Source: Thermoplasmata archaeon (GTDB lineage: Archaea; Thermoplasmatota; Thermoplasmata; Lutacidiplasmatales; UBA184). From it: a DNA stretch of 55,024 nucleotides. Shown one piece after another: positions 1 through 55,024 of the stretch. The stretch's first letter is position 1. The number at the start of each line of letters is the position of its first letter. Below the pieces are notes generated by a model. The model did no database searches. It was given only the letters and a program-made list of their open reading frames with translations, and was not told the DNA's origin. A program made the position numbers and the translations under genes. The stretch spans positions 1 to 55,024 of the forward strand of contig JAJZYH010000010.1 in the NCBI GenBank assembly GCA_021798195.1, given 5' to 3'.

Positions 1-52
1 TCCCCGCTCCCCCGAGGATGAGGGATGGGATTGGAGGCGGGAGGCCCGCCGA

Positions 53-646
53 ATGGTGGGATCGCTGCGGCTCTCCGACCCTCGCGTGGCCCGTGCCATG
101 GAAGCCGTTCCACGGCACGAGTTCGTTCCCCAGGGGCTGCGGGCACAGGCGTATTCCGATGAGCCCTTGCCGCTCGCCCCGGGGTCCACCATCTCGGCTC
201 CCCACATGGTGGCGTTCCAGGCGGCCTGGGCCGAGGTGCGTCCCGGCCACCATGTGTTGGAGCTGGGCAGCGGGTCCGGCTATCTTCTCGCCATCCTCGC
301 CCATCTGGCGGGACCCACGGGCCGCGTCTTGGGGATCGAACGCGATGCCTCCCTCGTGGGCGCCGCGCGGGAATCCCTCCGGCGGTCGGGGGTCGCGGAT
401 TGGACCGAGGTTCGACGGGGGGATGCCAGGGGTCCGTTCCCGGACGGAGAGTTCCATGCCATCGTTGCCTCCTTCTCCGCTCCCGCCTCTGTGGTACTTC
501 CATGGAGATCGCACCTCCGGCCCGAAGGGAGACTCGTGGTTCCCCTCACCACCTCACGGGGAACCCGGATGGTCCGATGGTCCCGGGTGGGATCGGGGTA
601 TTCGCAGGAAGAGGGTCCGGATTGCATGTTCGTCCCGATCCAGTGA
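53..646 (+). CDS. pcm: Protein-L-isoaspartate O-methyltransferase
   Basis: This 197-residue cytosolic enzyme uses S-adenosylmethionine to methylate isoaspartyl residues in damaged proteins so that they can revert to aspartate. The family is recognised by PRHEFVP near residues 20-26, the GSTISAPHM segment near 44-52 and the SAM-binding VLELGSGSGY at 68-77. The size is slightly short of the usual 210-220 residues, mostly at the C-terminus. The ATG at 53 is the first that gives the family N-terminus. Its promoter lies outside the window. It is monocistronic, since a new TATA box follows its stop. The family call is firm; substrates are not deducible. Confidence 0.92.
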   Translation: MVGSLRLSDPRVARAMEAVPRHEFVPQGLRAQAYSDEPLPLAPGSTISAPHMVAFQAAWAEVRPGHHVLELGSGSGYLLAILAHLAGPTGRVLGIERDASLVGAARESLRRSGVADWTEVRRGDARGPFPDGEFHAIVASFSAPASVVLPWRSHLRPEGRLVVPLTTSRGTRMVRWSRVGSGYSQEEGPDCMFVPIQ

Positions 647-741
647 ACCTCGACAGGGAGATCCCCCGTCGGTCTGAGTCGCTCGGCCCGTCGGAAATGC
701 TGTGTGCCCTGCCGGTACGACAGGGTGGGGCGGACCATGCC

Positions 742-749
742 TTTTATAC
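742..749 (+). promoter_or_regulatory. TATA box of the AP-endonuclease-like gene
   Basis: TTTTATAC stands about 47 bases before the ATG at 792. With the usual archaeal spacing, transcription would begin near 772 and leave a leader of about 20 bases. Confidence 0.55.
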
Positions 750-791
750 CCCCCTCGATTACGCCCGGCCCGTTCTTCCCCCTCATTTCTT

Positions 792-2063
792 ATGATACGA
801 TTCGGACCGGCCGGGATCCCGCTCTCCTGCAAAGGCCGGACGCTCCGGGACGGCATCAGTGACGTCCACCATCTGGGCCTCACGGCGATGGAGGTCCAGT
901 TCATCAAGGTGAACCCGTTCACGCGGGGGATCTATGACGAGGAGGTGGGGAAACGCCCCATGGAGATCCCGGGCCAACTCATCGTCGAGGTGGGTCCTCC
1001 CGCCAAGGGGGATGTGTACTCGGATGCCGCCGCGCTCCAGGCCCCCCTGGACCGTCGGGCCCAGGTCACCACGCTCAACTGGTTCCTCGCCAAGGATTAT
1101 GGCGATCTCACCCAGGCGAAGAACCTTGCCCGGAGCGTGGACGTCCGGCTGACCCTCCATGCCCCCTATTACGTGAACCTCGTGGGATCCCCGGAAGCCC
1201 GGGAGAGGAGCCTCCGGCAATTCCAGTGGTCCTGTGCCCTCGCCATGGGCCTGGGAGCGGATGCAGTGGTGGGCCACCTGGGCTTCTATGCCTCGGAGGA
1301 CCGGGAGGGGGCCGTTCGCCGCGTCGTGGAGGAGGTCCGCCGCCTCCGGCAATGGATGGACGGACTGGACCGGGGAAGGATCCTCCTCGCCCTGGAGCCC
1401 AGCGGGCACCCGGAGGTCATCGGGACCCCGGAGGAGATCCTCGGGATCGCCCGGGCGGTGCGCCGGGTGCGGCCCGTCCTGAACATGGCCCACGTGGCCG
1501 CCCGGGCCGGGAAGCCCTTCGAGACGCGGGAGGAGGTCCAGAGGGTGGTGGAGGAGTTCCTCGCCGCGAGCCACGGGGACCTCTACCTCAACTTCGCGGG
1601 GGTGGAGACCTACGGGCCCGGCGAGTTCCGGTTGACCCCCATCAAGCGGGGACGGATGCACTTCGATCACGTGGCGGAAGTCCTCGCCGACCGGGACTAC
1701 GACGCCACGGTGATCAGCTCGTCCCCCCTCCTGGAGCACGACGCGATGTACATGAAACTCCTCTACGAGCGGGCCCTTTCCAAGCGCTTCGCCCGCCGGC
1801 ATGCCCCCCCGGTCCCCAAACCGGCCCCGGGACCGTCCCGGTCGCCACCCCCTGCTCCCCGAAAGGCTCCCGCCCATCCTGCCCCGCGGAGACCCCAATC
1901 TCCGGCGAAATCCACGAGGCTTCCCCGTTCCCAGGGGGCTCACATCAAGGGGAGCCACGTTCCCCGGGGAAGGCGGCCCCCACGACCGGTGCGCCCCCGG
2001 GGGAATCGGAAGGCCCATGACCGACCCAGGAGGGCGACACCTCATGGCCACCGGAAGAGGTGA
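792..2063 (+). CDS. AP endonuclease (Nfo/endonuclease IV-like) TIM-barrel protein with basic tail
   Basis: A 423-residue TIM-barrel protein of the endonuclease IV/AP-endonuclease-2 superfamily, expected to cut DNA at abasic sites. Likely metal ligands fall in HAPY (residues 123-126), GHLGF (161-165), LEPSG (Glu202) and a later NMAH. The usual final D-x-H ligand pair is less clear, so activity is inferred. Two oddities: about 70 residues are inserted between the first and second barrel strands, and a Pro/Arg/Lys-rich tail of about 95 residues follows the barrel and runs into the start of the next gene. The ATG at 792 is preferred to a longer frame from 702 because it lies downstream of the TATA box. 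Confidence 0.72.
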   Translation: MIRFGPAGIPLSCKGRTLRDGISDVHHLGLTAMEVQFIKVNPFTRGIYDEEVGKRPMEIPGQLIVEVGPPAKGDVYSDAAALQAPLDRRAQVTTLNWFLAKDYGDLTQAKNLARSVDVRLTLHAPYYVNLVGSPEARERSLRQFQWSCALAMGLGADAVVGHLGFYASEDREGAVRRVVEEVRRLRQWMDGLDRGRILLALEPSGHPEVIGTPEEILGIARAVRRVRPVLNMAHVAARAGKPFETREEVQRVVEEFLAASHGDLYLNFAGVETYGPGEFRLTPIKRGRMHFDHVAEVLADRDYDATVISSSPLLEHDAMYMKLLYERALSKRFARRHAPPVPKPAPGPSRSPPPAPRKAPAHPAPRRPQSPAKSTRLPRSQGAHIKGSHVPRGRRPPRPVRPRGNRKAHDRPRRATPHGHRKR

Positions 2064-2634
2064 GGTACCTCCGGAGGGAGACCGCGCGGCCACGTTCCGC
2101 GCGGCCGTCCAGTACGTGGGCCAGGCCGTCACCCGGGCCCTGGAGGAACTTCCGGACGAGACCCTCCTGCGCACCGTGACGCTCATCCACGGGGCCCCCA
2201 CGGTGTTCGTCTACGGCGCCGGCCGATCGGGGATCGTGGCGCGTGCCTTCGCCATGCGCCTCGTGCAGACGGGGATCCCCGCCTTCGTCATCGGGGAGTC
2301 GGTGACCCCCATCGTGAAGAGGGGCGATCTCGTGATCATCTTCTCCAACCGGGGGGAGAGCCAGTCCTCCCTGCAGACCGCGAACATCGTCCGGCGGGAA
2401 GGGGCGAACCTCGTGGTCATCACGGCCCGCCCCACCAGCAAGCTGGCCCACGCCGCCAACCACGTGCTCCCCCTGCGCTTCCCCGAGGATGAGGTCCGGC
2501 CGCGCTACGCGCCCCTGGGGACCCTCTTCGAGGCCGCGAGCCTCCGATTGGGGGACGGGCTCATCTCGGAGCTCATGCGGGTCCGGGGGGAGACAGAGGA
2601 TTCCCTCCGGCGGCGCCACGCCATCATGGTGTGA
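2044..2634 (+). CDS. phi: 6-phospho-3-hexuloisomerase (SIS domain)
   Basis: A 196-residue SIS-domain isomerase of the PHI family, which interconverts 3-hexulose 6-phosphate and fructose 6-phosphate. In archaea this ribulose-monophosphate route commonly makes pentoses. The SIS core is visible as VYGAGRSGIVARAF near residues 57-70 and FSNRGESQSS near 105. An in-frame ATG at 2017 exists, but 2044 has AGGAGGG at 2028-2034, nine bases upstream, and is preferred. The start lies inside the tail of the preceding gene, so the two are probably cotranscribed. No hexulose-phosphate synthase is adjacent. A different sugar-phosphate isomerase specificity is possible. Confidence 0.85.
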   Translation: MATGRGEVPPEGDRAATFRAAVQYVGQAVTRALEELPDETLLRTVTLIHGAPTVFVYGAGRSGIVARAFAMRLVQTGIPAFVIGESVTPIVKRGDLVIIFSNRGESQSSLQTANIVRREGANLVVITARPTSKLAHAANHVLPLRFPEDEVRPRYAPLGTLFEAASLRLGDGLISELMRVRGETEDSLRRRHAIMV

Positions 2635-2718
2635 GGCCGAGGGGCCGGGGGCCGGCGGGCTCCCTCCGGGTGCCTGGACCCACCGCTTCGCGGACGGAGC
2701 GGGACCCAACGGGAGAGC

Positions 2719-2726
2719 GTATTTAT
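2719..2726 (+). promoter_or_regulatory. TATA box of pdaD
   Basis: GTATTTAT is centred 28 bases before the GTG at 2751, the spacing expected for a leaderless transcript starting at the GTG. Confidence 0.65.
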
Positions 2727-2750
2727 CCCGGAAATCGGTGACCGCCCCGC

Positions 2751-3251
2751 GTGGAGAAGACCCGGCCCAAAGGTGAGCAGCCCCTCGTACCCATCCCCAA
2801 GCGCTTCTTCGTGACCAGCGGACGTGCCATCAACAAGACCAGCGAGCTCAACGCCTTCGACCTCGCGCTCCTCAAGGCCGGGATCGGGGAGCAGAACCTC
2901 GTGAGCGTCTCCTCGGTCCTGCCGGATGGCATCCGCCAGGTGGAGCGCCGCCCGCTCCCCATGGGGGCCATCACCCATTGCGTCCTCGCCCGCTACCAGG
3001 GGGGCGAAGGGGAAGTGATCAGCGCCGGGATCGCCTACGGGTTTCGGGTCGACGGGCACGGCGGGTACGTGGCGGAGGGCCACATCCACGGCACCCAGAA
3101 GGCGCTCAAGGAATTCCTCCGGTGGCGGATGCAGGAGATCGCGCACTTCCGGGGCGTGGAACTCAAGAAGATCTACTATCGGACCGAGGAACTCGAGATC
3201 CCCATGGACCATTATGGGGTCTGCATCGCCGCCTGCGTGTTCCTGAGCTAA
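2751..3251 (+). CDS. pdaD: Pyruvoyl-dependent arginine decarboxylase
   Basis: A 166-residue proenzyme that converts arginine to agmatine, the first step of archaeal polyamine and agmatidine synthesis. The protein cleaves itself between two serines and turns the second into the pyruvoyl cofactor. The site is the Ser54-Ser55 pair in LVSVSSVLP, preceded by the family segment NAFDLALLKAGIG (34-46). Length matches the family. The GTG start fits a leaderless mRNA. No polyamine genes are adjacent. Confidence 0.95.
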   Translation: MEKTRPKGEQPLVPIPKRFFVTSGRAINKTSELNAFDLALLKAGIGEQNLVSVSSVLPDGIRQVERRPLPMGAITHCVLARYQGGEGEVISAGIAYGFRVDGHGGYVAEGHIHGTQKALKEFLRWRMQEIAHFRGVELKKIYYRTEELEIPMDHYGVCIAACVFLS

Positions 3252-3497
3252 GGGTCCCGACGCCACCCGCCCGGGAGCGCCGCTTCGCCCTGCGGCTGCG
3301 GGGCGGGGAGATCCGGGGGCGGCTTCCCGGTCATGGGAGCCATGGCGTGGAGGACCCATCCTCGGCGGCCGTCGTGGGCCCGGGGAATAGAGACCCCAGT
3401 CCCCCCTCGCCACCGACACGACGGGAAGACCCCTCCGCACCCCCCGCCGGTCCCCTTCGGAACCTTTGAATGCCGGAATAGTGTGAGGGGGGACCGG

Positions 3498-3989
3498 GTG
3501 CAAACCATGACCGGGCCATCCTCGGAAGCGCATGATCCTGGATCCCATGGTGGGTTCGACCTCTCGCGGTTCGTCTTCGTGCTGGACGAAGGGGGCGTGT
3601 TCCCGGCTCCCATGGAGAAGATCTGGCGGCTGCATTCCAGCCCGGAGCATACCCACCCCTCTGCCCCCGACGCGCAGTTCGTGCGGGTGAGCGAGAATGT
3701 CACGGAGATCCATGCCACCATCGTCCTCCCGGATGGGAAGAAGGTGCCCAACAAGATGCGGCTCACCGCCTATCCACCGCTGGGGTTCGCGCTCGAGTGG
3801 CTGGAGGGGTTGTTTGCGGGGTCCAAGGAGTTCAGCTTCTACATCCCCCAAGGGAAGGGGACCGGCGTGACATCGGTAGGGGAATGGACAAGCCCTGCCC
3901 TGGAGGTCCACCGGGTGAGGCCCGCCGTGCTCCAGCTGATGCAAACGCTCTACGAAGAAGACCAGGCCAACCTCGCCCGGATGAAGTGA
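3498..3989 (+). CDS. SRPBCC (START-like) domain protein
   Basis: A protein of about 163 residues with the SRPBCC helix-grip fold: an early strand followed by the pattern V-x-A-P-x-x-x-I-W (near residue 37), then alternating strands and a long amphipathic C-terminal helix. Such domains bind hydrophobic ligands or act as cyclases, and the sequence does not reveal the ligand. GTG 3498 is about 27 bases after a weak TATA-like CTTTGAAT, and GAGGGGG lies just upstream; ATG 3507 is an equally good start. The 246 bases before it (3252-3497) hold no convincing gene. An SCP2 lipid-binding gene ends convergently 62 bases downstream. Confidence 0.65.
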   Translation: MQTMTGPSSEAHDPGSHGGFDLSRFVFVLDEGGVFPAPMEKIWRLHSSPEHTHPSAPDAQFVRVSENVTEIHATIVLPDGKKVPNKMRLTAYPPLGFALEWLEGLFAGSKEFSFYIPQGKGTGVTSVGEWTSPALEVHRVRPAVLQLMQTLYEEDQANLARMK

Positions 3990-4051
3990 CGGCGACGAAG
4001 TGGAAGGGGCCGTACCCTTCTCGGGCAGGATGGTGACCGGCGCGCAGCGGT

Positions 4052-4384
4052 TCACAGGAGGCGGCGGAGCAGGAGCTTATCCTCCAGCGAAGCCTCGATC
4101 TGGAGCCGCCGGCTCACCAGCGCCTTCATGGGGCCAATCTCCTTGCGCACCAGCTGTTCGAACGTCGCGCTATCGGTGAGGATGCGGACGTCGGGTCGGG
4201 ACCCGTTGCCCAGTCGCGGAGGCGTGAGGCGGCCCCCCTTGAGCTCGAAGTGGTAGTTCTCTCCCTCCTGGAGACAGAGTTCGATCACCCGGTCCTTTCC
4301 CCGGAGCTCCTCCTGGACGCCGGGGTTCTGGTCACAGTGCCGGTTGAACCGGTCCACCAGGGCCACCAGGGTATCCTCGATCAT
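4052..4384 (-). CDS. SCP2 sterol-transfer domain protein
   Basis: A stand-alone SCP2 domain of 110 residues. The fold is suggested by an N-terminal helix, the strand pair VIELCLQEGENYHFELKGG, then PDVRILTDSATFEQLV and a C-terminal helix ending in small and leucine residues. The family binds fatty acyl chains or other lipids; the archaeal ligand is unknown. It has its own TATA-like GGATTATGAG (minus strand, 4416-4425), which overlaps the last codons of rnhB, so it may be transcribed alone as well as after rnhB. Confidence 0.78.
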   Translation of the reverse strand: MIEDTLVALVDRFNRHCDQNPGVQEELRGKDRVIELCLQEGENYHFELKGGRLTPPRLGNGSRPDVRILTDSATFEQLVRKEIGPMKALVSRRLQIEASLEDKLLLRRLL

Positions 4385-4415
4385 GGGGGTTCGCCGCCGT
4401 GGAGCGGACCGGGGC

Positions 4416-5150
4416 TCATAATCCTTCGTCCTCCGGTGCCCCCGCGGGGGAGGGACCCGACCCGCCCCAGCGCTCGAGCGGCTCGCCGGGATGCAGGGAA
4501 CGGCTCACCCGGGTCACGGTGGCCCAGGTGCGGCGGACATGGGGGGGGAGGTCCCGGTGCCGGGCGAGGAGATCCTCGAGATGTCGCCGGGTGCGCGGGT
4601 CCGACGGATACCCGGTGCCCATCTCCTCCCCCAGGGTGCGCGCCAGCTGGACCATCCGACGGTCCCGGGTCACCTTCGCCACGATGCTCGCCGCCGAGAC
4701 GAGGGGCAGATCCCGGTCCGCCTTGTGGCGCGCCACGATGCGGACCCGGGGGAACGACGGAGGAAGCTGCCTTCGGAGATGACGGGCGAACCGGTCCGCG
4801 TCCACATCGCAGGCGTCCGCGAGGACGAGGCCGGGGGAACAGCGCCGGATGAGGCCCCCCATGAGCGCCACCTCGAGCGCGTTGAGCCCCGGCCCGCGGA
4901 CCCACCGGTCCACCTCGGGAGGGTCCGCCCAGGCGGCGAGGAGGGTCCCGCGCCGGCAGAGTTCCTCGAAGACCTCTTCGCGCCGGCGGGCGCTGAGCGC
5001 CTTCGAGTCCCTGGTGCCCAGTCCCCGGAGCTCCGCGTCGATCCCCTCCGAGGCCGGCACCGCGAAGCCGCCCACCACGAGGGGTCCCAGGAGGCTTCCC
5101 CGGCCCGCCTCATCGAGCCCCAGGACCCAACGGAACTCCCCCGGAGGCAT
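4416..5150 (-). CDS. rnhB: Ribonuclease HII
   Basis: A 244-residue RNase HII, which cuts RNA strands and single ribonucleotides embedded in DNA. The catalytic signature GLDEAGRGSLLGPLVVGG is at residues 10-27 and supplies the first Asp and Glu. TRDSKALSARRR, LADACDVDAD and a later SAASIVAKVTRD carry the rest of the active site. A minus-strand CTATTTCAT near 5180-5188 is a plausible TATA box, and the same AT-rich patch can serve the divergent aldolase gene. The C-terminus is short and charged, and no PCNA-binding motif is evident. Confidence 0.94.
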   Translation of the reverse strand: MPPGEFRWVLGLDEAGRGSLLGPLVVGGFAVPASEGIDAELRGLGTRDSKALSARRREEVFEELCRRGTLLAAWADPPEVDRWVRGPGLNALEVALMGGLIRRCSPGLVLADACDVDADRFARHLRRQLPPSFPRVRIVARHKADRDLPLVSAASIVAKVTRDRRMVQLARTLGEEMGTGYPSDPRTRRHLEDLLARHRDLPPHVRRTWATVTRVSRSLHPGEPLERWGGSGPSPAGAPEDEGL

Positions 5151-5218
5151 GATGGGTCCACCGCTCCGGTGGCGGGAATCGCGGAGGGATGAAATAGGCT
5201 CGCCCGCTCCCCACCCCC

Positions 5219-6112
5219 ATGCCGCTGGAAGGGCTCGCCGTTCCCACCGCCACGCTGTTCACGGAGGATGGCGAGATCGATCTCTCGAAGAACGCCCGGT
5301 TCACCCGGGGGCTCCTGGACCAGGGGATCCTTCACGTCTTCGCCCTGGGAAGCCTCGGGGAGTTCCCCTCCCTCACGTTCGAGGAGCGGGAGACGTTCCT
5401 GGAGACGGTGGTGGAGAGTTCCACCTTCCACTCCGACGTATGGGCGGGCGTCGGGGCCCCCTCCACCAAGAAGGCCGTGGCCCACGCCGACCAGGCGGAA
5501 TCCCTGGGGGCCGCGGTGCTGGTGGCCACTCCCCCCTTCTACCTTCATCCGGACGCCGGCGGGATCCGGGACTATTACCGGACGCTCCGGAAGCAGACCA
5601 AGCTTCCCCTCCTCGCCTACAACATCCCCTCCCTGGTGGGCTACGCCCTGCCCCCCTCCCTGGTGCACGAACTGGCGCGGGAGGGGACCCTCCAGGGGAT
5701 CAAGGACACCTCGGGATCCCTCTCCAGCGTCCGGTCGTTCCTCGAGGGGGCCCCGGAGGGCTTCGCGGTGTTCCCGGGGGATGACGAGCTCGCCCTGGAC
5801 TCCCTGCGCGCCGGGGCCCGGGGAGCCATCATGGGCATGGGGAACATCCTCCCCAAGCTCACCGTGGCGTTCATGAACGCGGCGCGCGCGGAGAAGTGGA
5901 GCGAGGCCGAATCCCTCCAGCAGCTCATCGCCACCCTGAGGCAGGTGGTCCAGAAGGGGCCCTTCCCGTCCACCGTGAAGTTCCTCATGAACCGGCTCCG
6001 CGGGGTGGAGGTGGGCTACCGGAGCCCGTACCTTCCCCTCACCCCGGAGCAGGAGAAGGCCGTGGTGGACGCCCTCACCCCGGTGGAAGCGTCGTTCAAG
6101 TCCTATCTCTGA
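5219..6112 (+). CDS. kdgA: 2-keto-3-deoxygluconate aldolase (DapA/KdgA family)
   Basis: A 297-residue member of the dihydrodipicolinate-synthase superfamily of Schiff-base TIM barrels. The catalytic tyrosine is Tyr134 in YNIP and the Schiff-base lysine is Lys162 in IKDTSG. GSLGEF (44-49) replaces the usual GTTGE loop, as often seen in sugar-acid aldolases. The next gene, 21 bases downstream, is glucose dehydrogenase, so the likely role is cleavage of 2-keto-3-deoxygluconate to pyruvate and glyceraldehyde in the non-phosphorylative Entner-Doudoroff pathway. A lysine-pathway DapA is the main alternative, and the neighbour argues against it. Confidence 0.8.
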   Translation: MPLEGLAVPTATLFTEDGEIDLSKNARFTRGLLDQGILHVFALGSLGEFPSLTFEERETFLETVVESSTFHSDVWAGVGAPSTKKAVAHADQAESLGAAVLVATPPFYLHPDAGGIRDYYRTLRKQTKLPLLAYNIPSLVGYALPPSLVHELAREGTLQGIKDTSGSLSSVRSFLEGAPEGFAVFPGDDELALDSLRAGARGAIMGMGNILPKLTVAFMNAARAEKWSEAESLQQLIATLRQVVQKGPFPSTVKFLMNRLRGVEVGYRSPYLPLTPEQEKAVVDALTPVEASFKSYL

Positions 6113-6133
6113 GGGAGCCGGGCGGGGAGAACG

Positions 6134-7231
6134 ATGCGAGCGGTCCTGGTATCGCCTCCGACACCGGGGGCGAAGTGGGTCGAAGATGCGCCCTCCCCCG
6201 TGCTCACGCCGGGGAGCGTCCGGGTGGGGGTCCTGGAGTGCGGGGTATGCGGGACCGACCGGGACATCGTCTCGGGGCTCTACGGGACGCCCCCCCAGGG
6301 ACAGACCTCGTTGATCCTGGGGCACGAGAATTTCGGACGCGTCCGCGAGGTGGGCGAGGGGGTCAGCGGCTTCCGGGTGGGGGATTACGTCGTGGCCACC
6401 GTCCGCCGGGGATGCGGCCGGTGCCACATGTGCCAGAACAACTCGTCGGACCTGTGCGAGACCGGGGAATTCACCGAGCGGGGGATCCGGGGCCGGGACG
6501 GGTACATGGCGGAGGAGTACGTGGAGACCCCCGAGTACCTGGTGAAGGTGCCGCGGTCCCTGCGGGACATCGCCGTCCTCATGGAACCCTTAAGCGTGGT
6601 GGAGAAGGCCGTGCTCATGGGCGAACGGCAGATCTCGCTCTGGGAACGGCCGGCGCGGGTGGGGACCCATCCCGGGCCCTACCGGGCCCTGGTGGTGGGC
6701 ACGGGGGCCGTGGGGCTCCTCGCGGGGCTCGTGCTCCGGGCCGAGGGATACGACGTGGTGGCCATCGATCGCCACGACGACACGCCGGCGAGCGAGCTCC
6801 TCACCCGGGCCGGCGTCCGCCACATCAACGTGGCGGAAGGGATGCAGAAGATCGCTCCGGAGGGCCGGTTCCAACTCATCGTGGAGGCCGCCGGGTCGCC
6901 CCAACTGGATTTCGAGCTCTTCCGTTCCCTCTCGCCCAACGGCGTCCTGGTCCTCACCGGGATCCCCCCCGCGGGGGCCACCTTCCCGGTCTCCGCCGGG
7001 GAGATCCTGCGGACGGCGGTCCTGGAGAACCAGGTCATGGCGGGCTCGGTGAACGCGAACCGGGACTACTTCCTCCGGGGGATGCGCCACCTGAGGCGCT
7101 TCCGGAAGCTCTGGGGCGACCTTCCCGGTCGCATCATCACGGCGCGCCGCCCCTTCTCCGAGTTCGGGGAAGCCGTGGCGGCGAAGGGTGCGGATACCAT
7201 CAAGACGGTGCTCACGTGGTCGGGGGCGTGA
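6134..7231 (+). CDS. gdh: Glucose 1-dehydrogenase, zinc MDR family
   Basis: A 365-residue medium-chain dehydrogenase resembling archaeal glucose dehydrogenases, which oxidise glucose or galactose with NAD(P) to the lactone. Catalytic zinc ligands are Cys39 in CGVCGTD and the histidine of GHENF (64-65). Structural zinc is held by Cys94, Cys97, Cys100 and Cys108. The Rossmann segment VVGTGAVGLLAGL is near residue 190. It follows the KDG aldolase by 21 bases, so the pair supplies the first and last specific steps of the oxidative sugar route; gluconate dehydratase is not in the window. Confidence 0.85.
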   Translation: MRAVLVSPPTPGAKWVEDAPSPVLTPGSVRVGVLECGVCGTDRDIVSGLYGTPPQGQTSLILGHENFGRVREVGEGVSGFRVGDYVVATVRRGCGRCHMCQNNSSDLCETGEFTERGIRGRDGYMAEEYVETPEYLVKVPRSLRDIAVLMEPLSVVEKAVLMGERQISLWERPARVGTHPGPYRALVVGTGAVGLLAGLVLRAEGYDVVAIDRHDDTPASELLTRAGVRHINVAEGMQKIAPEGRFQLIVEAAGSPQLDFELFRSLSPNGVLVLTGIPPAGATFPVSAGEILRTAVLENQVMAGSVNANRDYFLRGMRHLRRFRKLWGDLPGRIITARRPFSEFGEAVAAKGADTIKTVLTWSGA

Positions 7232-7325
7232 GGACCCCATCCGGGAGGGGACGGGGCCGTGCGCCTCGGAACCCTTCATAACCACTCCCCGTTCCCGTGA
7301 CCCCCTGGGGAAAAAGGGAAGGACC

Positions 7326-8339
7326 ATGTCCTCAGAGAGCGGGATCATCGTCACCCGGGACCTGGAGAAGGTCTATCCGGGGAACGTGCGGGCCGTGGAA
7401 GGGATCTCGTTCGAGGTACGGCCGGGGGAGATCTTTGGCTTCCTCGGGCCCAACGGGGCGGGGAAGAGCACCACCATCGGCATCCTCACCACGATGCTCC
7501 GCCCCACGGGCGGGGAAGCCTGGGTGGACGGCCTCTCGGTGGGGGAGGATCCCGAGGGGATCCGGCGCCGCATCGGCCTCGTCTTCCAGGAGTCCACGGC
7601 GGACGACGAGCTCACGGGCCGGGAAAACCTGGAGCTCTCGGCGGCGCTCTATGGGGTCTCCCCCGCGGAGACCCGGACCCGGATCGCCGAGCTTCTCCCC
7701 CAGCTGAGCCTCGAAGGCGCCGCGGACCGGATGGTGAAGACCTACTCCGGAGGCATGCGCCGGCGGCTGGAACTCGCCGCGGGGATCATCCACAAGCCCC
7801 GGATCCTCTTCCTGGACGAGCCCACCCTGGGGCTCGACCCCCAGGGCCGGACCGGGATCGGGGAGGCCATCCGGGACCTGCGCCACCGGTTCGGGGTCAC
7901 CGTCTTCATCACCACGCACTATCTCGACGAAGCGGACGCGCTCTGCGACCGGATCGCCATCATCGACCACGGGAAGATCCAGGCCCTGGGAACCCCCTCC
8001 GAGCTCAAGGACCGGATCGGAGGGGACGTCCTCACCCTGGTCCCGCAGGACGGGTCCCGGGACCTCACCGAGGTCCTCGCGAAGGTCCCCGGGGTCCTCT
8101 CCGTCCGGCGGCACGAGACCGGCTATCGCGTGAAGGCGGCGAAGGGGGAGGCGCTCGTCCCCACCCTGGTCCAGACCTGCTTCTCCCAGGGGGTCCCCCT
8201 CGCCACCGTGGCCCTCAAGAAACCCTCCCTGGACGAGGTGTTCCTGGAGTTCACCGGGCGGGCCTACCGGGAAGAGGAGGGGCCCTCCGCCACCGACGCC
8301 GCCCTCCGGATGAACCAGTTCCGGGGGAGGCGCCGATGA
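7326..8339 (+). CDS. ABC exporter ATP-binding protein (DrrA type)
   Basis: A 337-residue ATPase of a drug/antibiotic-type ABC-2 exporter. Walker A GPNGAGKST is at residues 41-49, the signature YSGGMRRRLE near 140 and Walker B ILFLDEPTLGLDP near 160. The C-terminal 100 residues form the accessory domain usual for DrrA proteins. ATG 7326 follows a purine-rich site and a TATA-like TTCATAACC near 7274; a longer upstream frame was rejected. The permease gene overlaps its stop by four bases (ATGA). The exported substrate cannot be read from sequence. Confidence 0.9.
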   Translation: MSSESGIIVTRDLEKVYPGNVRAVEGISFEVRPGEIFGFLGPNGAGKSTTIGILTTMLRPTGGEAWVDGLSVGEDPEGIRRRIGLVFQESTADDELTGRENLELSAALYGVSPAETRTRIAELLPQLSLEGAADRMVKTYSGGMRRRLELAAGIIHKPRILFLDEPTLGLDPQGRTGIGEAIRDLRHRFGVTVFITTHYLDEADALCDRIAIIDHGKIQALGTPSELKDRIGGDVLTLVPQDGSRDLTEVLAKVPGVLSVRRHETGYRVKAAKGEALVPTLVQTCFSQGVPLATVALKKPSLDEVFLEFTGRAYREEEGPSATDAALRMNQFRGRRR

Positions 8340-9178
8340 CGTGGCGGGAGTTCCGGGCGCTCACCCTCCGGGAGATCCGGCATTGGCTCCGGATCCCCAC
8401 CGCCATCATCTCCTCCTTCATGATGCCGTTCTTCTACCTCCTGCTCTTCGGGCAGGCATTCAACCTGGGGAAGTTCCTCCCTTCGCAGGGGGGGGCCACC
8501 AATCCCCTGGTCCTCGCCGCGTTCTCCGGCGCGCCCAGCTACTATTCCTACTTCTCCGTGGGGATGGTGGGCTTCGTGGTCCTCTTCTCGAGCCTCTTCG
8601 CGGGGGCGAACGTCATCTTCGACCGCCGGCTGGGCTACGTGAAGAAGGTGGCGGTGGCCCCCGTGGGCCGGACCCTGATCCTGGGTTCCCGCCTCGTCGC
8701 GAGCGTCCTGAGGGGGATCCTCCTGGGCGCCGTGGTCTTCCTGGTGGCCCTCGCCTTCGCCCGGATCCCCGGGCTCGACGGGCTCACCGTCACCGCCACG
8801 GTGACCCCCCTCGGGCTCCTCGAGATCTTCCTCGCGATGGTCTTCCTCTCGGCCGGGTTCACCTCGGTCTTCCTCGCCATCGGCTTCCTCCTGGAGCAGG
8901 TGGACTCGTACTTCGCCATCATCAACCTCATCAACCTGCCGGTGCTCTTCTCGTCCGACGCCCTGGCCCCCCAGTCGGTGATGCCCGGCTGGCTCCGCAC
9001 CATCTCCAACGGGAACCCGGTGACCCTCGCGGTCGACGTCATGCGGGAGAACCTCTTCCCTTCCGCGTCGTACTACGCCTACGGTCCGCTGGTCTACCTG
9101 GGCATCCTGTTCGCGGTGGCCGTGGCCCTCACCGCCCTTTCCGTGGCCCTCACCCGGCAGGCCCTCGCGCCCCGTTGA
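8336..9178 (+). CDS. ABC-2 type exporter permease
   Basis: A 280-residue membrane protein with about six hydrophobic segments, of the ABC-2 family. An N-terminal cytoplasmic helix containing LTLREIRHWLRIPT leads into the first membrane span, and the region RRLGYVKKVAVAPVGR is the coupling element typical of DrrB-type permeases. It begins with the ATGA overlap at the ATPase stop, so the two subunits are translationally coupled and probably form the homodimeric exporter. Confidence 0.87.
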   Translation: MTWREFRALTLREIRHWLRIPTAIISSFMMPFFYLLLFGQAFNLGKFLPSQGGATNPLVLAAFSGAPSYYSYFSVGMVGFVVLFSSLFAGANVIFDRRLGYVKKVAVAPVGRTLILGSRLVASVLRGILLGAVVFLVALAFARIPGLDGLTVTATVTPLGLLEIFLAMVFLSAGFTSVFLAIGFLLEQVDSYFAIINLINLPVLFSSDALAPQSVMPGWLRTISNGNPVTLAVDVMRENLFPSASYYAYGPLVYLGILFAVAVALTALSVALTRQALAPR

Positions 9179-9228
9179 CGAAGGGACCTCCCGGGGAGGA
9201 GGGAGGCGTGCGGGCGCTCCGCCAAGGC

Positions 9229-9236
9229 CTATATAC
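9229..9236 (+). promoter_or_regulatory. TATA box of the S8e-SRP19-GPN operon
   Basis: CTATATAC is centred about 40 bases before the S8e ATG, giving a predicted leader of about 14 bases. Confidence 0.7.
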
Positions 9237-9272
9237 CCCCACCCAGTAGCGGGCCCCCCGCGAGGATGCATC

Positions 9273-9668
9273 ATGGGACTCTGGCAAGGACGGCCGCGGC
9301 GCAAGCGGACCGGGGGGCGCCTGCGACCCAACCGGAACAAGCGCCGGTTCGAGATCGGGCGCGAACTCCAGTTCGCCACCATCGGGGAGCCCAGCCTCAA
9401 GCTCTACCGGGTCCGCGGGGGCAACCGGAAGGTCCGGATCCTCAACGCCATCTCCATCAATGTGTACGACCCCGCCACCAAGACCACCAAGGTCGCCCGG
9501 GCCCTCACCGTCCGGGAGAACGGGGCGAATCCCAACTACGTGCAGCGGAACATCATCACCCGCGGGGCCATCCTGGAGACGGAACTGGGACGGGTGGAGA
9601 TCCGCTCCCGACCGGGACAGGACGGGGTCCTCAACGGGGTCCTCCTCTCCCCTCCCCCGGGAGCCTGA
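9273..9668 (+). CDS. rps8e: 30S ribosomal protein S8e
   Basis: A 131-residue small-subunit protein found in archaea and eukaryotes. The family N-terminus MGLWQGRPRRKRTGGRLRP and the repeated basic loops (RNKRRFEIGRE) are intact, as are the C-terminal strands with NYVQRNIITRGAILET. It starts an operon with SRP19 and a GPN GTPase, 19 bases before the first and two bases between the others, linking ribosome assembly with membrane targeting. Confidence 0.96.
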   Translation: MGLWQGRPRRKRTGGRLRPNRNKRRFEIGRELQFATIGEPSLKLYRVRGGNRKVRILNAISINVYDPATKTTKVARALTVRENGANPNYVQRNIITRGAILETELGRVEIRSRPGQDGVLNGVLLSPPPGA

Positions 9669-9687
9669 AGCTTCCGGGAGCCCGGCG

Positions 9688-9996
9688 ATGCCGGACCACT
9701 TCTACGTCTATCCCACCTACCTCGCCGCGGGCGCCACGCGCCGGGGAGGCCGCCGGGTGCCCGCCGCCTCTTCGGTGAAGGGGGAGATCTCCCTGGACCA
9801 GATGGCCGAAGCGGCCCGGGCCCTGGGCTACGAGGTGGAGGTGGAGGAGGGCAAGAGCTACCCCCGGACCTTCTGGCAGGGATCGGGCCGGCTCAAGGTG
9901 CAGAAGAAGGGGACGGACCCCAAGACCGCCTTCGTCCGCCGCCTCGCCCAGGAATTGCAACGACGGTCTCCCACGCCTCCGGCCCGGAGCGCGTGA
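9688..9996 (+). CDS. srp19: Signal recognition particle protein SRP19
   Basis: A 102-residue SRP19, which binds the tips of SRP RNA helices 6 and 8 and prepares the RNA for SRP54. The family features are FYVYPTYLAAGATRRGGRRVP near the N-terminus, a central EISLDQMAEAARALGY helix and the basic PRTFWQGSGRLKVQKKG segment. ATG 9688 is chosen because the frame upstream lies inside S8e. No SRP RNA gene was recognised in the window. Confidence 0.93.
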   Translation: MPDHFYVYPTYLAAGATRRGGRRVPAASSVKGEISLDQMAEAARALGYEVEVEEGKSYPRTFWQGSGRLKVQKKGTDPKTAFVRRLAQELQRRSPTPPARSA

Positions 9997-9997
9997 G

Positions 9998-10786
9998 ATG
10001 GATCCCATCGCCCTCTACTTCACCGGGACGGCCGGGGCCGGGAAGACCACCCTCACCAAGGCCTTCCAGAACTGGATGGAGACCGCCGGGTACGACGCGG
10101 TCACCGTGAACCTCGACCCGGGCATGGAGAACCCGTCGTTCGACCCCGACGTGGACATCCGGGACTGGGTGCGCCTCCAGGACGTGATGGCGGAGTACCA
10201 CCTGGGTCCCAACGGGGCGCAGGTGGCGGCCTCGGACCTCATCGCGCTCAAGGTGTTCGAGGTGCGCGACGCCCTGGAACGGCTGCGCGCGGACTACATC
10301 CTGGTGGACACCCCGGGGCAGGTGGAACTCTTCGCGTTCCGGGAGTCCTCCCGGGCCATCGTGGAGGCGCTCTCGGGGGACCGGAGCCTCCTGGTCTTCC
10401 TCTTCGATCCCGCCCTGGCGCGGCAACCCGCCGGCTTCATCTCGCTCCTCATGCTCTCCGCCACCGTCCAGTTCCGGTTCACGCTCCCCCTGCTGAGCGT
10501 GGTGGCCAAGGAGGATGTCCTCACGGAGCCGGAGCGCACGGAGATGGGGCGCTGGTCCCAGGAGCCCTTCACCCTCTACGAGGCGGTGCACGGGGAGGGG
10601 GAGACCAGCGCCACGACCCTCTCCTCGGAGCTCTTCCGGACCATCGAATCCATGGGACCCATCTGGCCGCAGGTCTTTGCGAGCGCCGAGAAGAACACCG
10701 GCCTCGAGGACCTCTACGCCGCCGCGCAGCGGACCTTTGCCGGGGGCGAGGACCTCGAGAAGTCCGGTGGCGACGCCTCCGAATGA
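9998..10786 (+). CDS. GPN-loop GTPase
   Basis: A 262-residue GTPase of the GPN family, a dimeric SIMIBI-class protein; eukaryotic members assemble RNA polymerase II. The P-loop GTAGAGKTT lies at residues 9-17, the diagnostic GPN tripeptide is in YHLGPNGAQ near residue 67, and VDTPGQVELFAF gives the switch II region. The archaeal role is not settled. It follows the SRP19 stop with one base between and converges on a minus-strand unknown gene. Confidence 0.92.
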   Translation: MDPIALYFTGTAGAGKTTLTKAFQNWMETAGYDAVTVNLDPGMENPSFDPDVDIRDWVRLQDVMAEYHLGPNGAQVAASDLIALKVFEVRDALERLRADYILVDTPGQVELFAFRESSRAIVEALSGDRSLLVFLFDPALARQPAGFISLLMLSATVQFRFTLPLLSVVAKEDVLTEPERTEMGRWSQEPFTLYEAVHGEGETSATTLSSELFRTIESMGPIWPQVFASAEKNTGLEDLYAAAQRTFAGGEDLEKSGGDASE

Positions 10787-10803
10787 GGACGGACCGCCCA
10801 CCC

Positions 10804-11103
10804 TCAGTCGGAGAACATGAGCCCCATGCCCTGGGCCGACATCTCCTCTTCGGCCTTGAAGCGGGCGTGGAGCTCCTCGGCCCGGGCGGGATCCACCTTG
10901 GCGGCGATGGGACCCAGGAGGGTGTCCGCGCGGCCCATGGCCGATTCGGAACCCTCCATGTAGAGGTAGATCTCGTCCGCCGCGCCCCCCAGGGGTCCCG
11001 CATCGCGCAGGATCCGGGTCTGGCGCCACAGGACGTCATCCTTGAGCGACTCCTCGAGCTCCCCCCTCCGGGACACGGGGGCCACGTAGATCCTCCAGGC
11101 CAT
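10804..11103 (-). CDS. Uncharacterised 99-residue protein
   Basis: I do not recognise the family. It is a soluble alpha/beta protein with an opening strand MAWRIYVAPVSRR, an aspartate/glutamate-rich middle and a long helix near the C-terminus, with no cysteines, membrane spans or known motif. A minus-strand TATA element, CTTATAGTCC (about 11126-11136), lies about 27 bases before its ATG, so a leaderless transcript is likely. The promoter placement and its codon use, like that of its neighbours, support a real gene. Confidence 0.62.
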   Translation of the reverse strand: MAWRIYVAPVSRRGELEESLKDDVLWRQTRILRDAGPLGGAADEIYLYMEGSESAMGRADTLLGPIAAKVDPARAEELHARFKAEEEMSAQGMGLMFSD

Positions 11104-11303
11104 GGCGGCCCCGCGGACCGCGAGGGACTATAAGCCCCTTCCGGGAGGAGGGACCAAGGCCTCGTCCGTCCCACGGAACGGGCGCCGAGACTACGGGGTG
11201 GACCGGGGATCCATCTCGCCCGTGCCCATGGGGCGGGCCGCCCTTCCCGGAGCGGGAGAGCCCGGCAACCTCAAATCCCGTGCCCGGGCTCCTCCCAGGG
11301 ACC

Positions 11304-12140
11304 ATGCAAAGCTTGACGGTCACTGCCGGAACGGGCGGGTGGGGCTCCTCCGCGATGGCGGCCACCAGCCCGCTTCCCACGGGAGAAGTCCTCCTCGTGG
11401 GGGTGGCCCACGTCCTGGACCTCCGCAAGGGTCTCCAGAGGACGGTCGCGGATTTTCACCCCGATGCCGTGGCCGTGGAGCTGGACCCCGAGCGGGCGGA
11501 TTCCCTGGTGGCCCGGGAACGGGCCCATCGGGAGGGGCTCGAGGTCTCCCGGACCCGGCGGGGCCAGCCCCTCATGTTCCGGGCATGGGGACACATCCAG
11601 GACCGCCTGGCGCAGAGCCTGGGGGACATCCCCGGGGCGGAGATGCTCCAGGCCGCCCAGCTGGCCCGGTCCATGGGGCTGCCCGTCTACCTCATCGACG
11701 ACCCGCTCTCCCAGGTGGCCCCCCGCCTGGTGGGGAGCCTGTCCCGGAGGGAACGGCTGCGTCTGCTCCTGTCGAGCTTCGTGGGGCTCCTGGTCCCCGC
11801 GCGGATCGTCCGCAGGGAGCTCGAGAAGTATTCGGAGGACCGGAGCGAGTACCTCGAGATCCTCCGGGAGCAGTACCCCTCCGTGACCCGGGTGCTCATC
11901 GACGAACGGAACGCCCACATGGCCCAGCGCCTCGCCGTCCTCTCCTCCCGCCATCGCCGGGTCATGGCCGTGGTGGGGGACGCCCACGTGGGGGGCCTCG
12001 GGGAGTCCCTCGCCCAGCGGGGATGTCCGGTCCATGCCATCCGGGTCGAGGAGCTCATGGACACCCGCCCCGCTCCCGCACCGGGGCCGGCCCCGGGCTC
12101 CGTCCCTCCCCCGCCTCCCCCCGTTTCCGGGCCCCCGTGA
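11304..12140 (+). CDS. TraB/PrgY-like protein without membrane domain
   Basis: A 278-residue member of the TraB/PrgY/GumN fold, a putative metalloprotease or heme-related family. Expected motifs are LLVGVAHVLDLRKG near residues 31-44, VAVELDPER near 60, LIDERNAHMA near 200 and VVGDAHVGGL near 220. Archaeal TraB proteins usually continue into several membrane spans; here the protein ends in a Pro/Ala-rich tail instead. GTG 11280 is in frame, but the TATA-like CCTCAAATCC overlaps it and places transcription near ATG 11304, which I use. Confidence 0.8.
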   Translation: MQSLTVTAGTGGWGSSAMAATSPLPTGEVLLVGVAHVLDLRKGLQRTVADFHPDAVAVELDPERADSLVARERAHREGLEVSRTRRGQPLMFRAWGHIQDRLAQSLGDIPGAEMLQAAQLARSMGLPVYLIDDPLSQVAPRLVGSLSRRERLRLLLSSFVGLLVPARIVRRELEKYSEDRSEYLEILREQYPSVTRVLIDERNAHMAQRLAVLSSRHRRVMAVVGDAHVGGLGESLAQRGCPVHAIRVEELMDTRPAPAPGPAPGSVPPPPPPVSGPP

Positions 12141-12206
12141 GGGGTCCCGGGGAAGTGGGGCCGATGCCTTTTTATCCGGCCTTCCATCTCCCCGCGCCTC
12201 CCTCCC

Positions 12207-12677
12207 ATGACGAGCCAATCCCCGCCCCATGGTCTACCGCCGGGTGAGCTCCGGGACGGGGAATCGGTCCTCCGGTCCTGGCGGTTCCACCATCACTGGG
12301 TCGTCCTCACCACGCGTCGGTGTCTCGGGCTGAGCGGGCTGGACATCCTTCCCGAGCACCGCCGCGTCCTCTGGAGCGTCGACCTGGACAAGGTCCGGTG
12401 CGTGGAGGTGCTGGACCTCGCCTCCACCGAACGCACCACCGAGTACGCTCAGGCCCTCTCCCGGGGGATGTGGGCGTCCCCCGGCGGACCGGGGGCCGCG
12501 GTGGCCCTCTCCCCCACGGGGCTCGCCACGGGGAAGGGCCCCGAGGAGCTGCTCTCCTCCGCGGGGGATTTCGCCGTCGTCCTGGACGACACCATGGTCT
12601 TCCGCGGATACCCGCGCGACGCGGAGGCCATCCAGGCAGAGATCGAAAGGGCCCGGAACGGGTCCCCGCAAGCATAG
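12207..12677 (+). CDS. Uncharacterised 156-residue PH-like protein
   Basis: I cannot name the family. The order of strands (ESVLRSWRFHHHWVVLTTRR, VLWSVDLDKVRCVEV, AVVLDDTMVFRG) followed by a C-terminal helix resembles a small pleckstrin-homology-like barrel, which is only a structural guess. A clear TATA box CTTTTTAT (12168-12175) lies about 35 bases before the ATG. It is flanked by a plus-strand TraB-like gene and a convergent Mrp ATPase gene. Confidence 0.62.
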   Translation: MTSQSPPHGLPPGELRDGESVLRSWRFHHHWVVLTTRRCLGLSGLDILPEHRRVLWSVDLDKVRCVEVLDLASTERTTEYAQALSRGMWASPGGPGAAVALSPTGLATGKGPEELLSSAGDFAVVLDDTMVFRGYPRDAEAIQAEIERARNGSPQA

Positions 12678-12739
12678 GGAGGCCCGGCGCCGGGCACCCC
12701 GCACCCGTCCGCCCCCGAAGAGGGTGCGGACCCCTCCCT

Positions 12740-13600
12740 TCAGAGAAGGGGGAGGCTCTTCGCCCGGGCGTCCTCGAGGCTCTTCCGAAGGTCGTGGGCC
12801 AGCCGGACCACCTCGGGGCTCTCGAAGGTCCCCAGGGTCCCCGCGTCGCCCCGGATGCTGATCTGCGGGTCCACGGTGAGCCCCCCCAGGACCGGGATGT
12901 CGTACTCCTGGGCCATGGAGGCCGTGTGGCTCTCGCCGTAGAGGGAGAAGTCCTTCTGACAGTGGGGGCACCGGGCCCGGGCCATGTTCTCCACGATCCC
13001 CAAGAGAGGGACGTGGAGCTCCCGCGCCATGTTGATGGCCTTCTTGACGATGAGGCCCGCGAGGTCCTGGGGAGTGGTCACGAAGAGCATCCCGTCGATG
13101 GGGATGGTCTGGAACACGGTGAGGGGCACATCGCTGGTCCCCGGGGGCATGTCGATGAGGAGGAAGTCGAGGGGTCCCCAGTTCACCCCGCCGAAGAACT
13201 GGACGATGAGCCGGGTCACCAGGGGACCCCGCCAGATCACCGGGGTGGTGCTGTCCTCCACCAGGAACTGGCTCGACACCGTACGGATCCCCTCCGGGGT
13301 CACCGCCGGTTCGATCCCCTCCCCCCGGTCCACGAGGTGGGTGGAGAGGCCCAGGAGCTTGGGGATCGAGGGCCCGGTCACATCGGCGTCCAGGACCCCC
13401 ACGGAAGCTCCCTCCCGGTGGAGCTCCGCGGCGAGGAGCGCCGTCACCGTGGACTTCCCCACGCCCCCCTTGCCGCTCCCCACGGCGATGACGTTCTTGA
13501 GATCCCCCTTGGGGAGACGGGAGAGGAGGTTCCCCATGGCGCCCCCCCTGCGGGGGGGCGTGGAAGGCGCGGCCCGGGGAGGCTCGGGACCCGAGGGCAT
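12740..13600 (-). CDS. Mrp/NBP35-family iron-sulfur carrier ATPase
   Basis: A 286-residue P-loop ATPase of the Mrp/ApbC/NBP35 family, which binds a [4Fe-4S] cluster at a dimer interface and hands it to apoproteins. The deviant Walker A is GKGGVGKST (residues 41-49), the Walker B region is DFLLIDMPPGTSD near 155, and the cluster-binding CxxC is in RCPHCQ. ATG 13600 lies about 24 bases from a minus-strand TCAAATAGG element, consistent with a leaderless mRNA; ATG 13537 would remove a 21-residue Pro-rich leader. Its clients may include the ferredoxin oxidoreductase nearby. Confidence 0.9.
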   Translation of the reverse strand: MPSGPEPPRAAPSTPPRRGGAMGNLLSRLPKGDLKNVIAVGSGKGGVGKSTVTALLAAELHREGASVGVLDADVTGPSIPKLLGLSTHLVDRGEGIEPAVTPEGIRTVSSQFLVEDSTTPVIWRGPLVTRLIVQFFGGVNWGPLDFLLIDMPPGTSDVPLTVFQTIPIDGMLFVTTPQDLAGLIVKKAINMARELHVPLLGIVENMARARCPHCQKDFSLYGESHTASMAQEYDIPVLGGLTVDPQISIRGDAGTLGTFESPEVVRLAHDLRKSLEDARAKSLPLL

Positions 13601-13666
13601 GGGGCGGCGATGCCCGAGCCCTATTTGAGGCCGTGCGGCTGGTCTCCCGGGCAGGAGAGGTCTCAG

Positions 13667-15832
13667 TTGACGAAAGGGGATGCCGGGGATCTCGAGGATC
13701 TCTTCCGACCCCGGTCGGTGGCCGTCATCGGGGCCTCCCGTCGTCCGGGCTCGGTGGGAGCTTCCCTGTTCCACAACCTGGTGGCGGCCGAGTTCACGGG
13801 CGTCATCTACCCGGTGAACCCCTCCTGGGCCAGCGTGGGAGGGGTCCGGTGCTACGCCACCGTGGAGGATCTTCCCGAGACCCCCGACCTCGGGGTCGTG
13901 ATCGTCCCCGCCGACCTCGTCGCCGGGGTCGTGGATTCCCTGGGCCGGCGGGGGACGCGGTCGGTGATCATCATCTCGGCCGGGTTCAAGGAGGTGGGGG
14001 GGGCCGGGATCCGCCGGGAGGCGGAGCTCGTGGAGGTGGCCCGCCGCCACGGCATCCACCTGGTGGGACCCAATTGCTTCGGGGTGTTCAACACGGCGGA
14101 CGGGGTGCGGCTCAATGCCACGTTCTCCGACACGCTCCCCCCCCGGGGCAACATCGCCTTCGTCTCGCAGAGCGGGGCCCTGGGAGCGGGGATCCTCCAC
14201 TACGCCCAGGTCCAGCGCATCGGGTTCACCAAGTTCGTCTCGGTGGGGAACCGGGCGGGGGTCGACGAGAACGAGCTCCTGTCCTACTTCGGGGACGATC
14301 CGGACACCCGGGTGGTGCTCCTCTACGTGGAGTCCCTGAGCCAGGGAAGACGGTTCCTCGAAGTGGCGCGGGAGGTGACGGAGAAGAAGCCGGTCCTGGT
14401 GATCAAATCGGGCCGAACCCCCCTCGGGGCCGCCGCCGCACGGAGCCACACCGGGAGCCTCGTCCGGGCCAACTCGGACCGCCTCTACGATTCCCTGTTC
14501 GCGCAGGCCGGCGTCCTCCGGGCCGACGGCATCAGCGAACTCTTCCAGATGGCGAAGGTGTTCGCCAACGACCGGCAGATGGCGGGCCCCCGGCTGGTGA
14601 TCCTGACCAATTCGGGGGGGCCGGGCATCCTGGCGGCCGACGCCGCCTCCCGGTCCGGGCTCACCCTCCCCGAACTCGCGGGTACCACCGTGGGGGCCCT
14701 CCGGCGCATCCTCTCCCCCAACGCGTCGATCCGCAATCCCGTGGACATGACCGCGGACGCCGATCTCAAGACCTACCGGGAGTCCTTGCGGACCCTCCTG
14801 CGCCGGGAGGGGGATGCCCTCCTTCTCATCGCCACCCCCACCGGGAACACCACGGCCCGGGACGTGGCGGAGGCGGTCCTCGCCGGGCGGGCCGGCTCCC
14901 GGAAGCCCGTCGTGTCCTGCCTCTTCGGCCTCACCGACCTCTCCGAAGAGGTGGCCCGGCTGGAGTCCCAGGGGATCCCCAACTTCGAGTTCCCCGAGCA
15001 GGCGGTCACCGCGCTCGCGAGCCTCGCCCGGTACGGGGAGTGGCGGCGGCGCCCCCGGACCCGGACCCCGCACTTCCGGGTGGACCGGACCCGGGCCGGT
15101 CGCATCCTGCGAGCCGCCCAACGGGCGGGGCGCCGGGAACTCGCGGAGTACCGGGCGGCGGAGGTCCTCCAGGCCTACGGCTTCCAGATCCCTCCGCGGA
15201 CCCTTGCCTCCTCCGCGGAGGCGGCGGGGGATGCCGCGGAACGCCTGGGATACCCCGTGGTGCTCAAGATCGCCTCCCCGGACATCCTCCACAAGACCGA
15301 TGTGGGAGGCGTCGCCCTCCACCTCACGGACCGGGGGGCGGTGGAGGCCGCTGCGCGGCGCATGGCGGACACGGTCCGGGAGCGCCAGCCCCGGGCCCGC
15401 TGGGGGGGCTACCTCGTGGAGAAGGAGATCCGGGGCGGCCGGGAGGTGATCCTGGGGGCGCAGCGCGATCCCGAGTTCGGCCCCCTGGTCCTCTTCGGCC
15501 TGGGGGGAGTCTACGTGGAGGTGCTCAAGGACGTCACCTTCCGCCTGGCCCCCCTGCGGGCCCTCTCGGCGAGGAACATGGTGGGCTCCATCCAGGGGGC
15601 GGATCTTCTGCGGGGGGTCCGGGGCGAGGGCCCCAGCGACCTTCCCGCGCTGGAGGAATCGATCCTGCGCCTCTCCCAGCTCATCGTGGAGGAGGAGCGG
15701 ATCGCCGAGATCGACGTGAACCCCCTCCTGGTGCTCCCCCGGGGGGAAGGGACCGTCGCCGTGGACGCGCGGATCGTCCTGGCCGAACCTCCGTCTTCCA
15801 GATCGGCACCGCGCGCTTCACGCCGTCCATGA
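13667..15832 (+). CDS. Acyl-CoA synthetase (ADP-forming), fused alpha-beta
   Basis: A 721-residue NDP-forming synthetase that releases an organic acid from its CoA thioester while making ATP, the archaeal way of conserving fermentation energy. The N-terminal half has a CoA-binding Rossmann domain (SVAVIGASRRPGSVG) and succinyl-CoA-synthetase-like domains with the phosphohistidine in ARSHTGSLVR. The C-terminal half is an ATP-grasp with SPDILHKTDVGGV. The start is a TTG at 13667 with GGAGAGG six bases upstream; no ATG or GTG fits. Its last 152 bases overlap convergent moaE. KorAB downstream would supply its acyl-CoA. Confidence 0.9.
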   Translation: MTKGDAGDLEDLFRPRSVAVIGASRRPGSVGASLFHNLVAAEFTGVIYPVNPSWASVGGVRCYATVEDLPETPDLGVVIVPADLVAGVVDSLGRRGTRSVIIISAGFKEVGGAGIRREAELVEVARRHGIHLVGPNCFGVFNTADGVRLNATFSDTLPPRGNIAFVSQSGALGAGILHYAQVQRIGFTKFVSVGNRAGVDENELLSYFGDDPDTRVVLLYVESLSQGRRFLEVAREVTEKKPVLVIKSGRTPLGAAAARSHTGSLVRANSDRLYDSLFAQAGVLRADGISELFQMAKVFANDRQMAGPRLVILTNSGGPGILAADAASRSGLTLPELAGTTVGALRRILSPNASIRNPVDMTADADLKTYRESLRTLLRREGDALLLIATPTGNTTARDVAEAVLAGRAGSRKPVVSCLFGLTDLSEEVARLESQGIPNFEFPEQAVTALASLARYGEWRRRPRTRTPHFRVDRTRAGRILRAAQRAGRRELAEYRAAEVLQAYGFQIPPRTLASSAEAAGDAAERLGYPVVLKIASPDILHKTDVGGVALHLTDRGAVEAAARRMADTVRERQPRARWGGYLVEKEIRGGREVILGAQRDPEFGPLVLFGLGGVYVEVLKDVTFRLAPLRALSARNMVGSIQGADLLRGVRGEGPSDLPALEESILRLSQLIVEEERIAEIDVNPLLVLPRGEGTVAVDARIVLAEPPSSRSAPRASRRP

Positions 15833-16160
15833 GGAGGCGGGCGGCCTGGAACGCCTCCTTCCGGTGGGGCGCCCCCACGGCCACCACCACGGACACCTCC
15901 CCCACCGGGACGCGTCCCGTCCGGTGGAGGATGGCGATGCCCAGGGGTCCGTGGCGGCGGATCGCTTCCTCTTCCAGTCGGCCCACCTCCTTCCGGGCGA
16001 GCTTGGGATACGCCTCGTAGTCCAGGGCCGCGACGCGGCCCCGGGGGGATGGATCCGGTCGGACCCGCCCCAGGAAGACCACGATCCCGCCGAAGGACGG
16101 GGATCGGAGCGCTCCCAGGGCATCCTCGGGGGAGAGGGGCCCCCTCTGCAACCGGAACAC
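15681..16160 (-). CDS. moaE: Molybdopterin synthase large subunit MoaE
   Basis: MoaE inserts two sulfurs into precursor Z to make molybdopterin, taking them from the MoaD C-terminus. Recognisable segments are GGIVVFLGRVR near residues 24-34, LDYEAYPKLARKE and HRTGRVPVGEVSVVVAVGAPHR, and the family normally ends at VPIWKTE near residue 124. Here the frame continues about 35 Arg/Pro-rich residues into DNA that is antisense to the acyl-CoA synthetase, probably a non-functional extension. It starts 15 bases after moaD stops, so the two subunits are cotranscribed. Confidence 0.9.
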   Translation of the reverse strand: MFRLQRGPLSPEDALGALRSPSFGGIVVFLGRVRPDPSPRGRVAALDYEAYPKLARKEVGRLEEEAIRRHGPLGIAILHRTGRVPVGEVSVVVAVGAPHRKEAFQAARLLMDGVKRAVPIWKTEVRPGRSARPRRRSLPPGGAPGGGSRRSRRSAPPPR

Positions 16161-16175
16161 GGGTCCTGAGCCTCC

Positions 16176-16427
16176 TCAGCCCCCGCTGTAGGGAGGAAGG
16201 ATCGCGATCTCGTCGGAGGGGTCGAGAGGGGATGCCTCGCCCCGGGGCGGGACGTATTCCCCGTTCCGGGCAACGCGCGCGGTGCGGAGGATCCGGTCCA
16301 TGCCGGGGTAATCCCGTCGGAGCCCCGCGAGGAGATCCCCGAGGGTGCTGCCCGGAGGGAGGGAGATCCGGAGCACCGAGCGGTTCCCCGCCGCTTCGCG
16401 GGCGGAGGCGAAGAGGAGCACGCGCAT
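16176..16427 (-). CDS. moaD: Molybdopterin synthase sulfur carrier MoaD
   Basis: An 83-residue ubiquitin-like sulfur carrier ending in the required Gly-Gly (PPYSGG). The beta-grasp pattern is visible: MRVLLFASAREAAG, SLPPGSTLGDLLAGL and DEIAILPPY. ATG 16427 lies about 28 bases from a minus-strand TATA-like TTCAAATCC (about 16452-16460), so I prefer it to the longer frame from 16616. It leads a two-gene moaD-moaE operon divergent from korAB. Confidence 0.93.
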   Translation of the reverse strand: MRVLLFASAREAAGNRSVLRISLPPGSTLGDLLAGLRRDYPGMDRILRTARVARNGEYVPPRGEASPLDPSDEIAILPPYSGG

Positions 16428-16515
16428 GAACGGCCGGGAGTACCCTCGGCGGGGATTTGAAGGGTGTGCGCAGGTCCCTGGCCCCCTCGGCGCCGGCGCC
16501 ACGAGGGCCCCCGGG

Positions 16516-16540
16516 GGCACGTCTCGACAGGAGACGTGCC
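16516..16540. promoter_or_regulatory. Perfect 10-bp inverted repeat upstream of korAB
   Basis: GGCACGTCTC and GAGACGTGCC form a perfect 10-bp inverted repeat around a GACAG spacer. It lies between the divergent moaD and korA promoters, about 25 bases upstream of the korA TATA box. The position suggests an operator for a dimeric regulator; a hairpin in a longer leader is the alternative. Confidence 0.55.
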
Positions 16541-16563
16541 GTGCGGTCGTTTCTGTCGCTTCC

Positions 16564-16572
16564 GTTTTATAC
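16564..16572 (+). promoter_or_regulatory. TATA box of korAB
   Basis: GTTTTATAC is centred about 33 bases before the korA ATG at 16601, giving a leader of roughly five to eight bases. Confidence 0.7.
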
Positions 16573-16600
16573 TCCACGGGTCGTCCGCGCCCCGAAATCG

Positions 16601-18379
16601 ATGAAGGATATCGCATTGCGGACCGGAGGCGCCGCGGGGGACGGGATCGCCACCATCGGCGAGACCTTCGGCCGCTTCTTCACCCGGAACGGCTACCATG
16701 CGTTCGGGCACACGGGCTACCAGTCGGTGATCCGGGGAGGTCACGTCTGGTTCCAGGCCCGCGCGGGAACCGACCGGGTCTGGTCGCAGGGGGATGGCTG
16801 CGACCTCCTCTACGCCCTGGACAAGCAGACCGTGGATATCCACGCGCCCTCCCTGCGCCAGGGGGGCGTCCTGATCTACGACCCGGAGAAGTTCTCCGTT
16901 CCCGCAGAGGAGATCCCCCACGGGGTGACCCCGCTGGAGGTGCCCACGCTGGCCATCGCCCGGAAGTTCTCCAGCAACTCCATCCTGCAGAGCGCGGCGG
17001 GCATGGGGGCGGCCGCCTACGTCGCGGGGGTCCCCATGGAAACGCTCCAGGGGCTCCTCACCGACTCGTTCCGACGCAAGGGAGAGGAGGTTCTGGCGCA
17101 GAACCTGGGAGCGGCCCAGGGAGGATACGAGCATGCCCGTGCCCATGGCCGCGTGCTGGACCGCGCCCTTCCCCCCAAGGGGGGATCGCCCAAGCTCTTC
17201 CTCAGCGGGAACCAGGCCATCTCGCTGGGCGCGGCGGCGGCAGGGGTCAAGTTCCTGGCCCAGTACCCCATGACGCCCGCCAGCTCCATCATGCACTGGA
17301 TGGCGGCGCATGCCCGCGCGCTGCACATCGTGGTGAAGCAGGCGGAGGATGAGCTCGCCGCCATCAACATGGCCATCGGCGCCTCCCACGCCGGGGTGCG
17401 GTCCATGACCGCCACGAGCGGGGGAGGATTCTCCCTCATGGTGGAGGCCCTGGGCATGGCGGGGATGACCGAGACCCCCCTCGTGGTGGTGGAATCCCAG
17501 CGTTCGGGGCCCTCCACCGGGCTCCCCACCAAGACCGAGCAGGGGGATCTCAACCTCATGCTGGGGGCGGGCCAGGGGGAATTCCCCCGGGCCATCCTGG
17601 CCCCCGGCAACGTGGTGGAGGCGTTCCGCCTCACCCGGCAGGCGTTCGACCTCGCCGAGGCCTTTCAGACCCCCGTCCTCGTGGCGAGCGACCTCTACCT
17701 CTCGGAGGACATGCAGAGCGCCGACCGGGAGGACTTCCCCCTGGACTTCGATCCTCCCTCCCTCTTCACGGTCCCCGAGCCGCCATCGGGGCAGAACGGC
17801 TACGCCCGGTACGCCATCACGCCGAGCGGGGTCTCCCCTCGGGCGATCCCCGGACAGAAGGGGCTCAACTTCATCGCGGGCAGCGATGAGCACGACGAGA
17901 AGGGGCACCTCATCTCCGACGTGCTCTCGGGGGTGCCCATGTGGGTGGAGAAGCGCAAGCAGATGATGGACAAGAGGATGCGCAAGCTCGACGGGATCCG
18001 GGCGGCCACGTCCCCTCCCACGGTGGAGGGCTCCCCCCATCCCTCGCTCCTCATCGTGGGGTGGGGATCCACCGCGAACCCGGTCCGGGATGCGATGCGT
18101 TCCCTCGAGGAACAGGGCATCCCGGTGGGCTATCTCCAGATCCATCAGCCCTGGCCCCTCCACGCAGGGCGGGTGGGGGAGATCCTCCGGGCGGCACCCA
18201 AGGTGCTCCTCGTGGAGGAGAACTATTCGGGGCAGCTGGGGCGGCTCATCCGGGCCGAGACGGGGTTCGAGATCCCCGCGAAGCTCCTCAAGTACGACGG
18301 GGAGCCATTCTATCCATGGGAGATCGTCCAGAAGGTTCGGGAGGTGGTGGGTCGTGTCCGTAGCGGCGCCGGTTCCTAA
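16601..18379 (+). CDS. korA: 2-oxoacid:ferredoxin oxidoreductase, fused gamma-alpha subunit
   Basis: A 592-residue fused subunit. Residues 1-185 form the gamma domain (GGAAGDGIATIGETFGRFF near the start), and the rest is the alpha domain with the signature YPMTPASSIMHW near 222-233, followed by ATSGGGFSLMVEALGMAGMTE. With KorB it oxidatively decarboxylates 2-oxoacids to acyl-CoA and reduces ferredoxin. The class is usually called 2-oxoglutarate or general 2-oxoacid oxidoreductase; substrate range cannot be read from sequence. ATG 16601 fits the TATA box, while an in-frame ATG at 16457 lies upstream of it. KorB overlaps the 3' end by 26 bases. Confidence 0.93.
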   Translation: MKDIALRTGGAAGDGIATIGETFGRFFTRNGYHAFGHTGYQSVIRGGHVWFQARAGTDRVWSQGDGCDLLYALDKQTVDIHAPSLRQGGVLIYDPEKFSVPAEEIPHGVTPLEVPTLAIARKFSSNSILQSAAGMGAAAYVAGVPMETLQGLLTDSFRRKGEEVLAQNLGAAQGGYEHARAHGRVLDRALPPKGGSPKLFLSGNQAISLGAAAAGVKFLAQYPMTPASSIMHWMAAHARALHIVVKQAEDELAAINMAIGASHAGVRSMTATSGGGFSLMVEALGMAGMTETPLVVVESQRSGPSTGLPTKTEQGDLNLMLGAGQGEFPRAILAPGNVVEAFRLTRQAFDLAEAFQTPVLVASDLYLSEDMQSADREDFPLDFDPPSLFTVPEPPSGQNGYARYAITPSGVSPRAIPGQKGLNFIAGSDEHDEKGHLISDVLSGVPMWVEKRKQMMDKRMRKLDGIRAATSPPTVEGSPHPSLLIVGWGSTANPVRDAMRSLEEQGIPVGYLQIHQPWPLHAGRVGEILRAAPKVLLVEENYSGQLGRLIRAETGFEIPAKLLKYDGEPFYPWEIVQKVREVVGRVRSGAGS

Positions 18380-19247
18380 GCCCGTGGGTCCTTCGCTGAA
18401 AGTGGTCTATAAGTCGTCCACCAAGCCCACCTGGTGTCCCGGGTGCGGCGACTACGGTGTGGTGGCGGGTGTGGAGCGGGCGCTCCAGACCCTCCAGGTG
18501 CCCCCCCACGAGGTGGTCATCGTGAGCGGCATCGGTTGCTCCTCCAACCTCCCGCACTTCCTGTCCACCTACGGTTTCCATTCCATCCACGGCCGGGCCA
18601 TCCCGGTGGCGGAAGGGATCAAGCTGGCGAACCACCGCCTCCACGTCATCGTGACCGGCGGCGACGGGGATGGCTACGGGATCGGCCTGGGTCACCTCAT
18701 CCACGCCATGCGGCGGAACCTGGACATCACCTACGTGGTGATGAACAACGAGATCTACGGCCTCACCACCGGTCAGGCGTCCCCCACCAGCGTGATGGGC
18801 CACAAGACCAAGAGCACCCCCCAGGGGGTCATCGAGGAGCCCGTGAACCCCGTGGCGCTCGCCTTGAGCGCCGGCGCCACCTACGTGGCCCGGGGCTTCT
18901 CGGGCGACGTGAAGCTCCTCTCCGACCTCGTGGCGGGGGGCATCCAGCACAAGGGATTCGCCCTGGTGGACGTCTTCTCCCCGTGCGTCACCTACAACCA
19001 TCTCAACACCTTCGATTTCTTCCGGCAACGCGTCTACCGCCTGGACTCGGCCCAGCACGACCCCACCGACCTTCAGAAGGCCTACCAGAAGGCGCATGAA
19101 TGGGGAACGAAGATCCCCATCGGGCTCTTCTACCGGGCCGAGAAGCCCACCTACGAGGACCTGGAGGAGGCCCTCAAGGAGGGCCCTCTTGTGCACCAGA
19201 AGGCCGGGATCCGGGGACGCACCGAGATCCTCGACGAATTCGTCTAG
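18354..19247 (+). CDS. korB: 2-oxoacid:ferredoxin oxidoreductase beta subunit
   Basis: A 297-residue thiamine-diphosphate-binding subunit. CPGCGDYG near residue 27 and GIGCSSNLP supply cysteines of the [4Fe-4S] cluster, and the thiamine/Mg motif runs from GGDGDGYGIG to NNEIYGLTTGQ. The GTG start at 18354 has GGGAGGTGG seven bases upstream and overlaps the end of korA, so synthesis is coupled. A 12-bp palindrome, GAGGGGCCCCTC, directly follows the stop and may act in termination. Confidence 0.94.
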   Translation: MSVAAPVPKPVGPSLKVVYKSSTKPTWCPGCGDYGVVAGVERALQTLQVPPHEVVIVSGIGCSSNLPHFLSTYGFHSIHGRAIPVAEGIKLANHRLHVIVTGGDGDGYGIGLGHLIHAMRRNLDITYVVMNNEIYGLTTGQASPTSVMGHKTKSTPQGVIEEPVNPVALALSAGATYVARGFSGDVKLLSDLVAGGIQHKGFALVDVFSPCVTYNHLNTFDFFRQRVYRLDSAQHDPTDLQKAYQKAHEWGTKIPIGLFYRAEKPTYEDLEEALKEGPLVHQKAGIRGRTEILDEFV

Positions 19248-19274
19248 AGGGGCCCCTCCTTCCCCGCGGGAACT

Positions 19275-19616
19275 TTAGCGCGGGGTGGAGGGAGCCGAGC
19301 CCGTGTCGGGGCGGGCATCCGAAGGGTCCGCGAGCGGTCCCTCCTCCGACGGGGGTTCTTCCTCGGCATGCCCCCTCCGCCCCTCCCGGATGTGGTCCAC
19401 CAGGAGCAGCACCACCCCGCCGGCGAGGAGATAGAACGTGTAGATGGCGAGGGTGTTCGCCACCGGGGTCGCACCCGCCGCGTCGGCCACCGCGGCCACC
19501 ACGAGGAGGATGAGGGCCCCCCCGATGGGATAGCGGGAATCGAGACCCACCCACTGGGAGTAGATCATGTAGAGGAGGAGGGTGACCAGGAAGGCCACCT
19601 CTGCATAGTCGCTCAC
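19275..19616 (-). CDS. Small membrane protein with three predicted spans
   Basis: A 113-residue protein with three hydrophobic segments (about residues 7-20, 30-48 and 55-76) and an acidic, Pro-rich cytoplasmic tail. I do not recognise it. GTG 19616 puts the first span near the N-terminus; the longer frame upstream has no membrane or family features and overlaps the divergent gene. It is transcribed towards korB. Function is unknown. Confidence 0.5.
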   Translation of the reverse strand: MSDYAEVAFLVTLLLYMIYSQWVGLDSRYPIGGALILLVVAAVADAAGATPVANTLAIYTFYLLAGGVVLLLVDHIREGRRGHAEEEPPSEEGPLADPSDARPDTGSAPSTPR

Positions 19617-19765
19617 GGCCGAAGGGGTGGTAGCGCCGCACCCGCTCTTGAGCTTGCCGGGGACCACCGGGCGTGGGGGGGCCACCCCTTCCGCCCGGAA
19701 CGGGGGCCATGGCCCGCCCGCTCCAACCACCCCGGGAGAGACCGAGCCAAAATACATGCTTCCAA

Positions 19766-20449
19766 ATGCTGAAATACACGGTCCCATGGTTGGGGATACA
19801 GGGTGGTGCCCGCCCCGGAGTTCGTTCGTTGTCCGCGAAATGGTGGAATCCGACGACCCGTCGTTGGGTGATCCCGCTCCTCTTCGCCGCCGTCATGATC
19901 GCCCTCATCGTCGTGGCGGTCGTTTCCTCCCTCACGCCGCTCAGCGCCGCGGTCCCGGCACCGAGCCAGTACGTGACGCCCCCGCCTCCCCCCCCTCTCC
20001 TCTCCACCTTCGAGGAGATCGCCCTGGGGCTCCTCGCCGTGGTGGTGGTGCTCCTCGTGCTTCTCCTGCTCTTCTACCGCCGCCGAAGGGGTCCCTCGCC
20101 CCCGGCCACCGCCGCCGTGGAGGAGGAGCCTTCCGGCGGCCCCGGCCCTTCGGGCCCCGCGGAACCCGCCCCCCTCGTGACCCCGCCGAGGACCGCCGCC
20201 CCGGAACCGGTGCCCGCCCCCGTGGGGAAGCCCGGACCCAGTACCCCGGTGGCTCCCGCGGCTGCGGCGGCCCCGCCCGCGGCCGCCCCCAAGGAGTACA
20301 CCGAGGAGGAGCCCGAGTCCGAGGACATCGACGGCCTCATGGCGGAACTGGACCAGATCACCCAGAGCATCCTCACCCCCAAGACGGGAACGCCTCCGGG
20401 GGAGAAGGTGGAGAAGCCGCGCCGCGACCCGCCCCGGGACCCGTCCTAG
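19766..20449 (+). CDS. Membrane protein with two spans and acidic cytoplasmic tail
   Basis: Two hydrophobic segments, RWVIPLLFAAVMIALIVVAV and IALGLLAVVVVLLVLLLLF, are separated by a Pro-rich loop. A long Pro/Ala-rich linker and an acidic helix (EEPESEDIDGLMAELDQITQ) follow. No known domain is visible. The start is uncertain: ATG 19766 gives extra residues, while TTG 19829 lies downstream of TATA-like AAAATACAT and GAAATACAC elements and puts the first span near the N-terminus. It may be a signalling or scaffold protein whose acidic tail contacts a partner, which is speculation. Confidence 0.55.
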   Translation: MLKYTVPWLGIQGGARPGVRSLSAKWWNPTTRRWVIPLLFAAVMIALIVVAVVSSLTPLSAAVPAPSQYVTPPPPPPLLSTFEEIALGLLAVVVVLLVLLLLFYRRRRGPSPPATAAVEEEPSGGPGPSGPAEPAPLVTPPRTAAPEPVPAPVGKPGPSTPVAPAAAAAPPAAAPKEYTEEEPESEDIDGLMAELDQITQSILTPKTGTPPGEKVEKPRRDPPRDPS

Positions 20450-20473
20450 GCCCGGACCCCCGGCCCCGCGAGC

Positions 20474-20482
20474 CTCATATCT
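20474..20482 (+). promoter_or_regulatory. TATA box of an 84-residue protein gene
   Basis: CTCATATCT is centred 28 bases before ATG 20506, the spacing for a leaderless transcript. Confidence 0.6.
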
Positions 20483-20505
20483 TCCGGTTCGGTGGACCTC
20501 TTCCG

Positions 20506-20760
20506 ATGCAGTCGACACGGACCACGCGGGAAGAGTCCCTGCTCCGCTCCCTCGCGGACGCGCTGGACTCCGCAGGGGGGACCGTCCGGGAGATCGAGGT
20601 GGGCACCGAGCTCTCCATCGCGTTGGGCCGAGAGCGCCCCCACCGCAGCTGCGGGGGATGTTCCGAGGGCCTCGAGTTCCGGGGCATCCCCGCCCGGACC
20701 GTGGCCTCCCTCCGGGAGCCGTACCGATTGATCCTCGCCCCACCCTCCGGGGGACAGTAG
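20506..20760 (+). CDS. Uncharacterised 84-residue CxxC protein
   Basis: A small protein with an N-terminal amphipathic helix (EESLLRSLADALDSAGG), a strand, then HRSCGGCSEGLEFRG and a basic C-terminus. One CxxC pair could bind a metal across a dimer or be redox-active; neither can be shown. The ATG lies exactly where the TATA box predicts transcription to start, which is the main support for a real gene. DedA follows 16 bases after the stop, so the two are probably cotranscribed. Confidence 0.58.
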   Translation: MQSTRTTREESLLRSLADALDSAGGTVREIEVGTELSIALGRERPHRSCGGCSEGLEFRGIPARTVASLREPYRLILAPPSGGQ

Positions 20761-20776
20761 GGGTCGTGCGCCACCG

Positions 20777-21499
20777 ATGGATCTCTCTTCCCTGACATCC
20801 CTCGTCCTCACCCTCATCGAGGCCATCCTCCGGGACATGGGGATCCCGGGCCTCTTCGCCCTCATGGTGGTGGAGAGCTTCGGGGTTCCCCCGCTCCCCA
20901 GCGAGGTGATCCTCCCCCTCGCGGGCTTCCTCGTCTGGGAAGGGGCGGTGGGGTTCGGCGGGATCCCCTTCACATGGACCACGGTCGTGGTGAGCGCGGT
21001 GGTGGGGGGGCTCGTGGGGGCCTTCTGCGCCTACTACGTGGGTCAGGTGCTGGGCATCGCCGTGATCCACCGGGCCGGGAGCCGCCTGGGATTGTCGGAT
21101 CGGGACCTGGTACGGGCCGAGCGGTTCTTCCAGAGACGCGGCCCCGTCACGGTCTGCCTGGCGCGCCTGTTGCCGGTGATGCGCGCCTACATTTCCTATC
21201 CCGCGGGAGCCGCCCGGATGGATCCGGGCCGGTTCGCCCTGTACACCGTGATCGGGTCCACTCCGTTCACCATCGCGTTGGTCTATGCGGGATTCCTCCT
21301 GCGTCAGAACCTGGGCGTCCTCGTGGGTTTGTTCAACATCCTCGACGTGGTGGGGGCCGCCATCCTCGTCGCCCTTCTGGTCCTCTTCTGGCGCCATCGG
21401 CTGACGAGGGCCCCGGATCCCGCGCGGAACCATCCCCCCGGCGCCTCCCCTCCGGACGAGGGTCCCGCTCCTCGGAACTCCCCTCCCCCCCGCTCTTGA
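20777..21499 (+). CDS. DedA/VTT-family membrane protein
   Basis: A 240-residue integral membrane protein of the DedA (SNARE-associated, VTT) family, whose members move lipids or maintain membrane potential. Characteristic segments are ESFGVPPLPSEVILPLAGFL near residues 34-53 and the amphipathic re-entrant signature FFQRRGPVTVCLARLLPVMRAYISYPAGAARM near 116-147, whose arginines are conserved in the family. About five hydrophobic segments and a charged Pro-rich C-terminus are visible. It converges on pyrC. Confidence 0.9.
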   Translation: MDLSSLTSLVLTLIEAILRDMGIPGLFALMVVESFGVPPLPSEVILPLAGFLVWEGAVGFGGIPFTWTTVVVSAVVGGLVGAFCAYYVGQVLGIAVIHRAGSRLGLSDRDLVRAERFFQRRGPVTVCLARLLPVMRAYISYPAGAARMDPGRFALYTVIGSTPFTIALVYAGFLLRQNLGVLVGLFNILDVVGAAILVALLVLFWRHRLTRAPDPARNHPPGASPPDEGPAPRNSPPPRS

Positions 21500-21539
21500 G
21501 GCGGGTTCCCTCGGGGGACCGGGCGCGGACGCGGCGCGT

Positions 21540-22916
21540 TCACCGGTCCCGGGGACCCTGCGCCGCGGCCGGAGGACGCCGGGGGGATTCGGGCTCGAAC
21601 GGCCGGCGCACCCGGCCCCGGCGCCGCCCCACGAACTCCCCGTCCTCGACGATCCGTTCCCCCCGGAGATGGTGCTCCACGGGGAAGATCCCCTCCCATC
21701 CCTCATAGGGGGTCCATCCGCAGGGTGCGTGGAGCGACCGGGCCGAGATCCGCCGGCGCTGCCGGAAATCCACCACCAGGAGGTTCGCCTCGTAGCCGGG
21801 GGCGATCCGTCCCCACGGGAGACCCAGGAAGAGCCCGGGGCGGCGCGAGGCGGCGCGCCAGAGGGTCCCCAGCTCGATCTCCCCCGCGCGGACCCGCTCC
21901 AGAAGGAGCGGGAGCATGGTCTCCACGCCGGGGACCCCGGCCGGCGCCAGGTCGAAGCGCGTCTCCTTCTCCCCCAGTGGGTGGGGGGCGTGGTCGCTCG
22001 CCAGGACAGGGATCTTCCCGGCCCGGAACTCCTCCCAGAGCTCTCGCCTCCTTTCCTCGGTGCGCAGGGGCGGGTTCACCTTCCCCATGGCATTCCGGAT
22101 CCGCGAGGTCGACAGGAGGAGGTGGTGGGGGGTCGCCTCGAAGCTCCCCCCCCACTCCCGCACCATCTGGGCCGCCTTCGTGGTGGTGACGTGGGCCACG
22201 TGGAGGCGGAGGTGGTCCGGACCCTTGAGGATCCCCCGGAGGGCCGACTCCTCGCTCTCGGGAGGCCTTGCGAGATCCCATTCCCGGGGCTCCCGGGGCG
22301 CCTTCCCCTGGGCGAAGGAGGAGGGATCCTCGGCATGCACGTGGAGGGGAAGTCCGGTCCCCGCGATCTCCGTGAGGAGACCCGGGACCTCCTCCCCCGC
22401 CGGAGGAGGGATGTCCCCGGTGGTGGGGGACAGGTACAGCTTGAACCCGGCCGCCCGGGGGGCGAGGAGCGGGATCCTCTCGCGGGTCGTGACCGCAGCG
22501 TAGGGGAGCACATCGACGAACGCCCGGGCCGGGATCCGGGCGATCTTCTCCTCCAGCCGGGCCAGGGTGGTGATGGGGGGATCGGTGTTGGGCATGTCCA
22601 CCACGGCGGCGATCCCCCCCAGGGCGGCCTGGACCGTCCCCGTGGAGAGGTCCTCCACGGCGCCGGGGGGCGACGGGTCCCGGAAGTGAACGTGCAGGTC
22701 GACCCCCGAGGGGAGCAGGATCCCTTCCCCGAAATCCTGCCGCGGCGCGCCCTTCAGGTCCTTCGCCACCCGGCGGATGATCCCGTCCCCGTCCACCCCG
22801 ATCTCGGCGGGGGTGATCCGCCCCCGCCGAAGGATGCGCCCCGCATAGATCCGTTCCACCGGCGGTTCTTCGACGGGGGGCGGACGGCCGATCCGTCCCC
22901 GGGGCCGGGCGGGCAT
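21540..22916 (-). CDS. pyrC: Dihydroorotase, class I
   Basis: A 458-residue amidohydrolase that closes carbamoyl-aspartate to dihydroorotate in pyrimidine synthesis. Metal-binding residues are in DLHVHFRDP near 71-79, the lysine expected to be carboxylated in GFKLYLS, the histidines of HVHAED and HVAHVTT, and the aspartate of ASDHAPH. Arg/Pro-rich ends extend it beyond the usual 420-430 residues. ATG 22916 is 28 bases from the minus-strand GATTAATC element, so a leaderless mRNA is likely; the longer frame from 23000 would include the promoter. It is divergent from purM, pairing pyrimidine and purine synthesis. Confidence 0.93.
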   Translation of the reverse strand: MPARPRGRIGRPPPVEEPPVERIYAGRILRRGRITPAEIGVDGDGIIRRVAKDLKGAPRQDFGEGILLPSGVDLHVHFRDPSPPGAVEDLSTGTVQAALGGIAAVVDMPNTDPPITTLARLEEKIARIPARAFVDVLPYAAVTTRERIPLLAPRAAGFKLYLSPTTGDIPPPAGEEVPGLLTEIAGTGLPLHVHAEDPSSFAQGKAPREPREWDLARPPESEESALRGILKGPDHLRLHVAHVTTTKAAQMVREWGGSFEATPHHLLLSTSRIRNAMGKVNPPLRTEERRRELWEEFRAGKIPVLASDHAPHPLGEKETRFDLAPAGVPGVETMLPLLLERVRAGEIELGTLWRAASRRPGLFLGLPWGRIAPGYEANLLVVDFRQRRRISARSLHAPCGWTPYEGWEGIFPVEHHLRGERIVEDGEFVGRRRGRVRRPFEPESPRRPPAAAQGPRDR

Positions 22917-22940
22917 GGAAGGTCCCACCCCGCGGGGTGA

Positions 22941-22948
22941 GATTAATC
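22941..22948 (-). promoter_or_regulatory. TATA-like element of pyrC
   Basis: GATTAATC is self-complementary and centred about 28 bases upstream of the pyrC ATG on the minus strand. Confidence 0.5.
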
Positions 22949-23001
22949 CCACGGATGTGAGCGGGGCGCAGCCCGTCCCCCGGAGCACGGGATGGGACAA
23001 A

Positions 23002-23009
23002 GTTATGAA
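23002..23009 (+). promoter_or_regulatory. TATA-like element of purM
   Basis: GTTATGAA is centred about 25 bases before the GTG of purM, fitting a leaderless start. Confidence 0.5.
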
Positions 23010-23029
23010 TCGGTCCCCGTCCCCCGGTC

Positions 23030-24094
23030 GTGGCCCCGCGCATCTCTCCCGTGGCAGGGGGACCCCTCACGTATGCTGGAGTCGGAGTGGACCGGTCCGC
23101 GGTGGCCACGGCCCTCTCGGCCCTCCTGAAGGGGGTCCGGTACCGGGCCCCGTCCACGAGCGGCCGCGTGATGGACCTTCCCGGGCACTACGCCGGCCTC
23201 GTGCGCATCGGCCGCGAAACGCTGGCGCTCACCACCGATGGGGTGGGATCGAAGCTCCTCCTGGCCCTGGAGATGGACCGGTGGGAGGAGGTGGGAGAGG
23301 ACGTGGTGGCCGTGAACGTGAACGACCTCTCCGCGGTGGGCGCCCGGCCGGCCGCCCTCCTCGACTACGTCGCCTGCCGGGCGCCGGAGAGCGCCATCTT
23401 CGCGGCCATCGGGCGCGGCCTCGACCGGGGGCTCCGCAAGGCCCGATGCTCCCTGCTGGGAGGCGAGACCGCGGTGGTCCCGGACCTGGTCCAGGCCCTG
23501 GATCTTTCCGGTGCGGCCCTGGGGTTCTTCCCCGGACGGCGTCGCCCGGTCACGGGACGGGACATCCATCCGGGGGATCTCGTGGTGGGACTGCCCTCCT
23601 CGGGCTTCCACGCCAACGGCTACACGCTGGTCCGCCGGCTCCTGGAGACCCACGGGGTGGGCCTCGCGGAACGGATCACGGGGGAGCGGGCCCCCCTGGG
23701 CCGCCTCCTCCTCACTCCCACCCGGATCTACACCGCGGCCGTGGAGGCGGTGGTGGAATCGGGCATGGCCGTGGGCCTCGCCCACATCTCCGGCGGAGGC
23801 GTCCGGAACCTGGTCCGCCTCAATCCCCGGGTGGAGTTCTGCCTCGATTCCCTCCCGCCTCCGCAGGGGGTCTTCCAGTGGGTCTCGGCCCTTTCGGAAC
23901 TGCCCCCCTCCGAACTCTACCAGACCTTCAACATGGGGATCGGGTTCGTCCTGGTGGTCCGACCACGGTTCGAGACGTCCGTCCTGGATCTCCTGGCCCG
24001 GACGGGGGAGCCCCGGGCCCGCATCATCGGGCAGATCCGGAAAGGTCAGGGCGTCCGGCTGCCCCACGAAGGCGTCCGGTACACCTCCTACTAG
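23030..24094 (+). CDS. purM: Phosphoribosylformylglycinamidine cyclo-ligase (AIR synthase)
   Basis: A 354-residue AIR synthase, which closes the imidazole ring in purine synthesis with ATP. Family landmarks are TYAGVGVD at residues 14-21, the ATP-binding segment LALTTDGVGSKLLLA near 65-79, NVNDLSAVGARP near 95-106, LLGGETA and GLPSSGFHANGYTLVR, and the C-terminal NMGIGFVLVV. Length is normal. The GTG start fits the TATA element. It is divergent from dihydroorotase. Confidence 0.95.
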   Translation: MAPRISPVAGGPLTYAGVGVDRSAVATALSALLKGVRYRAPSTSGRVMDLPGHYAGLVRIGRETLALTTDGVGSKLLLALEMDRWEEVGEDVVAVNVNDLSAVGARPAALLDYVACRAPESAIFAAIGRGLDRGLRKARCSLLGGETAVVPDLVQALDLSGAALGFFPGRRRPVTGRDIHPGDLVVGLPSSGFHANGYTLVRRLLETHGVGLAERITGERAPLGRLLLTPTRIYTAAVEAVVESGMAVGLAHISGGGVRNLVRLNPRVEFCLDSLPPPQGVFQWVSALSELPPSELYQTFNMGIGFVLVVRPRFETSVLDLLARTGEPRARIIGQIRKGQGVRLPHEGVRYTSY

Positions 24095-24188
24095 AGGCCC
24101 CGGGCAGCAGGGGCCCGCGCGACGCCCTCCCTTCTCCCGGGAAGGGGGGGAGGAACGCTAAAGGGGATGGGGGGTCGATGGGCGGGCC

Positions 24189-25190
24189 GTGAAGGGTACC
24201 GTCCGGACCTGGGGGATCCTGGTCTCCACGGCGGCGGCGTTCATCTGGGCGACGTACTACCTGTTCGTCCTCGCCCTCCCCCGGATCCCGGACCTCGCCA
24301 TCACGGTCTACCCCTTCCTGTTCGGGGGCCTGGGGTTCACCCTCCTCTCCCTCCGCCGCTCCCGGAAGGAACCCGGGAAGATCCTCCGGATGATGGGGAC
24401 CCCGGGAGGGTTGGGCCGGGGGGTCCTCATCCTGGGGATGCAGCTCGACGTGGTCCTCTCCACCCGGTTCGTCGGCGCCGTGGACACCTCCCTCCTCACC
24501 CTCCTCGCCGACGTCCTCGCCACGCCTCTCCTGCTCTACGCCCTCTGGAGGGAGGGGGAGGCCCATCTCCGGCACCCCCTCTTCTGGGCGGGGCTGGTGC
24601 TGAGCGCCGCGGGGGCCGGGCTCACCATCGTGGGCGGGGGCGGAGCCCACCCCCTGGGCCCCGAAGCCCTCCTCCTGGGAGCACCCATCCCGATCCTCGT
24701 GGCCATCTACTTCCTCCTCGCCTCCCGGGCGGCGCGGGAGGCGCCCATGGAGAGGGTGGTGGGGAGCTCCACCCTCCTGGGCGGGTTCCTGGCCGGAGCC
24801 GCGACCGTGGCGCTCGACCCCGGGTCCCTGTGGATCTCGGCGAGCCCGGTCCCCTGGGCGCTCCTCGCGCTCTTGGGCCTCACGAGCTTCTTCCTGGCCC
24901 CGTGGGCCTACTTCTGGGCCACGAGCCAGCTCACCATCGTGATCCCGGCGGTCCTCCAGGCCGCCATTCCGGTCTTCACCCTCATCCTGGTGGCCCTGGT
25001 GCTCCATGCCCCCGTGGCCTCCCTCGCCCTGGTGGGGATCCCCGTGGCGTTCCTGGGGAGCGTCCTCGCCGTTTCGGAGCCCCGGAGGGGACCCCGGCGC
25101 CCGCCGGGCGAAGGCCGCGGGTCCGCGGTCAGAGTTCCGCGAGCGTCCGTTGACGCGACTTCCGGGAGGGACCCGCCGACGGGCCGGTGA
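24189..25190 (+). CDS. EamA/DMT-family transporter
   Basis: A 333-residue membrane protein with about ten hydrophobic segments arranged as two five-span repeats, the drug/metabolite transporter pattern. The second repeat ends in a stretch with LTIVIPAVLQAAIPVFTLIL, typical of EamA domains. The C-terminal 35 residues are Arg/Pro-rich and the last 62 bases overlap the 3' end of convergent polB, so the true C-terminus may be little constrained. The substrate is unknown. A weak TATA-like CGCTAAAGG lies about 28 bases before the GTG start. Confidence 0.8.
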   Translation: MKGTVRTWGILVSTAAAFIWATYYLFVLALPRIPDLAITVYPFLFGGLGFTLLSLRRSRKEPGKILRMMGTPGGLGRGVLILGMQLDVVLSTRFVGAVDTSLLTLLADVLATPLLLYALWREGEAHLRHPLFWAGLVLSAAGAGLTIVGGGGAHPLGPEALLLGAPIPILVAIYFLLASRAAREAPMERVVGSSTLLGGFLAGAATVALDPGSLWISASPVPWALLALLGLTSFFLAPWAYFWATSQLTIVIPAVLQAAIPVFTLILVALVLHAPVASLALVGIPVAFLGSVLAVSEPRRGPRRPPGEGRGSAVRVPRASVDATSGRDPPTGR

Positions 25191-27639
25191 GGAGCGCCGC
25201 CACGGGGGTGGCAAGGGTCGCCGGTGCCTCTTCCTCCCCTTCCTCGCGCTCGGATCCGTCGGAGGCGTCGTCGGAGCCGGAGCCTCCCCCCAGCCGCTGC
25301 TGGACGGACCCCCTGAGGAGGCTCTCGTCATCCCATCCGAAGACCTCCGTGACCCGGGAGAGGGTCTGGGCGATCCGCTGGGCGTAGTACTCGTAGTCCG
25401 GGGTCCTCGTGAAGGGCCTTCCCTCCCCCTCCAGGTACGGCTCGATCTCCATGGGCTTCTTCTGGGCGTCGACCACCACACCGGCGATCTTCATGCCCGG
25501 GATCACGTCATACCCCTCGCTCTGGAGCCTCTTGAACAGGCGCAAGAAGGGGAGGCTATCCTTGGTGGCCGCCTCGTACTCGTTCTCCGCCCGCACCGTC
25601 CGGGCGATCACGAGCTTCGAGGGGGGCACCTCCCCGGTCTGCCGGCTCCGCCGCACCGTCTCCACGATCTCCCGGGAGCGCTTCACGGCCTGGTCCGTCG
25701 CCCCGTCGAGAATGAGGTCGAAGATCTCGAGGAGCGCCTCGGACTGCAGGTCGAACGAATCGGTCCGGCGCGTCTCGTAGCCCCGGACCACGCGCTCCTC
25801 GGTGGGCCAGGCCTGCTTCGCCACGTAGCGCTTCTTGGCCCCGTGGCTGAAGAAGGCGCTGTAGACGCTCTGGAACTCCATGGTGGAGCCCTCCCGGGAG
25901 AACTGGGCGGCGAGCTTCTCGCCGAAGGCGCGGGAGCCCTCCAGGGAGGGCTCCGGGGACCGGACGAAGATGCTGTCGGTGTCGGAGTAGATCACCTCGG
26001 CCCCCTGCCGCTCCACCTCGCGGATCACCTCGGTGATGCGCTGCCGGGCGAAGGCCGTGATGGCCGCGCCGATCTGCTTGTCGGTGAATCGGTAGAAGGC
26101 GCTCGCCAGCACGCCGTAGAAGGAGTTCATGAGCACCTTCACCGCGGCCTGGAGCCCGTCGTAGTACTGGGCCGTCTCGGGCGAGGACGCCTCCTTCGCC
26201 CGGCGCTTCAGCGCGTCCCGTTCCGCCATGAGGTCCTTGAGGATCTCGGGGATGAGCCCCGGCCGCACCTCCTTGGGGAGGAAGCGGGCCCCGTTGGGCG
26301 CCACGAGGGTCCCCTCCGGGGAAAGGGTGGTGAAGCAGATGTTGTGGCTGATGATGATGGAGGGGTACATGGACTTGAAGTCCAGGACCACCACCCACCG
26401 GGCGAGCTGCGGCCGGAGCCCATGGACATAGCCCCCCTCGATGGGGCTCTCCCGCCCCCTCCGCCGGGTGGGCGGGACGCCGATCCCCTGCCGGTCCGCG
26501 GCCCGGATGAGGAGCGCATCCACGAGGGTGCTGGTGCGCCCGTTGAGGCCCTCCTCCAGGTAGAGCCCCGTGACGGCGGCGAGGTCCATCGCCTTGTCCA
26601 TGGCCCGGAGCTTCCGGAGCACCCGGAGGGCCAGCTCGGCGTCCTTCTCGCAGTACTCGAGGACCCTCTGGGGATCGCGGGCCCACTCGGCATCCATGGC
26701 CCGGCGGTCCACGTCGAGCTTCCCCTCCCCCAGGAGCTGCTCCGCCACGTACTGGAGGGTCTCCTGCTTGGGGCGCAGCATCTGCCGCGCCGACCACCAG
26801 GCATCGGCGATGACGCGTCCGTGGGCCCTCCATTTCCGGTCCGAGACGTCGGAGAGCGGGGCGAGGTCCCGGCCGAAGGAGAACTCCGCGTCGGAGATCC
26901 CCCGCGCCTTCGCCCGCTCCAGGAGGAGCGGGATGTCGTACCCGCCGATGTTGTACCCGGTGAGGATGTCCGGGTCCGTCTCCCGGATGTGCGCCACGAA
27001 CTGCCGGAGGGTCTTCTCCTCCGACTCCGCGGCGAACCGGAACGGGCGCGGAGGGGACCCGGGGGACTCCACCACGCCGCAGATGCAGAAGATCCGGCGG
27101 TCCTTGAGGGAGTTCTCGATGTCGAACGCGAGGTAGGTGAGAGGGGCCCGGAAGCTCGCGGTCCGGTGCAGCGTTCCCTCCACCACCCGGACGACCTCCT
27201 GCGTGGTGTACCGGGTCTGGAGCGCCTCGGGTTCCGGTTCGGCGTCGAAGGTCACCGTGAGCCCCGCGTCCTGGTCGTAGAGGAACCGGTGGGCGAAGGG
27301 GATGTCGCAGGCGAGCACGTTGGGGTTGTCCGGGTCCCGCTCCAGGCGACGGCGGAGTTCGGGCACCTTCCATGGATGGCGGATCTCGATGCGGGCCGCG
27401 GGCCGCTCCCGTCCGGCCACCCAGAGGGTCACGTCCTTTCGCCCGACGAACTCGGGATCCGCCGCAAGCGCCCGGAGCTCCTCGGGAGTCGGCTCCACCA
27501 GGTGGAACCAGGGCCGGAACCCATGGACGCGCGCGGTCACGGACCGCCCTTCCCGGGTCCGGCCGAAGAGCTCCACCACCACGCCGTCCCCCTCGGCCTG
27601 GTAGGAACCCCCGACGAGGAACAACTCGTACCGGCTCAC
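25129..27639 (-). CDS. polB: DNA polymerase B with 3'-5' exonuclease
   Basis: An 836-residue family-B replicative polymerase. The N-terminal domain is followed by exonuclease motifs FDIENS (172-177, Asp173/Glu175), NIGGYDIP (230-237) and YCEKD (329-333), then polymerase motifs DFKSMYPS (420-427), KVLMNSFYG (501-509) and YSDTDS (551-556). All catalytic aspartates are present. An acidic linker and a Ser/Lys/Arg-rich end finish in QRTLAEL, which resembles a PCNA-interacting box but lacks the aromatic pair. The GTG start overlaps the stop of the uracil-DNA glycosylase gene (GTGA), so the two proteins are made together. Confidence 0.95.
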   Translation of the reverse strand: MSRYELFLVGGSYQAEGDGVVVELFGRTREGRSVTARVHGFRPWFHLVEPTPEELRALAADPEFVGRKDVTLWVAGRERPAARIEIRHPWKVPELRRRLERDPDNPNVLACDIPFAHRFLYDQDAGLTVTFDAEPEPEALQTRYTTQEVVRVVEGTLHRTASFRAPLTYLAFDIENSLKDRRIFCICGVVESPGSPPRPFRFAAESEEKTLRQFVAHIRETDPDILTGYNIGGYDIPLLLERAKARGISDAEFSFGRDLAPLSDVSDRKWRAHGRVIADAWWSARQMLRPKQETLQYVAEQLLGEGKLDVDRRAMDAEWARDPQRVLEYCEKDAELALRVLRKLRAMDKAMDLAAVTGLYLEEGLNGRTSTLVDALLIRAADRQGIGVPPTRRRGRESPIEGGYVHGLRPQLARWVVVLDFKSMYPSIIISHNICFTTLSPEGTLVAPNGARFLPKEVRPGLIPEILKDLMAERDALKRRAKEASSPETAQYYDGLQAAVKVLMNSFYGVLASAFYRFTDKQIGAAITAFARQRITEVIREVERQGAEVIYSDTDSIFVRSPEPSLEGSRAFGEKLAAQFSREGSTMEFQSVYSAFFSHGAKKRYVAKQAWPTEERVVRGYETRRTDSFDLQSEALLEIFDLILDGATDQAVKRSREIVETVRRSRQTGEVPPSKLVIARTVRAENEYEAATKDSLPFLRLFKRLQSEGYDVIPGMKIAGVVVDAQKKPMEIEPYLEGEGRPFTRTPDYEYYAQRIAQTLSRVTEVFGWDDESLLRGSVQQRLGGGSGSDDASDGSEREEGEEEAPATLATPVAALLTGPSAGPSRKSRQRTLAEL

Positions 27640-28262
27640 GGGGAAGGGACGTCCCCTCCCTGTAAGAGGGTTTTGGCGAGGGGCCCACCGGTCGTTCCCG
27701 GGACGGGGCCCGGTGCGGTCTCTCCCGGCGGGATCCGCCCCGCCCGGAGGTCCGGGAGCACGGACCGGAGCGAGCGCAGGTCCTCCTCCCACCGCGCCCG
27801 GTACCGGGGTCCGTGGAGGAGGGCGGCGGGATGGAGGAGGGGGAAGAGAGGGAGCCCTCCCCAGCCCCACAGGCGCCCCGCGGCCGAGGTGATGGGCAAC
27901 GCGTCCGGCCGGAACGCCTCCAGAGCGTGGCTCCCCAGGGTGATGAGCCCGCGGGGACGCAGGCGATGGATCTTCTCCTGGAGCCAGGGGGCGCATGCCC
28001 CCGCCGCCTCCGGAAGGAAGCGGTTCCCCGGGGGCCGGCACATCACGACGTTGGTGATGCCGAACTCCCAGGGCTCGAGAGACAGCGCCTCGATGGCCCT
28101 CGCCAGGATGCGGCCCGCGGAGCCCACGAAGGGGAGCCCCATCCGGTCCTCGTCCCGCCCCGGGGCCTCCCCCACGAAGAGCAGGACCGGAGAGGGAGGG
28201 CCGCGGTAGATCACGATATTGGTCCGCGTTCTCGCGAGGACGCACCGCCGGCATCGGCGCAT
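27636..28262 (-). CDS. Uracil-DNA glycosylase, family 4
   Basis: A 208-residue iron-sulfur uracil-DNA glycosylase. Cluster cysteines are Cys4, Cys7, Cys75 and Cys90. [20 protein letters not shown] (31-50) is the water-activating and uracil-binding region, and the leucine-loop motif is HPAALL (144-149). Because Cys4 sits so near the start, an upstream GTG at 28340 may be the real start and would add 26 residues. The stop overlaps the polB GTG, tying uracil removal to a replicative polymerase of a class known to stall at template uracil. Confidence 0.92.
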
Positions 28263-28687
28263 TTCCGCTGGCCAGTCGGGCCCGGGACGGAGCTCCGGCC
28301 CGGTCTGCGCCGTTTCCCCGCCTCGGCCCGGGCGTCCCACGCCCCACCGATGGATCCGTCGGAGTTCATGGTTTCGGAGGAGCGGGATGCCCCGGGTGCC
28401 GGCGACCTTCCGAAGAGCCCCGCTCCGGAAAGGGGCGGTCCCCCGGCCGAAGGTTCCCTTCCACCTCGGGAGGGATCTGGGGTTCGGAGGGGTCGGGGCA
28501 CGGCTTTCGCCCTTCTCCGGGGACGCCCGCGGGGGGATCCCGGTTCCAAAGGAAGCCCCCCGGCGCGCCGCCGGGGAGCCCGTCCCCCGCCCCGAGAGAA
28601 GAGACGTTGCGGCACACGGTCCATGGGGCGGATCCCGCTCCCCGGGGTCCCATAGGACCCTCCCCGCCGCCCGGACACCGCATACCC

Positions 28688-28695
28688 TTTTATAC
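28688..28695 (+). promoter_or_regulatory. TATA box of the S12-S7-EF-2 operon
   Basis: TTTTATAC predicts transcription from about 28718, leaving roughly 14 leader bases before GTG 28732. Confidence 0.7.
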
Positions 28696-28709
28696 AGCAT
28701 CTTGGTGCG

Positions 28710-28728
28710 TCGCCTCCCCAAGAGGCGA
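28710..28728. promoter_or_regulatory. 7-bp inverted repeat at the S12 operon start site
   Basis: TCGCCTC and GAGGCGA flank a CCCAA spacer. The repeat straddles the predicted transcription start, and its right arm carries the GAGG that precedes the GTG. It could be an operator, or an RNA hairpin hiding the ribosome site if transcription begins further upstream. Confidence 0.45.
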
Positions 28729-28731
28729 CCT

Positions 28732-29172
28732 GTGACCCCTCCACCTCCGCCCGGCGCATTCACCGCCGGCAAGCTGAAGCATCTCCGCCAGCGACGGCGC
28801 TGGTCGGACCGCTACTACAAGCGCCGCGTGCTCCACCTCAAGGAGAAGTCGGACCCTCTGGAGGGAGCTCCCCAGGCCCGGGGCATCGTGATCGAGAAGG
28901 TGGGCGTGGAGGCCAAGCAGCCCAACTCGGCGATCCGCAAGTGCGTCAAGGTCCAGTTGATCAAGAACGGCCGGCAGATCTCCGCGTTCGCGGTGGGGGA
29001 CGGGGCCATCAACTACATCGACGAGCACGACGAGGTGCTGGTGGAAGGCATCGGGGGCCGGATGGGCCGTTCCTACGGGGACATCCCCGGCGTCCGCTAC
29101 AAGGTCATCAAGGTGAACAACGTCTCGCTCGACGAGCTCGTCCGCGGGCGGAAGGAGAAACCGCAGCGATGA
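28732..29172 (+). CDS. rps12: 30S ribosomal protein S12
   Basis: A 146-residue archaeal S12 (uS12) of the decoding centre. The universally conserved segments are [21 protein letters not shown] near residues 62-82 and [14 protein letters not shown] with VEGIGG after it. The start is a GTG with weak GAGG pairing just upstream; in-frame TTG and GTG codons at 28702 and 28705 precede the predicted transcription start. S7 follows with an ATGA overlap and EF-2 after it, the conserved archaeal str order without EF-1alpha. Confidence 0.93.
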
Positions 29173-29843
29173 GCGACGAGGAAGCCATCCCCCCTCCTCC
29201 CGCCGTTCCCGGGGAGGCGGCGCCTACCGAAGCCGCCCCGCCCCCGAAGCCGGCGGCCCCCGCCCGGCCTCGCATCCCGTTCCCCCCGCTCTTCGGGAAG
29301 TACCCCTTCGACGGGGTCCAGGTGCACGACCCGGGGCTCGTGAATTGCATCTCCCTGGACCCGGTCTACTGGCCGCATTCGGAGGGGAAGCTCGCCGTGC
29401 GGCCCTTTGCCAAGACGCACATGCACCTGGTGGAGCGCCTGGCGAACCACCTCATGAAGACCGGCCGCTTCTCCGGGAAGAAGACCAAGGCGCTCAACGT
29501 GATCCGGGAGGCCTTCGCGAAGCTCGCGAAGGAGCAACCCGACGTGAACCCTCTGCAGCTCCTCGTGGACGCCGTGGAGAACGCCGCGCCGCGGGAGGAG
29601 GTGACCCGGCTCCAGTTCGGAGGGATCTCCGTGCCCCGGGCCGTGGACGCCTCGCCGGTCCGGCGGCTCAACGTGGCCATCCGGAACCTCGCCCTGGGTG
29701 CCATGCAGGCGCCCAAGAGCAAGGGGACCGCCATCGCCGATGCGCTGGCCCGGGAGATCGCGCTGGCCGCCAAGGGGGACATGAACTCCTTCGCGGTGGC
29801 CCGGAAGGAAGAAGTGGAGCGCGTGGCCCAATCGGCGCGGTAG
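29169..29843 (+). CDS. rps7: 30S ribosomal protein S7
   Basis: A 224-residue archaeal S7 (uS7), a primary 16S rRNA-binding protein of the small-subunit head. The family portion starts at [16 protein letters not shown] and includes [13 protein letters not shown] and [14 protein letters not shown]. About 40 extra residues at the N-terminus are Pro/Ala-rich and probably disordered. The ATG overlaps the S12 stop. Confidence 0.95.
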
Positions 29844-29879
29844 GCCGCGGGCAGCACGGGGAATAGGAGGCAAGGGCAC

Positions 29880-32084
29880 ATGGGACACATCCGATCCGAG
29901 CTGGCGCAGGCGATCCCCGCCATGATGCACCAACTGGAGAACATCCGGAACATCGGCATCGTGGCGCACATCCACCACGGGAAGACCACGCTCTCGGACA
30001 ATCTCCTCGCCGCCGCCGGGATGATCTCCAACGAGCTTGCGGGCAAGCAGCTCTACCTCAACTTCGACGAGCAGGAGCAGGCGCGCCTCCTCACCATCAA
30101 CAACGCCGACGTGACCATCGTGCACCCCTACGAGGGGAAGGACTACCTCATCAACCTCATCGACACCCCCGGCCACGTGGACTTCGGGGGCGACGTGACC
30201 CGGGCCATGCGGGCGGTGGACGGGGCGGTGGTCCTGGTCTGCGCCGTGGAGGGGGTCATGGCCCAGACCGAGACCGTCCTGCGGCAGGCGCTCCGGGAGA
30301 AGGTGAAGCCGGTCCTGTTCATCAACAAGGTGGACCGGGCCATCAAGGAGCTCAAGCTCACCTCGGAGTCGATGCAGAAGCGGTTCGTGAGCATCATCTC
30401 CGAGGTCAACGAGCTCATCCGGCGCATGGCCCCCCCCGAGTACGTGGAGTCCTGGCAGGTGAAGGTGGAGAACGGGTCCGTGGCCTTCGGGAGCGGCTAC
30501 GAGAACTGGGCCATCAGCTTCCCCTACATGCAGCGCTCCAAGGTGACGTTCAAGGACATCTTCGAGCTCGTGAGCACCGGGCGGTCCAAGGAACTCGCCA
30601 CCAAGGCCCGGATCAACGACGTGGTGTTCGACATGGTGGTGCGCCACCTTCCGAGCCCCCTCGAGGCGCAGAAGTACCGGATCCCCCACATCTGGAAGGG
30701 GGACCTCTCCAGCGAGGTGGGCCGGGCGATGCTCGCCACCGATCCCAACGGCCCCCTCGCCTTCATGATCACCGACATCACCATGGACCCCAACGCGGGG
30801 GAGATCGCCACCGGGCGGGTCTTCTCCGGACGCCTCACCAAGGGGATGGAGGTGCTCCTCGCGGGCACCAAGTCCAAGAACCGGGTCCAGCACGTGAGCC
30901 TGTTCATGGGTCCCGAGCGGCTCATGGTCGACGAGGTGGGCGCCGGCAACATCGCCGCCGTGATCGGGCTCACCGACGCCTTCGCGGGCTCCACCGTGAG
31001 CACCGTGCCCGACATGGTGCAGTTCGAGGAGATCCGGCACGTCTCCGAACCCGTGGTGACCGTGGCCATCGAGCCGAAGCACATGGGGGACCTCCCCAAG
31101 CTCATCGAGACCATGCGCAAGGTGGCGAAGGAGGATGCCTCCCTCCGCGTGGAGATCAACAACGAGACGGGGGAGCACCTCCTCTCGGGGATGGGCGAAC
31201 TCCACCTGGAGATCACCCAGTACCGGATCGTGAACGACTACCACGTGGACATCACCGCCTCGAAGCCCATCGTGGTCTACCGGGAGACGGTGGCCGGGAA
31301 GAGCCCGGAGGCCTTCGAGGGAAAGTCCCCCAACAAGCACAACCGGTTCTACATCGAGGTGGAACCGCTCCCCGCGGCCGTGGTGAAGGCCATCCAGGAG
31401 GGGGAGATCGCCCAGGGAAAGTCCTTCAAGGACATCAAGACGGTGGTGAACAAGCTCGTGGAGCTGGGGATCGACCGGGACGAGGCCCGGGGGATCACCG
31501 CCGTGGAGGGGACCAACATCCTCTTCGATGATACCAAGGGGATCCAGTACCTCCATGAGACGATGGAACTCATCATCGACGCCTTCAAGGAGGCGATGAA
31601 CCGGGGCCCCCTTGCTGCCGAGAAGGTTTACGGGCTCAAGGTCCGCCTGGTCGACGCGAAGCTCCACGAGGACTCCATCCACCGGGGTCCCGGGCAGGTG
31701 ATCCCCGCGGCCCGCTCCGCGATCTACGGGGCCATGACCACCGCGGGGCGGGTCCTCCTGGAACCCCTGAGCAAGGTCACGGTGAACGTCCCGCAGGATG
31801 TCTTGAGCGGGGCCACCCGGGAGCTGCAGCGGCGCCGCGGCGAGATCCTCGACATGAACCAGGTGGGGGATCTCAACACCGTGGTGGCCAAGGTCCCCGT
31901 GGCGGAGCTCTTCGGGTTCGCGAGCGACCTGCGGTCCTCCACGGCGGGGAAGGTCCTCTGGTCCACCGAGTCCATGGGATTCGAGCGCCTCCCCTCCGAC
32001 ATGCAGGCCGCCGTGGTGGCCGAGGTCCGGACCCGGCGGGGCCTCAAGCCGGAACCGTACGACGCCGCCTACTACGCGGGGTAG
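29880..32084 (+). CDS. fusA: Translation elongation factor EF-2
   Basis: A 734-residue translocase GTPase that moves tRNA and mRNA through the ribosome. DTPGH (95-99) and NKVD (149-152) are canonical, and the diphthamide histidine is present in SIHRGPGQ. The P-loop reads AHIHHGKTT (29-37) where most EF-2 proteins have AHIDHGKTT, and switch I reads ARLLTI (68-73) instead of ARGITI. The protein is otherwise full length and well conserved, so these are probably lineage changes. GGAGG at 29867-29871 precedes the ATG. Confidence 0.95.
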
Positions 32085-32563
32085 TCCCCGCGCCCTTCCC
32101 GGGTGCGCAGCGTCGTCGCGGCGGATGGTTCCCCTCCCGGGGTCCGCCGGAGGAAGGTCCGAAGGATCCCGGAGCGACTGCGGGATTCCGGCAGGGAGTG
32201 GACCCGCGTCCGGGAGAGATTATGTCCCACGCTCCGGATCCTGTCCCGGCCCCCCGCGGCGTGGGAGACCCAGAGCCCGGCGAAGCGGATGGAGGAAAGG
32301 CCGCCGGATCGTCACCAGGGGGGAACGGCTACCAGGTGAGGGAGGCGAGAGGATCCCGACCGTCCTGAGGACCGAGAGCCGGGACGGGAGAGACCCGGAC
32401 GGAGGGGGAGGACATGGAGCGGAGATCCCCCAACCCGACCGGGAGGGAAGGTTGGGCGGGGGGATCGAGCCCGGAAGGGTGAGGGATGCCGGGGGCGGGG
32501 GCCATCGGGGGGCGCTCTTGTCACGCGGGCTAATGGAAATAATTGGAATGGAAGGGGAGGTGC
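32085..32563. other. Intergenic region after EF-2
   Basis: I see no convincing gene here; the open frames are Gly/Arg-rich and lack features. The last 35 bases contain the unusually AT-rich TAATGGAAATAATTGG, probably the promoter of the toxin-antitoxin pair. RNase P or SRP RNA was considered and not supported. Confidence 0.5.
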
Positions 32564-32782
32564 ATGCCGACAGACACGATGACGAGCATCTCCGTGCACA
32601 GCTCGACCCTGAAGATGCTCCAGTCGTTCAAGAAGGGCGACATGACCTGGGACGACGTGCTGATCGACTTCATCGAGGAGCACGTCCCCAAAGAGTTCGT
32701 CATGGAGATGGTCCGACGCTCCGAGGAGGACCCCAGGATTCCGTGGGACGACGTCCAAAGGCGAAGGAAGCAGGGACGGTAG
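32564..32782 (+). CDS. Antitoxin-like protein of a RelE pair
   Basis: A 72-residue protein: a short strand TSISVHSSTLKML suited to a ribbon-helix-helix or similar DNA-binding end, then WDDVLIDFIEEHVP and a basic C-terminal helix. It resembles the small antitoxins paired with archaeal RelE proteins, including in having a conserved W-D-D in mid-protein. AGGGGAGGTG lies directly before ATG 32564. The toxin starts four bases after its stop. Confidence 0.7.
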   Translation: MPTDTMTSISVHSSTLKMLQSFKKGDMTWDDVLIDFIEEHVPKEFVMEMVRRSEEDPRIPWDDVQRRRKQGR

Positions 32783-32786
32783 GCAC

Positions 32787-33071
32787 GTGCCGGCCGTCAG
32801 AATGACGCACGAGGCGGCGGGGGAGTACCTCGCCTTGCCTCTCCGTGTGGCCGACGAGTCCGACCGCCTCAAGGTGTTCCTGGCACGGAATCCGCTCCAC
32901 CTTCCACCCCGGGTGGATGTGAAGCTCATGGGGGGCGAGAAAGGGAAGAAGGTGTTTCGGCTCCGGGTGGGGGAGTGCAGGGCCGTCTTCACGTTCGACG
33001 GGGAAGTGGTCAAGTTCACCCGGTTCCGTCCCAGGCGGAGGGTCGGGTACGGGAGGTTGCCAAAGGGATGA
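32787..33071 (+). CDS. RelE/ParE-family toxin
   Basis: A 94-residue RelE-superfamily protein. An N-terminal two-helix part is followed by the core strands KKVFRLRVGECRAVFTFDGEVVKFTRFRPRRRVGY, which match the usual pattern of L-R-V-G-x-x-R plus a terminal R-x-x-x-Y. Members cleave mRNA on the ribosome or poison gyrase; the Arg-rich last strand is more like RelE. The GTG start follows the antitoxin closely, so the two form an operon. Confidence 0.78.
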   Translation: MPAVRMTHEAAGEYLALPLRVADESDRLKVFLARNPLHLPPRVDVKLMGGEKGKKVFRLRVGECRAVFTFDGEVVKFTRFRPRRRVGYGRLPKG

Positions 33072-33105
33072 GGCGGGACCGGGAACCCCCGTCCATTTGT
33101 CCGCC

Positions 33106-33273
33106 CTACTTCCTTTCCCGGTTCTCGAGTTCGTCGAGCTTCGTCTGGATCACGGGGAACTTGTCGGGGATGGTCCTGGAGGCTCTCTCTGCGACCTGCC
33201 GACGTATCGTGAACGGACGATCGCCCGTCCGGTGGTCCGACCCTGCTGTAGCTGGCCGGTGGATTTGTGTCAT
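33106..33273 (-). CDS. Possible 55-residue protein
   Basis: A short frame ending in a plausible helix (FTIRRQVAERASRTIPDKFPVIQTKLDELENRERK). A TATA-like GAAATGACATC lies about 30 bases upstream on the minus strand. It may be a small gene or the leftover 3' end of the disrupted element next to it. I do not recognise it. Confidence 0.35.
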   Translation of the reverse strand: MTQIHRPATAGSDHRTGDRPFTIRRQVAERASRTIPDKFPVIQTKLDELENRERK

Positions 33274-33304
33274 GGACGTGTTCCGTTCCGGTGGAGCCCG
33301 GATG

Positions 33305-33819
33305 TCATTTCCCCTGGGGTGGGGGGTGCGGGGGAAGGCCCCGTGCCTCACGTGTCCGCCTCCACCTGCCGTATGGGGAGGCCCAGGGGGAACTCCGAAG
33401 GGGGTTTCTCCCGAACGCTTCTTGGGGGATCTCGAAGACCTCCGCCCAGAGCGAGTCGTGGATCTGGGAGTTGTTCCAGTCGATGACCTCTTGGAGCGTG
33501 GGGAGCCGCCATCGGTGCTTGTCGTACTCGTGCCCCTGCCGTTCGAGCTTCCCGTGCTTCCTCTTCGAACGCACGATCCACGCGAGCTCTTTGGAGTGGG
33601 CCACCGTGAGGTCGCCATAGCCGAGCTCGCGCCGTCGTCGGTGGAAGGGATAGACGGTCCCGAAGGGCTCGAAGACGATGGGGGCGTCGGGGGAACCCTC
33701 GCCCGGAGCATGGCATAGGCCTCGGCGTTCATGGGGAATCCGAAGGTATTGGCCTTCTCGTTCTCCCAGATGGGCGCGTGGCTCGTGGTCTCTCCGAGGT
33801 CGATCCCTACGGTCGTCAC
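33305..33819 (-). pseudogene. Disrupted IS110-family transposase
   Basis: The first frame begins MTTVGIDLGETTSHAPI and runs to about residue 44, giving the first acidic motif of the DEDD transposase. A one-base shift near 33680 moves the reading into APIVFEPFGTVYPFHRR, then ELGYGDLTVAHSKELAWIV and RSKRKHG, the order of the IS110 N-terminal RuvC-like domain. After KRKHG (about 33550) the similarity ends, and the rest of the frame (LPTLQEVIDWNNSQIHDSLW) is unlike IS110 and may be other inserted DNA. The C-terminal serine domain is missing, so the gene is dead. Confidence 0.7.
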
Positions 33820-33855
33820 ATCGCGCGCATGGTGCTTGATCCTCTGGGTCGTGCG

Positions 33856-33911
33856 CGTCTCCTCCGGACCGCGACCTCGAACATCGGGTCGAGGTCGCGC
33901 TCGAGGAGACG
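33856..33911. repeat. Long imperfect inverted repeat upstream of the IS110 fragment
   Basis: Arms of 25 and 23 bases share TCGAGGTCGCG and AGGAGACG exactly around an 8-base loop (ACATCGGG). It lies 37-92 bases upstream of the transposase start, where IS110 elements keep the non-coding end that encodes their guide RNA. Origin from such an RNA is inference. Confidence 0.55.
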
Positions 33912-33954
33912 GGAAGGCCGACGCATTACGACCCGGTCACGGCCGGTGCCGGGG

Positions 33955-33964
33955 ATACATTTTT
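33955..33964 (+). promoter_or_regulatory. TATA box of the AIM24 cluster
   Basis: ATACATTTTT is centred about 33 bases before ATG 33993, giving a leader of about seven bases. Confidence 0.6.
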
Positions 33965-33992
33965 GTGCCCCTTCTCCCTCGCGCCGCCGTCC

Positions 33993-34640
33993 ATGCAGCT
34001 CGAAGTGGTGAACGGCCTCGTCCCTTCGGTGCTCGCGACGCTCTCCCCGCAGGAGATGATCTACTGCGAGCACGGCATCATGCTCTACAAGGACACCACG
34101 GTGGGAGTGGGGCGGAAGTCGGTCAGTGGAGGGGGTCTCCTCCAGGGGGTCGAGAGGGTCACGGTGGGCGGGATCCCGTTCTTCCTCACCGAGTTCCAGG
34201 GGCCGGGGAACGTGGCGTTCTCCCGGGACGGGGTGGGGGAGGTCCGGGTGCTGGAGGTGGGCCCCAACGAGGAGATCGACGTGCGCGAGGGCTCGCTCCT
34301 CTGCGCCGAGGGAACCCTGGGCTACGGGATGCACTACGTCCACGGGACCCATCGGCCGGGTCGGATGGTGGGCTTCTGGATGGACCGGCTGAAGGGCCCC
34401 GGGAAGCTCGCCCTGCACGGGTACGGGAACGTGATCTCCATGAGCCTCGCCCCCCGGGAGGTCATCACGTGCGACATGGGGGCCCTCCTGTACAAGAGCT
34501 CCACCGTGGAGGCGAAGACCGTGAACCTTCCGTTCGGCGGCGGCCTCTTCGGGAAGCTCGAGGCGTTCGAGGTGCTGGACCTCGTGGGCCCCGGGAAGGT
34601 GGCGCTCCAGAGCGTGGATCCCCACCAGCCCCACTACTGA
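33993..34640 (+). CDS. AIM24-family protein, paralogue 1
   Basis: A 215-residue protein of the AIM24/TIGR00266 family, a beta-rich domain known to form trimers; yeast AIM24 acts in mitochondrial membrane organisation, and the prokaryotic role is unknown. Repeated blocks are visible: GPGNVAFSRDGVGEVRVLEV, then NEEIDVREGSLL, then a glycine-rich DRLKGPGKLALHGYGNVISMSL. There is no signal peptide or membrane span. It starts a four-gene run with the zinc ribbon and two paralogues. ATG 33993 is chosen over the longer frame from 33963, which overlaps the promoter. Confidence 0.85.
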   Translation: MQLEVVNGLVPSVLATLSPQEMIYCEHGIMLYKDTTVGVGRKSVSGGGLLQGVERVTVGGIPFFLTEFQGPGNVAFSRDGVGEVRVLEVGPNEEIDVREGSLLCAEGTLGYGMHYVHGTHRPGRMVGFWMDRLKGPGKLALHGYGNVISMSLAPREVITCDMGALLYKSSTVEAKTVNLPFGGGLFGKLEAFEVLDLVGPGKVALQSVDPHQPHY

Positions 34641-34670
34641 AGGAAGGAAGTCGGCGAGGAGGAGAGAACC

Positions 34671-34847
34671 ATGCCCATCCCAGAAGAGTTCGTGAAGAAG
34701 CGCACCGAGGTGACCATCAGCCGGGCCTCCCTGAAGGAGATGAACTGCCGCAGCTGCGGGGCGCGGATCGGTCCGGAGAACATCCAGAACGGCTATGCCA
34801 AGTGCCCGTACTGCGGGAGCGGCTATACCTTGAGCGCCGAGGGATAG
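34671..34847 (+). CDS. 58-residue zinc-ribbon protein in the AIM24 cluster
   Basis: A short protein with Cys26-x2-Cys29 (NCRSCGARIG) and Cys45-x2-Cys48 (KCPYCGSGY), the four ligands of a zinc ribbon. The first 24 residues are charged (PIPEEFVKKRTEVTISRASL). It has GAGGAGGAGAG just before its ATG, sits 30 bases after paralogue 1 and 10 bases before paralogue 2, and has codon use like theirs, so I take it as a true gene and a likely partner of the AIM24 proteins. It is too short to be caught easily by gene finders. Confidence 0.82.
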   Translation: MPIPEEFVKKRTEVTISRASLKEMNCRSCGARIGPENIQNGYAKCPYCGSGYTLSAEG

Positions 34848-34857
34848 GGGGACCACT

Positions 34858-35508
34858 GTGAAAGCCGATACCGTCGGGACCATCACGCCGGCCATCCTGG
34901 TGACGCTGAACCCGGGGGAGAGGATCCTCACGCCCCACGGGCTCATGCTCTACAAGGAACCCAACGTCAAGCTCAACCGGAAGACCTTGAAGTCCCTGGG
35001 AGTGGGGATGTCCGACCTCATGGCCTACTCCGCAATGGGCGCCAAGGAGGAGGAGTACTTCCTCGTGGAGTTCGAGGGCCCCGGGAACGTGACCCTCTCC
35101 CGGGACAAGGGAGGGGAAGCGCGGATCCTCCCCCTCGCCCCCGGGCAGACCGTCCAGGTGGCCCAGGGCCATCTGGTGGGACTGGAGCCCACGGTGCGCT
35201 ACTCCCCGGTGCTCGTGGCGCGCTACCAGAACCCCCTCAACCCCAACGAGGTGCAGATGCTCTGGGCCGACCGTCTCACGGGTCCCGGCACCATCATCCT
35301 CCAGGGGCATGGGAACGTCCTGAGCTTCAACCTCCAGCCGGGGGAGTCCATGCGGACTTCGGTGCCGGCCTTCCTCCTCGCGTCCCAGACGGTGGGGATC
35401 CAGGTCCAGACGCAGTTCCCCCCGAACCCCACGGGGATCGTCACCCGGCCGCTGACGCAGGCCTACCTCTTCGGGCCCGGGACCGTGATGCTGCAGAGCG
35501 GGACTTAG
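34858..35508 (+). CDS. AIM24-family protein, paralogue 2
   Basis: A 216-residue second copy, the most diverged. It keeps the family blocks FEGPGNVTLSRDKGGEARILPL and DRLTGPGTIILQGHGNVLSFNLQPGE, but lacks the NETVDV-type acidic turn, with GQTVQV in its place, and has a different C-terminus. GTG start 10 bases after the zinc-ribbon stop. The divergence suggests a separate role or a distinct position in a mixed oligomer. Confidence 0.83.
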   Translation: MKADTVGTITPAILVTLNPGERILTPHGLMLYKEPNVKLNRKTLKSLGVGMSDLMAYSAMGAKEEEYFLVEFEGPGNVTLSRDKGGEARILPLAPGQTVQVAQGHLVGLEPTVRYSPVLVARYQNPLNPNEVQMLWADRLTGPGTIILQGHGNVLSFNLQPGESMRTSVPAFLLASQTVGIQVQTQFPPNPTGIVTRPLTQAYLFGPGTVMLQSGT

Positions 35509-35526
35509 GAGGGGAGGGATCGGACC

Positions 35527-36180
35527 GTGAAGATCGATGTGCAGGGGGACTACATCCCCATCGCGCTGGCCCAGCTCGCCCCCGGCGAGGAGATCTACTG
35601 CGAGAGCGGCCTCGACGTGTACATGGACCCCACCATCCGGCCGCAGGTCCGGGCGCTCACGCAGGGAGGCGTGAGCGGCGTGGTCCGCCGGATGATGGGA
35701 GGCATCCCATTCCACATGCTCACCTTCACGGGCCCCGGGTGGGTCGCGTTCAGCCGGTTCCGCCCCGGGGAGGTGCGGGTGCTGGAACTCTCCCCCAACG
35801 AGACGGTGGACGTGGCCGAGCACTCGCTCCTCCTCGCCACGGGGAGCGTCCGCTACGACGTGCAGTACGTGGGGGGGACCGGGCGCGTCGGGCGCATGAT
35901 GGGCTTCTTCCTGGACCGCCTCACGGGACCGGGAACCATCGCCGTCCACGGCCACGGGAACATCCTCGCCTTCACGTTGCAGCCGGGGGAGACCATGCAG
36001 ATCGACCACGGGGCGCTCCTCCTGAAGGACGCGTCGGTGCAGGTGCAGTCGTTCAACCAGCCGCTGGGCGGAGGGCTCGCGGGCCATGCCATGAGCTTCG
36101 AGGCCCTCCACGTGCAGGGTCCGGGCCGGGTCCTCCTGCAGACCCTGGACCCCACCCAGGCGATGGCCACCACCAAGTGA
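35527..36180 (+). CDS. AIM24-family protein, paralogue 3
   Basis: A 217-residue third copy, closer to paralogue 1: FTGPGWVAFSRFRPGEVRVLEL, PNETVDVAEHSLL and DRLTGPGTIAVHGHGNILAF are near matches, and both keep a Gly-rich GGGL stretch near residue 190. GTG start 18 bases after paralogue 2, with GGAGGGA upstream. Three adjacent copies show tandem duplication followed by divergence, and the spacing implies one transcript. Confidence 0.85.
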   Translation: MKIDVQGDYIPIALAQLAPGEEIYCESGLDVYMDPTIRPQVRALTQGGVSGVVRRMMGGIPFHMLTFTGPGWVAFSRFRPGEVRVLELSPNETVDVAEHSLLLATGSVRYDVQYVGGTGRVGRMMGFFLDRLTGPGTIAVHGHGNILAFTLQPGETMQIDHGALLLKDASVQVQSFNQPLGGGLAGHAMSFEALHVQGPGRVLLQTLDPTQAMATTK

Positions 36181-36222
36181 CCCGGCCCGTGCGTGGGCCC
36201 CCGAGGGAACCCGGCGCCCGGA

Positions 36223-36239
36223 GACGGGTCCGACCCGTC
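36223..36239. terminator. Hairpin downstream of the AIM24 operon
   Basis: GACGGGT-CCG-ACCCGTC, a perfect 7-bp stem 43 bases after the last AIM24 stop. A second near-perfect palindrome (GTCTTCCCCGGGAAGAC) follows at 36331-36347. Both lie between convergent genes; no T-run follows, so a termination role is tentative. Confidence 0.35.
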
Positions 36240-36389
36240 CCGTGCAGCGAGACCCGCACGACCCCGGCAGCGGCACACCTCCCTTCCGGCTCGGCGGTGG
36301 ACGGCGAGCTTTGGTCCCACCGTGCGTCGGGTCTTCCCCGGGAAGACACAGGGCGTGGTGCATCGGCACGGAGCCCCACGGGGCCCCGG

Positions 36390-36977
36390 TCATTCCGTGG
36401 GGCTCGAGAAGAGCGTGGTCTGCCTCAGCCGCCGGGATGGGTCGCCCGGCCGGCGTGGCAGGGGATAGATGCCCTCGTGGCGCAAGAGCCATCTCTTGCG
36501 CCAGAGGCCCATCCCGAATCCGGTGAGGCTACGGTCGGATCCCACCAGGCGGTGGCATGGGACGATGATGGGGATGGGGTTCTGCCGGGCCGCGCCCCCC
36601 ACGGCGCGGGCCGCCCCGGGCCGCCCGATCCGCTTCGCCACGTCCCCGTACGTCCGGTAGGATCCGAAGGGGATCCGGGCGAGTTCCGCCCAGACCTTCT
36701 GGGCGAAGGGGCCTCCCGAGGGGAAGGTGAGGGTCACGTGGAACTCCTTAAGCTCCCCCCGGAAGTAGCGGGTCAGCTGGTCGGGGGGGGAATCCCGGGG
36801 GAAGGGGGGACGCTCCACCCGGCCGGGGACCACAAAGCCGGACTGGTGGATCCCGCGTTCCCGGAGATCCACGAATGCGACCTCCTCATCGCGGTAGCCC
36901 ATTCGGAACACCCCGAGGGGCGTGGGGACGTCGGCACCTTGGAAACCCGAGAGATCGAAGGAGAGGGAGGCCTCCAT
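36390..36977 (-). CDS. ogt: Methylated-DNA-protein cysteine methyltransferase
   Basis: A 195-residue suicide repair protein that takes O6-alkyl groups from guanine onto one cysteine. The acceptor is Cys141 in IIVPCHRLVG, and the DNA-binding helix-turn-helix includes FGSYRTYGDVAKRIG with the arginine finger in GAARAVGGAARQNP. The N-terminal domain is divergent, as usual. A GGAGGAA site precedes ATG 36977, and a GTTTAAGG element near 37012-37020 lies further upstream. Divergent from birA. Confidence 0.94.
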   Translation of the reverse strand: MEASLSFDLSGFQGADVPTPLGVFRMGYRDEEVAFVDLRERGIHQSGFVVPGRVERPPFPRDSPPDQLTRYFRGELKEFHVTLTFPSGGPFAQKVWAELARIPFGSYRTYGDVAKRIGRPGAARAVGGAARQNPIPIIVPCHRLVGSDRSLTGFGMGLWRKRWLLRHEGIYPLPRRPGDPSRRLRQTTLFSSPTE

Positions 36978-37057
36978 GCTACGATTCCTCCCGGAAGCGG
37001 GAAGCCCCCAAACCCCTTAAACCAATGCGGCCCTTGATGCAGGGACGGCGAGGTCTC

Positions 37058-37801
37058 GTGCCCCCGCGATTGTTCTACGATCAGGTCGCATCGACCCAGA
37101 TGGTGGCCCTCTCCCTGGCCCACGAAGGGGCCGGCCACGGTACCGCGGTGGTCTCCGAGATGCAGGTGCAGGGGCGGGGTCGCGAGGGGCGGACCTGGAT
37201 ATCCCCCCGCGGAGGGGCGTACGCCTCCATGGTCCTGCATCCCCGCTGGCAGGGTCTCCCCCTCCTCTCGATGGCCGTGGGGGCGGAGCTTGCGGTCCGC
37301 CTGGGAGCCTGGTCACGGGAGACCCTCCAGATCAAGTGGCCCAATGACCTCGTGGTTCCCCGGGAGCGATCCCCCACGGGATACGCCAAGGTGGGAGGGA
37401 TCCTCACCGATGTCGTCTCGGAGGACCCGGAGGCCCCCCTCGTGGTGGTGGGAGTGGGGATCAACGTCCGGCCGGACCGGGCGGCGTTCCCCCCGGACAT
37501 GGAGGGCCGGGTGACCTTCCTCTGGGACCTGGGGGATGGCTCATATGCCCCCTCCGATGTGGTGGAAGCCGCCCTGGAGGCCATCCTGGTGGCTGCCCGG
37601 CGGGTCCGGGAAGAGACCGGCCGCCGGTGGGTCCTGGGGGAAGTGGAAAGGCGTCTCTGGGGTCGGGGCCGACGGTTCATGTCCGAGAAGGGAGAGGGGG
37701 TCCTGGAGGGGATCAGCGTGTTCGGGGAAGCGAGGCTCAAGACCCCGAAGGGGGAAGAGGTCTGCATCGGGGAAGGGGAACTCCTTCCCCAGGGCCCATG
37801 A
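37058..37801 (+). CDS. birA: Biotin--protein ligase (monofunctional)
   Basis: A 247-residue ligase that activates biotin with ATP and attaches it to the carrier lysine. GRGREGRTW (39-47) is the biotinyl-AMP loop and KWPNDL (93-98) the substrate-binding segment; there is no N-terminal DNA-binding domain. The GTG at 58 bases into the line is preferred because it yields the family N-terminus PPRLFYDQVAST and lies 40 bases from the TTAAA element; ATG 37025 and ATG 37037 are alternatives. Its stop overlaps the carboxyltransferase ATG (ATGA), and its substrate gene lies 3 kb downstream. Confidence 0.9.
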   Translation: MPPRLFYDQVASTQMVALSLAHEGAGHGTAVVSEMQVQGRGREGRTWISPRGGAYASMVLHPRWQGLPLLSMAVGAELAVRLGAWSRETLQIKWPNDLVVPRERSPTGYAKVGGILTDVVSEDPEAPLVVVGVGINVRPDRAAFPPDMEGRVTFLWDLGDGSYAPSDVVEAALEAILVAARRVREETGRRWVLGEVERRLWGRGRRFMSEKGEGVLEGISVFGEARLKTPKGEEVCIGEGELLPQGP

Positions 37802-39435
37802 CCGCCCCTCCGGCGCCGGCCCCCGGGCCGGCGCCCGATGGGCCGGTGCCGGGGACCCCGGGCCGCGCCCGGTCCCGGGAGCCTCCGCCCTCCCCCCGGG
37901 AACGGCTGGAACGCGCCCGCCAGAGGGCGCGGGAAGGGGGAGGGGCGGAGCGGCAGGCCCGGCTCCGGGCCCAGGGAAAGCTGCCGGCGCACGACCGGCT
38001 GGAGGCGCTTTTCGACCCCGGTTCCTTCGTGGAGATCGACACGTTCGTCACCCACCGGACCGAGTCCTTCGGGATGGGGGAGAAGAGGATACCGGGGGAC
38101 GGCGTGGTGACCGGCTGGGGCCGCATCGACGGGCGGCCGGTGGCCGCCTTCGCCCAGGACCCCACGGTGTTCGGGGGCGCCCTGGGGGAGGCCCATGCGG
38201 AGAAGATCGTGAAGATCATGGAGGTGGCGGCCCGGACCGGGATCCCCCTGGTGGGGCTCAACGACTCCGGGGGCGCGCGGATCCAGGAAGGGGTGGTCTC
38301 CCTGGGAGGCTACGGGGAGGTGTTCCACCGGAACGTCCGGTACTCGGGGGTGATCCCCCAGATCTCGGTGATCCTGGGCGCCTGCGCGGGGGGCGCCGTC
38401 TACTCCCCCGCCATGACCGATTTCGTCATCATGGTCCGGGGAGGGAGCCAGATGTTCATCACGGGCCCGGACGTGATCCGCGCCGTGACGGGTGAGGACG
38501 TGACCTTCGAGGCCCTGGGGGGGGCCGAGACCCACAGCACCTTGAGCGGCGTGGCGCACCTGGTGGCCGAGAGCGAGCGGGAAGCGCTGGTCCTGGCCCG
38601 CCGGCTCCTCTCCTACCTTCCGGGGAACAATTTGGAGGAACCTCCGCCCGCCCCACCGGTGGCCGCGGACGAGGCGCGGGCGGAGGAACTGGAGCGGCTG
38701 GTCCCGTCGGACCCGAACCAGCCGTACGACATCCGGGAGGTCCTGGAGCGGGTCCTCGACCCCGGGAGCCTCCTGGAGATCTTCCCCAACTGGGGGGCGA
38801 ACCTCATCACCGCGTTCGCCCGCCTGGGCGGGCACTCGGTGGGCGTGGTGGCGAACCAGCCCAAGGTGCTCGCGGGGACCCTCGACATCGCGGCATCGGA
38901 GAAGGGGGCCCGGTTCGTCCGGACCTGCGACGCCTTCAACGTCCCCCTGGTCACGTTCGTCGACGTCCCGGGCTTCTTGCCCGGCACGCAGCAGGAGTAC
39001 GGGGGGATCATCCGGCACGGGGCGAAGCTCCTCTTCGCCTATAGCGAGGCCACGGTGCCCAAGCTCACGGTGATCCCCCGGAAGGCCTACGGAGGCGCCT
39101 ACGTGGTGATGTGCTCCAAGCACATCGGGGGGGACTACAACGTGGGATGGCCCCAGGCGGAGATCGCCGTGATGGGGGCCGAGGGGGCGGTGAACATCCT
39201 CTTCCGGCGGGAGATTGCGGCGGCGCCGGCCGCGGAACGGGAGGCCACGCGCCGGAAGTACGTGCAGGAGTACTCCCGGGAGTTCCTGAACCCCTACCTC
39301 GCCAGCGAGCGCGGCTATCTCGACGACGTCATCGCGCCCCGGGAGACCCGGGGCCGGCTCCTGGAGGCGCTCGCGCTCTTCCGGGCGAAGCGGGAGGAGC
39401 GCCCCCCCAAGAAGCACGGGAACATCCCCCTATGA
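37798..39435 (+). CDS. Acyl-CoA carboxyltransferase (12S/MmdA/PccB type)
   Basis: A 545-residue biotin-dependent carboxyltransferase acting on propionyl- or methylmalonyl-CoA. The two crotonase-fold halves are recognisable: N-terminal GLNDSGGARIQEGVVSLGGYG near 158-178 and C-terminal PGFLPGTQQEYGGIIRHGAKLL near 395-416. The end PPKKHGNIPL is the typical family terminus. A Pro-rich 35-residue leader precedes the domain. It follows birA with a 4-base overlap and precedes the 5S-like gene by 28 bases. The same family serves carboxylases, decarboxylases and transcarboxylases. Confidence 0.93.
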   Translation: MTAPPAPAPGPAPDGPVPGTPGRARSREPPPSPRERLERARQRAREGGGAERQARLRAQGKLPAHDRLEALFDPGSFVEIDTFVTHRTESFGMGEKRIPGDGVVTGWGRIDGRPVAAFAQDPTVFGGALGEAHAEKIVKIMEVAARTGIPLVGLNDSGGARIQEGVVSLGGYGEVFHRNVRYSGVIPQISVILGACAGGAVYSPAMTDFVIMVRGGSQMFITGPDVIRAVTGEDVTFEALGGAETHSTLSGVAHLVAESEREALVLARRLLSYLPGNNLEEPPPAPPVAADEARAEELERLVPSDPNQPYDIREVLERVLDPGSLLEIFPNWGANLITAFARLGGHSVGVVANQPKVLAGTLDIAASEKGARFVRTCDAFNVPLVTFVDVPGFLPGTQQEYGGIIRHGAKLLFAYSEATVPKLTVIPRKAYGGAYVVMCSKHIGGDYNVGWPQAEIAVMGAEGAVNILFRREIAAAPAAEREATRRKYVQEYSREFLNPYLASERGYLDDVIAPRETRGRLLEALALFRAKREERPPKKHGNIPL

Positions 39436-39463
39436 TCCGAGGGCGGGGGAGGGACAAGGGCCC

Positions 39464-41005
39464 ATGGTGAAGGTCACCGAGACCGTCCTGCGGGACGGGC
39501 ATCAGTCGCTCATCGCCACCCGGATGCGGACCCGGCACATGCTCCCCGCGGTGGAGGAACTGGATCAGGTGGGGTACCGCTCCCTGGAGGTCTGGGGCGG
39601 GGCCACCTTCGACGTGGCCTACCGCTTCCTGCGGGAGGACCCCTGGGAACGTCTCCGGGAGATCAAGCGGCGGGCCCGACGCACCCCGCTCCAGATGCTC
39701 CTCCGGGGACAGAACCTGGTGGGCTACCGGCACTACCCCGACGACATCGTGGAGAGGTTCTGCGCCCGGGCGGCCCAGGAGGGAGTGGACATCTTCCGGA
39801 TCTTTGACGCCCTCAACGACGCGCGGAACATGGAGGTGGCCATCCGGGCGGTGAAGAGGGCCGGCGCGGTGGCGCAGGGGACCATCTGCTACACGGAGAG
39901 CCCCGTGCACACCCTGGATTCCTTCGTGGCGCTGGGGCGTACCCTGGCGGAGATGGGGGCCGACGAGCTCTGCCTCAAGGACATGGGCGGGTTCATGCCC
40001 CCCCACGCCGGCGCCGCCATCGTGGCCGCCCTTCGCAAGGAGGTGGGTCTCCCCCTCGCGGTGCACACCCATTCCTCGAGCGGCATGGCGCTCATGACCC
40101 TCTATGCCGTGGCGGAGGCGGGGGCCACCAGCGTGGACACCGCCTTGAGCCCCTTCGGCGGCGGCACCTCGCAACCCCCCACGGAGAGCGTGGTGGGGGG
40201 GCTCCGGTCCACCCCCTGGGCCACGGGGCTTCGGCTGGAGCCCCTCGCCCATCTCGCCGAGTACTTCCATGGCGTCCTGGAGCACTACCGGCCCATGCTG
40301 GAGTATCGATCCCTCATGGTGGACCCCCAGGTGCTCCTGCACCAGGTCCCCGGAGGGATGCTCTCGAACCTCCTGAGCCAGCTCAAGGAGCAGGACGCGC
40401 TGGGGCGGCTTCCCCAGGTCCTGGAGGAGATCCCCCGGGTGCGGGAGGACCTGGGGTTCCCTCCCCTGGTGACGCCCACCAGCCAGATCGTGGGCATCCA
40501 GGCGGTCTTCAACGTGCTCACGGGGGAACGGTACAAGGAGGTGACGCGGGAGGTCCGGGACTACATTCACGGGCTCTATGGTCGGCCCCCCGGACGCATC
40601 GACCCCACCCTCGCGGCGCGGGTCCTTGCGGGGGCCGCCCCCATCACCCAGCGCCCGGGAGCCCTCCTTCCGGCGGAATACGAGAAGGTGTCCGCCGACC
40701 TCCGTGCGTTCTACCCCGGGGCCCGGGAGGAGGAGGTGCTCTCCTTCGCCCTGTTCCCCCAGGTGTTCCGGGAGTACGTTTCCCAGCGGAGGAAAGGGGT
40801 GACCGCCGAGGGTCTCACCGCGGCGGCCCTGGGGATCCTCACCACGCTGCGACGGGCGTCCACGAGCGCGTCCCCGGGCCCGGCGCCCACCCCCGCGGCG
40901 GGCGACCTCCCGCCGCGGAGCGCGCCCAGCCTGTGGGCCCATGAGGGGCGCCGGATCCTCCAGGAACGGGGGCGGGGGTGGCATGCGGGTCCGCCTCACC
41001 GTTGA
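39464..41005 (+). CDS. Pyruvate/oxaloacetate carboxyltransferase (5S/PycB/OadA type)
   Basis: A 513-residue TIM-barrel carboxyltransferase that moves CO2 between biotin and pyruvate. ETVLRDGHQSLIATRM (6-21) carries the metal-binding aspartate, HTHSSSGMALMTLYA the histidine pair, and RIFDALNDARNM near 112 the substrate site. The C-terminal PycB conserved domain is present, but no biotinyl domain is attached; that is the next gene. The last 60 residues are Pro/Ala-rich. The biotin carrier start overlaps its 3' end by 23 bases. Confidence 0.93.
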   Translation: MVKVTETVLRDGHQSLIATRMRTRHMLPAVEELDQVGYRSLEVWGGATFDVAYRFLREDPWERLREIKRRARRTPLQMLLRGQNLVGYRHYPDDIVERFCARAAQEGVDIFRIFDALNDARNMEVAIRAVKRAGAVAQGTICYTESPVHTLDSFVALGRTLAEMGADELCLKDMGGFMPPHAGAAIVAALRKEVGLPLAVHTHSSSGMALMTLYAVAEAGATSVDTALSPFGGGTSQPPTESVVGGLRSTPWATGLRLEPLAHLAEYFHGVLEHYRPMLEYRSLMVDPQVLLHQVPGGMLSNLLSQLKEQDALGRLPQVLEEIPRVREDLGFPPLVTPTSQIVGIQAVFNVLTGERYKEVTREVRDYIHGLYGRPPGRIDPTLAARVLAGAAPITQRPGALLPAEYEKVSADLRAFYPGAREEEVLSFALFPQVFREYVSQRRKGVTAEGLTAAALGILTTLRRASTSASPGPAPTPAAGDLPPRSAPSLWAHEGRRILQERGRGWHAGPPHR

Positions 41006-41564
41006 CGGAACCCCTCGCGAGGTGGATGTGGACCTCGCGGGAGGCGTGGTCCGGATGGATGGGGCGTCCCTGCCGTTCCGTGTGGTGGAGACCCGGGGGA
41101 AGAGGGCGGAACTGGAACTCGACGGCATCCCGGTCACGGTGGAAGGCTGGGAACCCCCGGAAGGTCCCGGCGAGCCGTTCCCGGTGATCGTGGACAGGGA
41201 ACAGTACCGGGTGGAGCTCCTCTCCCTGGAAGGAACGGGGACCGACGGGATCCGGCCCGCGCCCGCCGCCCCCTCCGCACCGGAGGCGCGGCCGGTCCCG
41301 ACGTCCTCACCCGCCTCCTCGTCCCAGGGGGGGGTGCCGGTCCGCCCCCCGATGCCGGGGAAGGTCCTCGAGGTGCGGGTACACGAGGGAGACAAGGTCG
41401 TGCGGGGGCAGCCCCTTCTGGTCCTGGAGGCCATGAAGATGCGCAACGAGGTGGTGAGCCCGGCGGACGGGCTCGTCCGCGCGCTGCGGGCCGCTCCGGG
41501 CCTCTCGGTCAAGGCGAAGGAAATCCTCCTCCGCATCGAGCCTGAGGGAACCCGCCCGGGGTGA
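40983..41564 (+). CDS. Biotin carboxyl carrier protein
   Basis: A 193-residue carrier. The N-terminal half resembles the barrel that docks carriers onto carboxyltransferases; a Pro/Ala/Ser linker follows (about 90-118), then a biotinyl domain with the biotin-accepting lysine at Lys152 in LEAMKMRNEV. ATG 40983 lies inside the end of the preceding gene, and a purine-rich GGGGGTGG precedes it. It is the obvious substrate of birA and can serve both carboxyltransferases. Confidence 0.93.
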   Translation: MRVRLTVDGTPREVDVDLAGGVVRMDGASLPFRVVETRGKRAELELDGIPVTVEGWEPPEGPGEPFPVIVDREQYRVELLSLEGTGTDGIRPAPAAPSAPEARPVPTSSPASSSQGGVPVRPPMPGKVLEVRVHEGDKVVRGQPLLVLEAMKMRNEVVSPADGLVRALRAAPGLSVKAKEILLRIEPEGTRPG

Positions 41565-41581
41565 GCCACCGGCCGCGGGGC

Positions 41582-41998
41582 TCACCGGGGATCCGGATGG
41601 CCCGGGGGAGGGGTGGTGGGACCCCCGCAGACCGGACAGATGCGGTACTGCGCTCCGATGATCCTCCGGCACGTGGCGCACGTCTGCCAGTCCTGGTTCG
41701 CCACGAGGGGTCGGGAAGGGTCCCAGAGGGCAGGGGAAGGGGGAGCCGGTCCAGTCTCCCCCGGTTGGGATGTGCCCCCGACGTCCCGGGTACGCCCCGT
41801 CCGCGCCGAGCCCGCGATGAGACCGATCCCCACGGCGCCGAGGAGGGCCCAGAAGAGAAGGGTCGGGACCGGCGACAGAGGCAATCGGGAGAGGACCGGC
41901 TCCCAGGGGGCCCCGGGAAGGGATCCCATCGCCCCGGATCCTCCGAGGATGGACAATAGCAGGAGGACTGCACCGGTTGCCATCCCTCCCCGATGCAT
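41582..41998 (-). CDS. Membrane-anchored zinc-ribbon protein
   Basis: A 138-residue protein with two hydrophobic segments near the N-terminus (about 6-23 and 44-62), a Pro/Gly linker and a C-terminal ribbon with CATCRRII and CPVCGG. The ribbon should face the cytoplasm. The family is not recognised. ATG 41998 lies about 29 bases from a minus-strand TATA-like TCTAATACC, so the longer frame from 42013 is not needed. It converges on the biotin carrier gene. Confidence 0.6.
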   Translation of the reverse strand: MHRGGMATGAVLLLLSILGGSGAMGSLPGAPWEPVLSRLPLSPVPTLLFWALLGAVGIGLIAGSARTGRTRDVGGTSQPGETGPAPPSPALWDPSRPLVANQDWQTCATCRRIIGAQYRICPVCGGPTTPPPGHPDPR

Positions 41999-42152
41999 GG
42001 CGTGGGCGCGCACGCGGGCCGGGTATTAGACCGTAGGGGAAGGGGGAGGAGGACCGCCGTCCCCGGTCGGGAGCCGGGACATGGGGGGCAAAGGGGGGAG
42101 GTGGACCGGGGAGCCAAGGCTTGGGAGCACAGCCACGAAGTTCACCACGGTG

Positions 42153-42160
42153 GTTATAAG
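42153..42160 (+). promoter_or_regulatory. TATA box of rtcB
   Basis: GTTATAAG is centred about 30 bases before ATG 42187, implying a nearly leaderless transcript. The short palindrome ACCACGGTGGT directly precedes it. Confidence 0.65.
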
Positions 42161-42186
42161 GCGGGCCTTCTCCGACATCCGAGCCC

Positions 42187-43644
42187 ATGATGGAAAAGCT
42201 CGCCACGGACCTGGAGCCTCTCGACGGGTGCCGGTACCGCATCCCCCGGGGTTCGGTCCCGGGGATGCGCGTGGATGGCATCCTCTTCTCCAGCGAGAAG
42301 CTCCTGCGGGAGGCGCCCCCGGATGCGTCCCTGCGCCAGCTGGCCAACGTGGCCACGCTGCCCGGGATCGTGGGGGAGGCGCTCGCCATGCCGGACATCC
42401 ATTTCGGGTACGGTTTCCCGGTGGGGGGCGTGGCCGCCTTCGATCTCACCGAAGGGGTGGTCTCCCCCGGGGGGATCGGCTACGACATCAACTGCGGGGT
42501 CCGGCTCCTCCGGACGGGCCGTACCGTCGAGGAGGTCCGCCCCCACCTGTCGGCCCTCCTGACCTCCCTCTTCCAGCATGTCCCGAGCGGCGTGGGGAGC
42601 AAGGGAGGGGTCCGGTTGGATGCCGCCGGCATCGATGCGGTCCTCCAGGGGGGGGCCCGGTGGGCCGTGGAGAACGGGTATGGTCGGCCGGAGGACCTCC
42701 TGGTCCAGGAAGAGGAGGGTGTGCTCTCCGGGGCGGACCCTTCCCGAGTGGGCCCGTCGGCCCACGCCCGAGGGGGGAAGCAGCTGGGAACCCTGGGGAG
42801 CGGCAATCACTTCCTGGAGGTCGAGGAGGTGGAGGACCTCCCGGACCCGTCGGGGGCCGAGGTGCTGGGTCTCCGCCGGCACGAGGTGGTGGTCATGCTG
42901 CACACGGGCTCGCGCGGCCTGGGCCACCAGGTGGGGACCGACTACATCGCCCGGATGGACGAGGAGCTCCGGGGACGCGGGCTCCAACTTGTGGATCGCC
43001 AGCTCTCCTGCGCTCCCGTCGACTCCCCGTCGGGGCGGGAGTACCTTTCCGCCATGGCGGCCGCGGCCAACTTTGCCTGGGCGAACCGCCAGATCATCAC
43101 CGACGGAGTGAGGTCCGCCTTCGCGGAGGTCTTCCACGAGCCCAAGGACCGCGTCGCCGTGGATGTGGTCTACGATCTCTCCCACAACATGGCGAAGGTG
43201 GAGGAGTACTCCGTGGAAGGCCGTCTTCGGAAGCTCCTCGTGCACCGGAAGGGGGCCACGCGGGCATTCCCCGCCGGGCGACCGGAGGTGCCCGCCCGGT
43301 ACCGGGACATGGGCCAACCGGTGCTCATCCCGGGGGACATGGGATCCGCGAGCTACGTCCTCGCGGGCCTCCCCACGAGCCTCGAGCGTTCCTTCGGTTC
43401 GGCCTGCCATGGGGCGGGCCGGCTCTTGTCCCGGGCCGCCTGCAACCGGAAGTTCCGCTTCGCCGAGGTGAGCCGGAGCCTTGCGGCGAAGGGGATCCAG
43501 GTCCGCGCGGCGACCCACGAAGGGATCACGGAGGAAGCCCCGGGGGCCTACAAGGACGTGGACGAGGTGGTCCGGGTGGCCCAGGGAGGCGGGCTCGCCC
43601 GCCCCGTGGCGCGTCTCGTACCTCTGGGCGTGGTCAAGGGGTGA
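42187..43644 (+). CDS. rtcB: tRNA-splicing RNA ligase RtcB
   Basis: A 485-residue ligase joining 2',3'-cyclic phosphate and 5'-OH RNA ends with GTP and Mn2+. It seals tRNA exons after intron removal. Diagnostic segments are LPGIVGEALAMPDIHFGYGFPVGGVAAFD near 62-90, the metal-binding cysteine in GGIGYDINCGVRLL near 96-109, LGSGNHFLEV and the HTGSRGLGHQ loop, with GMP-binding SACHGAGRLLSR near the C-terminus. No intein or archease gene is present. The intron-containing tRNA-Leu in this window is a natural substrate. Confidence 0.96.
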   Translation: MMEKLATDLEPLDGCRYRIPRGSVPGMRVDGILFSSEKLLREAPPDASLRQLANVATLPGIVGEALAMPDIHFGYGFPVGGVAAFDLTEGVVSPGGIGYDINCGVRLLRTGRTVEEVRPHLSALLTSLFQHVPSGVGSKGGVRLDAAGIDAVLQGGARWAVENGYGRPEDLLVQEEEGVLSGADPSRVGPSAHARGGKQLGTLGSGNHFLEVEEVEDLPDPSGAEVLGLRRHEVVVMLHTGSRGLGHQVGTDYIARMDEELRGRGLQLVDRQLSCAPVDSPSGREYLSAMAAAANFAWANRQIITDGVRSAFAEVFHEPKDRVAVDVVYDLSHNMAKVEEYSVEGRLRKLLVHRKGATRAFPAGRPEVPARYRDMGQPVLIPGDMGSASYVLAGLPTSLERSFGSACHGAGRLLSRAACNRKFRFAEVSRSLAAKGIQVRAATHEGITEEAPGAYKDVDEVVRVAQGGGLARPVARLVPLGVVKG

Positions 43645-43718
43645 CCCCGTCCGGTGGGTAGTCCGCAGGGGAATCCCCGAGCCCCTCAGCTTCAAGAGGG
43701 CGGGGCGCGTGGGAAACC

Positions 43719-45128
43719 ATGGCGAGGGGAACGGGATTGGACGTCCTCATGATCTGGGCCCTCGTGGCCGTGGCCGTGGGAGTTTATGCGGGGGCCCTGG
43801 TGGCCCTCGCCCGAACCCACCGGCTGGGGCGCGACAAGACGTTCAGCCTGTTCGGCCCGGCTCTCATGCTGAAGACCCAGCGGGGGCGCAGCTTCCTGGA
43901 CCGCGTGGGACGGGCGAGGCGGTTCTGGAACGCCTTCGGCGACCTGGGCATCGCCCTCGCCTTCCTCGCCATGGCCACCATCGTGGTGCTCCTGGTCTGG
44001 GAGGCCATCATCGCCTCCACCCTGCCCGCGTCGGTGGCCCCCTCGCCCAGCGAGGCCCTGGGGCTCCCGGGGATCAATCCCTACATCCCCTGGGGGTACG
44101 GGATCCTCGCCCTCATCATCGGGGTCGGGCTGCACGAGCTCTGCCACGGGATCCTCGCCCGGGCCAACAACATCCCCGTGAAGACGCTGGGGGTCCTCTT
44201 CCTGGTGATCCCCATCGGGGCGTTCGTGGAGCAGGACGAGGAGGCCATGACCAGGGCCTCTCCCCGGCGCCGGGACCGTGTGGCGGCGGCCGGGGTGATG
44301 GCCAACTTCGCCCTCGCGGGGGCGTTCTTCCTGGTGCTCGCCGCGCTCTTCAGCACGGCCATCCAGCCCGCAGCCCCGGGGGTGGCCGTGGCCTCGGTGT
44401 TCTCCGGATCCCCCGCGGGGAACGTCTCCCTCGCGTCGGGGGACATCATCACCTCGCTGAACCACACCGCGACCCCCACTTCGGAAGATCTCCGGACCGC
44501 CCTGGGCGAGGCACGTCCGGGCGAGACGGTCTGGGTCACCTGGTACTCCCCCTCCCGGGGCGGGATCATTGGGGCCAACGTCACCCTGGGCTCCGAGTCG
44601 GCGTTCATCCCGTCCCTCGCGGGGAACGCCACGGCGATCCACCAGGCCTTCCTGGGCATCTACGAGCTTCCGGTCCCCCCCCAGACCGTGGCCACCCTCT
44701 TCACCAACCCCTTGAGCCCCTCCATCACCGCAGGGAGCCCTGGCGGAAGGGCCAACCCCTTCGGAGGGGTCCTCCTGTTCCTCGCCCTCCCCTTCGTGGC
44801 CGAGGAGCCCATCCAGGGGAGCCAGATGGGCCTCTACACCATCCACGGTCCCCTCTCCACCGCCCCGGTCGGGGCGGTCTGGATCCTGGTGAACACCCTC
44901 TATTGGCTCGTGTGGATGAACTTCCTCCTGGGCCTCTCCAACGCCCTCCCCGCGGTCCCGTTCGACGGAGGGTTCCTCTTCCGTGATCTGGCCTCCGGTG
45001 TGGTCCGGCGGCTCCGGAAGACGTGGACCGCACCGCAGGTGGAGGGGGTGGTGAGCCGCCTGTCCATCCTGGCCACCTTCGCGATCCTCCTGCTCATCGT
45101 ATGGCAGTTCGTGGGACCCCGGTTGTAG
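43719..45128 (+). CDS. Site-2 (M50) intramembrane protease with PDZ-like domain
   Basis: A 469-residue membrane metalloprotease. The zinc motif HELCH lies near residue 139 in a membrane span and the third ligand is the aspartate of NALPAVPFDGG near 408. Between them, a soluble PDZ-like domain (VASVFSGSPAGNVSLASGDIITSLNH) faces outside. About six spans are visible. Such enzymes cut membrane-anchored regulators. The primase large subunit gene begins inside its last 28 bases. Confidence 0.9.
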   Translation: MARGTGLDVLMIWALVAVAVGVYAGALVALARTHRLGRDKTFSLFGPALMLKTQRGRSFLDRVGRARRFWNAFGDLGIALAFLAMATIVVLLVWEAIIASTLPASVAPSPSEALGLPGINPYIPWGYGILALIIGVGLHELCHGILARANNIPVKTLGVLFLVIPIGAFVEQDEEAMTRASPRRRDRVAAAGVMANFALAGAFFLVLAALFSTAIQPAAPGVAVASVFSGSPAGNVSLASGDIITSLNHTATPTSEDLRTALGEARPGETVWVTWYSPSRGGIIGANVTLGSESAFIPSLAGNATAIHQAFLGIYELPVPPQTVATLFTNPLSPSITAGSPGGRANPFGGVLLFLALPFVAEEPIQGSQMGLYTIHGPLSTAPVGAVWILVNTLYWLVWMNFLLGLSNALPAVPFDGGFLFRDLASGVVRRLRKTWTAPQVEGVVSRLSILATFAILLLIVWQFVGPRL

Positions 45129-46222
45129 GATCCGCCACCCTCGCCGCCCGCTACCCCTTCCTCCCGGGGGCCGCGCGGTGGATCGAGGGGATCTCCCTGA
45201 ACCTGGAGGAGCTCCTCGAAAGCCCGGCCTATGCGCCGGCCCGGGCCCTGGGACGCGACCGGGTCCGGGTGGCGGTCCAGGACCCGTCGGGGGAGTCCAT
45301 CCCGCCGGGCCTGGAGACCGCCCCGGAGGTGGACCGGATCCTCTCCTTCGTCTACGCGAGGTTCCTGGTCTCCCTCCCCCCCGACCTCGCGCTGGCCCGG
45401 CGCTGGTGCGTCGCGGAGGCCAAGGCCGCCTGGAAGAGCCTCACCCGACGGGATGCGTCCCCGGAGGAGACCGTGGCGCTGGCGCGAGAAATGGGCTATG
45501 AGGTGGCGGAGGGTTCCTCCGGGACGCATCGGGGGAGCCTCGTCAGCTTCTCGCTCCCCAGCTATCTCCGTCTCTCGGCCCCCCTGCGGGAGGCCAAGTT
45601 CCGGCTGATCCACCAGCTCGTCCAGAAGGGCCGGGTGGAGCTCCCGTGGAAGGACGCGGCACGGGTCCTTCAGGAAGGGATCCGGGCACACCTCCTCGCG
45701 TCGGTCCCGGTGGCCATGGACGCCTCCCTGGCCTCGCGCCTGCGGGACCGGGAAGGCACGCTCCTCGAGACCTTGGTGGCCGGGCTGCCGGCGGGGAGTG
45801 CCCGGGGCCCCGGCGCATTCGATGCGCGGGGACTTCCTCCCTGCATGCGGGAGATGCGGCAGATGCTGGAGCGCGGGGAGAATCTCTCCCACTTCGGCCG
45901 CTTCTCCCTGGCGGCCTTCCTCCACAAGGCCGGAGCGGACCGGGAGTACATCGTGGATAGCTACCGCGGCGCACCGGACTTCGACGAGGGGATCACGCGG
46001 TACCAGGTGGACCACATCCTCCAGCACGACGGAGGCAAGGGCTACACGCCCCCGGACTGCGCGAGTCTCCAGGCGAACGGTCTCTGCTTCCGGGAGAGGG
46101 ACGACAGCCGCCCGTCGCTCTGCGCCGACCCGGCGCTCCATAGCCCCTGGAACTACTATCGCCGCCGTCGCAAGGCCCTGGGGGCCCCGGAGCCCCCTAC
46201 ACCGTCAGGGACCTCCACGTAG
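45101..46222 (+). CDS. priL: DNA primase large subunit PriL
   Basis: A 373-residue regulatory subunit of the archaeal/eukaryal primase. The [4Fe-4S] cysteines are in LPPCMREM near 249 and in the last 60 residues (PPDCASLQANGLC and SLCADP), followed by HSPWNYYRRR, the family's end signature. The N-terminal helical domain includes FVYARFLVSLPP. ATG 45101 lies within the protease gene and is the only good start. The 3' end overlaps the convergent archaetidyltransferase by 26 bases. The catalytic subunit is not in the window. Confidence 0.9.
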   Translation: MAVRGTPVVGSATLAARYPFLPGAARWIEGISLNLEELLESPAYAPARALGRDRVRVAVQDPSGESIPPGLETAPEVDRILSFVYARFLVSLPPDLALARRWCVAEAKAAWKSLTRRDASPEETVALAREMGYEVAEGSSGTHRGSLVSFSLPSYLRLSAPLREAKFRLIHQLVQKGRVELPWKDAARVLQEGIRAHLLASVPVAMDASLASRLRDREGTLLETLVAGLPAGSARGPGAFDARGLPPCMREMRQMLERGENLSHFGRFSLAAFLHKAGADREYIVDSYRGAPDFDEGITRYQVDHILQHDGGKGYTPPDCASLQANGLCFRERDDSRPSLCADPALHSPWNYYRRRRKALGAPEPPTPSGTST

Positions 46223-46886
46223 TCCACGCCCGAGAGATCGCCGTGACCTGGCCCGCCACCAGGAAGTAGACCATCACGAGGTCGAGGATCGTGACGGGAA
46301 ACCCCCCCACCACGAACTCGAGCGGAACGTGGTCGGCCCGGGGGGCCCAGAGGTCCACCGCGAACCCGAAGGCCAGGAGGAGGGCGGACCCGCTGAGGAG
46401 GATCAACCGGTCGGCACGGCCCAGGAGCCCCCCGTAGAGCCGGCCCGCCCCCACGGCCTGCGCCTGCGTGCCCATGTAGCTCACCAGGAGGAGGGTGGCC
46501 AGGGCGAGCAGGCACAGGACGGGATCCGCGAGCCCGCTCGCGGCGATCCCCAGGAGGAGGGCGAGGTCCGCATAGCGATCCAGCACATGATCGAGGAAAT
46601 CCCCGGCCCGAGAGTCGAGGTGCCTCTTCCGGGCGACGTATCCGTCGAGGACGTCGAAGACGCCGCCCAGGAAGATCAAGAGGGCGATGGCGAGGAGGAG
46701 GACGGGGAGGGCCGCGGGGAGAAGGCCACGGGCCTCCGGGAGGAGCGCGTAGGTGAGCGCCGCCAGGATCGAGAGGGAGACCGAGGTCCAGCTCAGCCGG
46801 TTGGGGGACCAACTGAGGAAGCCTCCGGCCCACCGGTCCAGGTACGGCGCCACCGTGGACCGGTACCGCTCGAGACCCATGTCCAT
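46197..46886 (-). CDS. CDP-alcohol phosphatidyltransferase (archaetidyltransferase)
   Basis: A 229-residue membrane enzyme that swaps CMP on CDP-archaeol for a polar head group. The full catalytic signature is present: D81-G82-x2-A85-R86-x8-G95-x3-D99-x3-D103 in FDVLDGYVARKRHLD and onwards. Five or six membrane spans follow. Head group is unknown; archaetidylinositol-phosphate synthase is the commonest archaeal assignment. The start shares one base with the AK6 stop (TGATG), so translation is coupled. Confidence 0.88.
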   Translation of the reverse strand: MDMGLERYRSTVAPYLDRWAGGFLSWSPNRLSWTSVSLSILAALTYALLPEARGLLPAALPVLLLAIALLIFLGGVFDVLDGYVARKRHLDSRAGDFLDHVLDRYADLALLLGIAASGLADPVLCLLALATLLLVSYMGTQAQAVGAGRLYGGLLGRADRLILLSGSALLLAFGFAVDLWAPRADHVPLEFVVGGFPVTILDLVMVYFLVAGQVTAISRAWTTWRSLTV

Positions 46887-47557
46887 CACGCCCGGGGAGG
46901 CAAGGAACCCGGGAGCCTTCGAGAGGCAGGAACCCGCGTCCGGCGCTTTCCGGGCCCTGGGGAGCGGGACTCCCTCGCCGTACCCGGAGCCGTGGCGGCA
47001 TGGGCCAGCCAATCCACGCTCCCGTGGGAGGGCCCGCACTGGCCACGCACCACGCTTCGGACCCAGGCGGCGACCTCCCTGGGGGTCCGGGCGGACGTGT
47101 CCAACTCGTGGACCGGAACGCCGGTCTCCAGGGACTCGAACAGGATCACGTCCACCAGTTCCGCCTCGGCATTGGCTCGAACCGACCTGGGGTCGTCCCC
47201 CCGCCGACGTAGCCGGTCGGCAAGGATCTCGGGGTCGCAGCGGAGAAGGAGGATGGCCTGGACGGGGAGGAAGTGGGCCAGATGGCCCACGACGATCCAT
47301 GGGGTGGGACCGGAGGGGGCTAGCGAAGGGAAGGACCGGGCCAGCCGGTCCATGTCCACGAGGAGGGTCCCCGGATCCCCCCGGTAGGGACGGCCGGAAT
47401 GGGCCCTCCGGGCAAGTTCGCTCACCTCTTCCACACGGAAGGGGGAGGTCCGGCCCCGGGGGGAGAGAAGGGCAGCGGCGGAGGATTTTCCGGTCCCCGG
47501 CGTACCGGTCAACGCGAAGATCTGGGGCAAGGTATCCGGGGGACCCTCACGGGGCAT
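46886..47557 (-). CDS. AK6/Fap7-type adenylate kinase
   Basis: A 223-residue P-loop kinase of the AK6/Fap7 family, linked in eukaryotes and archaea to late small-subunit assembly and AMP phosphorylation. Walker A GTPGTGKSS is at residues 18-26, the Walker-B-like region reads WIVVGHLAHFLP, and LLRCDPEILADRLRRRG with NAEAELVDVILFESLE is specific to this family. The C-terminal 45 residues are Arg/Pro-rich and extend beyond the usual end. A minus-strand GGGTATCTC element lies about 24 bases upstream. Confidence 0.88.
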   Translation of the reverse strand: MPREGPPDTLPQIFALTGTPGTGKSSAAALLSPRGRTSPFRVEEVSELARRAHSGRPYRGDPGTLLVDMDRLARSFPSLAPSGPTPWIVVGHLAHFLPVQAILLLRCDPEILADRLRRRGDDPRSVRANAEAELVDVILFESLETGVPVHELDTSARTPREVAAWVRSVVRGQCGPSHGSVDWLAHAATAPGTARESRSPGPGKRRTRVPASRRLPGSLPPRA

Positions 47558-47648
47558 ATAGGCAAAGCGCCCTCGAGATACCCATTTCCGCGCCGGTTCG
47601 GGAGTCCTGAGTCGGTGGGGGAGGAAGGGCCTCCCTTGAGAAAGTAAG

Positions 47649-47656
47649 TATTTATA
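47649..47656 (+). promoter_or_regulatory. TATA box of the zinc-finger membrane protein
   Basis: TATTTATA predicts a start near 47680 and a leader of about 35 bases. A short AAGGG-CCT-CCCTT repeat lies about 15 bases upstream. Confidence 0.7.
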
Positions 47657-47713
47657 GGACGCCCTCAATGGGGCCGCAGTTTCTTCCCGAAAGGGCGAAA
47701 AAAGGTGAAGAGG

Positions 47714-48895
47714 ATGGCAGCAGCCCAGGTCTTGAAGGTACAGCCCGAGGCGAGCGCAAGTCGGAACAAGTCCCGGATGACCACCCTCCTGGCGGTCTCC
47801 GTGGCCCTGATCACGGTCGGGGCCGTGTTCTTCGTGATGGCGGGAGCCCTGCCCACGGGGACGGGGGCCGACCGTTCCGTCCCGCTCATGGCACCTTCTC
47901 TGGCGCACGCATCGGTGGACCACCCTGCCGCCAACGTCACTATTTCCATCACATCCCCGAGCCCCGACTACCAGTTCGCGGGCCCCTTTGACGTGGCGCT
48001 CACATGGACCACCTCGGTGGCCTCCAGTTCCGGCATCAGTCTCGCCAACCTCACCGAGAACGTCTCCATCCTGAACGCCTATGGAGAGTACCTGAACCGC
48101 CCGAGCTATTCCCCCCTGAACATCTCCTCCGTGGCGGCCAACGAGTCCATGACCCTCACCCTCTTGGACATCAACCCCAACCTGATCACCCAGAACGTCC
48201 CCATTGGTCTCTACACCATCAACATCAACGCGACGAACTCGTCGGGGGCCGTCCTGGCCTCGGCATCGGTGACGGTGGGCCACTCGGTGCAGACCATCGT
48301 CTCCCCCACGCAGGGAGTCGTCCTGCCCTCCGGGAACGTGACCGTGGGGTACACCTACGCCCAAGTGGGTGTCCAGACGGCGGAAGTGTACGTGTTCCAG
48401 GTGGCGTCCAACGGGAGCATGACCCAGATCTTCTCCGCGTCCGTCCTGAACCCCCTGGGATTCGGGACCGGTAGCTACGTGGTCTCCTTGACCGCTGGGA
48501 ACTACGAAGCACAGATCTCCACCTTCGATGGGACGGTGTATTCCAACAGTTCCGTGACGTTCTCCGTGGCACCGGTCTCCACTCCGGGCCAGGTGTATCT
48601 CAACAGCACAAGCTCGTACTCGAACTCCACCGCCCCCGCGGGGATCGCGCTGAACACGTTCGGCACCATCCTGATGATCATCGGGATCGTGATCGGACTC
48701 ATCGTGGGATTCGCCCTTGCGGCGGGCATGCGACCCCGGAGCGCGGAAGCCAACGCCCCCAAGGCCTGGGAGCCGGCTCCGGCGGGGACCACCGGAGGAG
48801 AGGGCGCGGGTGCCCACGAGTGCTCCATCTGCCACACCAACTTCCCCGACGACGCCGCTCTCGAGGAGCACAAGAAGACCGCTCACAACATGTGA
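47714..48895 (+). CDS. Membrane protein with extracellular beta-rich region and cytoplasmic C2H2 zinc finger
   Basis: A 393-residue protein. Residues 22-45 form a signal anchor; about 60-310 are Ser/Thr/Asn-rich, with many N-x-S/T sites and strands such as NVTISITSPSPDYQFAGPFD, suggesting two or three Ig-like or cadherin-like beta domains outside the cell. A second span (FGTILMIIGIVIGLIVGFAL) is near 316-340. The cytoplasmic tail ends in a perfect classical finger, Cys370-x2-Cys373-x12-His386-x4-His391 with Phe377 and Leu383. The promoter is strong and a G+C-rich hairpin follows. ATG 47714 follows AAGGTGAAG; GTG 47705 is an alternative. No function is known. Confidence 0.8.
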   Translation: MAAAQVLKVQPEASASRNKSRMTTLLAVSVALITVGAVFFVMAGALPTGTGADRSVPLMAPSLAHASVDHPAANVTISITSPSPDYQFAGPFDVALTWTTSVASSSGISLANLTENVSILNAYGEYLNRPSYSPLNISSVAANESMTLTLLDINPNLITQNVPIGLYTININATNSSGAVLASASVTVGHSVQTIVSPTQGVVLPSGNVTVGYTYAQVGVQTAEVYVFQVASNGSMTQIFSASVLNPLGFGTGSYVVSLTAGNYEAQISTFDGTVYSNSSVTFSVAPVSTPGQVYLNSTSSYSNSTAPAGIALNTFGTILMIIGIVIGLIVGFALAAGMRPRSAEANAPKAWEPAPAGTTGGEGAGAHECSICHTNFPDDAALEEHKKTAHNM

Positions 48896-48902
48896 AGCGT
48901 GG

Positions 48903-48925
48903 CCGGGGCCGCCTCGCGGCCCCGG
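48903..48925 (+). terminator. Strong hairpin after the zinc-finger membrane protein
   Basis: CCGGGGCCGC and GCGGCCCCGG pair perfectly over ten bases around CTC, eight bases after the stop. A pyrimidine-rich stretch with CCTTTCCTTGCTTCTC and TTTT follows, fitting a terminator. Confidence 0.6.
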
Positions 48926-49084
48926 TGGAGTCCCCAGCGAACCCCTTCCTTTCCTTGCTTCTCAGTTTTCCGTGGGCCACCGGACGAACCGGCGACCCGT
49001 CGGGAGTTCCGGGGATTGGCCCCCGTGCCCTGCAGGAGATGGAGCGGCAAGGGGGGAATGTGGACCGGGAGGGATGAGGGCGGA

Positions 49085-50308
49085 TCAGAGGAAGGCCGGG
49101 GTGGGGAACCTCTTGCGGAGCGCGTGGACCTCGCGGCGCACGGGGCGCCCTTCCATGGCCCTCCGGATCAGGCGGGCGAGTTCCGCCATGTCCTCCGGAC
49201 GGAGCCCCAGGCGGGATACCTCCGCACTCCCCAGGCGGCCCACGAGGTCGATGATGATGTCCTGGCTCTCCAACCGCCGGGCGAGACCCGGAGGTCCCGC
49301 ACCGAAGCGGGAACGGAGTCCGTCTCCATCCAGGAAGACCTGGTGGGATGCCGTATAACCTTCGTCCCTCCCGACAACCGGGACCCCCTCCTGGTCCAGG
49401 GCCGCGGCAAGGGCCCTCGAGTTCTCCACCACCCGGCGGGCGTACTTCCCCCCCACCCGCTCCATCTCCAGGAGCGCCTGCCCCAGGGCCGCGATCCGGT
49501 TCCAGTGGGCATTGTCCAGCGTCCGCCAGGTCAGGGAGGAATCGATCTGGAGGAAGAGGTCCTCCCGGTCCGTGACCAGGAGGCCCCCCTGGGGGCCGAA
49601 GAAGCTCTTGTGGGTGGACCCGAACAGGACGTCCGCTCCCTCGCGAAGAGGGTCCTGGAACAATCCGCCCGCGATGAGCCCCAGCACGTGGGAGGCATCG
49701 TAGAGCACCAAAGCTCCCACCTCGTGGGCCACTTCGGCGATCTCCCGGAGGGGGTAGGGGAAGAGAACGAAGCTCTGACCCAAGAGCACCGCGTCCGGTC
49801 GATCCCGGCGGATGGAGCGGGCCACCTCCTCGGGATCCGCTCGATGGGTGGGTCCGTAGAGGGAGAGCGGCAGCACCTGGTGGCCCAGAAGGGCCGGCAG
49901 GAATCCGGGCGAATATCCATCGTAGCCTCCGTCCTCCGGAAAGACGGCCATGTACCGGGCTCCCCGGGGAAGCAGGGGGGCCAGGACGCAGAGGGCGGCG
50001 ATGTGACCGGAGAGGGGGCGGACCGACGCCCATCGCCCGTGGAAGAGCCGGGCCGCCGCCGAGCTCGCGAGCGCCTCCACCTGGTCCGTGTACCGGGTCC
50101 CTCCATAGCCGTTGTCCACCACTTCCCCGTGGACCTCCTGGTGCATGGGAAGGGTGTACCGACGCCCCAGGTCGGAGGAAAGGTACTCCTGCACCGCGGC
50201 GGAGGACAGGTTCTCGGACGCGAGGAGGTTCAGGCACTCCCGGGTCCGCCACCGTTCATGGGAGCGGACGAGGGATCGGAGACGGGCCTCCTCGCGGGAT
50301 CGCACCAC
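49085..50308 (-). CDS. glyA: Serine hydroxymethyltransferase
   Basis: A 407-residue pyridoxal-phosphate enzyme that converts serine to glycine while loading a pterin with a C1 unit; archaeal forms may use folate or methanopterin. The cofactor lysine is in GSTHKSFFGPQGG, the N-terminus has ASENLSSAAVQEYLSSDLGRRY and GYGGTRY follows. It is shorter than bacterial GlyA and resembles the archaeal branch. GTG 50308 has AAGGAGC just upstream and is preferred to ATG 50332. It ends the five-gene minus-strand run with PRC-barrel, tRNA, methyltransferase and Csl4, 69 bases after csl4. Confidence 0.92.
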   Translation of the reverse strand: MVRSREEARLRSLVRSHERWRTRECLNLLASENLSSAAVQEYLSSDLGRRYTLPMHQEVHGEVVDNGYGGTRYTDQVEALASSAAARLFHGRWASVRPLSGHIAALCVLAPLLPRGARYMAVFPEDGGYDGYSPGFLPALLGHQVLPLSLYGPTHRADPEEVARSIRRDRPDAVLLGQSFVLFPYPLREIAEVAHEVGALVLYDASHVLGLIAGGLFQDPLREGADVLFGSTHKSFFGPQGGLLVTDREDLFLQIDSSLTWRTLDNAHWNRIAALGQALLEMERVGGKYARRVVENSRALAAALDQEGVPVVGRDEGYTASHQVFLDGDGLRSRFGAGPPGLARRLESQDIIIDLVGRLGSAEVSRLGLRPEDMAELARLIRRAMEGRPVRREVHALRKRFPTPAFL

Positions 50309-50377
50309 GGTGCTCCTTCGGGATCCCGCCACCCCACTCCGGGCCGGAGGCGTCCCCCTACGACGTCGCGGAAAGGA

Positions 50378-50980
50378 TCAGCCCGAAGCCGCAGAGGCCC
50401 CGGAGTCCGACGCCGTCGACGATCTCCCGTAATCGGAGGAGATCTTCCGGGACTCCCGGTGGCCGCACCGGCTGCAGAGGAGGTCCTTCCCCGTGGAGGT
50501 CATGGGTCCGTGGCATTCGGAGCAACGGGCCGATACAACGCCCAGGTCGGCGGACTGCGTGGTGAGCTTCACCGTGGGGTAGCCCTGGAGGACCCGGGCC
50601 TTGATGAGATCGCCCACGGCGAACTCCCGGTTCAGGTTCTCCACGTAGGACTCCTTCGCCTTGGAGATGTGCACGGTCCCCTCGGGGAAGCCGGGGACCG
50701 CCCGTTCCGTCTCGGTGGAGCGGAGCACGGTGCAGACCAGCATGGCGCTCTTGATCTCGTCCACGCGGGCATACACCGTTTCCCCCTCGGAGAGGTGCGG
50801 GATGTCGTGCAGGGCCCGCACGGTCACGGACCGGGCCTGATTGTCGTAGGACGGGTGTCCCAAGAGGGCCGCGAACACCTGGCCATTGTGCTCATAGGTC
50901 CCGCGCCCCGGTACGAATTCCTCCGCGGTCCCCAGGAGCTCCCCGGGCAGCACCAATTTCTCCTTCGTTTCGGCGGTCAT
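50378..50980 (-). CDS. csl4: Exosome RNA-binding subunit Csl4
   Basis: A 200-residue cap subunit of the archaeal RNA exosome. An N-terminal beta domain (VLPGELLGTAEEFVPGRGTYE), an S1 domain (VYARVDEIKSAMLVCTVL to FAVGDLIKARVLQG) and a zinc ribbon (ARCSECHGPM, LLCSRCGHRE) occur in the standard order. A Ser/Ala-rich tail follows. Its ATG overlaps the methyltransferase stop (ATGA). Rrp4, Rrp41 and Rrp42 are not in the window. Confidence 0.93.
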   Translation of the reverse strand: MTAETKEKLVLPGELLGTAEEFVPGRGTYEHNGQVFAALLGHPSYDNQARSVTVRALHDIPHLSEGETVYARVDEIKSAMLVCTVLRSTETERAVPGFPEGTVHISKAKESYVENLNREFAVGDLIKARVLQGYPTVKLTTQSADLGVVSARCSECHGPMTSTGKDLLCSRCGHRESRKISSDYGRSSTASDSGASAASG

Positions 50981-51657
50981 GGATCTCTTGCCTTTCGCAG
51001 AACCCAGCGGTCCACGGTGATCCACCCCCGGCGCTCCCGATGGTGGGGGAACGTGGGGGGAATGGCCCATGCCTCGCGCTGGTGTTCCTCGATGATGACG
51101 GGCCGTCCCAGTGTCCATCGGTGTATAAACGTTTGTGATGCGGCGTTGGAGAACATGTGGAGGGAGCCTCCGGGAGGAAGGGCCACCCAGGCACATTCGA
51201 GGAAGGGGCGGTCCGCGTGCTTCCGTTGCGCCCCAAACGGAGGGTTCATCACCACCGTCTCCGCGGAAAGGGGCTCCGCGGGTGGGATCTCGCTCTTTAA
51301 CCAGTTCACTTCGATCCCCAGGGTGTCCGCATTTCGCCGCGCCACCGCAAGCGCCTTTGGGTCCATGTCCACGCCCAGTACGGTGGAGGCCCCCAGGAGG
51401 GCGGCCCCGATGGCGAGGATCCCGGTACCGCATCCCAGGTCCAGGACCGTTCTCCCCCGGATGTCCCCCCGGCCCAGGGCGTCCCACAGGAGGCCGGACG
51501 CGCTCTGCGGGGGCGTCGCGACCTGTTCGGTACCAGCTTCCGCACCGGGGAACCCTTCCAGACGGGCCAGGAGGCGGGTGAGCGCGGTCCTCCGGAGAGC
51601 CCCGGGCAGGGATGGGGTCCCGCCCGGCGGCTGGACCGGGACCTGGGGTACGCTCAT
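50977..51657 (-). CDS. METTL5-like rRNA N6-adenine methyltransferase
   Basis: A 226-residue SAM-dependent methyltransferase. TEQVATPPQSASGLL near 43-57 matches the family's Q-Y/V-x-T-P segment, the SAM site is VLDLGCGTGILAIGAALLGA near 71-90 and the N6-adenine catalytic motif is NPPFGAQRKHADRPF near 139. METTL5 homologues modify an adenine in small-subunit rRNA; the target here is inferred. The only ATG start (51657) begins with the discriminator base of the tRNA-Leu just upstream; no other ATG, GTG or TTG is in frame for at least 60 codons. Csl4 follows with an ATGA overlap. Confidence 0.9.
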   Translation of the reverse strand: MSVPQVPVQPPGGTPSLPGALRRTALTRLLARLEGFPGAEAGTEQVATPPQSASGLLWDALGRGDIRGRTVLDLGCGTGILAIGAALLGASTVLGVDMDPKALAVARRNADTLGIEVNWLKSEIPPAEPLSAETVVMNPPFGAQRKHADRPFLECAWVALPPGGSLHMFSNAASQTFIHRWTLGRPVIIEEHQREAWAIPPTFPHHRERRGWITVDRWVLRKARDP

Positions 51658-51770
51658 GCGGGGAGCCGGATTCGAACCGGCGGACGCCTACGCGACAGGA
51701 TCTCCCGTCGGTCGCCTCGATGCGGACCGATCTTAAGTCCCGCGCCGTTGCCAGGCTGAGCCATCCCCGC
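51657..51770 (-). tRNA. tRNA-Leu(UAA) with a 30-nt intron
   Basis: Acceptor arms GCGGGGA and TCCCCGC pair fully, the T arm is GCCGG-TTCGAAT-CCGGC and a long variable arm (CGC-GTAG-GCG) marks a class II tRNA. The anticodon loop CTTAAGA gives UAA, for leucine UUA codons. After G37 a 30-base intron starts ATCGGTCCGC and ends CGACGGGAG; removal restores stem CGGGA/TCCTG. The intron holds a TCGGTC/GACCGA helix and AGATC is repeated at both junctions, a relaxed bulge-helix-bulge. The mature length is 84 with A73 at 51657. CCA is not encoded. It lies 11 bases after the PRC-barrel stop, with no TATA box of its own. Confidence 0.92.
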
Positions 51771-51781
51771 GTGGGGACGTG

Positions 51782-52096
51782 TCACCGGGAGGTCGACGGA
51801 ACGCCCTTCGCGGAAGCCCCGACGGCCTCTCCCGGCTTCCCGGCAGCGCCCCGCTTCACGGACACGCGCTTGGGGAAATACTTCAATAAGATCACGTCGT
51901 TCACGGCAGAGACCCACCGGTACGGCACGTTCACGCTCTTCGAGTCCTCCACGAGCAGCTGGTTCGTCTCGGAAACGAAGAGCCCGTCGACGCGCGCACC
52001 CTCCACATCCACCACGACGTTCGTGACGTCCCCCAGGAGCCGTCCGTCCTGGGTATAGATCTGCCGCCCGATGAGCTCCGTCATTTCCACCAACAT
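51782..52096 (-). CDS. PRC-barrel domain protein
   Basis: A 104-residue protein with a PRC-barrel: ELIGRQIYTQDGRLLGDVTNVVVD (7-30), a second strand pair around DGLFVSETNQLLV, and VPYRWVSAVNDVILLKYFP (57-75). Archaeal stand-alone PRC-barrel proteins are widespread and small; some act in cell division or RNA handling, but this one's role is unknown. A CACTTAAGC element near 52126-52134 gives a promoter about 33 bases upstream. It leads the tRNA-methyltransferase-Csl4 run. Confidence 0.82.
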   Translation of the reverse strand: MLVEMTELIGRQIYTQDGRLLGDVTNVVVDVEGARVDGLFVSETNQLLVEDSKSVNVPYRWVSAVNDVILLKYFPKRVSVKRGAAGKPGEAVGASAKGVPSTSR

Positions 52097-52167
52097 TCGC
52101 GAAGTCCCCCGGGGCGCGACGTCCTTGGTTGCTTAAGTGCTTTTTCCTGCAGGAGATGTCGTCCCGT

Positions 52168-53979
52168 TCAGGTGGGCGGGCTCCCTTCGGAGCTCTCGCC
52201 CGTCCCTTCGGCGGCTGCCTTCCGTACCTGGTTCTGGTAGAGCCGGACGAGCTCGCCTGTGGTGGTGGCCTGCTCGGGCGCCTTGTCTTCCCGGAGACGA
52301 CCCGTGTAGCGGGGGAAGCGCAGGGCGAGCCCGAAACCCTCCCGAAGGCGCCCGAACGCCGCCCGATGGACCGGGGAGAGGGAGAGCTCTGCCCCCCGGA
52401 TCTCCAGGACCAGGGAGGGTTCCAGCCATACATCGGGGACGAGATGGCTCGTCACCTCCTCGGGCCGATCCGGGACCGCCCGCCCCCGGAGATCGGCGGT
52501 GAGCTTTTCGAGGGATTCCTCGTCGAACCCGCTTCCCACCTTGCAGAGAGTGGCGAAGGTCTCCGTGTCGGGGTCATACGCGGCCACCAGGAAGGCCCCA
52601 AACTTTCCCGCTCTCTTCCCCCGCCCCCAGAAGGCGCCCACCACCACGACGTCGATCGTGTCCGCCAGTTCGTGCGTATACTCCCTCTTGTACTTGATCC
52701 ACCAGAACCCACGGGCCCCGGCGCGGTAGGTGGATCCGGGAGCCATGGACTTGGCCATGATCCCCTCACACCCGTCGGCGAGGGCCTCCTGGAAGAAGGA
52801 CTCCGCCTCCGGTAGGCCCCCGATCTCCCTTCGGGTGGCAAGGCCCACCTGGCCCGAGGGGCGGAGGAGCTCCTCGAGGCGGCGTCGGCGCTCCGGGTAG
52901 GGGAGACCCAGGAGGGATTCCTCTCCCTGGAGCAGGAGGTCGAACAGGAGGTAGCGGATCGGCACCTCCTCGGCGTACTTCTCAAGGTCGTGCTTGCGAC
53001 CTCTCCTCCGAGAGATCTCCTGGAAGGGGCGCAGGTCCCCCGTTTCCGGATCCACCGGGACGCACTCTCCCTCCACGATCGCCGGACGGGAGGCAAGGGA
53101 GGAAGGTAGGGCTGCCAGGAGCTCGGGGAACTGGGCCCCGATGTCCTCCAGCCGGCGCGAGAAGAGCCGGGGGGATCCCTCCGCGGGGACGTGGGCCTGG
53201 ATCCGGAGCCCGTCGTACTTGTATTCGAAGGCGGCTCCCTCGGGCATCCTCTTGAGGACCGCAGCCAGGGAAGGTTCCCGCTCAGCCAGCATGGGCCGGA
53301 CGGGTTTCCCCACCGCCACACGGACCTCCCGAAGGGCGGCCAGGCCGCCCTGCCGGAGCCGGCGTCCGATCTCCCCCAGGTCCGACGTCACGTTGAACGC
53401 CTCCTCGATGCGGGAGCGGGCCTCCTTGAAGTCGGGGCCCCCGAACGCCTCGGCGAGCGCGTCGAGGAGCGTCATCTCCTTCACTCCCAGGCGGAGCTTT
53501 CCCAGCACGAATCGGACCAGATGCTTCGCCTCCACGGGGCTCGCCCGGCGCATGAGCTCCGCAAAGGTGCGCACCTTGACCTCCTGGGAGCCCTCCCCCG
53601 TGGCCCGGGCCATCCGCCAAAGGGCCTGGTAGGTCTCCGTGAGCTCCAGGGGGGGCGCGTCGTCCAGACTGCGCGGCCGGTGCTCCAGCAGTTCCCGGGC
53701 CGTGTCGCCCAGGTCCCCGGAGCCCTTGGCGAGCTCCTTGATGGAGTCCCCCGAACCTCCGGAGACGAGGGCGAGCGCCTTCCGGGCCAGGGAGTCCGCC
53801 ATCCCCAGCTCGATCCCCTCGTACTCGGGCCGGAGCTGGCCCTGCAGGAGGTAGAGGAACAGATCGATCTCCGCCTCGGGAACGGTGGGGATGACCTCCG
53901 CGAGGAGATGCCGGATCTCCAGTCGTTTGGAGGTCCCTTCGATACGTTCGTAGAGTTCGGCGAGCTCCGAAAGCCTCAT
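52168..53979 (-). CDS. lig: ATP-dependent DNA ligase
   Basis: A 603-residue replicative ligase. The N-terminal DNA-binding domain (1-225) leads into the nucleotidyltransferase domain with the adenylated Lys254 in FEYKYDGLRIQAH, then VEGECVPVD, FDLLL and GIMAKSMAPGSTYRAGARGFWWIKYKREY, and an OB domain with SLVLEIRGAELSLS. The end DKAPEQATTTGELVRLYQNQ is typical of archaea. ATG 53979 overlaps the rpe stop (ATGA). Cofactor preference is expected to be ATP. Confidence 0.96.
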   Translation of the reverse strand: MRLSELAELYERIEGTSKRLEIRHLLAEVIPTVPEAEIDLFLYLLQGQLRPEYEGIELGMADSLARKALALVSGGSGDSIKELAKGSGDLGDTARELLEHRPRSLDDAPPLELTETYQALWRMARATGEGSQEVKVRTFAELMRRASPVEAKHLVRFVLGKLRLGVKEMTLLDALAEAFGGPDFKEARSRIEEAFNVTSDLGEIGRRLRQGGLAALREVRVAVGKPVRPMLAEREPSLAAVLKRMPEGAAFEYKYDGLRIQAHVPAEGSPRLFSRRLEDIGAQFPELLAALPSSLASRPAIVEGECVPVDPETGDLRPFQEISRRRGRKHDLEKYAEEVPIRYLLFDLLLQGEESLLGLPYPERRRRLEELLRPSGQVGLATRREIGGLPEAESFFQEALADGCEGIMAKSMAPGSTYRAGARGFWWIKYKREYTHELADTIDVVVVGAFWGRGKRAGKFGAFLVAAYDPDTETFATLCKVGSGFDEESLEKLTADLRGRAVPDRPEEVTSHLVPDVWLEPSLVLEIRGAELSLSPVHRAAFGRLREGFGLALRFPRYTGRLREDKAPEQATTTGELVRLYQNQVRKAAAEGTGESSEGSPPT

Positions 53980-54662
53980 GGGACCCGTCCCTGGATGGCC
54001 TGGCGCAACCGTCGCAGGTTTTCCTGGGGGACCGCCCCGTTGGCGAACACCGAGTTCCCGCACACGAAGAAGTTCGCACCCGCGCCGGCCGCCAGGGGCC
54101 CGGTCTCCAGGGTCACGCCCCCGTCCACGGAAAGGTCCACGGAACGCCCCACCCGGTCGAGGGCCTCACGGACCTCCCGCAGCTTCGGCAGCACGTGGGG
54201 AAGGAAGGCCTGTCCCGAGAAGCCCGGGTGGACCGTCATCACGATGATCTCGTCGAATTCCGGCAGCAGGGCCTCGACCCGGGAGAAGGGGGTGTCCGGA
54301 CGGATGGCAAGCCCCGGCCGCTTCCCAAGGTCCCGGACCTGGTGCGCCAACGCCGCGGGATCCCCCCGGGCTTCCACGTGAAAGGCGAGGACGTCCCCCC
54401 CGGCCTGAGAGAATGCACCCAGGAACCGCGCCGGCTCTTCCACCATGAGGTGGATGTCCAGGGGGAGACGTGTCCGACGGCGGACATCCCGCACCAGGGC
54501 GGGCCCGAAGGAGATGTTGGGGACGAAATGTCCGTCCATCACGTCCAGGTGGAGCGCATCCGCGCCCCCTTCTTCCGCCGCCCGGATCGCGCCTTCCAGA
54601 TCCCCGAAATCCGCGCTGAGCAGCGAAGGAGCCAGACGGACCGGGAGGGAGGAATGGGCCAT
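53976..54662 (-). CDS. rpe: Ribulose-phosphate 3-epimerase
   Basis: A 228-residue TIM-barrel epimerase that interconverts ribulose and xylulose 5-phosphate. Landmarks are LAPSLLSADFGDL near 10-22, HLDVMDGHFVPNISFGP near 39-55 with the metal-binding His and Asp, DIHLMVEEP, VMTVHPGFSGQAFLP and the SVDGGV loop. It is uncommon in archaea; with PHI at 2 kb it points to pentose-phosphate interconversion through the ribulose-monophosphate branch. TATA-like CTCATATC lies about 28 bases from the ATG, so the mRNA is leaderless. The DNA ligase follows with an ATGA overlap. Confidence 0.94.
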   Translation of the reverse strand: MAHSSLPVRLAPSLLSADFGDLEGAIRAAEEGGADALHLDVMDGHFVPNISFGPALVRDVRRRTRLPLDIHLMVEEPARFLGAFSQAGGDVLAFHVEARGDPAALAHQVRDLGKRPGLAIRPDTPFSRVEALLPEFDEIIVMTVHPGFSGQAFLPHVLPKLREVREALDRVGRSVDLSVDGGVTLETGPLAAGAGANFFVCGNSVFANGAVPQENLRRLRQAIQGRVP

Positions 54663-54685
54663 GGGAGAGACCGACTGAGGGGCGG

Positions 54686-54693
54686 GATATGAG
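54686..54693 (-). promoter_or_regulatory. TATA box of the rpe-lig operon
   Basis: CTCATATC on the minus strand is centred about 28 bases before the rpe ATG. Confidence 0.6.
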
Positions 54694-54816
54694 CGTTCAG
54701 GTCCCTTTGAGGCTCCCACACCTTGGCAGAGAAGGGTGGGGAAAGGCGGTCCCCTTGCCCCCTCGCTCTCCGGGGCGTCCCTTGGTCCCTGGGGGGTTTG
54801 GGGTCTCGAGGTTGTA

Positions 54817-54830
54817 TGGTATATATACCA
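54817..54830 (+). promoter_or_regulatory. Palindromic TATA box of the pilin-like gene
   Basis: TGGTATATATACCA is a perfect 14-bp palindrome and the strongest TATA element in the window. It predicts transcription near 54850 and a leader of about 30 bases. Its symmetry could allow initiation in both directions. Confidence 0.65.
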
Positions 54831-54879
54831 CCTCTCGAATCAGGCAGTCAATCCGGGATTTCCGGAGCGGATTGAAAAC

Positions 54880-55024
54880 ATGTCGAGCACAACTGACACC
54901 AGCGATCTGGCGCCTCCGACACCCACCAAGTCCTCGAGCCGGGGCATCTCCCCGGTCCTCGCGGCCGTGATCATCGTCATCGTCCTGGTCGTGGCGGGCG
55001 CCGGTACGTTCTTCGCCCTGGCCC
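54880..55024 (+). CDS. Pilin-like or membrane-anchored secreted protein (5' end)
   Basis: Only the first 48 codons are in the window; no stop is reached. After a polar stretch (MSSTTDTSDLAPPTPTKSS) comes SRGISPVLAAVIIVIVLVVA, a charged residue and glycine followed by a hydrophobic helix, like the class III signal of archaeal pilins. The strong promoter suggests an abundant surface protein. A plain signal anchor is also possible. Confidence 0.55.
   Translation, partial: MSSTTDTSDLAPPTPTKSSSRGISPVLAAVIIVIVLVVAGAGTFFALA

Follow-up and report, generated by a model that had tools for sequence, protein, structure and literature searches.

A single UUA codon retained in a PRC-barrel gene directly upstream of tRNA-Leu(UAA) suggests a possible cis-acting loop in a family of archaea

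The 55,024-nt stretch of a Thermoplasmata archaeon genome analysed here (the window) contains a tRNA-Leu(UAA) gene placed between genes for a PRC-barrel protein and a METTL5-like methyltransferase, and the PRC-barrel gene carries the otherwise very rare UUA codon exactly once. Comparison with related genomes showed that this codon is kept in the PRC-barrel gene, and that it usually reappears elsewhere in the frame when its customary site is lost. The explanation that we consider best, with a probability of roughly 0.55, is a self-sensing loop in which the PRC-barrel gene, the tRNA, the methyltransferase and the exosome subunit Csl4 would form a single unit. In the window and most of its closest relatives, the last base of the tRNA is also the first base of the methyltransferase start codon.

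Results

Gene identities and layout

The genes of the locus lie on the minus strand (Table 1) in the order LIG-PRC-tRNA-Leu-(METTL5)-Csl4, which is conserved throughout the archaeal family, and the ATG of Csl4 overlaps the TGA of the methyltransferase gene as ATGA. The tRNA gene was found by ARAGORN with introns allowed, and the Rfam tRNA model gave the same span above its cut-off; ARAGORN run without introns misses tRNA-Leu(UAA) in the window. It has a cloverleaf, a UAA anticodon, a long variable arm and A73, and the corresponding genes of relatives carry introns of 20-44 nt at the same place. It provides the sole UAA anticodon among the 30 tRNA genes examined in this 96% complete genome, a count in which introns hide some tRNAs.

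Table 1. Features of the tRNA-Leu(UAA) locus, in window coordinates
Feature	Position	Strand	Remarks
PRC promoter candidate: TATA-like box CTTAAG, A-rich stretch just 5'	52132..52137	-	36-41 nt before the PRC ATG
PRC-barrel protein gene, 104 aa	51782..52096	-	Pfam PF05239
Codon 70 of the PRC-barrel gene, its lone UUA	51887..51889	-	
Gap from PRC stop codon to tRNA 5' end, 11 nt	51771..51781	-	
tRNA-Leu(UAA), mature 84 nt, CCA not encoded	51657..51770	-	ARAGORN with introns and Rfam tRNA model
tRNA-Leu(UAA) intron, 30 nt, after position 37	51702..51731	-	ARAGORN with introns
Shared base: tRNA A73 and A of the methyltransferase ATG	51657..51657	-	
Predicted METTL5-like methyltransferase, 226 aa	50977..51657	-	PDB PH1948, human METTL5, PF05175
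Csl4 exosome subunit	50378..50980	-	NF034126, E=2e-52
SHMT-like gene, after Csl4	50332..	-	

The methyltransferase matched PH1948 (PDB 1wy7; E=9.7e-31, residues 22-220) and human METTL5 (6h2u; E=5.2e-19, residues 25-216) as well as PF05175, and its NPPF catalytic motif (residues 138-141) is invariant across the alignment. It is predicted to be a METTL5-like rRNA adenine methyltransferase. The small protein encoded upstream of the tRNA matched PF05239 above the cut-off (E=8.6e-13) and the PRC-barrel chains 8qzo and 8onw (E=4.5e-15 and 5e-12, respectively).

For comparison, 103 genomes of the family, mostly metagenome-assembled, were searched; the methyltransferase was present in 90, and the 3' end of tRNA-Leu could be placed directly upstream of it in 81. 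A tree of neighbouring proteins grouped the genus of the window with genera g2, g3 and g4 (SH-aLRT 86, a moderate value), as sister to a branch of g5, g6 and g7 (99).

A UUA codon kept in the PRC-barrel gene

Crude gene calling gave six UUA codons among 14,020 in the window (0.43 per 1000), and the six genes around the junction contain only two, one in the PRC-barrel gene and the other in the methyltransferase gene. Across 86 genomes of the family, the PRC-barrel gene had a single UUA in 79, two in 1 and none in 6; genomes with any UUA in this gene thus numbered 80, against about 1.7 expected from the usage of neighbouring genes (24 UUA in approximately 103,000 codons of LIG, METTL5, Csl4 and SHMT combined). 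UUA was also weakly in excess in the methyltransferase genes of the window's branch (3 in 1,958 codons). Another of the very few UUA codons of the window is the final codon of an RNase HII-like open reading frame (4416-5150, minus strand).

In the sister branch, codon 48 of the PRC-barrel gene is UUA in 65 of the 74 genomes. Six of the eight other conserved leucine columns contain no UUA in that branch, the remaining two contain one or two that are relocated codons only, and the wobble bases adjoining codon 48 vary freely. Among the genomes without UUA at codon 48, 14 of 20 have a UUA elsewhere in the gene, compared with 1 of the 66 that retain it (Fisher p=1.2e-10, kinship ignored), and the relocated codon occupies eight other alignment columns (9, 29, 39, 47, 70, 71, 103 and 111). 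On the tree, at least eight changes of UUA48 are demanded; independent pairs ran approximately 5:0 in the same direction, with a median sign-test p of 0.06 from these few pairs. In one genome (G051), columns 47 and 48 are both UUA, which is what an intermediate would look like. The reading frames were also unequal, since TTA occurred 81, 0 and 5 times in frames 0, 1 and 2 of the PRC-barrel genes and 14, 0 and 0 times in the genomes with a relocated codon. The bias to frame 0, together with the relocation, indicates selection for a translated codon rather than for a DNA site or a particular residue. We regard selection for a UUA codon in this gene as very well supported by these sequence comparisons.

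Six genomes keep the gene arrangement with a PRC-barrel gene free of UUA (G003, G010, G011, G013, G030 and G064). The distance from the UUA to the PRC stop ranges from 4 to 91 codons, a variability that makes a position-fixed attenuator unlikely. No tRNA-Leu lies downstream of the PRC relatives found beyond the family, and UUA is absent from most of those whose G+C content is at least 0.55.

Transcription signals around the tRNA

The PRC stop lies between -10 and 20 nt from the tRNA in all 77 of the family genomes compared. The gap usually measures 4-7 nt in sister-branch genomes and 8-13 nt in the branch of the window; in one genome of the latter (L216, G001), the PRC-barrel frame enters the tRNA gene by 10 nt before its stop, such that the 5' end of the tRNA is shared too. 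An A+T peak (0.61-0.95) was found at -41 to -36 of the PRC ATG in 66 sister-branch genomes, and the CTTAAG of the window stands at the same place. No TATA peak precedes tRNA-Leu(UAA) in the window genome or in most genomes of the family. An A+T-rich box precedes most other tRNA genes of the window genome by 25-45 nt, and the upstream box score of tRNA-Leu(UAA) is the joint lowest among them (3 of 6). In four g3 genomes, CTTAGAG or CTTACAG occurs approximately 30 nt before the tRNA, at the end of the PRC-barrel gene, and may be a tRNA promoter. Since the tRNA has no visible promoter and the PRC-barrel gene with its TATA box is close by, the tRNA is most likely transcribed with the PRC-barrel gene, and with high probability the locus has an operon structure. 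Outside the family, tRNA-Leu was found neither behind PRC nor before METTL5. The anticodon loop of the tRNA (51732-51737, minus strand) and the TATA box of the PRC-barrel gene consist of the identical hexamer, CTTAAG.

The upstream signals of the methyltransferase gene differ between the branches. Where the spacer measures 48-120 nt in the sister branch, as it does for 41 genes, the interval from -30 to -25 is A+T-rich (0.54 versus 0.25 over the spacer; reached in none of 10,000 permutations), with a TATA-like box at -28 to -25 that probably reflects a separate leaderless promoter for these genes. No such box was seen in the 17 sister-branch genes with shorter spacers, whose leaders are enriched in Shine-Dalgarno-like matches. 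In the branch of the window, the same interval falls inside the tRNA and reads GCGTCC, GCGTTC or GCGTAC; we therefore rejected an own leaderless promoter there, given the lack of an A+T box at that position. No Shine-Dalgarno-like match of at least five bases precedes the methyltransferase ATG. In this branch the gene appears to depend on RNA running through the tRNA. The promoter-like box of the sister branch implies that coupling to the tRNA is dispensable and not a general principle; the proposed tRNA-methyltransferase coupling is, on these sequences, limited to the window's branch.

The shared base

The original prediction held that A73 of tRNA-Leu(UAA) is the A of the methyltransferase ATG, that no other start lies in frame for at least 60 codons, and that a cut after A73 would remove the start codon. 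Our analysis confirmed all three: one base serves as both, the open frame begins there, and the next in-frame ATG, GTG or TTG is a GTG at codon 96, leaving the ATG of A73 as the sole usable start. Its comparison of the junction in related genomes gave a divided outcome. The overlap was kept in eight of the nine gene-bearing genomes of the window's branch (g1, 1/1; g3, 4/4; g2, 3/4), the exception being G001 (A73-TC-GTG), and chance or assembly error as its source is ruled out by this sharing. In the sister branch the two genes stand apart, which the prediction had named as evidence against it.

The ATG of A73 is the only start before the conserved core in the window genome and in G009, G003 and G005; further in-frame starts exist in G006, G007 and G008. 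The N-termini of the three g2 genomes with the overlap read M-x4-W-[KR]-x-S-[ST]-L, and the underlying codons show numerous synonymous differences, which indicates that translation begins no later than codon 6. From that codon, immediately behind the shared ATG, runs the conserved W-[KR]-x-S; the shared ATG is the sole start there. A downstream alternative start was accordingly rejected for g2, as it was for the window, where none precedes codon 96.

Of 72 sister-branch junctions, only two have an ATG at A73, both out of frame; 60 have T after position 73. The spacing between tRNA and methyltransferase gene is 12-100 nt (218 and 338 nt in two genomes), with most starts about 50-65 nt downstream. 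Three genomes of genus g4 (L224, L226 and L227), within the window's branch, have lost the methyltransferase gene, and tRNA-Leu is followed by Csl4; a TATA-like box (CTTATAGA or CTTAAGAA) precedes Csl4 in g4. One g4 genome (G010) retains TG after A73, possibly a relic of the start codon.

Folding of the junction RNA gave no extra stability relative to shuffled sequences (z=-0.13) and no usable switch. The leader sequence CGUCCCC (51762-51779, minus strand) can pair with tRNA bases 3-9 (GGGGAUG) and may compete with the acceptor stem; conservation of this pairing in relatives was not seen by eye. In L024, L025 and L032, no in-frame ATG, GTG or TTG lies between the tRNA and the conserved core of the methyltransferase, and its start there must be non-standard or elsewhere. 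Position 73 of tRNA-Leu(UAA) is U instead of A in 13 of the 72 sister-branch genomes (L017, L021, L033, L035, L036, L043, L045, L058, L064, L066, L070, L090 and L095). A73 is a main identity base of leucine tRNAs, and U73 is thus unusual.

Discussion

A proposed self-sensing loop

Several elements can be read directly in the genomes: the conserved overlap, the common gene order, the lack of a tRNA promoter at this locus, and the in-frame UUA with its relocation. From them we infer one transcript, stalling at the UUA, feedback and the fates of individual RNA molecules. Transcription from the PRC TATA box would yield a single unit running from the PRC-barrel gene through tRNA-Leu(UAA) and the methyltransferase gene to Csl4. 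Excision of tRNAs by RNase P and tRNase Z is an established archaeal pathway, and these enzymes would release tRNA-Leu(UAA) from the mRNA. If only tRNA-Leu(UAA) reads the UUA of the PRC-barrel gene, finishing the protein would require the tRNA encoded just past its stop. When this tRNA is scarce, ribosomes would stall at the UUA and never get to the tRNA boundary; when it is plentiful, the protein would be completed and ribosomes would terminate against the 5' end of the tRNA. The decisive point would be whether ribosomes arrive at the PRC stop next to the tRNA. The most likely effect would be a gated synthesis of the PRC-barrel protein and an adjusted amount of released tRNA, and negative feedback is possible if ribosomes ending translation pile up at the 5' end of the tRNA. 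In the window's branch, a molecule cut after A73 would give no methyltransferase, and a minority left uncut or cut one base early may supply enough enzyme.

The probability given above applies to this loop; that a cis loop of some kind links the rare-codon tRNA to its own transcript also seems to us a little better than an even bet. More tentative, at somewhat under even odds, is the full version, in which the tRNA gene would control itself in cis, the UUA would sense charged tRNA, and stalling or termination at the boundary would set the yield of tRNA, PRC-barrel protein and, in the window's branch, methyltransferase with Csl4. Counting against the loop are the six genomes that keep the arrangement without a UUA, the candidate tRNA promoter in g3, the CTTAAG of the anticodon loop as a potential TATA box, the dispensable link between methyltransferase and tRNA, and the position of the UUA, which is not fixed. 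The PRC product is possibly a cell-division factor. CdpB1/B2 are PRC-barrel proteins that stabilise the Haloferax divisome (PMC12186497); the small protein studied here, which is widespread in the class, shares a family resemblance only, and its role is putative.

Alternative explanations

The original prediction proposed that the same transcript could give either a tRNA or the methyltransferase. In its regulated form, with Csl4 coupled to the methyltransferase, this would make tRNA processing bear on both rRNA modification and the exosome. The proposal fits the anatomy, with an overlap that is real and kept and whose A is the window's sole start-codon A, with no separate methyltransferase promoter, and with the Csl4 start overlapping the methyltransferase stop; the trade-off itself we infer. 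We consider regulation of this kind unlikely, though it is the strongest of the alternatives. It is possible in the window's branch and confined to it, as the sister-branch genes are separated from the tRNA and most have their own promoter-like box; g4 has lost the methyltransferase and has a TATA-like box before Csl4; and three genomes have further in-frame starts. Moreover, a start codon that is hard to move would be conserved without any need for regulation.

Slightly less probable is plain compaction, in which the overlap and the short PRC-tRNA gap would be neutral in a crowded operon and the tRNA would be tolerated there since the rare UUA needs little of it. The scarcity of UUA in the window agrees with this, and the frequent T after position 73 in the sister branch means that one mutation yields ATG. 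However, compaction leaves unexplained why the PRC-barrel gene has exactly one UUA and why this is placed elsewhere when the usual site is lost.

We think it improbable that a cut before A73 releases a leaderless AUG mRNA and that the tRNA lacking A73 is then repaired. A leaderless start would help where no Shine-Dalgarno-like match precedes the ATG, but we know of no tRNA 3' repair of this type in archaea. A one-A overlap resolved by 3' repair does have precedent: the human mitochondrial tRNA-Tyr and tRNA-Cys share one A73, and the upstream tRNA is repaired (PMC4284800). The E. coli machinery cannot do this; it keeps the upstream tRNA whole, and the downstream product is lost (PMC4284800). 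This mitochondrial pair is the closest known parallel to our junction; the resemblance lies in the one-base overlap at the discriminator, found here as well, and in a tRNA between coding units; the difference is that the mitochondrial base is shared with another tRNA, and here with an archaeal mRNA start codon.

Still less likely is an internal promoter, by which transcription of the methyltransferase gene would be driven from within the tRNA gene by the CTTAAG of the anticodon loop, identical to the PRC box, giving an RNA that tRNase Z could not cut. No A-rich stretch like that before the PRC box is present, CTTAAG is imposed on tRNA-Leu(UAA) generally by its UAA anticodon loop, and the sister-branch genes use a separate box. 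Least probable by far is that the TTA of the PRC-barrel gene acts as a DNA-level element such as an internal tRNA promoter: TTA is A+T-rich and some of its contexts are TATA-like (GGCTTATACC in G014 and G015), but the frame test, which found no frame-independent spread, led us to reject this, and the nearby wobble bases are free to vary while the distance to the stop is not fixed.

Comparison with known systems

The self-sensing loop combines features of two known types of control. In leader-peptide attenuation, how far a ribosome moves across cognate codons reports on charged tRNA, and the effect falls on that very RNA. Here the sensed tRNA would be the downstream product, and sensing would fall to a genuine protein gene; cognate codons fixed before an alternative hairpin were not found, given the variable distance from the UUA to the stop. 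The closest functional parallel is bldA of Streptomyces: genes there come under the control of a single tRNA through their UUA codons, and a loop between AdpA and BldA operates in trans (PMC2000904, PMC3814723). Both cases concern a high-GC genome with a tRNA-Leu(UAA) that reads a very rare codon, and here too UUA is rare and a single tRNA with a UAA anticodon was found. UUA codons would likewise serve as control points, with feedback between the tRNA and a UUA-bearing gene. The Streptomyces loop, however, acts in trans via a transcription factor, whereas the lone UUA described here lies in the gene directly before the tRNA, apparently on the same transcript; the domain, gene and arrangement also differ. 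The neighbourhood of METTL5 (PH1948-type) and Csl4 is found in other archaea as well, whereas only in this family does the tRNA stand in front of them, and only the window's branch has the methyltransferase start on A73.

A search of the literature on archaeal tRNA-mRNA co-transcription and tRNA autoregulation gave no match by title or abstract among open-access papers. We know of no tRNA gene that is autoregulated through a rare codon of its own within a co-transcribed gene, and the loop, if true, would be the first cis-acting loop between a tRNA and its codon known to us. At the methyltransferase junction, correct 3' processing of the tRNA would destroy the start codon of the next gene. A rarely needed tRNA would be held at the right level by an RNA that bears both the tRNA and the test codon, and the control of the supply of a single tRNA in archaea would become testable via one synonymous codon change.
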